A DNA stretch of 64,000 nt from Heliocidaris erythrogramma. Lineage: Eukaryota; Echinodermata; Echinoidea; Camarodonta; Echinometridae. Positions 1 through 64,000 of the stretch are shown here, piece after piece. The stretch covers positions 48,488,873-48,552,872 of the forward strand of contig CM046856.1 of NCBI GenBank assembly GCA_025617745.1. The letters are read 5' to 3'. The translations under genes and the position numbers were made by a program. Every line of letters begins with the position of its first letter. Within the stretch, counting starts at the first letter, position 1. The notes below the pieces were generated by a model that was not told the origin of the DNA, ran no database searches, and worked only from the letters and a program-made list of their open reading frames with translations.

Positions 1-1125
1 CCACTTTCAAATTGAAAAGCCCTCCGAATAATAGCAGGATGGTATTCGTTCCCTCTTGAAACGCCGAACATGGCCCGGTGCAAGCAGCTGAAAATACAAT
101 GGCGTCTTATTTTGTTTACAAGTGACTGATTCCTTTATTTTTTTAACGCTGCATTTTTCATCAAAATAATACCATACACGAAGTTAAGAGTGAGGCAACA
201 GACTAACATTAAGACTGACGCTAGTGAAGGAAGAGAAATAAGTGAAGAGGAGATGACAAAATAGGCTCTGAAAAATGTGTAAGATGTTATGGGACATCGT
301 CTGCTTAGACAGGACTGGTCCAGGGTGTGTCGTCACATATCTCAGCAGCGTTCGAGGAGCTCTTCAGCTGCTATATCGGGGGCTGTGTTTTACCGTTTTA
401 TAATTGATAATAATCATTACTTCAAATGTTTCCAAGCGTTGAATTTGGATAACCTTGTTTAATTTATGCCATCTATGCAATAATAAGTATTAAGCCAATA
501 TTTAAAATCATTAACGTTCTACTTTAAATATATGTATTTCTGATTTTCCTGTTAACATAATAAATTGATATGTTTCATCATGACTGTAAAGAGACCTGAA
601 TTACTATATCTCATTGTGAACAATTGCAAGGGATAATATACTAATAATACTGTCATGAGAGGGTCTGGTTGGAAACATGGTCCTTGAGGTGACGTGAACT
701 GCGGCCATTTTCATGACGGGCGCATCCCCGAAGGAGAATGGTCGTCTTCATGTCACCACGGGAACCATAGTTTAACCAGTGATATAGCAGCAGTATATAT
801 TTGGTTTATATCCGTCATCTTGATCTAAGCCCAAATCTACTAATCTATATACGATCATCTGCAACTGTAGGCCTATGATAACAATTTTGACGAAGGAACG
901 ATCAACGCGTAATGATGGCATCATCACGCGCCGGTGCCTAAAACAATAGATACGCGCACATGAATGTCGTCACAATGTACTACGCACTTTTCGTACGTGA
1001 TGTCATACGCCGTATATAGTATTCGTGCATAGTACTACTATACACGGATCGCGACGTCAGATGTCAGATTTCCATGAGGCTAGTGGAAATTGTATTTTGT
1101 CACATGACGCGCATTTTATCAATCA
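1..1125. other. Intergenic DNA, no gene seen
   Basis: AT-rich sequence with no coding frame that looks like a protein and no clear splice-bordered exon. A loose inverted similarity lies around 680-775 (the ATGGTCC...GGTGACGTGAA side against TTCATGTCACC...GGAACCAT), which could be a decayed fold-back element. Nothing else is supported. Confidence 0.6.
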
Positions 1126-1343
1126 ATAGACCTGTTTACTAATGTATTTCAATTTATGCATGTTTCTCTCCAGAATCCTTAGTTACCAACTATTTAGTGC
1201 ACCTGCTATGCATAACGGCATCTCTATGGATGGAATCCATTTTGCATACATTAGATGTTGCTATGTCGGGCAAGCCTCTGTCAAACTTTTTAGTTGTCAA
1301 GAGAAGTTCAAGAAGTATGCATAAAATTAGTAAACAGGTCTAT
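1126..1343. mobile_element. MITE-like inverted-repeat element, 218 bp
   Basis: The ends are an 18-bp perfect inverted repeat: ATAGACCTGTTTACTAAT at 1126-1143 and its complement at 1326-1343. If the TA inside each end is the target duplication, the inverted repeat begins GACCTGTTTACTAAT, as expected for a Tc1/mariner-type non-autonomous element. No transposase is present. Short open frames inside it are not regarded as genes. Confidence 0.75.
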
Positions 1344-3306
1344 TTAGCAGACTCTTTTCATGACGGAGATAATGATACGGGTCTAAGAATAAATTAGTGC
1401 GTTGTAAATGAGTCGGATTAATATTTAAAGAAAATAACACAGCCCCACTTTTGATAGATTATTAGAGAAGCTTCATTTTTAGGCAATATAAAAAATATCG
1501 TAGTCGTATACACTGTAAGAAAGCATCTTGGTACAAAAATTGCCCAATAATTGGTATAGGGTAATCGTGTTTGCGCTTACGTAGCCTTATGCCTAATTTA
1601 TTGTGAGAAGTGATCAAAATTTCGCAAAATGTTTGGGTAATAAAATTACCCACTTAGTCAAATATACTCTGATATCACGGTATTTTAAAACAAGTATTTT
1701 GAGAAGTGTTGCGTATACAGGAGGGAACTGGTGATTAATTGTACTTGGCTCTAATCCATTTTCTTTTTCTTTTTTCATTTTGGACATTTCAATATAATTA
1801 ACAATTTGGCATGGCGCTGTTTAATACTTTAATATTTTTAGGTTGATTATCATGTTGCCATGGTGGTGATTACGTGCCGTTGCTTGCAAACATTAAAATA
1901 AACATAATGGTAAACATAATGAAATGCCAAGGGACGAAGCAAAACGTTGCCTCTCAGATTCTAAACATGTTTACCTTCAGTCGGGTATTCTTGAATAATG
2001 TGATTTTATTTTTCGGAAGGTAGCGATAATTAAAGATAAAGTTGAGTTCTGATCGTCCGATTACATTGTGAAAGAAACTGTCTCAGAGCAATTGGGAAAG
2101 GTTGATCATGTCTACATAAGAATTGGTGTACACTGTGAGGTTTTGGAATCATCAAAATGATAAGAAATCGACCTAATCTCGCTGAAAAGCACATGCAGTG
2201 CATACAGAAATGGGTATATGGGACTGCACACATGATGTGGCATGAATGTTCGGCCCGAACACGTCAGCTATTTCTCGTCATATTTCGAATATGAGGGCAT
2301 TTGAAGAGCAATCCTTTTCAGTGGACATTCCTACTATGACGTTCTTCCTAACTGACATAAAAGGAAAGAGAAAACATAGACAAAATTTTTCACCTTTCCC
2401 AGAACTCAACTATCTCTTTAACCGTTGAAGAATGATGGCACAGCATTCAGTTTTGTTTAATGGTGGAAGAATACGTATAATATTGTAATTCTTGTTGCAA
2501 AAATGTTCGTATAACTTCAAAGAAGAATAATTTAAGGAGCTTTTGAGAATCTAGACACAGATTAAAACAATGGTAACAAAGGCGTTGTTGGCTACATGAC
2601 CAAAGTGGTCAATGTTACATACCATTTCAATTCTTAATTCCACGGACCGTTAAACTCTTACCTTCATGTATGAAAATAGACTGACGCGTTCTGTCTGAAC
2701 TTGTTACCATGTTTTATATTCATTCAAGCGACGTTCCATACAAGATGCTTTGAGAGCTCTCCAGTGTACGGGTCAGTTGCCCTCAAATGGGAGACTCTTA
2801 AGATTCCCCTACGTGACAATGGTTGCTTCCACATTCAGGTAAAGTTCAAAACAAAATAAGAATTGATTACATTGCTTTCATTTATTTTGTTACATTGATT
2901 AACCGCTTTCAGATGTTGTTTATCATCCACATCAACTAAACCTTAGATCAGCCCACTTGACTTTTTTTAAAAAGTATGTGCCATTCATTTGAAATACGAA
3001 TCAAAGTGAGTAATAGACATGATGTAGCAGAGTAATAGAGTAACTGAGTAATTGGTTGAGCCCCCATACCACCATCAAATGGACCTAAATGTAGATAATA
3101 AGGCGAGAAAGAAAAGGGGACAAGACTTTTCCGAATTTCTCTTTCGCCTAAATTAAAACAGAAACAATGTGCTCTCTCCAATGGATTGGTAGTACTTAAA
3201 CATTCCATTTCCTCTGTTGACGCCCCCATACTTCTTAGTTGTTAGATCGTTTCGCTCCTTCGTATTTTTAGATCAGTAATAACACAACACCAAAGCCCCT
3301 TGTAAT
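1344..3306. other. Intergenic DNA, no gene seen
   Basis: AT-rich single-copy-looking DNA. Short open frames here (60-93 codons) have no recognisable domain, no splice context and biased low-complexity composition. I see no RNA gene or repeat. Confidence 0.55.
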
Positions 3307-3311
3307 AATAC

Positions 3312-4020
3312 GTCGCTCATTTCACGAAGTGGCACAAGTGCGCGCGGATCACGAAAAGTGCGTTCTGAGAAAATCGCGATTAAAGATTTGTAATCTTTAA
3401 AGCTATTAATATGGAGGGTTTTCTGGAATTAGATATAATAAATTGTACATGAAACGAAAGAGCAGAATTTCCACTAACTAATCACATACAATACTTTAAA
3501 AAAGAAGACAAAACATGAATACTGGAAGGACTCAAACATTCGTGTCATTTCGTGAACGAAATCATACGCGTAATCCGCTGCGCGATTTAGTTCACGAAAT
3601 GGCACAATTGGACACGCGCATGGTGTGCGCTGTTTATTCGCGAGTTAAAACGCAATTGATGAGATATTATTTGGGAAACCATTAATTTGATGTGGTTTTC
3701 GGAATAAGATATAATAAATTGTACATGGAACGAAGGAGGGGAATTTCAACTAACTGTTCACATACATTTTTTTTAAAAAGAAGACAAAACATGAATACTG
3801 GAAGGATTCAAACGTTCGTGTCATTTCGTGAACGAAATCATACGCGTAATCCGCTGCACGATTTAGTTCACGAAATGGCACAATTGGACGCGCGCATGGT
3901 GTGCGCTGTTTATTCGCGAGTAAAAACAGCAATTATAAGATGGGAGGTTTAGAAATACTTGTTTGGTTGGTGCTTTTGAATAATATATAACAAATTGTAC
4001 AAAAAACGAAAGAAGAGAAT
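3312..4020 (+). repeat. Tandem repeat, 276-bp unit, about 2.5 copies
   Basis: The sequence around AATTGTACATG recurs at 3445, 3721 and 3997 (position of GTAC), giving a constant 276-bp period. Two nearly complete units share long blocks such as GAAGACAAAACATGAATACTGG and CGTGTCATTTCGTGAACGAAATC. Each unit carries the partly palindromic TTTCGTGAACGAAA and a diverged copy of the element's terminal repeat (TTCACGAAATGGCACAATTGG). Confidence 0.85.
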
Positions 4021-5980
4021 TTCCTTTCTCCAATTTGATCAAATCACTCCCCACCTTTTGGTATTAGTATTGCTTTGCACAATGAAGCACACTGCATTTA
4101 TCCTTTCTCTAACTTCTCATTTTATCATGCTTCATCATTATTAATTTTCAATCCCAGTATTACTCTCTCTCTCCCTCTTAATTTGTCACCGAGCCTCATC
4201 TCGTGTGCTTACATTTCGAACACAAGTGCATGCATTTCTAAATACATAAATATTTTGACTTCAACTATTGTTCTAGGTTTTATTGAATAATTTAAAATTC
4301 GACAAAAAAATTCATTTTGAAAGTACAAAAGTCAGTGAAGAGTAATAATTGAAAAGGGTAATTAAATAATTCAACACATTATCATTATTTTTACACATGC
4401 TAATATTTCGTACACAAAATAGCAGTTACCACTACTCTGCATCTGCACTCATTTGTAATACATTATGAGTTTCAAATTAATTACAGATTTTTACTAATAT
4501 TATATTGATATTATGAATTTAAAGTTGATTCACGGTTTTTACTGAATAGTTTTACCTTGGAAAGTTAATTTTTAAAGCACAGCGTCAAAAAAATCAATAA
4601 TTTACCACAGTCTTAACAAATTAAGCATTGTCTTACAAATGTGCTTACAGTTTGAACACATAAGATTTGGACTGCATGTGCCGTCCTTTTTAGTAGACAT
4701 TTGTGAATATGTTTTGAACTACTATCATGAAGGTTTTTACTGAAACACTTGCTTTCTATTTGATTTCATTAAACTTCATACGAATTATGTCAGTGAATAA
4801 AATATTTAAAGCCGTTATATTCTTTTTGGAAGATCCAACTTGTTTTCATCATTGTCAAACATACTTATAACATTTCTGAATGACACATTGTAGGTCAGCA
4901 AGAGAATGCTACTAGCGAACAAATTACAATTAGCAATTAGCTTATATACCTCTGCAGGGACACAATATGAGGAAAATTTACTCTCAGACTTGCATTACTA
5001 TTCACTATATACCAATACTGTAAACTGGTAATGTTGAATATTATACATTATGACAGTGGAAAATGATTGACCACAGCAACTGTATGAAAACAGATAAGAG
5101 ATAATTGGTGAGAGTTTTCTATATCAATTTATAAAGAGAATGTAAAAAAAAAATGTTACACAATTATTCTGTACTCAAGGTTATCAACCATTTTAAAATC
5201 AGAAAAAAAAATACAAAATCATGTTAATTGATAAAGTTAAATTTATTGAAAAAAATCTATATACCTAAAACAGGCTTCCTTCATAAATTAAAAATAATGC
5301 ACAGTCATCGTCAAGATTTGCTTAACAAAATATAATTATGAGTTCGTCGTTAATACTTACATCTATCATATCTCTACTATAAGCTAAGCTTCAACGTAAA
5401 GAAAAGATGGAAGTGTTAGTGCAGACAAATACGCCAGCATCTTAGTAAATGTCTGTGAATACATACATTAGTCACCCCACCCCTTTCAATGTTGGCACAA
5501 GTTCTCAGAGATGTGAGTTGATTTTAGTCAATCTTTCTTGTAGTCAACAAATCAGAATTACTATTATACAAATATCTTTGTGACTTATATTACCACAAAA
5601 GATCTGAAAATCATCATCACCTCAACGCTCTAGTTGGAAATATCTACATACAATTTCTTACGCAAGTTAATTATTAGGTAATACAACATATACAGCATAT
5701 ACAACATACAAGATATCTCTCAACATACAATATATAATACAACATATACAACATACAACATACCTCTCAACATACTATATATCTCTAAAAGTTACAATTT
5801 ATCTCTAAATGCTTCAGAGCAAACAAATTATAATTCTTAATCTCCCCCCAAAAATGTTCTATCTTTCATAATAACTGTCATGATATATGGACTGTTGAGA
5901 ATATCTTCCTTATAATTGATACAATTCCAATATCAAAAGTAAATGTTGTTAATTTTTCGGGGAATTTTGAAAGAAGTGGG
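4021..5980. other. Interior of the large inverted-repeat element, no gene
   Basis: Very AT-rich DNA without a supported coding frame. A minisatellite-like stretch of ACATATACAACATACAA variants with interspersed TCTCAACATAC lies at about 5680-5800. Nothing else is recognised. Confidence 0.5.
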
Positions 5981-6495
5981 ATGCCCATACCAGTAGTATT
6001 AAAAAGTAAAGTATCAACGTCATTCTCAAAGACGACAGTACGGCATACCCTACCTCAGGTCTGGAACTCTCTTCCTAAAAATGTCCATTCATATAATAAT
6101 CTGTCATCGTTTAAAAGAAAACTCAAACTGCATCTTTATTCAATATGTATGACTAAATGCTTACATCTTATTTTCACACATTTATCACTCTGATTAGTAT
6201 TGTAATTCTTGCCATTTTGGCTTAATATTGTTGTATATTCTTATGTATTAGTTATTGCAGATTGTTTAATCGCATATTGTGTAATCTCACATTATATTAT
6301 CTTATCACAATTTATTTAAGGGAACATTATTTCCACAAAGCCTTCGCAGTGGCTTTTCTTAAGTTCTCTTTTTTCATTCCTTTTATGATTGAATTGATTA
6401 TATTGTCTTGTGATGTGACTGTTTTCTATTCAATTATATTTTGTATATACTTTACGTTTGTATTTTATCTGCTTGGAATTGAAATAAATGCATGA
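5981..6495 (+). pseudogene. 3' end of a non-LTR retrotransposon (LINE)
   Basis: A short open frame at 5981-6193 ends with RHTLPQVWNSLPKNV followed by SSFKRKLKLHLYS. This (V/I)WNSLP...FKrkLK.hL pattern is the usual C-terminal tail after the reverse transcriptase of jockey/CR1/L2-type LINEs. The stop is followed by about 300 bp of AT-rich sequence ending near TTGGAATTGAAATAAATGC, resembling a LINE 3' untranslated region. The reverse transcriptase core is absent, so this is a strongly 5'-truncated or decayed copy. The clade is not resolved. Confidence 0.6.
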
Positions 6496-7480
6496 ACACC
6501 AATAAATACGATCTGCGTGAAAATAAATCACACCAGATAAGTGCACATGAATACTGTAGGAAAAAGTTGTTTGTGGTTTCCTCCTCACCAATGATGTTCC
6601 TTCTTGTGCTGTCAGTGAGACCAATAATGCAAATTATATGTAATAGTTGTAGGCAAGAGTTGGCGAAACAAAATCCTGAATATTCGCGATCGCGAAAGAG
6701 CTACTGCACTGGCCCCGCGGCCAGCACAAGCGAAAAGAAAGTAGATCACTCTTGTCTAATGTTGATAAAATAAGAGTCAAATCTGCTGTTTGCCAGATGC
6801 AGAAAATGGATGAGTAAATGAAGATGCGATGTCCAAATGTTGGTAGTCCTAGGTTGTGAATGTGTGACTCAGTAGAAAAAGAACGTATTCTCTAGATGAA
6901 AACTTCCTACTAAGTGAAAAGCTAAAAGTCCGTGTGCTCAGTAAACTCATGTCATTGGAAGGTTTGTATCCAGGCAACAAAAACAAGTTCTATTATAAGG
7001 GAGTGAAGCAATGAAGAATGTAGAACATGTGTAGAGTGCCTTGCCTGGTGTAGTGGAGAACAAAAGATGAATGCTGAGTGCAGGAGTTGAATAAGAAGGT
7101 CTTTGGTATTGTCCAGTGAGGAAGTGAGCAGTTGAATGAACTTTAACCAGCTGATCCACATAAACAAACTATGATCAAGCTTTGATCAGTCCTGTCTGTC
7201 TAATGTAAACAAATGATGAGTGAAGTTGCTACAATACCACCTGTTTAGTGCGGAAGCTGGCGGTAAAATGCTTAGTTATCTGGATGATTGATGACGGGGA
7301 TGCGTCCAGAACAGAGAGTTAGCAAATTTTCATATTTGCTTTGAGAGATTTTTGGAGGGCCAGCCTGATAGAAACACTGTGGTTCTGGGTCATTGGGATT
7401 TTTTTTATGAACAAGCCGAAAATGAAAGTATAAGATTAGCTCGAGGAAGCACGCACGTCTTCATAATACATACAAAGAAC
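6496..7480. other. Interior of the large inverted-repeat element, no gene
   Basis: No coding frame with a recognisable domain. Short open frames on both strands are not supported by composition or splice sites. Confidence 0.5.
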
Positions 7481-7737
7481 GAGGCGCGTGCACGAAAACA
7501 CACGGTTCGCAGTGCGCGCGCCGTCTTGTGCCGGTTCGTGAAATTATGAATTTGCATTTTCATGGCTCGTGTCACTTTCAGCAAGACGTGTTTTTGCATT
7601 AATAAACATAATTATTACTCGAAATTTAGTGAAATGGTAGAACATGGCTAGTAGATCGTAAAAATGAAGAAAACTCAAAATTGACTATGTACGAGATTTT
7701 GGGCCTTTGTGCCACTTCGTGAAATGAGCGACGAATA

Positions 7738-8715
7738 CAGGCTCGACCCTGTGAAAATATTGACGCTATACGCCAATGAGTATTATCGTGAAACATATAG
7801 CCAGGAAGGCATTTATTTTTGTTCATCGACTTAAGATTTAAAAAGCAAGTTGCATGTCTACAGATTGAGTAAAACACAGCTTTTAAAGTTCATCAAAACT
7901 TACAGTTGACTGATTTATAATGGTTTTATGATAAATAATTTAAAGCTTCCTTATTTTTGAGTGCATATTGATATTCAAGCTAGTAGGCGAAAAGTCATTA
8001 AAAAGTAAAGTTCACTGTTCATCGACATTTGCATTTCTTTGTGTATGTATATGACCAATTGTTGAAAAACAATCAGGGATATACTGATTCAATTATGGTT
8101 AGTGCATTTTATCGAATAGAACGGACGTTTTATATCGCTCGAGGCACTTTATTTAATTTGGGAAAGTATGTTTGCCCTTCGCTCGGTCCACTAACCTTTA
8201 TTCTTTTTGGGTTTTTTTTCGTGAATAAAATATCAATGTTAGTGTTAATGATTAACACATGCACTAGTTCAATTAATGGTCACAATTTTCTGTATACATT
8301 TCTCAATGTGTGCAGGTATATTACACCAAACAATAAAATATTGATGATCTATTTCTCATTGATTTCGAAGTCTGTAAAAAGTTAGCGTTTTAATTCGTTT
8401 CTAATTGGAATCTTGGTTTTAATTTGATTTGATTTGATTTTCTTCACCAACGTGACCAAGGATTAAGACATTTACAATGAAAGTGTAGCCCAGATTGAAA
8501 ATACGCTTAAAAGCTTTATTTTCAAAGAGGACATAAGTATATTCAAACATTAATAAACGCATCAGTATTCTATTATTTTGATCAGTGCTAGAAGGACAAT
8601 ATTCATTAAAGCATCATGGTTATTGCATAGGACGAACCAATATGTAAAAAAGGAATATTATAAACAAAATGAAATGATACATCGCCATTCTAGTATTTAC
8701 TACGTGAGTTAATTG
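7738..8715. other. Intergenic DNA, no gene supported
   Basis: A 118-codon frame at 8029-8385 is AT-driven and resembles no family, so it is not called. At 8422-8445 the run TTTAATTTGATTTGATTTGATT is a short (TTTGA)n tract, of a kind often found at the 3' end of a minus-strand LINE, but no coding part accompanies it. Confidence 0.45.
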
Positions 8716-9912
8716 TACACTCTTAAAATAGATGGGCAAAAAAATGCCCAATTTTTAACCAACACTGGGCAACATGGTGTCCACACAACTATTGGTTAAA
8801 ATCTGCCCAACTGATGTTGGGTAATCAGTTTGCTATATGGTTGGGCAAATTAAATTGCCCATCAGTTGGTGACCCATCAGATTTTACCCAATTCTACAAT
8901 TGCCCAACGGTTGGTTATATTCTCAGTTGGGTAATTATTTGCCCAACCAATTTTACCCAATAGGATTGCCCAACCCTCTTTGTCCAGCTGTTGGGTAATA
9001 AATATTATAGTAGACCAGCCAAGATTTTTTTTTTACTTTGGACGGCATTTTGGGGTAATGCTCGGCTTCCATGCTAAAACCTTTGCAAAAATACTGAGGA
9101 ATAACGTACGGGCGGATGCCACGCGCACTTTTGCCTAAATATGCCATTTTTGGCTCAAAATTTGAAAGAATGTAAAAAATCACAATTTTTAATTTTTTGA
9201 CGTAATATGTAATACCTGATTAAGACTTTTCAAGTGATATCAAATTTATTTTGAGTTTCAAGTTATAAACCTGATTAATATACAGTTGAAATTTGGATAT
9301 TACACACACATGTATGGCGTAATGAAACATAAAACTGTGATTTACTCAAAATAATAGGTTGTGAAAACTACCAATATTTCAAAGTTTTTTACACAATGTA
9401 AATTTATCCATTTAAACTCTTTTTCTTGTTTAAACATATCATGTATATTGTCATGTAATACACAGAAAAGAAATTATCCGATGATAGGTGATAGATGACT
9501 CATTTTATGTTATCCCAAATGGAATGATGTATTTTTACTGGATGCGCATTTTGAATGAAAAACACTATTTGAAGGTAAATCTAGAGTGTACATGTAAATA
9601 AGGCAATTATCCCATGTATTATCAGTATAGTCTATGCGCCAAAAACTGAAATGTCCCTACCGCCTTAAAAATAATCTTAAATGAAGTATTTTTTTGTTAG
9701 ATGGGACCATTAACTATCAAAATATGCTTCTTTGCCCTTAAGAGGTGGCAACGGATCAAAAACAATATAGAATTTCAGGAAATGTCATGTATTCGTGATT
9801 AAGAAAGTACAAAAACACGTTGTAACATTTTATAATAGTGTATCAAAAGCTTCTCACTTGATTAAACCCCAAATAAGAGTTATAAAAGTGTCCATCATGT
9901 TTGAAAATGGCT

Positions 9913-10241
9913 GTTGCTATGGAAACAGTAATAAAAAAATCATATTTTTGCAAAATAAACCTTGATGCTACCGAAAAAAGTAAATATTAATACATTTATA
10001 TTGTACATGATTATCTTCTTTTTTACAGGACACTAACTTATCATCATTTATTTAAGTAAAGGGGTGATGGATGTGACCACTACATGTGTAGGCCGTTACC
10101 ATAGTAACAAATACATTTATTGCATTTCTAATTAAATACAGAACTATATTTGTTTTCAACATGAAATAATGGTAAACATGTAATATTTTTGCCGCCTGTT
10201 TCATTATATTCAAAACTCAAAAAAATTGTTGCCATGGAAAC
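9913..10241. promoter_or_regulatory. Cluster of three RFX X-box-like motifs
   Basis: GTTGCTATGGAAAC (9913-9926), GTTACCATAGTAAC (10095-10108, a near-perfect palindrome) and GTTGCCATGGAAAC (10228-10241) all fit the GTNRCC-spacer-RGYAAC type bound by RFX factors. They lie inside the large repeat element and no promoter is visible beside them, so function is uncertain. They may simply be internal transposon repeats. Confidence 0.35.
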
Positions 10242-10766
10242 AGAATGTTAATGAAGAAGACATCTTCCAACGTAAAAGAAAGACCTGTAACTAACCAATA
10301 TAAAATAGCAACCAGATTAACAAACGCCGTCAGCGATTAGAATCTGCTCGTTGGCTGAGAATGGTGTTGTCTTTCTACCAGAATCTTATGTTTACTTGAT
10401 TTAAATCTAGATCTATAACATTTGTGTCCCCAATAGAATGGGTGATATCAAACTTTTCGCATTGAACATGATGGCAAGACCTACTACTTGATTCATTCAA
10501 AATTCTAGTTATATATTTATGTATTCTTTTACTTATTTATTTGAAGTTAGTCATACAGTATAAAAGCATGCTCAGTATAAGACTGTTTTGTATCATGGTC
10601 CTGATGTAACAGGAATAAACAGTAAGGTATAGCATAAATTGGTAAAAAAAAATACAACTAATGTAGGCACATAATAAAACAAATTAACTTAACAAGTAAA
10701 AGCAACAATAATAACGGCTATGGATATTTCACAAATAACCACTTGATTATGTAAGGCTAAGCCTAA

Positions 10767-12070
10767 TGTGGAATGTGGATAACATTCATGTACTAATGAG
10801 ACTACAGGATTTAAAAAACAAACAAACATGTCCGGTATAAAAAAAAAAAGCCATACATAGTTCCTGTAACCTTGTGGATTGTCATCTAAGATAAGAACCG
10901 TAAAAAGTCAGAGTACTTTTTAAATTTATGTTTGAAAGTCATGCAAAGATCATAATACATACATATATCCATGGTATTCATAAGGGTTAGCTGGCAACTA
11001 AGTATGGTATAATCACCAATTTAGTGTTCATGTAGAGTGTAGCGACTTACATTAAAATCACGAGTTGGCAACTAATCAATATTGGTCACGGACCAGGGCG
11101 GTAAGCCTCTCGTGATGGGGGGGGGGGGGGGGGGGGGTAAAGTAGACACCAGCAGAAAAAGAACTTCTGTTGAAAAGGGGCATGCACAAGGGGGCATTAA
11201 CAGAAAAGGTACATTTAGGGAAAAGGGAAAGGCATAAATGGAAACGTTCAAGGGAATACATAAGTTTTAGACAATTATACCGTACATTTTGAAGCCAACT
11301 CAGGAAAGATTCAACTAATCCTATTTGTTTCTCTCTTTATATCACAGTGTGCAGTTGAATGTGAGGATCTGTGATGGTCTGTATATTCATTTAATTTCCA
11401 AGCGATCATAATATAGCGGGCTGTGTGGATCCAGGGGGCCTTTTGGCGGAGCTTTTTAAATTATCCCTGTTAGACATCTAGGACTTCGGCCCCCTATTTT
11501 GGTGGTAGAGGCTTTTCTTTTCCTTTTCTTTCTTTCGCCGATCACTCTTTCACATAGAAACTTCGCCCGCCCCCCCCCCCCCTGAAAAATCCTGGATCTG
11601 CCAGTGACATTCTTATGAAGAGGAAAAAGTCATCCTAGTGGGATTCAAAGTACAATGTGGATAGCATGCATGTACTAATGAGACTACAGTATTAAAAAAA
11701 AAAAGAAAAACATGACCGGTATATATAAAAAAAATTCCATACATAGTTCCTGTAACCTTGTGGAATGTCATCTAAGATAAGAGTCAGAGTACTTTGAAAT
11801 TTATGTTTGAGATCGATGGTATTCATTAGGGTTAGCTGGCAACTGAAATAAATAAATAAAAGCATCTGCATTTATTTCATAATCAATGTAAACATTGCCT
11901 ACATTTTGAAGCCAACTCAGGAAAGATTCAACTAATCTTATTTGTTTCTCGCTGTACACAGTGTGCAGTTGAGTGTGAGGGTCTGTTAATTCTTTCTGTT
12001 TTCGCTTATCACTCTTTAACATCGAGATATCACCGCCCTTTGAAAAATCCTGAACACCACTTCTCATGAA
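10767..12070 (+). repeat. Imperfect direct duplication inside the 4.2-kb element
   Basis: Copy A (about 10767-11640) and copy B (about 11650-12070) share blocks in the same order: CATGTACTAATGAGACTACAG (10787 and 11667), ATAGTTCCTGTAACCTTGTGG (about 10857 and 11743), GGGTTAGCTGGCAACT (about 10984 and 11829), GCCAACTCAGGAAAGATTCAAC (about 11294 and 11911), and a TCACTCTTT...GAAAAATCCTG block. Copy B lacks several hundred bases, including the 21-base G run (about 11118-11138) present in copy A. Confidence 0.85.
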
Positions 12071-12928
12071 GTCAAGTCATCATGAAAGACTAGCGTCGCT
12101 AGGCTTTTCATAGTTGGACGAACGACGACATCATTATTATTTGTTCTCAACCAGTGTCAACAGTGAGTCTATTTTCATTTAACAAATGTTTCTTGCCGAT
12201 TTCTAATTAAAGCACCACCTACCATCATTTGTTCCACATCACATGAGTGTTTATTTAATGTGCGTTTTTAATAATAATCATATTTAAGGGCAAGCTATTC
12301 ATTTATTTTTGCAGAAAGTCTAATGAGCATATCATTTATATTTAGGGAGAGAGGCACTGGAAATAATGGAGCGATATTTGCTCATTTGCATACGACCTGC
12401 GGTCTGACTGACTGCCTACTTTAAGCTATCCTATCATAACTTAACCTATTAACCTAGTCCTATCCTATCTAGTTGGTACAGTCTAGATTTGTTTGTTTAT
12501 TTAGGCTTTAAGGCGCTTCTCATTCAGAAAGAATATTTGCGCCATTTGAGCAAGCTCTTATATACCCCTTATATTTTTTATGCATTTGGTGACAGTTACG
12601 CTACCATACGCTACTAAAAATTCATGAATATTCATATCAGTGTTTTCCCCAATATTGGGGGGAAAAATGCGAATTTCTAACCAACCATCAGTTACCCAAC
12701 AAAATTTACCCAACTGGCAAAGGGAATGTGACAAAATTACACAACTACAGGGCAACAAGTACCCAACCCATATTTACCAAACACTGATGGTAAATATATG
12801 CCCAATATTTAGGTAAAAATTATTGACCAATATTTGTTACACCACTCGAGTGTCCAGTTGGTTAATAATAGCCCCAAATTGGGCATATTTTTAACCAACC
12901 AGCAGTTACCCAACATTTTAAGAGTGTA

Positions 12929-13585
12929 GAGACCAACTGATAAGACATTCCGTCATTTTAGTTTGAATAATAAAAAGTACTTTTACAACTTTAAAATAAT
13001 TTGATAGAGAATTCCAAAATTTTATTCCTTAAAGGTAATCAGTCTCGTATGCCATTTACTATATCTGCAGATGTTTCTTTGGTATTATTTGAAGTATCTA
13101 TTCTAAATACAGATTATGATAAAACAAAATATTTGTGAATATGAACATGTAGGAATGCCCACTTTATTCTGCTCATTCACCGTCAAACGTAACATGGTTT
13201 CACGATGAGATATGAAATGGCTGCTACGCATGATAGAGGAAATCATTCCATCATCATCCAACTGGAAAGATTCTTCTCCATCGTCAATCAGCGAAAACTC
13301 AGGAAATCGTCGACCAGAGGCAGCCAGCCACCGCAAGAAACCCTAAAAATCAATCAAACTCTTTTTACTCTGTGTCGCTGTCTTCCCTTTAATTTCCCTC
13401 TCCGTCTCCAACCTTTCAAGCTCATATTTTCCTCTTGATGAAGCTTTTCAACTCCTCCCAAAATCCTGTCTCTGATCTCGTTCTTTTGCTTATGTTCTCC
13501 TTCCTTGTCAATAAATTCACCCTTTCTTTATTGTTTTGTTCATTTGATCTCTCTATTTCCACGGCCCCTTTCAATCGGTCTCTCG
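12929..13585. other. Flank of the pyrimidine satellite, no gene called
   Basis: Single-copy-looking DNA. Overlapping frames at 13103-13336 (minus) and 13205-13438 (plus) read somewhat like protein, but without a convincing splice acceptor or family resemblance, so neither is called. Confidence 0.4.
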
Positions 13586-16128
13586 ATTGCTTTCTCTACC
13601 ATTCCATCTATCTCTCTCCTCTCTCCTTCTGTCTCTCTCCTTCTATCCCTCTCCTCTCTCCTTATATCTCTCTCCTCTCTCTCCTATCTCTCTCTCTCTC
13701 CTCTCTCCTATCTCTCTCCTCTCTCTCCTCTCTCTCTCTCTCCTCTCTCCTATCTCTCTCCTCTCTCCTTCTATCTCTCTCCTCTCTCCTTCTGTCTCTC
13801 CTCTCTCCTATCTCTCTCCTCTCTCCTTCTATCTCTCTCCTCTCTCCTTCTGTCTCTCCTCTCTCCTATCTCTCTCCTCTCTCCTTCTGTCTCTCCTCTC
13901 TCCTATCTCTCTCCTCTCTCCTTCTATCTCTCTCCTCTCTCCTTCTATCTCTCTCCTCTCTCCTTCTGTCTCTCCTCTCTCCTATCTCTCTCCTCTCTCC
14001 TTCTGTCTCTCCTCTCTCTTATCTCTCTCCTCTCTCCTTCTATCTCTCTCCTCTCTCCATCTATCTCTCTCCTCTCTCCTTCTGTCTCTCTCCTTCTATC
14101 CCTCTCCTCTCTCCTTATATCTCTCTCCTCTCTCTCCTATCTCTCTCTCTCCTCTCTCCTATCTCTCTCCTCTCTCTCCTCTCTCTCTCTCTCCTCTCTC
14201 CTATCTCTCTCCTCTCTCCTTCTATCTCTCTCCTCTCTCCTTCTGTCTCTCCTCTCTCCTATCTCTCTCCTCTCTCCTTCTATCTCTCTCCTCTCTCCTT
14301 CTGTCTCTCCTCTCTCCTATCTCTCTCCTCTCTCCTTCTGTCTCTCCTCTCTCCTATCTCTCTCCTCTCTCCTTCTATCTCTCTCCTCTCTCCATCTATC
14401 TCTCTCCTCTCTCCTTCTGTCTCTCTCCTTCTATCCCTCTCCTCTCTCCTTATATCTCTCTCCTCTCTCTCCTATCTCTCTCTCTCTCCTCTCTCCTATC
14501 TCTCTCCTCTCTCTCCTCTCTCTCTCTCTCCTCTCTCCTATCTCTCTCCTCTCTCCTTCTGTCTCTCCTCTCTCCTATCTCTCTCCTCTCTCCTTCTATC
14601 TCTCTCCTCTCTCCTTCTATCTCTCTCCTCTCTCCTTCTGTCTCTCCTCTCTCCTATCTCTCTCCTCTCTCCTTCTGTCTCTCCTCTCTCCTATCTCTCT
14701 CCTCTCTCCTTCTATCTCTCTCCTCTCTCCATCTATCTCTCTCCTCTCTCCTTCTGTCTCTCTCATTCTATCCCTCTCCTCTCTCCTTATATCTCTCTCC
14801 TCTCTCTCCTATCTCTCTCTCTCTCCTCTCTCCTATCTCTCTCCTCTCTCTCCTCTCTCTCTCTCCTCTCTCCTATCTCTCTCCTCTCTCCTTCTATCTC
14901 TCTCCTCTCTCCTTCTGTCTCTCCTCTCTCCTATCTCTCTCCTCTCTCCTTCTATCTCTCTCCTCTCTCCTTCTATCTCTCTCCTCTCTCCTTCTATCTC
15001 TCTCCTCTCTCCTTCTATCTCTCTCCTCTCTCCTTCTGTCTCTCCTCTCTCTTATCTCTCTCCTCTCTCCTTCTATCTCTCTCCTCTCTCCATCTATCTC
15101 TCTCCTCTCTCCTTCTGTCTCTCTCCTTCTATCCCTCTCCTCTCTCCTTATATCTCTCTCCTCTCTCTCCTATCTCTCTCTCTCCTCTCTCCTATCTCTC
15201 TCCTCTCTCTCCTCTCTCTCTCTCTCCTCTCTCCTATCTCTCTCCTCTCTCCTTCTATCTCTCTCCTCTCTCCTTCTGTCTCTCCTCTCTCCTATCTCTC
15301 TCCTCTCTCCTTCTATCTCTCTCCTCTCTCCTTCTGTCTCTCCTCTCTCCTATCTCTCTCCTCTCTCCTTCTGTCTCTCCTCTCTCCTATCTCTCTCCTC
15401 TCTCCTTCTATCTCTCTCCTCTCTCCATCTATCTCTCTCCTCTCTCCTTCTGTCTCTCTCCTTCTATCCCTCTCCTCTCTCCTTATATCTCTCTCCTCTC
15501 TCTCCTATCTCTCTCTCTCTCCTCTCTCCTATCTCTCTCCTCTCTCTCCTCTCTCTCTCTCTCCTCTCTCCTATCTCTCTCCTCTCTCCTTCTGTCTCTC
15601 CTCTCTCCTATCTCTCTCCTCTCTCCTTCTATCTCTCTCCTCTCTCCTTCTATCTCTCTCCTCTCTCCTTCTGTCTCTCCTCTCTCCTATCTCTCTCCTC
15701 TCTCCTTCTGTCTCTCCTCTCTCCTATCTCTCTCCTCTCTCCTTCTATCTCTCTCCTCTCTCCATCTATCTCTCTCCTCTCTCCTTCTGTCTCTCTCATT
15801 CTATCCCTCTCCTCTCTCCTTATATCTCTCTCCTTCTCTCCTATCTCTCTCTCTCTCCTCTCTCCTATCTCTCTCCTCTCTCTCCTCTCTCTCTCTCCTC
15901 TCTCCTATCTCTCTCCTCTCTCCTTCTATCTCTCTCCTCTCTCCTTCTGTCTCTCCTCTCTCCTATCTCTCTCCTCTCTCCTTCTATCTCTCTCCTCTCT
16001 CCTTCTATCTCTCTCCTCTCTCCTTCTATCTCTCTCCTCTCTCCTTCTATCTCTCTCCTCTCTCCTTCTATCTCTCTCCTCTCTCCTTCTATCTCTCTCC
16101 TCTCTCCTTCTATCTCTTTTTATATCTA
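13586..16128 (+). repeat. Pyrimidine-rich satellite with nested periodicity
   Basis: About 2.5 kb is almost only C and T, built from CTCTCTCCTTCTATCTCTCTC-like subunits. A marker string (TTCTATCCCTCTCCTC) recurs at 13641, 14094, 14429, 14766, 15127, 15462 and 15799. The steps are 453, 335, 337, 361, 335 and 337 bp. Markers three apart from 14094 onward are exactly 1033 bp apart, and the variant CTCATTCTATCC occurs only at about 14762 and 15795, so a 1033-bp higher-order unit is present nearly twice. All three plus frames stay open for about 2.7 kb because the tract almost lacks A and G; this is not coding. Confidence 0.95.
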
Positions 16129-17040
16129 TTTTAATACAATCACCCCTCTTCATACGTGTCACACATCTATCTTTCTCTTTTCCGTTTTTGTTTTCACAAA
16201 TATGTCTCTGCCACCTGCCTTTAACCCATGATAACATCATCTTCCAAAAATTTACTTGCATCTTCCCTTCAAGCCTTTTATTTTATACCCATTTATTCAA
16301 TCCTATCATCTCTTTTCCTTCTCTTCCTTTCTTCTTTGTAATTATTCTCAATTATTCTTCTCTCAGAGTCTCAGTATCCCTCTTTAGCAGTCCATCGTTT
16401 TAATGAAGACGTGAAACAAAACCCTTCAGATTTTCGTTTTCTTTATAGCAAACGAAATAAATACATGAATTATAGGCTAGATCAGGGATTGTGTATGCAT
16501 GAATCCTCTCCAGAGATGCGCAGTTTATTCCTCATCAAGTATGAGGCTTCAGGAAGATGAGGGATTGAATGCATTAGAATTGTCTTAATTTGAATTGATA
16601 AGATGCGAGGGGATCATCCCAGCAATAACCGTCTGTGCTTAACATATTTAATGAAATAAATTCTTGCAAATAAAGAAAGGGGTATAAAGCATGGAAAAGA
16701 TATTCCATAATTTACATGAAACCACATAGGTTCACTTAAAAAAGACGATTGTCACAAAGAAAGAAAAAAATTGAAAGTGAAGTGAGAAAGTCTTTGACAA
16801 ACAAAACGGATGACCCTAAACCAAACATTTTTCTGAAATGGTTTTGTTTATAGAATAAACTGATAAGAAATAGAAAATGAAATTTAAAAATAGAATCTAC
16901 GAGATTATAACAAAAAATATATAGGGCATGTAGGATTGATCATGAAGCTACATGGATTGATGGAGGAAAATAACAATCAAAATGAACAGTAAACGAACAA
17001 GTTTTTACTCGTCTGCTGAGAGCCAAAAGGGCGTTGCCTA
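16129..17040. other. Intergenic DNA, no gene seen
   Basis: Pyrimidine-rich transition DNA followed by AT-rich sequence with no recognisable coding frame. A segment at about 17008-17040 (CTGCTGAGAGCCAAAAGGGCG) is repeated in inverted orientation near 20536-20568, showing a dispersed repeat. Confidence 0.5.
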
Positions 17041-18000
17041 CTAATAGGCTTAATAATAATAATAATTAAACATTTTTATCTAGCGCATAACACATAGGCA
17101 AAATTGCATGTCTCTCTGCACTTTAAGAATAGAAAACGTGAAGTTTGTACAAGAAAAGGAAAAATGCACTGGGTTCATGTTTCTGACTACTCATAAGTGG
17201 TTAAAAAAAAATTTGTCAATGTACTGATGAAGGTGTCATAGGTTCCTATAATTTGGAGTTGTTCTGGCAATTTGTTCCACAAAATAGTGGCTGCGTATGA
17301 GAAAGACCTTTCCCCGTATGACTTTGTCATGGTTTGTGGAAGACAAAGCAGAGACTTGGCACTGGAACGTAGCGTTCTTTCTGGTTTATATGGAGTTAAC
17401 AATTCAGTAAGATAAGATGGAGCTAGCTGTTGTAAACATTGATAGGTTAATAAAAACTGGATAAAACTGGATACGAGACCTAATGGGTAACCAATGCAGA
17501 TCTTTTAATATTGGTGATATTGACTGATGCTTCTTTGTCCCTGTAACAAGTCGCGAGTTGTAATCTTTGTACTTGAGAAGATGTGAAGACCAAAAAGCAA
17601 ACTATTACAGATATCGAAATGGCACATAACGAAAGCATGAATTAATCGTTCAGTGGTTGATTTGTCTAAAAAACTTCGAATTTTACCAATTTTATATAAC
17701 CCAAATGATGCTGATCGACATTTATGTGAGACAAACTTTTCAAATGTAAACTTATCGTCAAAAATAACACCTAGATTTCTGCATGTTTTAGTTGCATGAA
17801 CAGGGGGGTGTTTCATAAAGCTGTTCGTAAGTTACGCACGACTTTACGCACGACTGGTGATCAGTTCTTGTGCTAAATGATTGAGAAGCTGATTAGTATA
17901 GCACCCAAGAACATGCTCCAGTCGTTCGTAAAGTCATTCGTAACTTTACGAACAGCTTTATGAAACACCCCCCAGGAGTGCAATTTGTAAGGAGCCACCC
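17041..18000 (-). pseudogene. L2/CR1-like LINE fragment, frameshifted, split by a MITE
   Basis: On the minus strand the distal part of a LINE reverse transcriptase is read in several frames. One frame (17505-17816) gives RNLGVIFDDKFTFEKFVSHK and STTERLIHAFVMCHFDICNS. After a frameshift near 17495 comes LKDLHWLPIRSRIQF, after another FLLTYQCLQQLAPSYLTEL, and then LTPYKPERTLRSS...SYAATILWNKLPEQLQ (17187-17402). This order matches the thumb and C-terminal region of L2/CR1-type elements. The 3' end (toward 17041) carries GCGCTAGATAAAAATG and (ATT)n. The copy is dead: 5'-truncated, at least two frameshifts, and interrupted at 17804-17972. Confidence 0.85.
17804..17972. mobile_element. 169-bp MITE with CAG duplication, inserted in the LINE
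   Basis: The ends GGGGGTGTTTCATAAAGCTG (17804 onward) and the complementary CAGCTTTATGAAACACCCCC (to 17972) form terminal inverted repeats that continue as GTTCGTAA(A)GTTACG. CAG lies on both sides (17801-17803 and 17973-17975), as a 3-bp target duplication would, which fits a PIF/Harbinger-type MITE. Removing the insert with one CAG places a short open stretch upstream of the LINE's HATKTCRNLGV frame, supporting insertion into a pre-existing LINE. Confidence 0.8.
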
Positions 18001-18450
18001 AGTTCCCGTAGACTATGGGTTAAACTACATGAGATAACATCCTTCTTTTTACTCTCAGCACACAACATGTGAGGTTATAATATGATTAAGATTACCCACC
18101 AGACTTCCTTGGCAAGTAATAATTGATGTTGGAGGTCGTCAAACGACCATTAATGCCTATTATGACAGAAATGTCATTGGCAAGAACATTGTACCATTTA
18201 TAATTATGAAGTAGAGCTCAATTATGTTCAGGGCAGGGCAATGGGATAGTGAGCTAATGAGTTTAATTTAAATCAAATCATTCAAGTAACGATAGTCTTG
18301 TGATATAATTACGAATTAATAGACGTTGGTTATTTATTTTAAAGAAGACTTAATCACCAGTGTGTAAACATTAAAACTAAATAACTGTCTTAGATGCTGG
18401 CACTTCCCTTGAGTTTGCGTAGAAGTGGTAATATGCAGGATAAAAATACA
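18001..18450. other. Intergenic DNA, no gene seen
   Basis: AT-rich sequence next to the LINE fragment. It may include further decayed LINE sequence, but no frame is readable. Confidence 0.4.
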
Positions 18451-18454
18451 AATG

Positions 18455-18815
18455 AGAGAAATTAAGAGTGGAGAAAGGAAGAGAAAGAGAGAGAAAGAGA
18501 GACACGGAGAGAGAGAGGGAGAGAGAGATACATATAGACGGAGACAGAGCGGGAAAAAAGAGGTAGATAGACATGTACTTTGTAAAAAGGGAAGATAGAG
18601 AGAGAGAAAATAAGAGATGTGAGAGTATGCAGCAAGATGATGATTAAAGGTGGCAGTAATAAGCAAGATACAAGCAGAAAATGAGAGAGGAAAGGGAAAT
18701 AAAATTATATATGTATATTTCATTAGAAAGACCATTAATATCTTCTCTTTTCATGGGAGAGAGAGGGGGAGGGGGTAGGGAGAGAGAGAGACAGAGAGAG
18801 AGAGAGGGGGGAATT
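18455..18815. repeat. (GA)n-rich purine tracts
   Basis: Two dense GA/GGAGA stretches, about 18463-18610 and 18758-18812, with little pyrimidine on the plus strand. The leucine/serine-rich minus-strand open frames are products of the simple sequence. Confidence 0.9.
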
Positions 18816-19835
18816 AACAGAAGAACGGAGAGGATTGCCATTATGTTGCTTAATATTTTTCCACATTATTACAAAAATCAAATATCATTGTATTAGGTAT
18901 TGATGCAATGTAATGATGTGTGTACATTGCGTGCAGATATTCACTATTACTTCATTATACTTATTATGATGAAAAGAAAACACGTGTCATGCAGCTTACT
19001 GTTTTCGATAAAGTTATCATTACTATAAAGTTGTTTTTTTAATGGATCCGTCATACATGTACTCTCAATCAAATTATTGTCTTGAGCGTCATTAGGAGAG
19101 CCTGACAATGAATGCGAGGTATGAGTTTATGTAATAAAACGTGATTTTTAGAATTGCCATGGATATTGGATTGCTTCAGGCAACAAAAAATACTGCTGTC
19201 AAGTATATCAAATTATGAGGAGGCAAAGCCTTCTTCTTCTTTAGTCCCACGTGAGTGAAAATTTGTTGGGCTTATTACCAAATGTCCATTGAGAATTCTT
19301 CTGCTGTACAGCGATATCTGGAAAAGCTTTTAGAGTGATTTTGCAGTTGTATTTTATAGTTTTTTTTCTGTGCGATAAACAGGAATATCCTTGACAGTAG
19401 CGGACGGGGTGGCTGGCTATGTTGGATATTCCCTCTGTAAAATGTTTAATCTCCTCTTTTCTATAGCTTGTCTGGTATGTTCTCAAATGCTCGCTTGGCA
19501 GACATTTTTTTCGCATATGTACCTATGCCCCTCCCCCGCGGAAATCATGTGACCGTCCAAAACCATTAATGGCTATTGAACGGATCTCGAGGGGAAAAAA
19601 TATAATTTGTGTAGTAATTAGATTTTCTGTCTAGTTCTAGAAAAGCTTTGAAAGGCAATAGAGGGTTATTAAAAATGTTGGTTGGTTTTCCACATTTTAC
19701 CCTCTTAAGTGTCTAACGCCGAAGAAAAGGCTGCATGGGACTCATTAAGGCTCCAATCAGTGAATGAAATCAAATTTTTCTTTTCCAATATTCCGATTCA
19801 GAAAGTTTAAGCTTGAAGGCTAATGTTACTACAGG
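18816..19835. other. Intergenic DNA, no gene seen
   Basis: AT-rich DNA without supported coding frames, RNA genes or repeats. Confidence 0.5.
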
Positions 19836-19837
19836 TT

Positions 19838-20066
19838 GTACGACACATATGCTCCTGCGAGAATTGTTCGGCGGTCAATTTTCTCCTCTAGTCGGATTCT
19901 TAAGTTCATCCCTGGACCCAACTCCATACCGAACCCTACCCCTTACCCTAAACCGAACCTAAAACCCCGATCGCAATCCTAAGCGTTACCCTTCGTCTTT
20001 GACGAAATAAAGCCCGGAGCAATATTGTGACGGGAACATAAGTCGGAGCACGTTACACAACCCGCT
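19838..20066. repeat. Probable inverted-repeat element with degenerate telomere-like centre
   Basis: GTACGACACATATGCTCCTGCGA at the left loosely matches the complement of GTCGGAGCACGTTACAC at the right. Between them ACCGAACCCTACCCCTTACCCTAAACCG resembles scattered CCCTAA units. It is probably a small decayed DNA element and not a true internal telomere array. Confidence 0.4.
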
Positions 20067-21070
20067 TATCCGTGCAGAGAATGTCGTCGATCTGGAAATT
20101 AACTTAGGTATTAATTGTGTACTTAAAAAGGGAAGAATAAAAAGTGAGCTCATATTTGGGTACTAATCTAAAAAATGAAAATAAATCACTGACAGGCAAA
20201 AACAGTTACTAACAACGTAGGTTATCACATTTCACGTTTCATGCGCCTTTGGGGTCTAACATTTGAAAGGGGGCACAATATAACCATTAGAGGCACATTT
20301 TTTTCTACAGATTGGGTTTTAAAATGCCCCCCCCCCCTCCCCCTTGGTCAGCTCTGGCTTGTTGTACCCGGTATGAAATAAAGTTTATTGAATTTGATCA
20401 AGCTAGTTAACTCACCTTCGATTTTTCGTTACCACATTGTGTTTACCCATAAACAACTGGGATCAGGTGACTGAATTTCATCTATGAAGAGCCAAAGGGG
20501 GTGGGGGGGGGGGGGGGTCATTCTATGTGAATGCATATGAATTAGCGCCCTTCTGGCTCTCAACAGACGATTATTCATTATATGAGTGCAAGCATCGTTG
20601 CGGCGCAGCCCTTTTTAACCTTCGAGACAGATGTTTTTCCTATTCTAATTAAGATATGATGATGCTCAAGTTTGATGCAGCCGATAAAAAGACACCATTT
20701 ATGTTGCATTTTACGCGCCAAGGATCCCTAGGGTTTACAAATGCTATGGCATAGGTAATGTTAAGGGTCCATGACGCTAAACAACGCGAGGCTTCGAAAA
20801 TATACGTCTTCGCGTATAACAAACTGGGTAAGGATAGAACAAATTCCTACTGAATTATTAATTAGAGCATTATATATCTGACATATTGACATTTATGATG
20901 TCCATGCACTTGCCAACCGACGTACGTAACAGCAAAAGAATTTTTTAAAAACCAGACATATATTTTGCCTTTCCTATAGGCCTACGGCGCAACCTTTTGC
21001 TTGAAAGTTCCGCATTATGTGAAAAACTTTAAAAAGCTGTAATTGGACAAGATGGGATAAAACAATTCCG
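20067..21070. other. Intergenic DNA with homopolymers, no gene
   Basis: Contains a C run near 20327-20335 and a G run near 20502-20517. TATGAAATAAAGTTTATTGAATTTG at about 20370 looks like the 3' tail of a plus-strand LINE, but no coding part precedes it. Confidence 0.45.
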
Positions 21071-21074
21071 TTTG

Positions 21075-22372
21075 AAGTTTGAAGTTTATTTGTTCCACAT
21101 TCCACATTTACATCGAAACAATTTTTCAGAAGTTATTTTTCAAGCATAACTGTCAATTTCAAAGGAACTCAAATCAAGTATAATGTACAGTAAATAGGTA
21201 AAAAGTTTGAGAAATATATAAACGACTTGCAAAAGAGGAAATATGTAAAATGTGGGGAGCCTAAATAAAAAGCATTGCTTGTAAATGATTAGGCTCCCGT
21301 ATAAAGTAATTCTGATTTGGATGCAATGAAAAGGGGGGACGGACTAGAAATATCAGATTTATAAAACGTACACGGAGAGCAAAGCTCAGAATATGAAGTA
21401 AAGAAATGAAAAGACGAAAGAGAAGAAGAAGAAAGAAAGAAAAAAGGAAAATAAGATGAAGAAAAGAAAAAGAGAAAATGAAAAAAAGCAAAAGAAGGAG
21501 AAGAAAAATTTGTAAAGACATGACAGTGTTACACAAGCAAAGTCTATGTGACCACCTGTACGATCCAACAAGATATGAATATTCATACATACATGTACTT
21601 ACTTAAGAGGTAACACCTTAGCTTCCGTTTAAAAGAATTGTTGGAGGGGCTACCAACTAGTTCGTTATTCAGGCTGTTCCAGAATTTGGGTCCAGTAAAG
21701 GTGATTGTTTTGTTTGCGAAAACGGTGCGAGTTCGGGGGAGGTGAAAATGGTTTGTTTGCCTAGTTGGATAGGAATGTATAGCATTATTGCGTTGAAAAA
21801 TAGGGACGAAAGCATCTGGTAAATTACCTTTCGAGAGTTCATACATAAATATTCCAACATTATACAAGTACAAGTCAGATATCTTAAGGATGTTACAATT
21901 ATAGAAAAGTTCATTTGTATGTGCACGAAATCCAACATTATTTACTATTCTAATAACCCGTTTTTGTACAACTTCAATTTTGTCAATTATGGTTATAGAA
22001 CAATTTCCCCATGCAAGTATACAATAATTAAGATAAGGCAAGATCAGGGCAGAATAGAGTATAAGCATAACATGAGGAGGTACAAAAGGTTTCAACTTGT
22101 TCATTACACCTGGATTACGTGATAACAGTTTACATAGGCAATCAATTTGAACCTTCCATGTTAGTCTAGTGTCTATAAAAACACCCAGAAATTTGGTAGA
22201 TTCAACCTGGGCAATATTTTTATTGTTAATTTGTATATTACCTGGTAGGGATGATATAGAATTACTAAATAACATGAAATTTGTTTTATTTATATTGAGC
22301 GACAATTTGTTAGCTTGAATCCAGTCAGAAACGCATTTTAATTCAGTGTTTACGATGAGACACTCATTTGGA
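21075..22372 (-). mobile_element. 5'-truncated jockey-superfamily LINE, partly intact frame
   Basis: Minus-strand open frame from about 22372 to 21583 without a stop. It begins with NPNECLIVNTELKCVSDWIQ and ANKLSLNINKTNFMLFSN, continues through TKFLGVFIDTRLTWKVQI and SALILPYLNYCILAWGN, and ends with TFTGPKFWNSLNNEL...SFKRKLRCYLLSK. This is the palm/thumb and C-terminal part of a jockey/CR1-type reverse transcriptase. The catalytic DD-containing part is missing, so the insertion is 5'-truncated near 22372. The 3' untranslated part runs to about 21075 and ends with a CAAATAAACTTCAAACTTCAAA tail (read on the minus strand). The absence of stops or frameshifts over about 260 codons suggests a fairly recent insertion. 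Confidence 0.85.
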
Positions 22373-22800
22373 TTTTTATGACGTCTTTTTCAAGGTGATA
22401 CATGTTTATAATGCACTATTCCTCCATTGTCATGGCTAGTTATACGACAGATAATGTTATTTTGAAAAGCAAAATTGAGTTAGACCTCAAGACGTAAGGC
22501 TAATTACTAGAATTTGCCCTCCAATTTCCTTGGTTTGTGTCTTGATGGTTATCTCCATAGACCATTGAAAGTAGTTTGTTTGATACATCTGTCTACAGAC
22601 TTTAATTTTACACATGAAGTGTGAATGAGACAGTACTTCAGCCTATATTCTTGATGATTTTTTTTTTGAGGATTTTTGTTTCAGGTTATGTTCCTGACGA
22701 AAATGTCAAAATACACTTCATATAAATGCACCGTCATTGTGGAAGAAAATGGTTTGAAAGTGAGACTGGATAATCAGATAATATCCAACCATGATCCAAC
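22373..22800. other. Intergenic DNA, one weak exon-like segment
   Basis: TTTTTGTTTCAG at about 22673-22684 resembles a splice acceptor and is followed by an open stretch containing KCTVIVEENGLKVRLDN. There is no donor before the GA repeat and no family match, so it is noted without a call. Confidence 0.3.
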
Positions 22801-22813
22801 ACACCACGCTGGC

Positions 22814-22856
22814 AGAGGGAGAGAGAAAGAGAGAAAGAGGGTGATAGAGAGAGAGT

Positions 22857-22908
<52 letters not shown>

Positions 22909-23144
22909 CAGACATACAGACAGAGTTCACATTCCTTATGCACTTAAAGTCTCTTTTTTTGGGGGGGGGGGCGGGGACCTAACTTTTTATTAACATTCTC
23001 AGGCTCTTGGAATTTCGAATGTTGAATGTTATACATTTATGTTTCTCACTAAAAGTGAGAGGGCACGTAGAAAGAGAGAGAGAGAGAAGGAGAAAGATAG
23101 AGAGAGGAACAAACAGTCACAGAGAGGCAGCCAGACATACACTG

Positions 23145-23181
<37 letters not shown>

Positions 23182-23196
23182 AGAGAGAGAGAGAAA
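22814..23196. repeat. (GA)n microsatellites with a G run
   Basis: GA-rich blocks at about 22814-22908 and 23070-23195, with a G10 run near 22963. Arginine/glutamate or serine/leucine frames over them are artefacts. Confidence 0.9.
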
Positions 23197-23935
23197 CAAC
23201 CGTTTTTTTTTATAAAAGAGACACAACATTGTAAAATTTACACAGGCGAGATCTAACGGTGCAGCTCTTTTGTAATTCAAAACGTTTGAAAATAATACGA
23301 TTGGAAACTTGACTCTAGATATATTCACATAACCGCGCCATGCTTTCCGTTGCCATGGATATAGAAAAAGTGTTGATTATAGGATTTAAGGAAGAAGAAA
23401 ACCGTCGATCATAACATAGAACAGTTGGACTCGCAAAACTAACGGTGATACGCTGATGAAGTGAATTGCTTCTAAGAGGAACAAAAGCAGCTCACTTCAA
23501 CCGCGTGTCTTGCGGGAGTATAGACTGTGGCTTTTGCAGGCTAGGAGTACTTTAAAATGAATTGTGACTTGTGGAAGAGACGGTGATCTAATTTTGGACA
23601 CATCTGAATATAATGAAGGGCAGACTGTATAGTAGGATAAATGTCAAGGTGAAATTCGTGACCAATCACAAGAGAATCAAAAAATAAAACTGTAATTCCT
23701 CTACATTGAACAGGTTTCTAGCTATCGCTATAATCAATGATATATTTCCTACTGTCTTGTTTAATATGATTTTCCTCTTTTTTCAGTACGATATTTTTTT
23801 AAAGGTAGCTTTCAGCAAGCAATCTTTTGTTGAATAAAGGGTGATTTCTTTCAAAATGGGAAGTAGACCATATTTCTTTTCATCAATGTGTGGAAATCCA
23901 AAAAAAAAGGAAACCCGGAATTAGACTCACATTGC
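23197..23935. other. Intergenic DNA, no gene seen
   Basis: No supported coding frame, RNA gene or repeat. Confidence 0.5.
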
Positions 23936-23995
23936 AGGAGCGGACCCAGGATTATGGAAAGCGGGGGGGGGGGGGGGGGGGGGGAGGGGATGTTT
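23936..23995 (+). repeat. GGACCCAGGATT...G(n) dispersed repeat end
   Basis: GGAGCGGACCCAGGATTATGGAAAGC followed by a run of about 20 G. Similar strings occur at about 31373-31411 and 31446-31480 (plus) and 11565-11602 and 12033-12058 (minus), so this is one end of a dispersed element. Confidence 0.6.
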
Positions 23996-24069
23996 CGGCC
24001 CTACCATTTAATAGACTCACTTATTAATTGCATCCAGGAAAGGGGAATCACGAAACTATCCATCTCGCC

Positions 24070-24310
24070 GGGAATGAAGGCACTGTGGTATATTAAAGTT
24101 CTTGACTCTCATACGGCAAGTCATGGGTTCGATCCTCTCTTGGTGCTTCCATCCTTGGACAAGGCGTTTTACAAACAATAGTCTCCCCTCATCCCAGGTG
24201 CATTAAACAAGTATTTGGCAATACTTGGGTAATAATAATTGCAGGGCCCTCAGGAAGAGGAGTATTAATACTGGCTACCCTGGGTGAATAAGACCGTATA
24301 ATTGTAGTAT
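24070..24310 (+). mobile_element. tRNA-derived SINE, diverged copy
   Basis: A tRNA-like head (GGCACTGTGGTATATTAAAG, then B box GGGTTCGATCC near 24124) is followed by a body CCTTGGACAAGGCG...CCCCTCATCCCAGGTG. The same order and similar wording occur in the better preserved copy at 36003-36300, and CCAGGTG also occurs in the minus copy near 61820. Confidence 0.6.
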
Positions 24311-26640
24311 TTAGAGGGTATTGTCGGTATTGTGAAGAAAAAAAATCGCTTCAAAAATAAGGGTCTGATACTATAGCCCTATAGAGCTTTTGTTTAGGTG
24401 AGATATTGTTTGCCTATATGCTTATTTTATTTTTTGACAAAATAATTTCAACATTAATGATTTTTTTTTATATATTTAACAATTATATCACTAGTAATAA
24501 TGATTATGCTGTTTATAATGATAATAATGATAATGATATCATCAATAATAACACAATGATTAAAATAACAATGATGATAACGCTCTCCACTCCCTGGGGA
24601 GCATTCCACTTAGGCGCCATTTTAAGGGCGCCCACAATGTTGATCCAACTAAAATAACGTTTACATCCTAACGGCTATCCATTGAACACCTAGGTGTAAA
24701 GAAGCAATAAAGATAAAATGCCTCTCATATTTAAAAAAAAGTGCATAACTGCAGTGCCGGTATCAAGTGATTAAGCCATTCAAGACTTCCCGTTTTAAAG
24801 CAGCTTCAATTTTTTTTGATTTGTATTTTTCTATTCACTCAAAATGATGTCACCCCACTTTATCAATTTAATTCAGTTGAATTTATTATTATTTTATTAA
24901 TACATGTACAAAAAAGACGACTTAATTTCGTTGCTTTTTTCGAATATATTTAGGGCATGATTAATTCATGTGTTTTCCCTATGTTGTCTTTACATCTGAT
25001 TGCATCTATACTCCTCCTTGGTGTCCAATTCAAAACCTTACAGGAATCCCACTGGAAATAATCATCAAAGAAAGAATTCATAACTGCAAGAAAAGATCTT
25101 ATTCTTGTTGAAGGCTGTCGAGAAATGATGTATGTCAATATCAAATTCCCAGCTTTACTCGCAGTGACAATAATACAGTGTTGGCATGACAACGGCTATC
25201 CATACGCATTAAGGTCTCAATTTAGTGCGACATGAAATCACACGACCTCAGAGAAAATCAAGGGTTTCAGAAAACAAGCAAAGTCGCAGGAGATGAAATA
25301 TGGTATGGCAAGAAAATATTTGGAGAAGATTTGTTTAAGTTACTGAGAATTTGCTTGATCGTGTAGACTATAAATTGCATGGTTGTGCAGTTAACCTACT
25401 TTATTTGTGCAATTGTGTAGGGAGGAGGGGTTTAGATCAAAGCTCGTTCTGTACTTTTAGTAAGAGAGAGAGAGAGATTGAAAGAGAGACAGAGAGATAG
25501 AGAGAGATTGGAACATCATATTTTCTAGTGGATACTGAACATTTGTTCTGAAATATATTCGCAAACGAAAATTAATGGAACACTCGATAATAAATTACAA
25601 AATAAAATAAAGACAAGGAAGGAGGGAGGAAAGCAGAGAAAAGAAGACGAGTGAGAAAGGGATGGACAGAAAGGAGAGAGAGAAAGAGAGAGAGAGGGGG
25701 GGGGGGGGTAGGTTAACAGCCCCGTTTCCTTTCAATTGTTTTATACTTAAAATACAATAATGTAGCTGTTCTTACCAGCTTCTCTTATTCTGTTACTCTC
25801 ATAATCATTGACGGTATATTCACATCTACCGCAGATAAACAACTGATGATTAAGGTTTGATTACTTTGATTAACTGTGATTAACTCGAGCTTATTTCATC
25901 ATGAAATCTTGGGATTATCGGAAGATTAAGTATTCATTAAATAATGTTTCAAACATTTGGTTGGATTAATTACTCTTTACATCCTCGACAATAGGTTTAC
26001 ATCTACGTAAGATAAGATAAACCACTCGAGATTGAGGTCCGGTGAATGTATGATAAGTTGTGTCTAAATCGAGATTTTGCAAGGATTATCATGATTAACC
26101 CGAGATCATCTTTTCACAAAGCCTTGCTTAACTCAAGATTAAATTGTTGTGGAATCGGAAAAAAGGCAGGCCGAAAAGCCACATCTGTGGCTTAGTATAC
26201 TCTTTTTTTTTTAATCTACAAAACCATACGCGTCATCGTACATGAGACAGCAAAATTGTCTACTTTGCTTTAATTTTTTCGTTAGTCACACCTCTAAGAA
26301 AATAAAAGAAATACTTAGGTAGTTCTTTACGGTATAAACATATGACTGGACTAACACAACTTGTCCCTGTAACAAGAATTTTTGATCTGATATCAAGATT
26401 AAGATTATATTTTTTCTATGTTAGGATCTGAGAAATTCTGCTGTCATCAGTCATTTCTCATGCATGGGAACGTGTTATATGAATTACCGGTATATTCATT
26501 TTCAAATATGAAAAGTGAGGCGGTGCAAAGTAGACTAATCACTATCATGCTCGTCTGTTATACCATTTCACCTATATCATAAAATATACAAAATAATGTA
26601 TAGTTGGCATTTGTGTCCAAACATTTCAAGTCATCACAAA
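24311..26640. other. Intergenic DNA with simple repeats, no gene
   Basis: AT-rich. (ATGATA)-like simple sequence lies at 24500-24580. CAATTTAATTCAGTTGAATTTATTATT at 24862-24890 resembles a minus-strand LINE 3' tail without a coding part. (GA)n lies at 25465-25505 and 25672-25696, the latter running into a 13-base G run. No coding exon recognised. Confidence 0.45.
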
Positions 26641-26642
26641 TG

Positions 26643-26723
26643 TTAACCTGTTGCCAATGGGAGCCGGTGGTTTTTTTCATTTAAGCCTTTGGGAATCAAA
26701 GAATTCAGAAGTCAACGGGTTAA
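26643..26723. mobile_element. 81-bp TTAA-bounded MITE
   Basis: TTAACCTGTTG at 26643 and CAACGGGTTAA ending at 26723 are an imperfect inverted repeat. TTAA at each end and the CCYGTTG inverted repeat are the pattern of piggyBac-type non-autonomous elements. It is very short, so a tentative call. Confidence 0.5.
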
Positions 26724-28899
26724 ATTCGGTTCTGTTTCATCTTATCATTTTATCACGTTTATTGCGTCATTTATAATCGTTTTGTATAGTGTATACTATG
26801 TAATACAAGGATGCTCACGGAAAATGTTTTGTTTTGGTTAGATGTATATAAGATAAAATAGACCGTAAGATAAAATCATTCACATTGCATACGATATATA
26901 TTTTAGTTTTATTGATTTCATGTTATATATCATGCTAAATATTTGTCTATAATGTACATAGTTGAACAGAGGCTCTACATCTCACTAGCAGAATTTGCTA
27001 TTTCCGTAGAGTCCTTTTACCAAACAAATGTAAAACAACTCTCTCATGTGTATTGTTTTGTTTTTTGTTTTTTTTTTTTGGTAATAAACTCATTCATTCA
27101 TTCATATATACTCTTGAAGTATGTATATAACAGACAATCACACATTGAAAATGATTTAAAATGATAGGATACCTCATGAAAGCTATTAAACTTATTTCCA
27201 ATGGGATTCCTGAATAAGAAATGAATAAATAAACAATGTTGTTGCGACTCACAACGAATTTATTATAATCAGTTTAAAAACTTTGTGACGTATTTGTTAG
27301 GATATTCTAGGCGACGACTTCATAGCCGATATCTCTCGTTAGTGCTCATGTCACAGCAGATTTCTTTTTTGTTTTGTGTCGAATCAAATCATGTGAGAGA
27401 AAATGGAAGTAACACTTTTACATTTTGTGTGTGTGAAACATTACGCGGTGGATGCACCACTCAAACATGTTTGTCTCGCTTTTTTTTTGTTTTCACACCA
27501 AATACTCCGCCGTGTTAAGTCCTTGTGTCTTAAATGGGTTGATTTTTTTCTCTTCTTTCTTTTTTTTGTTACTTTAGGCCTCCTCAATCAAGCTGACAAA
27601 AACTTTTGTTGTGTTTTTATTGGGGGAGGGGATGTGTGAAGTGAGCACTGAGCAGGATTGAAATCAGAGGAATTGTGTCACGGGGGGGGGGGGGGGGGGC
27701 ATCGGTCTTAATATGTGCATGAGATACGGGACAAAAAAGGGCCATGGAGTTAGGAGGATATGGAAGAGAGTTGTGCCATCTTCTTTTGCAGATAATACTT
27801 TCCCCTCTCCCTTTCTTTTTCGACCTTCCTCTCTTTGTTTGTTTTTTCATCCTTCGATTTGGTAAAGGCGGCCCCTTTCGTATCCACGCCGACGATGGTC
27901 AATGATTGAGTAAGCTTGTCTTAAAGTGATCGTAATCTCTCATGACTGCCAGAATTTTCTCCCTGGCTATTCTAAATTCAAAATACTGTCGAACGTGAAC
28001 ATCCATCGGCCACAATTCAAGCTTCTATAGCCTTTAAAACAGCTATGTGGCATATTCGTCAGCATGTTAAATTAGGGCAGCGTTATTTGTTCTTTATAAT
28101 AAAGCGAAGTTGATGTTTCATGCATGATATTGATCTTCACAGTATGTTTATTTCCGATTTGCATCAGATTGATCTTCAAGTGATGCGGAATACCTATTCC
28201 ATTGTTCCAAAAGACATGCTCCTCTTCAGTTTGGGTAACACGATATCGAACGTACGTGTAATCAAAAACTGCAGAAGGTCATTACGAATGTGAATTGGAG
28301 CTTCCTGTTTTGATCTATGCTAATGGCTCTCACCCACTTCACGATATCAAACACGTTATACAACACAGTATTGAAGGAGCTCCATTCAGATTTCGTTATA
28401 CATCGTGCTTGACAAGGAAATGAACAATGTTCGCAATAATAATATTTTTTAAAAACCCCGAACATAATGTTAACTGTTTAGAACTTATAAACATAATTTA
28501 ATTGTTACTAAGCGTCAATTTTAATTTCTACGAATTCACCGTCGTATGGTTGTTTTAATTTACATGTACAATCATGTAGAATACAAGCACATGTGCCCCT
28601 TTAATATTAGCGTTGTCTTTGTTTCTATCGTAGGCTAGACGTACTTGTCTCTTGAGCATTGCCTATGTTGGAAACGTAATAAGCTCTCTTGCAACAAGGC
28701 GGGTGAAACTGAACGCCGAAACACAATCGGGTGTTTGCGTAATCACTCCATCTACGAGCAGGATTGGTTAGCAAACAAAGCCAGTTACTGCGAGTAAAGA
28801 GACTTGTAATTTAAGAGACAACGCTCTTCTAATTCCCTGGATGTGCTCATACGATCGCTTATTAACCCTTATCTTCCTGTTTTAGCAAGCAAGGCATAA
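26724..28899. other. Intergenic DNA, no gene supported
   Basis: A T run followed by GGTAATAAACTCATTCATTCATTCAT at about 27066-27106 looks like a LINE 3' tail. A G run lies at 27681-27699. Short open frames, including those at 27285-27639, are low complexity or lack support. Confidence 0.45.
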
Positions 28900-30401
28900 T
28901 GTCTTAGGTCTGGTGGGTTTTAGATGATTTTATTGAGTTTTTATACGTTTCTTGTTCCATTCCATTCTCTTCTCACTGTGTAACAATGGCGGAATACATC
29001 TTAATGTCTGATTTGGTTTTAGTGAATTCATATACAATACATGCACAAGAGAGATGATCCGGGCTAACTCGGCACTTGCCGGAAAATCGCGGCTGAGTGA
29101 GCCAAGAGAGTTGAGTTGATCGCAAATACTTGTGTTGAATTTCGCATTAATTACAAATTTTAAAACGCTTGAATTAAAAATTATGTGATATAAATGTAAA
29201 ATTATTAGCAAAGAAGCAATTTTGAAAATTTCAAGAAGTAAATTATACAAAACATGAAATTTAAGGCTAAAAAAACAGTACGGTGCGTAGCGTGGACTTC
29301 TGAAACATAGTCAGAGCGCAGTGCGGAGTTATCCCGACCCTACAAGAGACAGGTAGACATTTAAAGCTCATGGATAGTTTTGGTAGCAAAAAGGAACTTC
29401 GAAATAAACGTGTTCACTATAGTCTCATGTTGTAGTCCTTGTATCAAGAGCTTTGTTAGATTTTATGTGGGATTCCATCAATGATTTCCAGTGAATTTTC
29501 GTGTAAATATAATGTAAGGAACGCTAGATCACGGTAACATACTGCCCTACGCTAGGCCTAGGACCTTTCTACCCCGATGGCTCCCTACGCAACAGTCTCA
29601 GGGCTTCACGTGGCGATAGCATGTTTGTCGCTGTGTGTGTGGAATACACATAATTCTCATAGGTGCACGCTGCCGTTGTTGGGATAATTTATATCCCTGG
29701 CCAGGTATTTTAATTATTTGTTGCCTCTCATTTGTAAAATATTTCACTTTAAGAGGTGAAATCTTCACAGCATATCAGTATTGCTAATATCTTGCAATTT
29801 ATCAACAAAATCCAAGAAATCTTGGAAATTACCTTTAATCCAAGAAATTACCTTTAATCTTCTCTTCGGATTTATTATTAACCTCTCTCTTCCACTCCCT
29901 AGCAATGAATGCATTTTATGTCCGGTTAATTTCGTTTGATTTTAGTGAGATTCTATTCGTGCGCGGTAGGCAGAGATTCGTGTCCTTTTACGCAATTATT
30001 AACTCCTTTCTTTCACTGTCTGTTTTTAAAGGTCTGATGACTGGTGATTTTTATTTGATTATAGTGAGTTTCTGTAGATGCTCAACAGGCTTAGACATTT
30101 TGTATTATGCTCCGATCACTTGCTGTTTGATTTGAGTGAGTTTCTATAATGCTCGATAGACGCAGACATTTTATGTTCTTTTCCGACCTAGCCTTTTCTC
30201 GTCACTGTCTATGACGGAATACATTTCATGTCACATTATATCATTTGAATTTAGAAGGAGATATTTCGTGATGTCTTCCGATTACTTAATAACCGTTCTC
30301 TTCCACTGTCTAGCAATGATGGAATACTTCTCACACATGTCTGATGGATTTTATTTGATTCTTAGTGAATCTGTATTCAAGCACAATAGAGACAGACACC
30401 A

Positions 30402-30913
30402 GGGCCCATGTGCATAAAAGGCTACTAGTTTAGCTGGCAACTAGTGCTTAGTAAGATTATTAATTCCCTAGTTTATACCTACGGAGTTGGCAACTAACTA
30501 ATTTGTGTTGCATAAAACCTCACTAGGCACATTGCTTACTAGTTGCATACTAGGACAATTTGGTTTGTAAATGATTTTGGTGCTATGACCTTGGAGAGGA
30601 GGTGATTATGTCAGATACAATAGGCTTGTAGACAAGATTATTGTGTTTGAGCTTCGAACCACATTCCAAATGAGCATAACTCATTTCTAAGGGTCTTTGT
30701 AACATTGCATTACTGCCCAGTACTTACATTTTGTAGAAATTCATAAATTCTCTATACAAGGTTGCTACAGCTAGTACATAAAGTTACAACTACAACCATG
30801 AGTCTCAAGCGTCCAAGAAAAATTAATTTTACTCATGACGAAAACCTGTTCTTGGCCGACAAATATATATATATGTTGTGGTTTCAAAATAATAATAATA
30901 AAATGGTGCTTAG

Positions 30914-30944
<31 letters not shown>

Positions 30945-31162
30945 TATGCTGTCAGGACGGTGTCCAAAGGCAGACTGATTAGTTGTCAATCTAGTGACTT
31001 AGAGGTACCCCAGATCAACTCTAACTTTTGCCAGAATTTTAAAATGTTACTATATCTAGTTGGGTTTTATGCATCACAATTAGTAATCATCTAGGCTTAG
31101 TAAGCAACTTAAGTCCCTTTTAGTTGCTAACTAGGCCTAGTAGCCTTTTATGCACATGGGCC
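30402..31162 (+). mobile_element. Harbinger-like deletion derivative, 761 bp
   Basis: GGCCCATGTGCATAAAAGGCTACTAG (30403-30428) is perfectly complementary to 31137-31162, and both ends continue with related GGCAACTAG/CTTAGTAAG motifs. Inside, an ATG at 30798 starts MSLKRPRKINFTHDENLFLA, which resembles the beginning of the Myb/SANT-like accessory protein of PIF/Harbinger elements. The frame then runs into (TA)n and stops, so most of the coding region has been deleted. It interrupts one unit of the surrounding tandem array. The target duplication is not clear. The Harbinger assignment is an inference from this short stretch and the GGCCC-type end. Confidence 0.6.
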
Positions 31163-31370
31163 TAGGTATCTTATTACTTAGGAACCATACTCTTTCACTG
31201 TCTAGCAATCAACGCAATCATCTAATGTCGGATCGTTTTTATTTGATTTTAGTGAGTTTTTATAAAGAGATCGTTCATGTTCTCTTCTTCTTATTACTTA
31301 TTTACCCCTCTCTTCCACTATCTAACACTCAAGGCATATGGTGTCGGATGGCTTTTGTATTTCGTGAGTT

Positions 31371-31757
31371 CCATAGGCGTACCCAGGATTTTTTCAAGGG
31401 GGGGGGGGTTAAGATTATTCTTCATTTTAACTTAATCATTTAATCAGCGGTGGATCAAGGATTTTGTGAGGGAGGAGGCCTTATATTCTGAAATTTTTCT
31501 GAAAAGCGAACATAAAAGTCGTCAGTATTTACGGGTGTCTTTTCACAAAAAGCATTTTTGGGTATCTTCATAAAAATTATTCCTAAATTCTCTCACACAA
31601 CACACACACACCAAAAAAAAGATTTATTATTAGACCAAGGCGAAACACAAAACGGAAATAAAAGGGTTAAAAAAGGGGGATGTTTGAACACCTAAAACAC
31701 CATCTTTTGCCAAAGGTGGGGGGGGGGGGCGTTTGAACACCCCAAAACAGCCCCCTA
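31371..31757 (+). mobile_element. Insert beginning GGCGTACCCAGGATTTTTTC, with G runs
   Basis: This block breaks the tandem array between a GTGAGTTC and a TCTTCCACTATC. It holds two starts of the dispersed CCAGGATTTT...GGGGGG repeat (31373-31411, 31446-31480) and a further G run at about 31718-31729 with GTTTGAACACC on both sides. Family and exact borders are unknown. Confidence 0.45.
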
Positions 31758-32170
31758 TCTTCCACTATCTAGCAATGACGGAATACATCATGTCTTATTA
31801 TTTGATTTGATTTTAGTGAGTTTCTATACATGCACAACGGACATTGCCATTTCAAATAATATTCCGATCAGTTATTAAACCCTCTCATCGACTTTTTAGC
31901 AATGACGGCATACATTTTATGCCTGATGATTTTTATTTGATTTTACTGAGTTTGTATACATGCACATTATATATATTCCATGATTAAACATACTCTTCCA
32001 CTGTAAAGTAATCGAGGCATACGTCTCATATATTTTATGAGGGTTTTTTTCTTTTTACTGTTAGATTAGTAGCCAGGTTTCTGTACTGCAGAATAGACAA
32101 ATCCGTCTATGTTCTACTTGGTTTATTATAAATCACCTCTCTTTCATCGTCTAAATGATGACGGAATCCT

Positions 32171-34305
32171 CTTATTTTGTTCAAAATTGGTATAGGCAAC
32201 ATTAGCTGCTGTTTCCGCAAGTGTATTTACGAAGAGCTCTCACTGCCTTTCAGAAAATAAAGAAAATACAGAAAAGGTATTTTTTATTTGCAAACACTCT
32301 AAATAGAATAAGTTTGCCCAAAATGTTCCATTGTGAACTTGAAAGCAATTTAAGAGAAATCCATGCACCATGCAACCAGTCCTGTAATTTTTTACTCGAA
32401 AAATATTAAGTAGCACATGTAGAAAAATGAGCAAAAGAGAGCAAAATTTAATCAAGCCCACATTAAACTGATTTCATCATATTATAGAACGGAGTAACTT
32501 CCATAGGTCATCGTTCGTATTTTTATCGTCCAAGATGGAGATGATGTTTAATATGTAGGTGAAGACAGATTTAGAGACAGATTAAGAGAATCCTGTCACG
32601 CAAGCGTCAAGATAGGTCTTTTACCCCATTTCGATAAGAATTACATTCATCCCACAAGACAGAGCTATAAAATCCAATCATGTTCTATCAGCCTGAACAT
32701 GCGAAGAAAACGAGGCGATGAAAAACGGATTTAGAGTTTATTGGAGCAGAATATACGGAGGTATAAAAAAGGAAGACATGACAATTCAAGACATCTTAAC
32801 GACAAGTGCTGTAATGAACAGAACCATGAGATATAATCCAAGACGCACTCGTTCACCTCGTCTTGAAGATTGCGTGGTAATCTAAAGCTGGTTATCAGAG
32901 AAAAAAAAATAATGTGGGATATGAGTCCCCCCGGGGGAATGTATTGGTAGAGATATCAGTATGACTAGTCAAAAGGCACACCAGGATAATTTTCTTTGTT
33001 TTGTTATAATGTTAAGAATGTGATGGCGTTGGGTAAAGTTTGATACATGCGAGAATGAATCAACTGTAATTTACCTGAATTAACTATTTAACTTTGACAA
33101 GTTACAGTGGAGATTTGTGTGTATCATTTCACTCAAATACACAATGTAACATGGGGCTCCATCGAAGTCATATATTCGTCATTAAACAGTGGCATATGCA
33201 GTATTCGGTTTCAGCATGATGAAGACAGCCCACCTGTTATTAATAAATGACTCGATGTAATTAGGGTAATATTTCAACGCAGAAACCGCCTTTCATGCAT
33301 TGGTCATGTTCGGGTAAGAGGCTTGAGAAGGGGCATGAGAACATTTTCTTTCAATGGGAGGTGTTATTGCCAGATACTTCACATTTATGGACAAAGGAAA
33401 AGATATTCCTTGAAATGATGGTTTACGAGCTTCAAAACCATCTCACAGATATATTTCTTGACCCAATTTCGTTATCAATTCGTATGATTTCAAAACTGAA
33501 ATTGCTAATCTCGTAAAAACAAAATTATCTTTAGGTAATACTTCAAATCGGAACTGCAAGAGACAATTTCTCTTTGTTTTTGTTTTCCTCACTGGTAATT
33601 ACCAGTGTATTCTATATCCGTAAATGATCTGCTAAATGAAATTTTTTGATTTGTGTTTTTGAGATTATTTCGGATACAACTTTGATTTCTTATTTTGCAT
33701 TGATTTATAACGCCATTCATTCAAATTCGTCAGTGATAAAATACATGGATCCCACAGAGTTATTAGTTCTGCAAACGATTTGTCATTTTCACTATTCACA
33801 GTCAATTTCATTTTCTGCTTTCGGCCCCCATAATGAACAGCAGCGGTCATTGCTCTGCATTTTAGCGACTCTGCTGAATCTTGTAGTCATTTTCATTCAT
33901 TAAGACAAGACGAATTATGGCTTAGTCCGAATCAGCCGCTGTTTATGATTCTCAAATGAATGATGATGTGTAATTATCATATGAGAAATGAGACTCCAGA
34001 GGATGGAATTCCTTCAACAACAAAAAAAAACAAACAAAAAAACAAAAAGGAAAATGAAAAGAAAGGACCAATGCTGCGTGTCATACTACTTTCATTATTC
34101 ACGCTCTTTCAAACGAATTTTTAAGAACGTGCCAAAAATAGAGAAGTTAACATGAATTCGAAATGTGTACTCATGAAATCATTTCATTTAATGAAATTTA
34201 TCATAAAATGATTCATCGCTACTTATTATCTAAATATTCGGTGGCTAAAAACCGAATATCTATCAAGGAAAGCAAAAGATCGCTAACAGTCTCAGTTTCT
34301 TGTTT
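32171..34305. other. Intergenic DNA, no gene seen
   Basis: AT-rich DNA. Short frames at 32221-32409, 33295-33516 and 33646-33903 lack domain resemblance and splice context. A small palindrome ACTGGTAATTACCAGT lies at about 33590-33605. Confidence 0.5.
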
Positions 34306-35214
34306 TTAAAGGAGAATTAACCCCTGATTACAAATTTACTTATATTGGAAGGTGTAATATCTTCCTACTTATTGGCCTAAATCATTTTCTAATAAGATAT
34401 CAGAAAAGGATATAAATAAAGATATTCCAACACCGGTATCGTCTCCTACTCATTTACATGGGGGCTGCCATTTTCTTGCTGATTTGGAGTTGTACATGAA
34501 CCATTGAGAAATGTTCCAGTCAGGAAGATATTTTGAATCCAAATCCTAAATTGATTTTCTTCATTACCTAAAATCCCATATGTGACGAAAAATATAAAGT
34601 GGGTGTTTACATGTATTATAAAAATTAAATCTTTATAATGATACTTTTAAATTGTCTTGTTTTGCTTAACAAAAATCTATTTTCTTGGGTTTGCCAAACA
34701 GAGCAGAACATAATATATGCAGCATGCATTCCGACTTTTCAAGTCCATTATCCGAAAACAGGTGAATGCATAGTTTGCCGCTATAGATGCTCAGGGAAGA
34801 AGCATCCATAAAATTTGAATTAATTTGCTCCGTCCCATACGTCCAGTATCGAGAAAATAGATTTCTATTAAGCGAATATCGATTTTCAACAGAAATATAT
34901 AAGGAAATCTTCAGTTTAAAAATAAATTGACATATCTATTCTATATTTTTAATCTCAAATGGGTTTTTAATTTTGAAAAAGGCAATTGAGCATTTGGATT
35001 AAGAAAATCTTCTTGTACACATAAACAAAATGGCAGCCCCCATGTGCTCCTAGCAGACGATACATATTGCTAGCAGATGGTAAATTTTGCTCAGAAAATC
35101 TTGATTCGTATCGATCTCGTATATTTTGACGCGAAGCCATATAGTCTACCAAGTAGGAATAAATAACACCTTTGAACACTATCGTCTTCATTTTTGAGCG
35201 TAATTCTCCTTTAA
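34306..35214. mobile_element. T2/Kolobok-like non-autonomous element, TTAA-flanked
   Basis: TTAAAGGAGAATTA at 34306-34319 is exactly complementary to TAATTCTCCTTTAA at 35201-35214. TTAA target sites and an AGGRR-type terminus match the TTAAAGGRR signature described for the T2 (Kolobok-related) group. A second inverted pair lies inside: CATGGGGGCTGCCATTTT near 34458 and AAAATGGCAGCCCCCATG near 35027. No transposase frame exists, so it is non-autonomous. Confidence 0.75.
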
Positions 35215-35407
35215 GATTTATTTCTTACCTCAGAGGTTTCAGTTGAAACCGCTAATTTTTCAAACTCTCTACTCCATTAGTCAAACGTAAAATGTGGTAT
35301 CCCTGAATCACATGTTTATCAGAAATATTGAGGAAAAGGGAATTACAGAGAGGGGCGCAAAAAACCCTCAGAAACCACGAATTTCCGACAAAGAAAACGC
35401 TGTAACA

Positions 35408-35408
35408 A

Positions 35409-35448
<40 letters not shown>
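35408..35448. repeat. (GA)n microsatellite
   Basis: GAGAAAGAGAGAGAGAGAGA-type run of about 40 bp. Confidence 0.9.
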
Positions 35449-35500
35449 GATATTGGTAAAGTTATATTCCTAATTATCCGTCTATTGTTTATAATAAGTT

Positions 35501-35680
35501 AACAATAAATAAAACAACCGTTTAGAGATGAAAAACATATATCGAATTTTCGCCCATAGGGGCTTCATCAGGAAATACATATTTCATCTCTCTCTATATT
35601 TAATCTCTAAGCGATAATCTCATTTCTCATCTCATTTCGATATATTTCATCTTTAAACGGTTCTTTTTATTTATTGTTGA
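35501..35680 (-). ncRNA. Fold-back with hammerhead-ribozyme-like core (Penelope-type)
   Basis: Arms 35501-35544 (AACAATAAATAAAACAACCG...) and 35637-35680 (...AACGGTTCTTTTTATTTATT) are near-complementary. On the minus strand 35542-35572 reads CTGATGA, a stem AGCCCC-TAT-GGGC and then GAAA. This is the conserved arrangement CUGANGA-stem II-GAAA of a hammerhead ribozyme, with a 4-bp GCCC/GGGC stem II. Hammerheads are known from the terminal repeats of Penelope-like retroelements, and the inverted arms also fit their rearranged ends. Stem III and the cleavage site are not convincingly defined, so activity is doubtful. Confidence 0.5.
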
Positions 35681-36002
35681 CTTTTGTGTAATTCTCATCA
35701 ATTATTTGCTCTATGTTATATTTATTAGGCCAGTCAACCCAATGCATCTTCTAAAACATTACAAAATGTGTTTTTTTTTTAAATTGTGCTTTAGATGAAA
35801 ACAAGATTGTTTGTTTTTATTTTAATTTTGCATGGACCGATAGAGAATAATGAGAGAGTGGGATAATAACTGAAGTGTTGAAGTAGAGAGAGAGAGAGGG
35901 GGGGGGGGGCAGCGAAAACCTCATAGGTGCACTTAATAAGCGTTTGTCAAAAAAGATTGAAGCCGCGAAATATCCTACATAATTATGATATAAGAGTGAC
36001 AG

Positions 36003-36300
36003 TAGAGGTGTCGTGGTCAAGTGGATACGTCACGGGACTGTGGATCACATGGTTCGCGGTTCAAGTCCCGCCGCGGCACTAATGTCCTTTGGCAAGATAT
36101 TAATCTACATTTGCCACTCTCCACCCAGGTGTAGTAAATGGGTACGTGGTAGGAATTTATTCCTTGAATGTTTTCAGCGCCTTAGGGCAGCACGGCTAAA
36201 GCCAGGTAATAGTAGCACTTTGTAGGCGCGTTGAGCATCCCCTGGGATGGATATCTGCGCAATATAAATGTAGCTATTATTATTATTATTATACCAAGGA
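36003..36300 (+). mobile_element. tRNA-derived SINE with (ATT)n tail
   Basis: The head 36008-36080 is tRNA-like: A-box region GTGGTCAAGTGG, B box GGTTCAAGTCC, and ends GTGTCG/CGGCAC that can pair as an acceptor stem. The body has TTTGCCACTCTCCACCCAGGTG and TGGTAGGAATTTATTCC. The tail is GCGCAATATAAATGTAGC followed by (ATT)n. The tail resembles the 3' end of the L2-like LINE at 17.1 kb (GCGCTAGATAAAAATG...(ATT)n), suggesting that a related LINE mobilised it. Confidence 0.85.
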
Positions 36301-37814
36301 GGGTACTAGGCAAGCTTGCCTTGTAACTCCTTGATTTATACCTTAACAATAGGGTGGACGCATGCCTCCTGCCTTCTCACCATATTCGATTCATCACTGG
36401 AGAGACAATTATGACGGGGAAAGAAGAAGTGCTTTAGTAACTGAATAATAAGGAAAATATCAAAGATATACAGAAAAAAGGAGATCTAAAGGAAGACTAA
36501 GCGACAGAAGGACAAAAGTAAGGAGAGGGGGATAAACCAGGATGAGAAAAAGAGAGAAAGAGAGAGAAGGTTTAACTAAAATGCACTGTGCTATTATAAT
36601 AAAAACGTGCACCGAGGGGATGAATAAGCCTCTACTTAGTGCAACAGACAAGAGGAACCGAAAGCAAAATGAATACATTAGGAATCGATGGAAGCAATAG
36701 CGATGGAAAAGACCAAGCTTGCCTTTTTTTTGCGAAGTATGGTGTGCGCTTTCTAAAATATATAGGTTGATGGGTAGGATTAGATTTTTCTTACGCAGCT
36801 TGTTGTCTAGTCCTACTTGTTTTTTGTATAGGTGAACGTATCTTCTTTCAGTAAAAGAAACCTTTAAGACAGAGACGAAAAATGCTCACGTGGGCTTGCC
36901 TAACGAGGGTGTAATTACGTGGGTGGCGCAGACAAGAAAAATCTGTCATTTTACTGATTGTCTATCTCTTGTAGATATAGGCCTACCTTCGAGATCATCA
37001 TCATGACACTTCAATGACCATTTACCTTTAGGCCTCGAAAACCCAGGCAGTCGTCTGGAAATCTTAAATGAAATGGCCTCCTATTTTGAAGTCAGACAGG
37101 GAACATTTGGGAAAAACTAAAGAAAAGGGTAATCTATTTCTATGCAGGTACATACTACTTGTATCTTCTAAACCGAGATATAGGAGCATTATCCTCGGCT
37201 GCTTGGTATTTTTCATGCTGTGACTTATTCGCGTCAGTACGCACACGTAAACATGAGCTGTTAAAAAAATTGTGAGGGTATTGACTGCCATTTAAACCAC
37301 AAATACACATACTAATTATTCCCCTAATACACACGCACACATACACGCCAGGCAGCCATGCATGCAAATCCATGCACCAACAAACCAATCAGGCTGTGAT
37401 TAACGAGATAAAAAGAACATAATAAAATGATCCCTGGGCTTGATAACCATAGCAACGCACAATGATTTGTCGCTCTCTTTTTAGATTTGATCGGCGAGCA
37501 TGATTATAATTTTTTTTTAATGATTATTTTAGCGCTAATGAATATCAATTTTACAGAAATGCGTGTGACCTTTACAAATATTTGATGACAGGATAAACAA
37601 TTAACCTTTGCCTTTGATCGCTTTGGAGATGATAGTTAGTTTGTTTTTATTAGTCCACACGTTTCTGATACGACAAATACACATTTCCTTCTGAACATGC
37701 TGAACGCGACAATGATTTACTTTGATGTTTGTTTGTTTCAAAGGATCAGTTGCTTGCTTTTTCAAAAATTTACTTTTTGTAAAGGGATTTATTTATTTCT
37801 TTTTTTTTTAACAG
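36301..37814. other. Intergenic DNA, no gene seen
   Basis: A purine-rich stretch at 36410-36570, otherwise AT-rich sequence without supported coding frames. Confidence 0.5.
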
Positions 37815-38252
37815 CAGCCATAGACAGTGAGACCCAACTTCGGAAAACCGAGCACAGGTTTATACTCCGAAAACGGTGTATAGAGCAAGATGAATATAGA
37901 GCCCTCATCGTTCAGTGCGAGAAAGTGTGCACAAAAGGCATGGGAAAATCTTGCAATGTCGACCTGCTATTGATAATATAATTTTCAAAAAATAATGCTG
38001 CGGATATATTTATTTCAAATGTTTGTCATTTGAAAGTCATTTCATATGGCGAACATTCACAGATTTTGAAGGTAATTGACACCCAGCATTAATTTTAAGA
38101 ATCGTTGGGCAGGTTGACTTTGCAAGGTTTTCCAATGCCTTTTGTACACACTGCCTAGCACTGAACGATGCCTCGCACTGAACGTATATTCATACGCCGT
38201 TTTCGGAGTATATACCTGTGTTCGCTTTTCCGAAGTTGGGTCTGACTGATAG
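37815..38252. repeat. Long imperfect inverted duplication, arms about 155 bp
   Basis: Left arm 37815-37972 and right arm 38098-38252 are complementary in blocks: AGACCCAACTTCGGAAAA, ACTCCGAAAACGG, CGTTCAGTGCGAG, GTGTNNACAAAAGGCAT, GGAAAANCTTGCAA. The left arm follows a T-rich tract ending AACAG, like a splice acceptor, but its frame is short and unsupported. It could be a fold-back element or two opposite insertions. Confidence 0.75.
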
Positions 38253-39175
38253 ATGCTCCTCATAAAAATAATATGTCACCCTATCCACTTTACATATACA
38301 TAATCAATTTTAATTAAAATTTAGAATCAAAATGACGTTTGGGCAATGGATAATCAACTACAGACTTACAGCAGATGATACATAACAAGATTTGATTTAG
38401 CGAGGAAGGGGAATGGGCACACAGTATGAGAGAAAGTGAGATGGCAACAAATAGAGAGAGATAGTTCGTCCTTAGACAGCATGACAAAATACTATAAACA
38501 CTTCACGAAGAAACATGGTTGCCTAGCAACATTAAACGTAGGATGTTTCTTCTTCAACATTGTTGACTGTTCAAGCGTCTATCAAACGATATAAAAACGA
38601 CATCATTATGTGAATGCCATGAATGAATGCAAACAAAAATGAAATATATATTGAAGAGAATTGTAAAAAGAAAAAAAAATCCCGCATCAGTTCACTGTAA
38701 TGTTATAAATCATTATGCATGCTGTCGAATATGAAACTTCTGCACGGAAATTATGTCCATGTTTTATTAATACGACTGATGAAACTTGCCTCGGGTATGT
38801 ATAAATAACTAGATATCAGATTGAATGTAAATTACTCTTGCTACAGTGAAACACAGTATTTGACAGGGAATTTAGGCCGAGTTTATTGCTTTGATTTATC
38901 AAATCTCTTCTACAAATGGGTAATCGAATTGCATGATACAGAAATGTGTTATCACTATTTGATTCGGGATTCCAGTTTACAAACTTCCTATCTAGCTGCT
39001 TATTTTGAGCATATATTTTGAATTGTATCATATTCATTAACACGGGGCTTGCAGGATATTTAAATGTTGCAAAAAATTGTATTTGTATAGTACTTGTTCT
39101 CGGCTTCAGGGGGTAAAACGTCAGATGTTCTTTTAATCCTTCTCTTCATAATCGATAAATTATGAAGTTGATTTT
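38253..39175. other. Intergenic DNA, no gene seen
   Basis: AT-rich. One RFX-like X-box, GTTGCCTAGCAAC, occurs at 38518-38530 without a recognisable promoter. Confidence 0.45.
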
Positions 39176-39179
39176 ATAT

Positions 39180-39310
39180 TCAGAGGAGAGAGAGGTAGTT
39201 GTACTAGTTGTAGTAGTGGTAGTAGTGATAGTAATGGAGGAGTATCAGCAGCAACATAAGTTGCGTTATTGATAGTAGTAGTAGTAATTGTAGTATGTGT
39301 AGGAAGTGTA
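39180..39310 (+). repeat. (GTA)n-like simple repeat
   Basis: Imperfect GTAGTAGT runs with an opening GAGAGAG. Confidence 0.8.
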
Positions 39311-40250
39311 GGTTTACCAACGGCAAGAAGAACGGGAGCGATATTAAAGACATGATGAAATAACTCAATAAAATACCCTTTTTATATGACCATAATTTTC
39401 CAATCCAGTAGATTTCTTACGATTTTTCGTGAAAGCAATAGCTACTTTCCCTGACTCGCAAGAGCTCATTTCATTGCCTTCCATTCTCCAATGTCTTTCT
39501 TCATCGCCACAATTTCATTCCTGGAAAATTATTCAGGGATGAATAACCTAGAAATACGTAGAGCATGAATGATTTTTCCATTACATTGTCCCTCTCGCTC
39601 ACATTTGTGTGCGAGGCATGTTATATACCCAGGGAATGGATAACTCGGGTTCACTGGTAATATTCTGATCAAAGCAAGAACTATTTTGTGGCCTAGTTTT
39701 AAATTGAGAATTTTCTATGATTGAGAGGTTGAAAAAGTGTTTTTATTATTGTCAAGGCTATGTGCTGTTAGTGATAAATAACCACTTTAGCAATTTGCTC
39801 GGTAGCATCAAGTTTTTAAATTATATATAGATATTGATTGATATTTACCCCTCTTATTCTTTCTTTCTCTCTCTCTCTCTCTCTTTCATTTCCTATCTTT
39901 CTCTTTCCCCCTCGTCTTTAAACACACTCTCTGTCTTTCTCTTTTAGAGACACAGGAAAATATACTGATGTTTTTGAAATACGGAGAGCGAGACGGATAG
40001 AGTGCAGGAGCGCAAAACTTGATAGGATATTAAAGCCTTCTCTTCACAAAGTGCTAGCCATGACAGTGTGTTTGGATATGTCTCTTAAACTTAGAAAATG
40101 TAAATCATTTAGAAGAACTAGTGCTATTATTTGTCAGCTGCATAGCAAAGTTGTGTTCGCTTGGGAAGGAGTTTGCATGTGTGTGTGTGCGCGCGTGTGC
40201 GTGTGTGTAAGTAGGAACAAAACGGAGATAGAGATAGATAGCGAATGCAA
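39311..40250. other. Intergenic DNA, no gene seen
   Basis: Contains a CT run at about 39858-39890 and a GT/GC run at about 40176-40210. No supported coding frame. Confidence 0.5.
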
Positions 40251-40302
40251 GTGAGAAAAAGAGAGAAACAGACAGAGAGAGAGAGAGAGAGAGAGAGATA
40301 GG
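40240..40302. repeat. (GA)n microsatellite
   Basis: GAGAGA-rich tract that generates serine/leucine frames on the minus strand. Confidence 0.85.
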
Positions 40303-40638
40303 AGTGAGTAATGGGCTATAGGTTGGTAAGATAAACCATTCCCACGTCGCTCTACACCTTTCAATTTTAGGGTTTTTTTAACCACCACTCTTTTCAAAAC
40401 AACCCGGTGCGTGTTGCATTTATATGTCGCATTGATGTATATATTAGTTAGATATTATGTCACTTCACTGTACCATAATCCCCAATATTCTCCTTTCCCC
40501 TGGTACAATGAGCTAGTTTCATACTTCTTATGTTATTTTTCATTATTATAATTGTTTCTTATCATCATCATCATTATTATTAATATTTTTTATTTTATTA
40601 TTATTGTCATCATAATTATCATTATTATTATTATAACT

Positions 40639-40778
40639 CTAACTGCGACTTAGGGCGAAATCTTTTATCTCATTCTTTTGTTACGTTTCGCCCTAACCCA
40701 CACTCGTTTCGCCCGAACGTTGAGTTTCTATTTTGACGGAATAAACCTATTGTTAGGTTTCGCCTTAAGTCGCCGTTA
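40639..40778. mobile_element. 140-bp MITE-like element with GGGCGAAA ends
   Basis: CTAACTGCGACTTAGGGCGAAATC (40639-40662) is complementary, with three differences, to 40755-40778 (GGTTTCGCCTTAAGTCGCCGTTAG). TTTCGCCC is repeated twice more inside. It sits between ATT-rich simple repeats. Confidence 0.65.
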
Positions 40779-40835
40779 GGTAAATTATTTTTACTATTAT
40801 TATTGATGTTATTATCATTATTATCATTATCATTA

Positions 40836-40925
40836 GTAGAAGTGGTAGTAGTAGTAGTAGAAGTAGTAGTAGTAGCAGTAGTAGTAGCAGTAGTAGTAGT
40901 AATAGTAGTAGTAGTAGTAATAGTA
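40836..40925 (+). repeat. (GTA)n microsatellite
   Basis: A GTAGTAGTAG run with occasional GAAGTA, CAGTA and ATAGTA variants. Confidence 0.9.
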
Positions 40926-42605
40926 TATATGACCTCTACTTATTGTCGTTATGGTATCTCTGTATACAGAGCCATATATAGCAATTTTCAATCAACGTAT
41001 GACTCTACAACGTATCCAGGCCTTCTGATTGTCCTTAATTACATCCAAGTTCAAATAATCTATGATTCGATTTGCGATTTGCGAAAAATATGACGTGTTC
41101 TAATTTTTGTCACCATAGTCACATTGCTGATGGTAAACACTATTAATGAAGTTTACACAACAGACCACACGAATTACTAAGTAAGACCATGAACGGTAAT
41201 AATCATTTTGATGAAACTTAGTAAGCCACAATTCGTGTTGTATAATTGATTATCAAAGGGGTAAAACTTGGCGTGGGAGATGCATAAATATTTGATAAGA
41301 ACTGCATGACACTCGAGTGATATGATAATGTCATCATGGTCATACACTGTCTCGTGTATTATTTATCTGGTTGATATATTGTGTTATGTATTATGTAAAA
41401 CAACATTTCAACGAAATTTAAGGAGGTTTGACTTCTCTAGGCCTATAAGATTAAATGACATACAGTGAAGCACTGAAGGACATCGTTAGGTAAATGGGTG
41501 GGTAGTTAGGTAGATAATGAAATAAAACCGGTAAAGGTTATGCTTTGTTAAAAAATGCATCGAAGCCATCAGCTCTCTTTATTGTTTTAATTCCTCTTCC
41601 TCCTTTGTAAACACAATTATTCGTCAGGCACGTCCAATAATTTAGGCACGACATTTAATCACCTTCCTAACGGCAAAAATATGACTCGGGGTTATACTGA
41701 AGTGATGAAATCCCCATGCCCTGATCGAATTTCACTGAAAAAACGCCAAAAAAGTGAATTAGTTGCTCGGGGTAACCTACTGGCAACCTGAAACTGTCAA
41801 TTGCCAACATGAGAATTTGATGATGGTGGAATCAGTTACCCGGGGAGAGTGAGTACACTTAGCAAAGAAAGAATAACATTTTCTTTTGTTTCCGCCGGTT
41901 TTTATACCTATATATGAATAATTTATATTGTGTGAATATCACAAATGAAATGCAGTGAAAACCGTGATAATTATAGAAAAAAATAGAGAGAGAGAGGAGG
42001 GTTTGAAGTGTAAATAGAAGTTGCCTTAAAACTTTAGGAGTGGAAAACAAATATTTCTTTTCCACGACCAACCAGTCCGCGTTCACATATCGATTTTTAG
42101 TGCAACTATACACGCATACGTGTTTGTTGGTGCAAAAAAATCTGTGAAGCCCAATTTTTTTTTAAGCAGATGAAAATGCAGGATATTTGTGAACTGCGTT
42201 GAATGCTTGTGTTGCAAACCAAATAGCGAGCGGTACATTTTCTACATGATTGTATAAAAAGGGACACTTTTATCGAAATAATTATGTGAATGAAAAGATA
42301 AGGTATTATGTATAGTCCATTTGTGCCTGTAACGAATGTAATATTTACACACAAGCATTTTATAACATTTGATATGCAAGTAGATAAATGCGATTATACT
42401 ATTCCCACTAAATATTGATTTTTTTATTTACAAATATTGAGAGTGTGCGTGTTGATTTTGACCAAAATTACAGCTACAGCCTTCGTCAGCGTTGTGACCC
42501 GACTTGACCTTTCTGACATGTTGGTCGATAACCGGGTCATAGGCATGTGGAAGTTTGTACAGAAAGAGCAAATTTCGAGAAATAGGGAAAAGAAAGAAGT
42601 AATGA
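40926..42605. other. Intergenic DNA, no gene seen
   Basis: AT-rich DNA. Frames at 41859-42113 and 42106-42354 (minus) show no family resemblance. Confidence 0.5.
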
Positions 42606-42609
42606 AAAT

Positions 42610-42776
42610 ATGAAGACGAAAAGTTGATCAGTTGTTTCACGATGTGCAAACGAGGAAAGCTACGACGTTTCGACCGCTACTGCTCATTGCCTGACGAAGA
42701 CTAGCAGTAGCGGTCGAAACGTCGTACTTTCCTCGTTTGCACATCGTGAGACAACTGATCAACTTTTCGTCTTCAT
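42610..42776 (+). ncRNA. 75-bp-arm fold-back with hammerhead-ribozyme-like core
   Basis: Arms 42610-42684 and 42703-42776 are complementary with one mismatch and one indel, around an 18-nt loop. From 42691 the plus strand reads CTGACGA, a segment that can form a short GAC/GTC stem II, and then GAAACGTC (42716-42723). This is the CUGANGA...GAAAC...GUC layout of a hammerhead ribozyme in Penelope-like element ends. The left arm repeats the distal part of the motif inverted. The near identity of the arms suggests recent origin. A Penelope-like coding fragment lies 1.8 kb downstream, but a link is not proven. Confidence 0.6.
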
Positions 42777-44555
42777 CTTTCACCACGATGAACCTCTTCC
42801 TAACCAAGTAATGAAAATAGCCATACATGTATTTACACATATGGATGTAATACGTTTCATTCCGATCTGTTTGGAGCTATATTGGAAAGAAGAGCGTTTT
42901 TTATCCCCTTACACCCATTGAGTCCGCCTCGAGAAATGATTATAGGCAGGTATTCAATGGCGCACCGCTTGCTAAGACTAACACCTAACACGTCAAGGGA
43001 GCGGACAGTTTGACATCTCTGGCCAAGATGCCTGTCAGGAAGGAGGCTTTTTAATTTCTATCGCAAATAGTTTCCCCCCTGTGTAATTCCGCTGCAAATT
43101 CGGAGATGTGAAGACACTTAATGCCATTTTTATTTGCTTTCCGCGGAATCTATTTATTTTACCTTTCTTCAAGGGGATTATTCAGAAATATTTCTGGGGA
43201 AGAGAAGCTGCTGATATTACAGTACCATACAGTTTAAAATATGCTACAAGCATGACTCACAAATAACATTTTCTGAGAGAAGTTTTCCATAATATGCAAG
43301 TTCATAATTACAACACTCGTGTCAAAATCAAAGAAGAAAAGTAATTTTTTGCGGTCCAAATTCAGTTTTAATATAGATATGTAGGCGGTTTAAACTTCCT
43401 ATAGATCTGAGAAGTTTCATAGTGTATATTCTATGATTAAAATATCTCATAAGTTTTACCCATGCTTAAAAATATAGGTTGTGCTGCCTAGGCAAGAAAA
43501 TGTATTTACGTGTAAATGTTTCATTTCGTAGCTATCCCAGCTTTTGTTTGCAATGTCATTCCGAATATATATGGTTTCATGTATTCGTCACTCACGACAA
43601 TATAACATACAGGCATGCAGGGCGTTTCTTTCATTTTTATATACAGAGGAGACGTAACGTAATGATATCCAGTGTAAATATTGCACTTTTTGGATTACAG
43701 ATGCCTTTTCCACTGCTTTGAAATTTAATCAAGTCCTGCGAGGAATAATGCGATAAAAGATTTTGACAACGTGGATATCACGTGGTCATCCTAAACAAGC
43801 CAATGAGAACGGCTTCCCCTCAAAAGTGGTTACACAAGATTTCATTGAGCACACATATTTCCTCGTACAATGAGAGTGATTCAGGGGCTTGTTTGTTATA
43901 TTTGTTGCAAGATGAATAGTCAGCTCCATGGAAACGTACTTCATTTGTCACTTAGAATCATGACAATAACACCAGGAAAATCACGTTTCACTTGTGCTAC
44001 CTTAGTGAATATTTTATGAAAATTCATTTTTGATGAGTTAAACAGCCGTGTTAATCTCACTTACAAGTAATATAATCTAGGTTAACGACGCTGGGTTTTA
44101 TTCGTTGTCGTTAAAATAGGATTGGCACATTCATGAAAGAGAAAATAAAATGTAATAATTTGAAGTGCAAACTTGTGGGAGTGGAATCACGAACAAAAAT
44201 GCAGCATTTATCCGAGATCATTATGACACGACAAGGAATATTTCTTGTGATGATAATGGACGAATTCTATTACGCTTGTCTAACTTCAATCTTGCTTTTA
44301 ACGGGATGTACATGCTTTATGAATACAAATAAAGATATATTCTGCAAATGTTTTGATGGAGTCTTTACACAAAAACATGTAGAAAAAGTCATCTGTTACT
44401 AAATAATGAGTTCGTGTTTTTGAAAAGTTTGAAACAACATAAAAAATACAATATGGCACGAAAAAAGAGGCATGATAACGAAGCTTTTTCGACCTGCACT
44501 CATCAGGTTATCACGCAGGTATATAACAAATTACTCGAAATGAACTATATTATAC
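42777..44555. other. Intergenic DNA, no gene seen
   Basis: AT-rich DNA with no supported coding exon. Frames at 43479-43721 and 44133-44402 have no recognisable domain. Confidence 0.5.
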
Positions 44556-44560
44556 TCGAT

Positions 44561-44968
44561 GAACCCGGACGCAACCCGGACGCCGTAATTTCAGAACAAT
44601 CGCAAAGCTTGGACGAACTCCTTCAGCGGTTGGCTGATCACATTAAACAACACGTCCCTTCGACTATTCAGAACCGTACAACCAATGAGCGCACGCAGCC
44701 CGCCCGTGCCTGCAAATCTGAAATGCACGCTAACAGACCAAAGATAGCCAAATGCGATTCAGCGATTGGTCTCCATTTGCTGAACAATCCAGCTTGCGCA
44801 CAAAGCTATGCCGACGATCAATTCTCAATTATGTCCCGGGCCAGAAGCGCAGCGCATTTACGCTTTCTGAAAGCCGCCTACATTCAATCGCACGAACCCC
44901 TTCTGTGCGGACAAAAGGAGTTCGTCCAAGCTTTGCGATTGTTCTGAAATTACGGCGTCCGGGTTCAT
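44561..44968 (+). pseudogene. Penelope-like GIY-YIG fragment with inverted 3' copy
   Basis: A frame open from 44414 to a stop at 44945-44947 contains from about 44624 QRLADHIKQHVPST, then KCDSAIGLHLLNNPACAQSY, SIMSRARSAAHLRFLKAAYI and LLCGQKEFVQALRLF. This order resembles the C-terminal GIY-YIG endonuclease region of Penelope-like retroelements, where an arginine-containing helix precedes the histidine/glutamate-type motifs. The match is from memory and not from a search. The N-terminal half of that domain and the reverse transcriptase are absent. Positions 44573-44623 are a perfect 51-bp inverted copy of 44915-44965, joined exactly where the sense fragment starts. The frame upstream of 44624 is therefore accidental. 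Confidence 0.6.
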
Positions 44969-45250
44969 TGAGAGAATGAAAACGAGAGAATGAAAATATA
45001 CGGTTCTCCCAGAAATGATATGAATTTTGTTTTAAAGAAAATCGTTGTGCGGATGCATACTTCATCAAAACACAATAATATTGGAAAGACACGGTATTTC
45101 ATTTCTTGTTTTTGAAAGCCTTCTTAAGTGAAACCTATGGTTTATATTCGGACAAGTCCAAGTTATTTTGTGTCCCGTAGTTACCGACCACATAAAATAT
45201 TCTAGTAGTGTATGATTACTGTATCTAGCTGATAGCCCTATACTATAGCT
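44969..45250. other. Intergenic DNA
   Basis: AT-rich. Just after the fragment the string GAGAGAATGAAAA occurs twice (44970-44995). Nothing else recognised. Confidence 0.5.
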
Positions 45251-45255
45251 TGGAT

Positions 45256-45378
45256 CTGGGCCCTGTTTCATAAGTTTGCAATAACTGTTATAAGCTACTG
45301 AAGTCCTTGCATCTGATTGGCTGAGAGCAAATTTGTCAGTAAAAATCACCGACAAGACACTTGATGAAACGCCCCTCT
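45256..45378. mobile_element. 123-bp MITE with GGGCCCTGTTTCAT end
   Basis: GGGCCCTGTTTCATAAGTTTG at the left is an imperfect complement of CACTTGATGAAACGCCCC at the right. The centre carries CTGATTGGCTGA, which also occurs in the element at 50556-50709, suggesting related families. Confidence 0.55.
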
Positions 45379-45790
45379 GACAAAAATACCAGGTAAAAGG
45401 ATATATATTCATGTCAATTCACGTTCACGATTCCATAATACAATTCCATAATACTCGGTAACATATGGGACATAGCTAGGACTTGCGCATTCATCAATAC
45501 AGTTACGGTACATAGGCAGACGTGTAGCAAAAGGAGGAAAAATAAAGTGGACCGTCGCTATAGAAATCAAATGGTTGATTATAAAAGTGGGGGTATGGTA
45601 CCGTACTGTTTGCGCATGTTGACATTTGAAGAAAAATAATATTTGAAGATCGTCGCCTCCAATCTCGTTAAAAGCAGAGACGATTCGGATACTGGTATTT
45701 CATTGGAGAAAATTATACAGACACACGCTATAGCACTTCTATTTTTGGTATCTCATTGTTTGTCTTATCTCAACTTTAAAATGGTGGAAA
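45379..45790. other. Intergenic DNA, no gene seen
   Basis: No coding frame or repeat recognised. Confidence 0.45.
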
Positions 45791-45943
45791 ATTGATCTGT
45801 GTCTCTGTACGTCCGCTTACATTTTTTTCTTTTTGTTTACAGTATTCAAGATGTATTCTTATAGTATTGGAAGAACGCACTGATCATTGTGTATGTTCCA
45901 GTTATGTGATGAAATAAACTGAAAACTGAAAACTGAAACCGAA
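45791..45943 (+). repeat. LINE 3' untranslated tail
   Basis: The sequence ends TTATGTGATGAAATAAACTGAAAACTGAAAACTGAAA. An AATAAA followed by a short tandem (ACTGAAA)n is a typical 3' end of CR1/L2-like LINEs. No coding part remains upstream. Confidence 0.5.
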
Positions 45944-48525
45944 GTTGAACTGCAGTGAGGGCAAACTAGAAGGAAAGTTGATGATGATGAAAGATCGATT
46001 ATCGTAATCAAAATGACATGAGGGAAGAGGAGACGGAAGGATCAATATACGAGATATAAATAGACAAAAAGAGCGTGAGAGATATATAGGGAGAAAGGGA
46101 AAGGGGTGTTTTCAGAATGTTTAGGTGAAGTACAGTGCGAGGATCATGTTCTCTTAACAGAATACTGGATACTGATAATGAAAATTGTCGGACTGTTTTA
46201 TATCAAATACATTTTTCTTGTTTCTTTTATCATTGCAAATAAAATCAAGTTATCTATAGAACGGCTGTACGACGTCAAACGATGTGTATTCAATCATTTT
46301 CTAATCATAATGCTTAGATATTCAATTACATAAAGTATTACTGTTTAATCGTTGAAACGAAAATTGGATTTTGAATGACCCAAGTCATACTTGATTGATT
46401 CGTTTCAGTCCAAAGAGATGCGGGGGAAGGAGTAGAGAATGAAAGAAGTCGCCACGAAGGCGAAGGTGAAACATATTGTAAATCATGCACTGCACAGATG
46501 GGGTTTTGTTGTTCCTTTTGGGCCGAACGATGTTCAAATTGGCGACGATCGAGAAAATAATGACAGAGGACAGGGATGAAAGAAGAAGGATTGGAACGAG
46601 CGAAGACATAAAATTACTCGAGGAAGTAAGATAAGTTGATGACATGGGGCGGTTGAGAGATTGGAATAGAAACGGGTGGAATAGATGATGTAGTTTTAAT
46701 TTATTGTCAGACATAAACTTGAAAGTCCAATTGTGTATCACTCAAATCAAAGCTTACCATCCAATTGTTTCCGTCCCAATTGGGATAAAAGTGTAAAGGC
46801 GAAAGATACTGTAAATGCACTTAGAACATATCAATCGAAGGTTTGTTCTTTGTTTTTGTTTAGTACGATTAGTAAGATTTTATGTGACAGTTCTTCATCT
46901 TAAACATCAAGAGACTGCATATCTAGAAGCTATACTCTGTACCATTATCATTAGATTCACTACTTCTAAACAGGCACACCTAATTCGCTTTTATACCGCT
47001 TTCCTTATCTGTGAATGAGGAAACCGTTTTCTTTTTAAACCAAAGAAAACTGAATTCTCTCATTTCCATAGACTTAATACACCGACCACCCGGTTCCAGT
47101 AGGAAATGGGTTAACAGAACGCTGATGAACGTGATATGTCCTCATTTGTTTACAAGCTGCATACATTATTAGCGATTTTCATGATTCAAATCTCCTAGGT
47201 TGGTTTGCTTCGAGTATCATTTTCCGTCACAGATATGTCTTCTGGGAGACTTACAATCACAATGTAAGGTAATTTCAGCCGTGACAAGGAACTAACCGTT
47301 GCCACCACCGAAGTGCTACGCCTCCTGTGATCATATAGGAGAAAAAGTGATATAATATCAAGGTTCGTTTTGTTTTGAAACACCTAGATCAGTTTGACAT
47401 TCATGACTCCCACAAAATCGTGATAATGAATTGTAATATTTTCGTTGACGCATAATTTTGGCAGGTTTATGGTGGAAATTTTATGTAGATTCGATATGTT
47501 ACTGCTTTTTTAGCATTTCAATTGGCAAGATGTCGAATTAGCTGAGAGATAGAGAGAGAGAGAGAGAGAGAAGGGGGGGGGGTGGTGCGTGTGCATCGAA
47601 AATGTTCAAGAAAGAGGGGAGATAAGAAGAGACAATGAGTAATCTTAAAAACTCATACTTGTCTCGAACCTTTGATATTTCGAAATGAGATAACTAAACG
47701 ACATGGTATACGTTTATAAACTCCTTATTTAAAAACGTTCTAAACGTTTTCGATTCTGCACGCACAAACGATTAAGCTGTTTCGGTTTATTTCGAAAACA
47801 CATTTAGAATAATGAATATCAATCACCCTTTTAATCAAATAAACGTACATATATTGATTTAAGCAAAAAGGTACTGTCAAGTAGATACACAATAGTTGGG
47901 TTAGATTCGAGAAACAGTCAAAAGTTGACAAGATTGGCCACTACTGTGTGTCCTTTACATGATATAAAATGATGGTCACTGTGGTATTATGTTGACTGAC
48001 TTCTCATAAATATTCATGAAGTAGAAACCTCATTCCTAGGCCCTCCGGACATACGGCTTAAGTCACGCTCTCTGTTCTATGTCGATTTCTACTGATGATA
48101 AACAATTCAACAATTTTCCATTTCTCATTGAAGTGGCTAGGATTGCATTTCTTTGCCTTGGTTTTTTATCACTATCCAGATTTTTCTACAGTTTTCATAT
48201 TCTTCATTACCTCTTGTCATAGGTTAATGTAATAGGTTTTGAATGAAAAACAACGAAAAAGGAGAGAATATGCTAATCTGGTATTCCATGAAATAAAGCC
48301 ATCCAATATAATATTATTATCTATACCCTACAGGAAAATGATTTTTTTAGAACTTAATAACAATCTTTTAAACAACCACATTCAGTTAATAGAGCCCCTC
48401 ACCATACTTCATTGTGATCACACAAGTTTGACTTAACCTCTTTATGACGTCATGTGCGTATATGTGTATGCGTTGCATTATTTGCGCGCACGCAAACAGA
48501 CCAGACAAAATATGGCATATTATAA
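45944..48525. other. Intergenic DNA, no gene seen
   Basis: AT-rich DNA with a (GA)n tract running into G9 at 47548-47581. Frames at 46106-46333 and 46385-46741 lack family resemblance or splice context. Confidence 0.5.
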
Positions 48526-48528
48526 TAT

Positions 48529-48691
48529 ACAAATAATGAATGTTTATGAGTGCAATGGAAAGAATATTTTTATGAGTTGAAAGATGGAATGTTCCATTCA
48601 ATGAGGCAAAGCCGAATTGAATGGAACAGATTCCATATTTCAACGAATGAAAATATTCTTTCCATTGCACGAATGAAAAAAAATCATTATT
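48529..48691. mobile_element. 163-bp fold-back element
   Basis: Arms 48529-48602 and 48615-48691 are complementary over most of their length (shared core TGCAATGGAAAGAATATTTT and TGGAATNNTTCCATTCAATT) around a 12-nt loop. TTGAATGGAA is repeated again near 48899 in flanking DNA. No coding sequence. Confidence 0.75.
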
Positions 48692-49400
48692 TGTTTTATA
48701 CAACATCTGAGTAGATCCTATATAAGTGTGTTGTATTATTATTATTATTATTATTATCCTTGTTATTTGTACAAAGGTTACGGCGCTGGGCCGGTCGCTC
48801 GCGAGCGTAAAATAACACATAGATCTATGGGCACAGTCCGGTAGTATCATTACGTGCGTTGTATCGCAGCCGCGCATTACACTGAAAAGGTCGAGGCGTT
48901 GAATGGAAAAAATCGTATGGAACAAAAATGCACGCTAGCTAGCGCTAAACCATGGAATGGAACAAATATTTAATAACATGTGACCTATTATTCTCCAATC
49001 AAATTACAAGGATTTACTCAGGTGTTGTATAAAACGGGTTTAAGAATGTAGCCATTGATTAGTCAAATAACACCACGTGATCGTGCACAATAGCACTAAC
49101 GCACGGCAAAAAGGCTCTAAAGCACGGCTGAGCTGCGCATACGCGTACCCCTGGTGCGTGCAAACTTAAAACGCAGTGAAATCACGTAGTTTAATTGTCA
49201 TTTTAGCGCAGGGATTACATGCGCGCACTGAAACGCGCATGACTTTTGTTGGCTGCGCTTATGTAATGTCATCCAGGAAAGCATATGGCAGCCTCCATGA
49301 CTGTGCGACTCTTGGCGTTTCTGTGGGGTTCGTAACCATTTTTATAGACTTCATAATCATATTGCCGACCCGTTTTATAAAACTATTAATACATGCTTGT
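48692..49400. other. Intergenic DNA with CpG-richer patches
   Basis: (ATT)n at 48734-48758, then sequence with more GCGC/ACGC than its surroundings (48775-49310). No promoter, exon or known repeat could be supported. Confidence 0.4.
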
Positions 49401-49403
49401 GAG

Positions 49404-49525
49404 TTCGTGCATTAGTGCGATCCGGCATTACGCAGGTTTTTATCGTGGTGTCCAACACACTCGGCTTGGGCCTCGTGCGTATAGTACACCACGATAAAAA
49501 CCTTTGTGTTGCCAGATCGCACGAA
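49404..49525. mobile_element. Small fold-back element, about 120 bp
   Basis: GTGCGATCCGGC...GGTTTTTATCGTGGTGT (from 49414) is complementary to ACACCACGATAAAAACC...GCCAGATCGCAC (to 49522), with TTCGTGC just outside on the left and its complement on the right. The loop is about 35 bp. Confidence 0.7.
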
Positions 49526-50550
49526 CGCACTCCCAACCGAAGTATTCTTTAACCATGGTTAATCCCATGGTTAATCCTAAAACTAACTGTTAAAAAGATG
49601 CATATTCTGTTAAACTTTTCAGAATTCAACTCGTAAAAGTAGTTCTGTTCTGTATAATGGTTAATGTTTAAGTAATTGACTTCCAACTTGAGTGGATAGC
49701 GCATTAAAATTCCATTGCGCAGGGATGTGCGCTGATTTACATGCCTGTTTGCGTTGGGTAACAGGTCAACTCGTAAAACTGCGTTGACCTTTTTTCGATG
49801 CATATCCTCTAAAAATCCTAAGAAAAGTTCTCTTTTACGGGGTGCCCGGTTCTAAGAATGGGTTCAGTGACCATACTCAGTACAAATGACATTTATATTC
49901 ACATGCTCACATTGTAATTACGAACTCTTTTATTTGATAAGACATCGTTACAATTAATGGGATGTTGACGAGAAAAGAAAGAAAGAAAAAAAAAAACCTG
50001 TGATGGGGTAAACAGATGTTCAAACCAGAATGTTGGTGTCACATTCACACGATTATATTCTCTATGGGGAAATTACCGTTCTGTACAAGACTAGCGGTGA
50101 TAATTATGCCAAACGAGTAGCTGTCTTAAGAAGCAATGGTCAGGATGCATGGGTCATTGCTCTTGTGAGTAATCATCTGGGGGTTATTTTCCGAGGGTAG
50201 TCGTTGAGTTAGATTTAGGTTGCACATCTATGTAGCAACAAGAAATCTGTTGGAAAGCGCAGGTGTAGATTCTTAAATGGGATTCATGGATTTGACGAAT
50301 TCTTACCTACAGGAAACTTGGAACCACATGTCTAAAAGACTGTAAAATGATGTCAAGAAAAACATTTAAATGAATTTACGATAGAAAAAAACCCCGCATT
50401 AAATAAATAGCAATCACTCATCTAATTGAAATTAAGTTTAACAGAATAAAAGGTAATAGAAGAGGCATGCATACAAAAGCACCAAAATGCATGAAATTCA
50501 GTCCTAAAAAGTGTATGTAACGCAATACTGGGCAATTACAGTTCCTTACC
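49526..50550. other. Intergenic DNA, no gene seen
   Basis: AACCATGGTTAATCCCATGGTTAAT (about 49551-49575) is a short palindromic repeat. No supported gene. Confidence 0.45.
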
Positions 50551-50555
50551 CCCTC

Positions 50556-50709
50556 TGGGGGCCCGTTGCACAAAACTTGCGTTTAATCGCAACTCCTGAA
50601 AATCAAACGCAAGTCTGATTGCGCACTTCTGATTGGCTGAAAATAGAGGTGCGTTTTGATTTTCCTGAGTTGCGTTCAAACACAAGAGCGTTTTGTGAAC
50701 GGGCCCCTG
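50556..50709. mobile_element. 154-bp MITE with GGGGCCCGTT ends
   Basis: GGGGGCCCGTTGCACAAAAC at the left is an imperfect complement of GTTTTGTGAACGGGCCCC at the right. Inner blocks also pair (GCGTTTAATCGCAACTC with GAGTTGCGTTCAAACAC). The centre has CTGATTGGCTGA. Confidence 0.75.
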
Positions 50710-52655
50710 GTCATATTATGAGACGGCAATTAATTCAGCCATTGATGGAGCTTGTCATATGAAGATTGTGACCTCGAACCGGCCTCTATGTCCGAGCACG
50801 GTATCGTGATCGATCCACGACAAAACTAATAGAACGTCTGCGGGAAAAATAATGGATGTGATGGAAACAAAAATGAAAGGCGGGAAATGCACTTCAGTCC
50901 GCGCACTCCAGAGAGATAACTGACGTCAAGGAGAAGAATGAAGTTAAAGAGAAGTGTGAGAGGAATTATCCACAGACGGGATTTTGTTTGGCCCCTTCGG
51001 CAAACTGTTTAATTGAATAACAGATCAAACACTTGAATCAGCTTTATATGTAAATTGATAACATGATTATACATTTTACTGATGTGTGTACATGTTTATA
51101 AGGGAAAACATATTATATTCGTCTTATTTGATACAATGTACTAAGAACAAGGGATTTATTTTTTTTGATTAAATTCACGCCCTTGTCAGACTCCGATGCA
51201 TGAACTGAAGCTTAAAGGAAAGATTTTTTTGAAAATATACGTTTTTCGCAATACAGTTGCCAATAAGTATCTATCTCTTCAAATGTTACAAATTCTATAA
51301 TCCCAGGACTTGCAGTCATGTCACTCAAATTTGACACTTAAACGCTGTTGATCACTCGAAGACCCTGTGGTGGAGGTAGACGATATCACAATAACAACTG
51401 GGTGCAATAAACGAATTAATGTTAAACTTCATGCAGGGATATCAATGTCCGAGTCTTGCATTATACACATTGTGTTTGAAAGCCTAATTATATACAATCT
51501 GCAATAACAATACGACCAAAAATCAATCAGGTACACCTTCATTAGACGCCATATTTGCCCTTTAGAATTCAAGATGCCACGCTAGCATGAGTAACAGTCA
51601 TGCGTGGTTTCTGTTTCATTTGAAAAAATACGGTGGTATCCGTTCCTGTTTAAATAAAGGTTGTTTTAATCTTTTGTGCATTGCTGCAAATTTTGACAGA
51701 CTTTACACACAAGTCCCATAGAAGAGCATTTATGTGGCATACAAAGAGTTAAAAAGTCATTCAGATTGTAGAGGCGTGTGGCTGTTGTACAATGCCATGA
51801 TAATACATGTATGTTTAAACTTGAAATCATAATTCCTCTCCCAATATAATAGTACATAGTAGTATTATCCCCATTTCTTGTAATCTCTTCTGTGATCTGT
51901 TGAAACTATCTAAATGACATTTTGCCATTATGTAAAGAGTTTGCTAGTTCCTTCTGACATGTCATAAAATTTAAAGTTTATCATAGGCTCCCTTTTGAGC
52001 CTCTCCTTTGTCATGGTTTTACCCTTTAAAAAGTTTCATGGCTTCCCAAGTTTTGAAATTGTACCTTCTCGAGTTGGATATCGCGTTATAAACTTAGTCC
52101 GATATCGGTATAAAGCGGGATTTAAGAGCAAAATCTAGCCTGTAATGCTGGTGTATCATATCCACTTACTTTCTGCTCGCGGGCTCTTTATGGATAACCC
52201 CAGCTTGTTTTCACCGCCATTAACTTTCCATGATTTTGCCAGAGAGCAGCACATCACGTGACGTGATTGGATTAGGGTTATTGTATTTTCTCGCGTTAAC
52301 GTATTTATGTAGTCCACTGGTGCGTAGAGCAATCCTTTAATTGACAATTGCGAGGACCGCAAATCAGTATGGGACTAAAAGAGAAAAGGAAATCGATGAT
52401 GCGGCTATAGGATTACGATGAGTAGGATAGGAGTACCTGGGATGATGGGAAGGAACGGTGTATCCAGCTTTGTGAGAAGCGAGTGTGACGGCAGATATTA
52501 TGGTACCCTTGACAGATATGGTCCTGTACCCAAATCCACCAGGCATATTTTGGTGCTCTTCATGAGATAAACCATCGCCATAACTACACGAAGCCAGACT
52601 CGTTTCTTGTTCTATTTTATTAGTCCTTTCGCCACCTTTAATACTATTTTATTAA
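50710..52655. other. Intergenic DNA, no gene seen
   Basis: AT-rich DNA. TTAAAGGAAAG near 51212 resembles a T2/Kolobok end, but no matching partner was found. Frames at 52156-52546 (minus) are unsupported. Confidence 0.45.
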
Positions 52656-52659
52656 AGCT

Positions 52660-52852
52660 TTTACACTTTAAAGACAGTTAAGTAAATTGTGCCCTATATT
52701 AGGTAAAAATGGAACATGCATGCTTGTTGGGTATAATTGCTTTAACAATATTGGGTAAAATGTACCCAAATTGAGCAAAATTACCTAACAAACAGGCATA
52801 TGCCATTTTAACCCAGTATTGGGTAAAATTTACCTAACCTTTTTAGAGTGAA
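52660..52852. mobile_element. 193-bp MITE with CACTCTAAA ends and GGGTAA motifs
   Basis: TTACACTTTAAAGACAGTTAAGTAAATT at the left is an imperfect complement of TTTACCTAACCTTTTTAGAGTGAA at the right. Inside are several TTGGGTAAAAT/TTACC motifs. Both the end sequence and the motif type match the borders of the large element at 8716-12928. Confidence 0.7.
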
Positions 52853-54145
52853 GCTCGTATTAACGTTTAATGTATATTAGTACTCTGTAAGTTATATTAG
52901 CATTCATTCTATTCTCATTGTTGTTATTGTTGATGGCGAATTATATCAATGAGCAATAATCAAACATAAAAACAGAAATCCCCAAGCCGGCGGATTTCAT
53001 TCTTTTGATGGAATTATGAATGAGCGTCAATAAAACGGCCTGGTGATTTTGGTAATAGAACCTAATCCACCGTGGAACCATATCTGCTGTTTATTAAAGA
53101 ACTCGCTAAAAAAGAATTAATGCACATAATACATTTAGCAATGGATTGTCCCAAATATGCCTTCCAATATTTATGAAAATATCTTAAACATTGCTTGTGC
53201 CAAAAGATTCCGAACTTTATTCCCTATGACCATCCCATGTTAAGTATTTTTTGCCTCCCTTTCTGTATTATAAACCAAACATTTAATTTTTCAGCATGAC
53301 AGTTTGTTGATATTTGAACTACTGCCTTTAGCAATCAGTTCAGGGAGTTAAGCTCGCCTAATTTTTAATTTTACCCATAGTGCCACTTTCTGATTAGTAG
53401 CTTCAATCAGACCATCGCACTGTGCTTCATTAAGTCAGGCGTTCGTTTTGGCGCGTTTAATCTAATTTAGCAGAAATTATCTGATAACCTTCGATCGATA
53501 TGCATCCACGTGATCACTCAATCCGATGTGCTTGATTTTTTAAAACTTCTAGGCACAGAAAGAGAGATCGCATTGTAACTATCGAATACTTCTTTTAAAA
53601 AGGTTACGCTTTATCATACATGTCTATCCCAAGGGAAGAAAATTGCACCATAATATACGGTAGAATGAATCCTCGTTTGATTGTCTCATCTTTGCTTTAA
53701 TAAAGAACTGTTGCTCTCAGTGGAGAAAAAATGGAGAAAAAACACGAACGTGTATATAAGCAGCAACTGTATTTCCGTTTATGTGGTATGTGCTTTTCTT
53801 CTACACTAGGAAAGCAAAAGGCTATAGGATGGGTGGAAAGGGCATTGTGAATAAGCAGTAGTGTAGATGTCATGGTAATAATATCAGAAATAGTACAATA
53901 TTAATGTTGACAGGTCATCTTTTATCACAGAGGGAAGGCCATTTGGTAAAGTGTCTATTTTTAGAGATATAATAGCAAACAAGACAAAAAAAATCACAAG
54001 ACTCATTAGCGAAGGAACTGCAAAGGATATCCATCCGCTCCAATTACGAAAGGCATTTGCCTATATTTTTGTTAACATATTTAAGAATAGGTTCTATAAT
54101 TATCAAATACCACTTGCAGATGTTTTGGAAAGAACAATATTCTTA
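52853..54145. other. Intergenic DNA, no gene seen
   Basis: AT-rich DNA. A 73-codon frame at 53951-54172 runs into the poly-C/poly-A tract and is not called. Confidence 0.5.
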
Positions 54146-54148
54146 TTC

Positions 54149-54300
54149 CCCCCCCCCCCAAAAAAAAAATAATAATAATAATAAATAAATTAATTAATTA
54201 ATTAAAAAAATAAAAAATAAAAAAAAAAATAAATAAATAAATAAAAAAAAATTAAAATTTAAAATTTTTTTTAAAAATACGAATAATAATTTATTAAAGT
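54149..54300. repeat. C run, A run and AT simple sequence
   Basis: C10-A9 followed by (AAT)n, (AATT)n and A-rich sequence with AAATAAATAAAT. It may be the poly-A end of a retroposed copy, but no source is recognisable. Confidence 0.8.
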
Positions 54301-55660
54301 ATTTTCGATCAACTGATACGCAGAATGTCCTGATCATTTTTTCAATGTTGAAAACGCGATGTTATCAGCATCTTTACATTCTATTTTTTTTACTACTCTA
54401 CAGTTAGAATTTATTGAAATTTGGGTATAGGTTTTTGAATGTTCAAGAAATATATTTATTCAAAAATTTCGTCATTGCTTTCGACCATTATTGAAAAACG
54501 CAACATAACATTGTCAGGACAATGAAAGAACAATTTGTGGCGGGATAAGTGTGAGCAGCCGATGCATTTAGATGGGTTTAGATTAGCTCGCCTGATAGCA
54601 TCCGACGATGGTGGCGCTCATCAAAATGACGCCAATTGCCCTATCGAGTCAACACCAAAACAGAGGAGACTCGTCGACTTTTATAATTTTACAAAATAAT
54701 CAGTGCCCACTCTATTTTGTTATTTCATAGTACAAAATAAACACTTAAAGGTGTCGACTACGTATTAATGATGTATATGCCTACCGTTTGGTACTATATT
54801 TGTTCTCAGAAGAAAATTTATTTGAATAACAAGTGAATACTGGAAATGCACATTATATAATATTCATAATAAGGTTTTGTGGACAAGTTTTAACATACCC
54901 ATTCTCCAAAGTACTCTAATGTAATGCTAATAGCATCAGTTTATGGCTTGCACATTCTTGCAGAATATATAAACAAACCAATCGGTTATTTTATCTTCGC
55001 CGAGAGCTTAAACGTGCCTTAGATATATCATTGCAAGCGATTAATCATTCCAAAAACCCTATGCCCGTTATTTTTTAACGTGAAATACTACCTACCAATG
55101 CAGCATAATGGTATACTATTACACCATCTCATGATTACTTTTTGCGCCATTATCAATGTTAAGCAATCCATCAAAAGAATGTCTCCCAAGTGGCGCCCAA
55201 GTATCTAGGATATTCCTCAAAAATCCCTCCTGCGTGCCAAAAAGCAGAGGCAGTATTTAGGGTATTTCCACTTTATGTGCAAGTTGTTATTGATTTCTTT
55301 GGTATTTCAAGAACATTTTAGAGATAAAATTGAATTTTTAATAATTTGTTTGCATCATTCAAAAGCTACGCTTCCAATATTGACACGTTATATCTGACAA
55401 AAATATGCATTCTGTTTTTAATATTTACAGTAATATTTTGTTCATATAAAAGATGTTATATTAATACTCTGCACTGAAATACACTAGAGGTACTCTCCTG
55501 GTGAAATTTCTAAACAACATTGCTATGATTATCACGACTTCAAATAACGAAAAAATTTGTGAATTATCTTGGATTAACAATCTGAATCTCTGTATATATT
55601 ACGAAGACTATAAAAGAATTAATGTAAGTTTTCTTTATTCATTTTTGCTTTTCCTTCGAC
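54301..55660. other. Intergenic or intronic DNA, no exon seen
   Basis: AT-rich DNA. If the candidate terminal exon at 55663 is real, this is its intron. The donor-like GTAAGT at 55624 would imply a 39-bp intron, which seems too short. Confidence 0.4.
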
Positions 55661-55662
55661 AG

Positions 55663-55730
55663 AATACAGTGAGCAACCTGCCCAGTATTCATACGACGTG
55701 GAGATTTACCCAGCCATTGACCGTAGATAA
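55663..55730 (+). CDS. Candidate last coding exon of an unidentified gene
   Basis: A pyrimidine tract ending CTTTTCCTTCGACAG (to 55662) is a good splice acceptor. With two leading bases completing a split codon, the exon reads YSEQPAQYSYDVEIYPAIDR then R and TAA (55728-55730). The composition looks like a real acidic C-terminus. The upstream exons were not found and the first reading frame is also open for 29 codons, so the call is weak. AATAAA sequences appear only about 1.1 kb downstream (about 56830). Confidence 0.3.
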
Positions 55731-56400
55731 TGCCTTCTACTCACTAAAGTAGCCTCGCTTTAAAGGTATTACTCATTAAACGCTATTAGTCACCTCCTTA
55801 TCGCCGTCTCATTTTACGGTTTTCGTTCCGTTCTCTCCTCATATCCACCAAACGCTTTATATCTTTAGGCATTTTCATCTTCTCTGAACTGGGTCTTCTT
55901 TTCACTCATCTCCATTTCTCTATCTATATTTATCTTCTTACTTTGCTTTCACTTTTTCCAAGTCTTTCTTTCCTATATTTTTGTTATCTGTTATCGCTCC
56001 TTCCCTTTCTCCATTCATTCCCCTCTTCTCCTCCACTTTCTCTGAAATATTCTTCTGCCTCACTTCCCGTTACTTTTTTTCCCCACTGCCTATTACATCC
56101 ACTGATCATTGCACTTTCATTAGTCATCCCCCTTTTAACGTGTGTCTTTTATTCCATGATTTTTCATTTGAAATTGCAAGCGATGACCTACTCATCGCAC
56201 TTTCTGTTTCTAAACCCTTTTCACCAGCAGTTGGTTTTCTTCCACAGTCTCCACAAGTTGTGGTAGAATGGTATCCTCAAAAGTGCCATGCTGCAAAAAG
56301 TCCATTCAGTCACTGTGCCTAAGTTTTCTTTACGTACAAAAATATTGAATCATATCTGAAACATTTAGAATATTAATATGGAATAGTATCTTTATCTTTC
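55731..56400. other. Pyrimidine-rich intergenic DNA
   Basis: T/C-rich DNA yielding leucine/serine/phenylalanine frames (55943-56322) that are not regarded as genes. Confidence 0.5.
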
Positions 56401-56429
56401 TCTCTTCTTCTCTTCATTCTTAATCTTTC

Positions 56430-56745
56430 CTGCGCTTGGAAACATTTTATTAAGCGCAATATAAATGTTATGTATTATTATTATTATTTTTTTTTTTTTA
56501 TTTTGATTATTTTATTTTTATTTTATTATTTTATTTTATTATTTATTTCATTATTTTATTATTTTTATTATTATTATTTTTATTATTATTTTTATTATTT
56601 TTATATTTTTATTCTTTTATTTTATTTTATTTTATTTTATTTTATTATTTTATTATTTTATTATTTTATTATTTTATTTTATATTTTTATTATTTTTATT
56701 ATTTTTAATATTTTTATTATTTTTTTTATTATTATTATTTTGTAG
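56430..56745 (+). repeat. SINE/LINE-type tail followed by long (TTTTA/TTA)n tract
   Basis: AAGCGCAATATAAATGTTATG at 56452-56472 matches the 3' tail of the SINE at 36 kb (GCGCAATATAAATGTAGC). It runs into about 270 bp of TTA/TTTTA simple sequence. It is probably the 3' end of a truncated SINE or L2-type element whose tail expanded. Confidence 0.75.
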
Positions 56746-57499
56746 TGCTACGATAAGGGCAATAGTTGTTTGATGGGTTAGTCAAATCAAGGAAATGATA
56801 TCATTCATATCGATTTAAATGATGATTTTAATAATAAATAAAGTTTGAATATCATCAGTGTCATGCAAGTAGGGTAAAAAAATAGCGACGTGGTATTGAT
56901 CGTGGCATGATATTACGAGATATGAAAAAAGGGGTTACAAATATATTTCCTAGAATTTGTGTAAATTATTCATTTTACATTTGTGAAAACTTTTTGCACG
57001 GGGAGGTACAAATTACCTTTAAATGTGTGAAAAAATGTAGGAATTTCTCAATTTATTAAATTTTCAAAATTTGATTGAAGATCTTGCTGAAATCAATACA
57101 AAGCTAATTCCTGTAGAATTCAAGTCCATTTCCGTCACCACCATTGCCAACATCTCCACTACCACCATCACCACCAGCAACACCAGCAACACCATCTCCA
57201 CCATCATCATCATCATCATCATCATCATTAACACCACCAGCTTCATAATCATCGTCATCATCATCATCTTCATCATCATCGTCGTCGTCATGATCACCAC
57301 CACCATTACCACCATCACCAACATCATCACCACCATCATCGTCGTTATCACCACCACCACCACTACTACCATTAATACCACCACCACCATCAACACCATC
57401 AACATAATAAACACCGTCATCGCCATCATCACCATCACCATCACCACCACGGTTATCATCATGATCACTGATGACTCCTTTACCCTTATCTTCTTCCAG
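56746..57499. other. Upstream region or first intron of the three-exon gene
   Basis: AT-rich sequence then a 350-bp CAT/CAC trinucleotide repeat ending in the splice acceptor at 57499. No promoter or 5' exon could be identified. Confidence 0.45.
57120..57470 (+). repeat. (CAT/CAC)n trinucleotide repeat
   Basis: Imperfect CATCATCAT, CACCACCAC and ATCACCACC runs over about 350 bp. They give threonine/isoleucine frames on the plus strand and aspartate/glycine or valine/methionine frames on the minus strand, none regarded as genes. The repeat lies just before the splice acceptor of the coding exon at 57500. Confidence 0.9.
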
Positions 57500-57733
57500 G
57501 TATGGGAACAGTGTGCTCCACCCCAAGATCTACCACAGCCATTGAACCCATTTGTAACGAGACTCATTCCAAGGCGTTGCCAGAAATCAAACAAAGAGAG
57601 AAGAAGTCGACCAGCCAGAGAACCTTCCACCACCCCACCTCCCCCATCAAATTCCAGCAAGAAAGCTTTGATATTACTTCAGGTGATACCCCTCAAAAGA
57701 CGCAAGGGTCGGCCAGCTTAAGAGGGCGCACAG
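57500..57733 (+). CDS. Exon with start codon (residues 1-77 and first base of 78)
   Basis: It follows the acceptor TTATCTTCTTCCAG (to 57499) and begins GT then ATG at 57502, so at least one untranslated exon probably lies upstream. It ends GGGCGCACAG before the donor GTAGGC at 57734. The frame reads MGTVCSTPRSTTAIEPICNE and stays open to the donor. An alternative frame over the same DNA (57071-57721) is part of the repeat-derived open stretch and has no start of its own. Confidence 0.65.
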
Positions 57734-60700
57734 GTAGGCAATCCCTTTATAGAAGTTTACGAATAACCATGATTTGAATTCCAACTTGCTTCACTATTAC
57801 CTAGCATTCAAGTGCGGCGAACACCTGTGTTTTCTAAATAGAGAGAATTCGAGCGTCATTTTTTCACCAAAAATCTCTGACGTCCATGTCGGAATGCTTC
57901 CTATACAGGAATTCTATATCAATGGCTCTTTAAAGCGTTATTCACTTTCAAAGAATATAATTGTTGCAATACGTTCTCAAAAAAATATTTTATATTTCAG
58001 ATATTGAGACCTATGAGCTGTCTGTTAAAATAGTTTCTCAGTTTTATTGTGGGTATTTTATAATTTTATAGATTGATTTAATGGGCTAAATGCAGAGAGG
58101 AGATTATAACACTAAAATATATTCTCATATTCTATATGCTCATGTCCCCCTTTATTATTCAGTCAGCATGTATACATGACAAAAGTGGGAAAATATTTTA
58201 TTCGTATCACCGCCATTCATAGGAAAAGGAGAACTCTCTGTGGAGGAGAAGGGGGTCAAGAAGCCACGTCCTGTCAGTGGGTCTGCTTGGGAAGAACTGG
58301 TCAAAGACGACTTCTTCAAAGCTGGGGCAGCAGAGATCATGAGTTCATCGTCCAAAAAGAAGAATGAAGGTGCCAAACGGTTCGCATCCCCCACCCATAA
58401 TTGGTTCCGCAACCGCATCAAGTCTACCCCTGGCCGGATCGAGAGGAGAGAAGAGTTCAAACAGGCTCATAAAGTAACCCCCACGGGCAAGAAAGGCAAA
58501 GGTGAGCTCGATATTTAATCTTTGTTTCTTCATAAGGGAATAAGTATATTATTGTCATCACTAACCATAGCAAAGAAAAATAACATTACAAAATTTCTTC
58601 AAGTGCAAGGAATCATTTTCAAACCATTGTAATTTCGTTCAGCAATTGGGAAAAACATATTGTGGACGGCACCTTTTTACAAATCTGTTTTAAGTTTAAG
58701 AATCTTGATATGTGATGTAGGCTTTTTCCCAAATTGAATTTTAACAGCACTTTGATTACTTTTACATGTTCACAACTTATTGTTTGTAGTCTTTAATTAG
58801 CCTGCATGTCTGTGCCATTATGGATGAGAATGACTCTTATGGTATGGACGTGGGCGTGGTGAAGATGTGTGCGTATGTGCATGTGTACGTATGTGCGTGT
58901 GCGTGCGTGTGTGTGTGTGTGCGGTTCAGTGGCTGGTAATAACGTGCACTTTCGTCAAAACCGCGAACTGTGTAAATAATTATGTCAACATGTTCGATAC
59001 TGCACACAGGAATTGTTACAACGGTAAGACATTTTTTTTAAATGTAGTTTATCAGGACATCCACAGCTTGGACTATCAGCCCTATAACTACCCCCTGGGA
59101 TAACTATCTCCTAGGAAAAGTACTCCCTCCGCCCGGGCAATTATCCAACATGAAGGTTTAACATAGAATAACACAGAATATATAGTTCTAACACCGCAAA
59201 AATGCAGAGAAGGTAACAAGGAATCATTATCATGTTTTAATTCATACAGGTTTGTACCAGGCAGTATTTCAAGCTCCTTTTAACGCTGTTTATTTTCATT
59301 TAAAATGAAAGAAAAGAAGCTGCAAGTAGACCTTCCGTTTTGAACTAAATTGCTCAATGTGCGACTATAAGGCGATGCTCGCACTGAAAATGAAACATTA
59401 TTTTAAAGGCCAGCTCAATTGCCAACCAAGTTCATTCTAATGATGCGCCATCTATTGTTCATATTTAGAACATCCCTTGGATACGCGCTGAATATCGCCC
59501 TCTGCATTCAACAGACAAAAGGCCTCGTAACATTTCGTAAAACCATTCCAACACCTCACATTCTCCTCTTTCCCCACTTTCCTCACCACGTCAACTAACT
59601 GTGGTTTCAATTTTTATTATCATACATTGCTGCTCTTAGGACATAATGAAGTCACACTGAGTCAATATGTGCAGTCTCCTCCTTTTCAAGTGATTATTTA
59701 CTCATCAATCACAGTTGCAAGCTTGGAAAATAATTTAGTGTTTCTAGCTTTAATCAATGGTATTCATGTAACTATAAAGTAAGGAAATTCTGATATCGTG
59801 CCGTATTTTGTTCTGTTTGTCAAAGCTATCCAATGAAATCTTCTGTTTAGCGTGACCGAGGATGACTCTGTACGGGAGAGAGAGAGGGAGAGGGGGATAA
59901 AGGGAGACAAAGAAAGGGAGAGGGAGAGGGAGAGAGAGAGAGAGAGAGAGAGGAAAGAAAAATGTGACGTCTATCACATGAATGATTCATATATATATAT
60001 GCGTCGAAGTTTGCTAAGAAGAGGTTCAGGGCCTCGCTCAAGGGTAATAGATGTGGTAGTGCGGCTTCCCAGCGATACCTACAGAGAATGAGGAGTTACC
60101 ATGGTTACGACGGGGAAAGAGAGGATGATAGTTCATTTCTGTATTTTAATTAAACGGATTGAGTAATACATGTGTATTGTCAGATATTTAGGAACCATTA
60201 CCAGCTTAGGATTATACACAAGAACGATGCACTGATAAAGTAAAGAATACAATACGAGATATGATAAGCAGAAATAATAAATAATAAAATAAAAATAAAC
60301 ATATCTCTGTTTAGGGGGATATCTGACCATAATCATATAAAATTGACACTGTTAATACTTGGATAAATCACACACATGGATTATCTGCTATGCAAATTTT
60401 ACATTAAATAATCATGGTAGTATAAGAAGTCGTCATTTCTCGGTCGTCCTCACACGAACTACATTATACGATATTGTACATTATAGACGTAAACCTGTTT
60501 GAATACATTTTGTCCAACTGAACAACCGTCCGGTTTAGATCTTCCTTGTATATTTTCATTACAAGATGACAATTTCTATATCGAAGGGAAAATTACACTT
60601 TGTGAAGTACTAGGATGGTAGAAATACTCATTGGCCCGTGTTCTGATCTCCAGTTTAACTTGAACCGCTGTCTGAAGTGTGCTTTAAACCCAGTCTAAAC

Positions 60701-62220
60701 CTGCCCTTTACACGGGAGTTTATCACATTCTGAACTCCGGTTTAACCTAAACTCCAGTGCCGTTTAGACTCTAAGCGTGGTTTAACTTTGGACAAAAATT
60801 TAGACTGCACCTGGGGGCGGTTTAAGTCCGGTTTAACTTAGACTGGAGTTTAAGTTTAACCGGAGTTCAGAATAGGGGTCATTTAGTCTAATATTCAGGT
60901 AATATATCGTAGGACAATGCAGTGTTTCGGAAATACAACTTTTACAAGGACACAATCATGCATACCCTACCCCCCCCCCCCCCGCAATAACAATGGCTGC
61001 GATTGATAACATTCAAGTAGTAGATACTATGCTAATTAGACAAGGAATAATGCTCTCCAGTTGCCTAGCGACGGAGGGGCTCGGGGACACATTGTCCCCT
61101 CCCAATCGAATGGTGAAAAAAAAGAGAAAATGAGAAAAAGGGCCAGAAAGAGAGATAGAGAAAAAAAAAGGGGGGGGGGGGCAATGTGAAAAGTATGCCC
61201 CCTCCCATATTCTCCCCTCACTCTGGCATTTCATCCACCTGATATTTCTGCCCCACCCCCATGACATTGACAGTGCACCATCAATGGCTTAACTCATTTG
61301 TGCGGCAGTATCGCTCTCAAAACATAGTCTAAAACACCGCTCACTTATATCATTTGGCATTTCCAAGAAGAAAAGCACGGTGGGACTTATCAGCTTAACT
61401 CTTCTACTCCTCTATTATGATGTAAGGCTGGATATCGGGTGTGCATATGCAAATGAGTTCAAATTGGCGCCATTCGCCGTATGCTTTGAGATTGAATTTA
61501 ATATCTGAGACGCTATTGTATATATGGAAGGGCCTCATTTTGTTTTAGTATTGTGGCGTCACTTTATGCTCTATTTCCAGATGAAAGAATTTGATTAATA
61601 TACCTTCCAAGGCTATGTTTTTCTCAAAACAAAGGGGGTTGATCTGCTTTAAAGTAAAAACTTTGGTAGCTATGACATACTTCACAGGGAGGATCAAAAC
61701 AGCACACGTAAAAATAGTTGGTAATCACTAGCATTATGCGTCAACTATTGACATGATTGAGTTGTTATTCCTTTATTTGTTTTTAAAAAAGAATCTGAAT
61801 AAATTCCTCACAGGTGCCCATTGAGCTCACCTGGAGCGAGTGTGGCAAATGCAGATTAAAATTTTACCATAGAACGACAGTGTGAGGTCAGGGATTCGAA
61901 TCCCGTACCTTGTGGTACAGTTAGGGGACTTATACACTAGACCACAACACCTCTATCATGATTATATCATTGCAATTACATGTACTACAATATCTGCAAC
62001 GTGACAGAAAATGGTGGGGAGGTACTTTTGGTAAATGACATTTCTATTGAATTAATATGAAAACGATGTGGGTTTTTAACATAAAATGTGCCAGATATGA
62101 TTTCTGACTCTGTTCCCAGCTGTGTCAAAAGCTGAAGAGTGCGAGGAAAGCGAACGGAGAAATCCTTACCAAATTAGAGACAGTTTTATCCCAACTTTGC
62201 ACCGGTTTCGCGCTTGCTGA
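57502..62220 (+). CDS. Three-exon gene, basic 203-residue myristoylation-type protein
   Basis: Joining 57502-57733, 58223-58501 and 62120-62220 gives an open frame of 203 codons with consistent phase-1 junctions (Gly78 and Ala171 are split codons). The start MGTVCS fits the N-myristoylation consensus (Gly2, Ser6), with Cys5 a possible palmitoylation site, so membrane attachment is likely. Residues 30-75 are Ser/Thr/Pro/Gln-rich and probably disordered. Residues 95-120 (SGSAWEELVKDDFFKAGAAE) may form a helix. Residues 123-170 are strongly basic (SSKKKNEGAKR, FRNRIKS, ERREEFK). The tail is RRNPYQIRDSFIPTLHRFRA then C. AATAAA at 62286 follows the stop. I do not recognise the family. Exon skipping or further alternative exons cannot be excluded. 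Confidence 0.65.
58223..58501 (+). CDS. Second coding exon (residues 78-170)
   Basis: Acceptor CCGCCATTCATAG (to 58222), donor GTGAGC at 58502. It encodes KGELSVEEKGVKKPRPVSGS, AWEELVKDDFFKAGAAEIMS, then a lysine/arginine-rich stretch ending KVTPTGKKGK. Codon use and the GC content, higher than the flanking introns, support coding. Intron 1 is 489 bp. Confidence 0.75.
58855..58921 (+). repeat. (GT)n-rich microsatellite
   Basis: GTGTGCGTATGTGCATG... then an uninterrupted GTGTGTGTGTGTG. Cysteine/valine frames here are artefacts. Confidence 0.85.
59874..59952. repeat. (GA)n microsatellite
   Basis: GAGAGAGAGAGGGAGAGG-type run in intron 2. Confidence 0.9.
60632..60881. mobile_element. 250-bp fold-back element with repeated GGTTTAAC motifs
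   Basis: GGCCCGTGTTCTGATCTCCAG at the left is an imperfect complement of CCGGAGTTCAGAATAGGGGTC at the right. CTCCGGTTTAACCTAAACTCCAG and shorter GGTTTAACTT/AAGTTTAACC units recur about eight times in both orientations. Confidence 0.7.
61800..61965 (-). mobile_element. tRNA-derived SINE, minus strand
   Basis: Read on the minus strand: GAGGTGTTGTGGTCTAGTG (A-box region), GGGATTCGAATCCC (B box), then TTTGCCACACTCGCTCCAGGTG and GAGGAATTTATTC, the same order as in the plus-strand copy at 36 kb. The 3' tail is missing, so the copy is truncated within intron 2. Confidence 0.75.
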
Positions 62221-62291
62221 CGCAGTTTATTCGCAATAATCTCATCGTCCCCGAATTGTTTTTCGCGTGACCTTTACCATAATTCAATAAA
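62120..62291 (+). CDS. Terminal exon (residues 171-203) with stop and poly(A) signal
   Basis: Acceptor TTTCTGACTCTGTTCCCAG (to 62119). In the phase required by exon 2 it reads AVSKAEECEESERRNPYQIR, DSFIPTLHRFRAC and TGA (62218-62220). AATAAA lies at 62286-62291. The first-frame reading is also open to a TAA but does not fit the exon 2 phase. Intron 2 would be 3.6 kb. Confidence 0.6.
62286..62291 (+). promoter_or_regulatory. Polyadenylation signal AATAAA
   Basis: It lies 66 nt after the predicted stop at 62218-62220 and supports this exon being terminal. Confidence 0.55.
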
Positions 62292-62695
62292 GATCGAAAG
62301 CTACTACATAGGGCCAGGGTTTGAAATAAAATTTAAGACTGATTATACGAATTATTACGCTTCTCATGGATCAGCAAAGGAAAGAAATCTACATCCCCTG
62401 ACGATTCACTGTAGTTAGATGAATTATGGGATGTTTAGTGCTATCTTTAGACGATGATCGAGCTTGAAGAAACGCCCCGTTTTTTTAACTTTATTCCCTC
62501 CGAATAACATTACCCGCTCTTTAAATATAATTATCTTACAGTGAATTGTTGCGCCGTCGTAACGAACTGGAGCAATAGAGAGATTGGATGGTGAGAAAAG
62601 TGGACCAAGTACGATTCACGACTGTTTTCCTATAGTTTCTCTTCCCCGATCTCCCCGTCTCTTCCATTTTGATGAGCACCTCATCATATTTTGTT

Positions 62696-62988
62696 GGGGT
62701 AAACTCGCTAGTCCTAAGGACCGCTATTCATAAGGACAACTTATTCATAAGGACCGCTATCCATAACGCGTGACTAAATGAATAGCGGTTTTGTAAGAAT
62801 AGTGGTCCTTCTAAATAGCGAGCAAACCATAGACAAATTACCTCGCTATACATAAGGACCTCCATTCATAAGGACCACTATTCATAAATATTCATAAGGA
62901 CCACTATTCATAAATATTCATAAGGACCGCTATTCATAAGGCGTGCTAAGTGAATAGCGGTCCTTATGAATAGCTAGCGGACCCGATT
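62696..62988. repeat. Fold-back/tandem cluster of CATAAGGACCGCTATT units
   Basis: CATAAGGACC(G/A)CTATTCATAA occurs at least six times (62714-62940) and its complement AATAGCGGTCCTTATG three times (about 62780, 62798, 62953). The outer ends GGGTAAACTCGCTAG and CTAGCGGACCCG are roughly complementary. It can form many alternative hairpins and is probably a MITE with expanded internal repeats. Confidence 0.75.
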
Positions 62989-63855
62989 TTATCCCCCCAT
63001 ACTCTGTTCTTCTTTATATCTCTTTGGCAATTGTATCTGCGCTGTGTGTGACACACATTTCAGCTAACTTCTCTGATTGGAAACTATGTTTGGAATGGAT
63101 GCGAACGTAACTTGCCACAATGCAACAAATGCCAGGAGTTTTTTCATGATTTGCCAGTCAACTAATCCATCATTTTGCATTAATCAATCACCAAGTAAAG
63201 TTATAGCAAGGTGGTCAAGATATGTTTTTATATTTATATGTACATTGCCTTCTGAAACAAAAACATCCCATTGTATATTTTATCTAGACCCCTAGCGTTC
63301 AATTAAACTTGACTTTAGCTGCGTATACTAATAATGGGAAGTCGTTATTGACGTCTCTTGTCATTGAGAGAGTAAATTAGTCTACCCTTCGCCATCACTT
63401 TATTAATATCCCTGCCTGTTCTGTCTCCAGACCCCATCCATTGTGTGTACTCATTGAGAATGCATTTTTGTACCACCATATACGTGTACACTTCGTAATG
63501 AACAGCCGTGCAAAAACATGAACAAAACAGAGACTGAGAGAGAATACAGGAAAACTAGGTGGAATAAAAAAGAAAAGAAAACATCAACTAATGCCTGGGA
63601 TGACCGAAAAAACAAGTTTCTGTATTAGACTCTCCTCATTAGCTGGTGATATAAATTAAAAAAAAAATAATTCAATATTAAAGCAAGAATATGAAAAAAG
63701 ATATGTATCTGCAAATCAATATCCATATGTATGCAAGCGAATGCCATTCTCTCGTTAGGATTACCACGTAGTACTTGTTCAATAATTGTGTTTTGCTTTA
63801 CGAAAGGAGTAGACAAAAGCTTGTGATAATTCTGTTTCTGCGAAACATTAAGATG
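62989..63855. other. Intergenic DNA downstream of the gene
   Basis: No supported coding frame. A 72-codon frame at 63077-63295 has no recognisable domain. Confidence 0.5.
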
Positions 63856-63857
63856 AC

Positions 63858-64000
63858 ACCCCCCCCCCCCCCCAAAAAAAAAAAAAAAACAACAACAACA
63901 ACAACAAACAAACACAACAACAACAAAAACAATACTAATATATACGTGATATCCTGCCACGAAAAGGAGAAAAGAAAGAGAGAGAGAGAGAGGGAGAGAG
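63858..64000. repeat. C run, A run, (AAC)n and (GA)n simple sequence
   Basis: C16 followed by A16, then AACAACAACA repeats to about 63930, and a GA microsatellite from about 63968 to the window end. Confidence 0.9.

Follow-up and report, generated by a model that had tools for sequence, protein, structure and literature searches.

A stretch of 64,000 nucleotides of Heliocidaris erythrogramma DNA, referred to below as the window, contains two firm coding exons of a genuine nuclear gene. The gene can be read from the raw sequence, and exons 1 and 2 are the parts of it that stand up. The preliminary description of this region proposed a three-exon gene for a small basic, probably myristoylated protein. 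Its coordinates, its AG/GT borders, the phase 1-1 join into 203 codons and the AATAAA after the stop are all reproduced from the window sequence. The borders lie at 57733|57734, 58222|58223, 58501|58502 and 62119|62120 and form the sole AG/GT combination within a few bases, and the join stays open over the 203 codons; the rebuilt coding sequence ends in a TGA at 62218-62220. The located parts of the gene are as follows.

57490..57499, + strand: 3' splice site (polypyrimidine tract and AG) before exon 1, acceptor score 9.28
57500..57733, + strand: exon 1, comprising 2 nt, the ATG, codons 1-77 and one further base; start MGTVCS
58223..58501, + strand: exon 2, encoding the very basic middle, net charge +11
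58502..58518, + strand: alternative end, in which the exon 2 donor is read through to TAA 58516-58518, giving a shorter protein that ends in GELDI
62120..62220, + strand: proposed exon 3, codons 171-203 and stop; candidate
62286..62291, + strand: AATAAA, which may be a poly(A) signal provided exon 3 is genuine

Statistical support for exons 1 and 2

Candidate exons were defined as AG-ORF-GT segments of 80 to 500 nt on either strand, with a minimum score of 2 for each splice site. The splice-site matrices and the human codon table used for scoring were not derived from the data at hand. Exon 2 ranks first among the 427 candidate internal exons of the window, with a score of 38.2. Exon 1 scores 29.3; above it stand exon 2, a truncated version of exon 2 and candidates that overlap a CAT/CAC microsatellite, and nothing else. 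Among the 365 internal candidates clear of any microsatellite, only exon 2 and its truncated version stand higher. By comparison, the best of 327 non-microsatellite candidates outside 57.4-58.6 kb scores 18.1, the best in the reversed window 18.9, and the best in the complemented window 26.2, the last lying in the same microsatellite. With low-triplet-entropy candidates left out, just two pieces of a retrotransposon score above exon 2 over the surrounding 200 kb.

The donors at 58501 and 57733 rank first and third of 3270 GT sites, and the acceptors at 57499, 62119 and 58222 rank second, about 25th and about 73rd among the 3511 AG sites of the + strand. The coding frame was picked separately for exons 1 and 2, and both frames fit the phase. 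Judged by coding content only, with 2000 shuffles each, exon 2 reaches P=0.002, exon 1 0.12 and exon 3 0.17; the support for exon 1 therefore comes mainly from its phase and from splice sites that are both excellent.

A dynamic-programming gene finder applied to 57481-64000 returns exactly the three exons of the preliminary description and scores them at 33.4; block-wise dinucleotide shuffles, 200 in number, average 1.6 and never go beyond 10.0. Scored as 116 tiles, the window reaches no more than 19.9 outside the gene region, the value of a single ORF at 44453-44947. Whichever of the three codon tables and two backgrounds is used, the best model includes exon 1 and the beginning of exon 2. 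With codon preferences taken from the genome itself, the score is 16.6, where 200 shuffles reach at most 6.7, and the model keeps exon 1 and extends exon 2 to 58518. These preferences derive from 22 chaperonin segments totalling 1592 codons, obtained from 70 matches that yielded 30 loci, eight of which were dropped (four with internal stops, three near-duplicates and one intronless copy).

GC content reaches 50% in exon 1 and 52% in exon 2, versus 33% and 39% in the introns, and GC3 is 0.547 in the joined coding sequence versus 0.537 in chaperonin exons of the same genome. Three-base periodicity in the joined coding sequence is marginal (P=0.05), and synonymous codon preference under the genome table is unfavourable in exon 1 (-3.2) and exon 3 (-4.2), with a slight gain in exon 2 (+2.2).

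Several competing models were set aside. Microsatellite "exons" at 57117-57499 lift the + strand score to 40.5 and displace the start proposed earlier; their coding score is untrustworthy because the segment is a CAT/CAC repeat. Minus-strand models scoring 27.0 to 27.6 in this region are built on the same microsatellite, and once it is masked the minus strand scores 2.8 from 57479 on and no higher than 10.0 on longer segments. A further exon of 44 nt, at 61069-61112, appears in the best model without an exon penalty and in a second-best model (31.1 versus 33.4); it falls within low-complexity sequence of intron 2 and was not adopted. Scans of the window for tRNA genes and Rfam families gave 0 matches each, and searches of Pfam and PDB with the next exon downstream yielded no name for a neighbour.

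Both ends of the gene and alternative readings

The two ends of the gene are less secure than its middle. While exons 1 and 2 score far above chance, the third exon of the proposed structure does not: its score is equalled in 24% of 300 shuffles (P=0.24), and 27 further tiles of the window, which overlap in part, include 13 that do as well. Of the 56 terminal candidates downstream, exon 3 scores best with the human codon table, and it falls out of the best model under genome codon preferences; a second frame through it is also open, to 62239. Exon 3, and with it the C-terminal tail, is thus an unproven, candidate part of the gene, given its chance-level score, the second open frame and its loss under genome codons. 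The AATAAA starts 66 nt past the exon 3 stop, and an AATAAA occurs within 75 nt after 8.7% of sampled + strand positions. It comes close to an even chance that the gene is real and ends elsewhere, at a different 3' exon, whether within the window or past its edge, or by reading on to TAA 58516-58518. The chance-level score of exon 3 favours such an end, as do the best models under genome codon preferences, which stop at 58518 within the window or, when downstream DNA is added, continue to exons at 69147 or 78430. On the other side, the exon at 62120 outranks the other terminal exons with the codon tables not built from this genome and has its AATAAA, and the alternative ends are weak as well; read-through to 58518 would bypass the highest-scoring donor on the + strand. 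A more radical reading, in which the arrangement arose by chance or is a decayed pseudogene that yields no functional product, appears highly improbable. The marginal periodicity and the unfavourable codon preference of exons 1 and 3 fit it, but the model scores exceed every shuffle under either source of codon preferences, the frames of exons 1 and 2 are open and phase-compatible, and no parent copy was found in the genome. A retrocopy is contradicted by the presence of introns.

At the 5' end, the preliminary description overlooked the strong acceptor at 57499, which lies two bases 5' of the ATG at 57502; the same place, 57490..57499, scores 6.6 as a donor. Because the acceptor ends two bases before the ATG, something upstream would be spliced to the ATG-bearing exon. 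An upstream exon, untranslated or coding and outside the located parts, is therefore implied, and ATG 57502 becomes uncertain as the initiator. If that exon is coding, exons 1 and 2 would be internal to a longer gene with its true start upstream, MGTVCS would not be an N-terminus and the protein would not be acylated. This longer gene is unlikely, though far from negligible. Beyond the very strong acceptor itself, it draws on the gene finder, which, with microsatellites masked and run from 40, 30 or 17 kb, links 57500 to segments at 44453-44904 and 50912-50955 with a score of 46.5. The same finder run from 45.5 kb or 50 kb onward, however, begins at 57502, and the ORF at 44453-44944 has only sub-threshold Pfam matches and resembles a mobile-element ORF. 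ATG 57502 also has a G at +4, which counts towards its being a start; a G at this position of the Kozak context favours Gly2 regardless of myristoylation.

Predicted properties and acylation of the product

The joined protein is hydrophilic and, on charge-hydropathy grounds, predicted to be mostly disordered. Its pI of 9.9 bears out the earlier description of a small basic product, its GRAVY is -1.08, and FoldIndex falls below zero in each of 11 sampled segments of 51 residues. An AlphaFold model of exon 2 alone has short helices, a mean pLDDT of 69 and a pTM of 0.24. The joined protein carries six S/T-P sites versus 2.5 expected (P=0.02), including proline-directed sites of the CDK type, S/T-P-x-K/R, of which there are three versus 0.5 expected (P=0.012). 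Six motifs in all were tried, the CDK-type motif among them, on the protein including exon 3.

Provided that ATG 57502 is the start, MGTVCS matches the MGxxxS/T myristoylation consensus. A PROSITE-type myristoylation pattern matches the joined protein only at residue 2. Since this loose pattern occurs on average 2.2 times anywhere in shuffled copies of the protein, only its position at residue 2 counts. The motif MGQICQ of the sperm hexokinase HK1S is documented as acylated twice, on Gly2 and on Cys5 (PMC4736023). Both proteins share the MG start and Cys5; Cys5 of HK1S is palmitoylated, and that of the candidate protein sits at the same place (PMC4736023). The candidate additionally has Ser6, in keeping with the usual MGxxxS/T consensus (PMC4736023). 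The likeness seen concerns the first residues, and acylation of the candidate is predicted from the motif.

MARCKS-type switch proteins offer a second comparison, with a possible myristate and a basic, disordered, phosphorylatable middle in common with the candidate. Proteins of this type carry a Phe-rich basic effector domain; no such domain was seen in the candidate, whose putative sites are instead proline-directed, and the joined protein has no match to MARCKS in Pfam.

Among the mechanisms considered, a membrane-tethered protein tuned by phosphorylation is the most likely, judging from sequence features. It depends on an unproven start codon, as the acceptor at 57499 ends just two bases 5' of that ATG. 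With ATG 57502 as the start, Gly2 would be myristoylated and Cys5 palmitoylated, and the protein would sit on the inner face of the membrane, held by the two lipids and by its basic middle. Proline-directed phosphorylation at the S/T-P and S/T-P-x-K/R sites may then loosen this hold, so that the overall behaviour would resemble a myristoyl-electrostatic switch.

Copy number, relatives and possible identity

The gene is apparently single copy. In the assembly the window occupies C4:48488873-48552872. A search of the genome (1.06 Gb, 26 contigs), performed exon by exon with seven candidates scored, finds at E<=0.001 only the three exons themselves, although a divergent paralogue could escape such a search. 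Raising the limit to E=10 adds three matches, with E values of 3.9 to 9.4, which is chance level. A mobile element or repeat gene was considered and rejected, no second copy having been found in the 1.06 Gb at E<=0.001.

The earlier remark that no known family suggests itself agrees with searches of Pfam, PDB, GTDB genomes and IMG/VR, in which no relative was found. In Pfam, the only match is DVNP at E=2.5, under its cut-off. In PDB, phmmer gives 0 matches at E<=10 with either the protein or exon 2, and Foldseek likewise gives 0 matches at E<=10, a weak test with a low-confidence model of exon 2. IMG/VR and GTDB genomes return 9, 75 and 183 pattern matches and no relative by tblastn; empty results in these two collections are expected for an animal gene. 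A literature search with words from the tail peptide found nothing related. Because PDB, which we take to contain urchin sperm axoneme proteins, gave no match, a known axonemal lining protein is a less likely identity.

In being short, basic, predicted to be disordered and composed of few exons, the candidate resembles single-copy animal genes that are uncharacterised and lack a Pfam family, and it may correspond to a gene that annotated urchin genomes already list without a name. Our tentative reading, at somewhat less than even confidence, is that of a real and ordinary, apparently single-copy, uncharacterised echinoderm gene whose product would be a small, basic, mostly disordered, dually acylated and switchable membrane protein. 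A stronger version, in which the gene is restricted to echinoderms and encodes a dually acylated disordered membrane protein with a cell-cycle-type kinase switch and no relative in described families, is improbable. If both the acylated N-terminus and the restricted range hold true, the gene would add another lineage-restricted membrane-tethered protein worth studying in urchin eggs or sperm; otherwise it would be an ordinary uncharacterised gene.

A separate observation concerns the COX1 of the same assembly, located on contig C24. It contains 11 internal TGA codons and zero stops under code 9, and residues 1-446 of its 447 align with mammalian COX1. Three of four AAA codons align with mammalian Asn and none with Lys, corresponding to the echinoderm reading and thus supporting an echinoderm source; flatworms share the reading of AAA as Asn, and the mammal-like COX1 speaks against a flatworm. 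COX1 is followed by tRNA-Arg.

Repeats in and beside the gene

Several repeats lie within intron 2, which separates exon 2 from the proposed exon 3 of the uncharacterised plus-strand gene, or directly downstream of the gene; one has a second copy elsewhere in the window.

60727-60873: inverted repeat, inside intron 2
61797-61970, plus strand: tRNA-like short repeat, copy 1, inside intron 2
35985-36162, minus strand: tRNA-like short repeat, copy 2
62704-62973: cluster of CTATTCATAAGGACC repeats with inverted arms, directly 3′ of the gene

The inverted repeat, with 32-nt arms that are 94% complementary and lie 83 nt apart, is perhaps a small foldback element. The two copies of the tRNA-like repeat share 72% identity, and the intronic copy contains a B-box-like GATTCGAATCC. 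ARAGORN and Rfam reported nothing at either copy. We take SINE to be the probable label for this repeat.

Coding-like sequence elsewhere in the window

Outside 57-58.6 kb, a region comprising exons 1 and 2 and the adjoining CAT/CAC microsatellite, the top coding signal of the window comes from a single ORF at 44453-44947. Pfam returned four matches to this ORF, none reaching the cut-off (best, PIN_8, E=0.02), and a PDB search with it gave no match at E<=1. The end of the ORF resembles mobile-element ORFs. A further Pfam match, also below the cut-off, marks a remnant:

21583-22389, minus strand: similar to the end of a reverse transcriptase (RVT_1, E=0.021)

Wider flanks

The following features lie beyond the window, in coordinates extended from it.

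78366-78609: strong exon encoding MRAGDSPPPG...KCKSATFNIDGYSYTI
about +89000 to +93000, downstream: retrotransposon in open pieces
about -58300 to -53900, upstream: exons in which Pfam recognises LDL-receptor class A domains

The exon at 78366-78609, 16 kb downstream of the gene, is probably the first coding exon of the next gene. It has no other genomic match at E<=1, and Pfam and PDB searches with it found no family. The retrotransposon is Ty3/gypsy-like.
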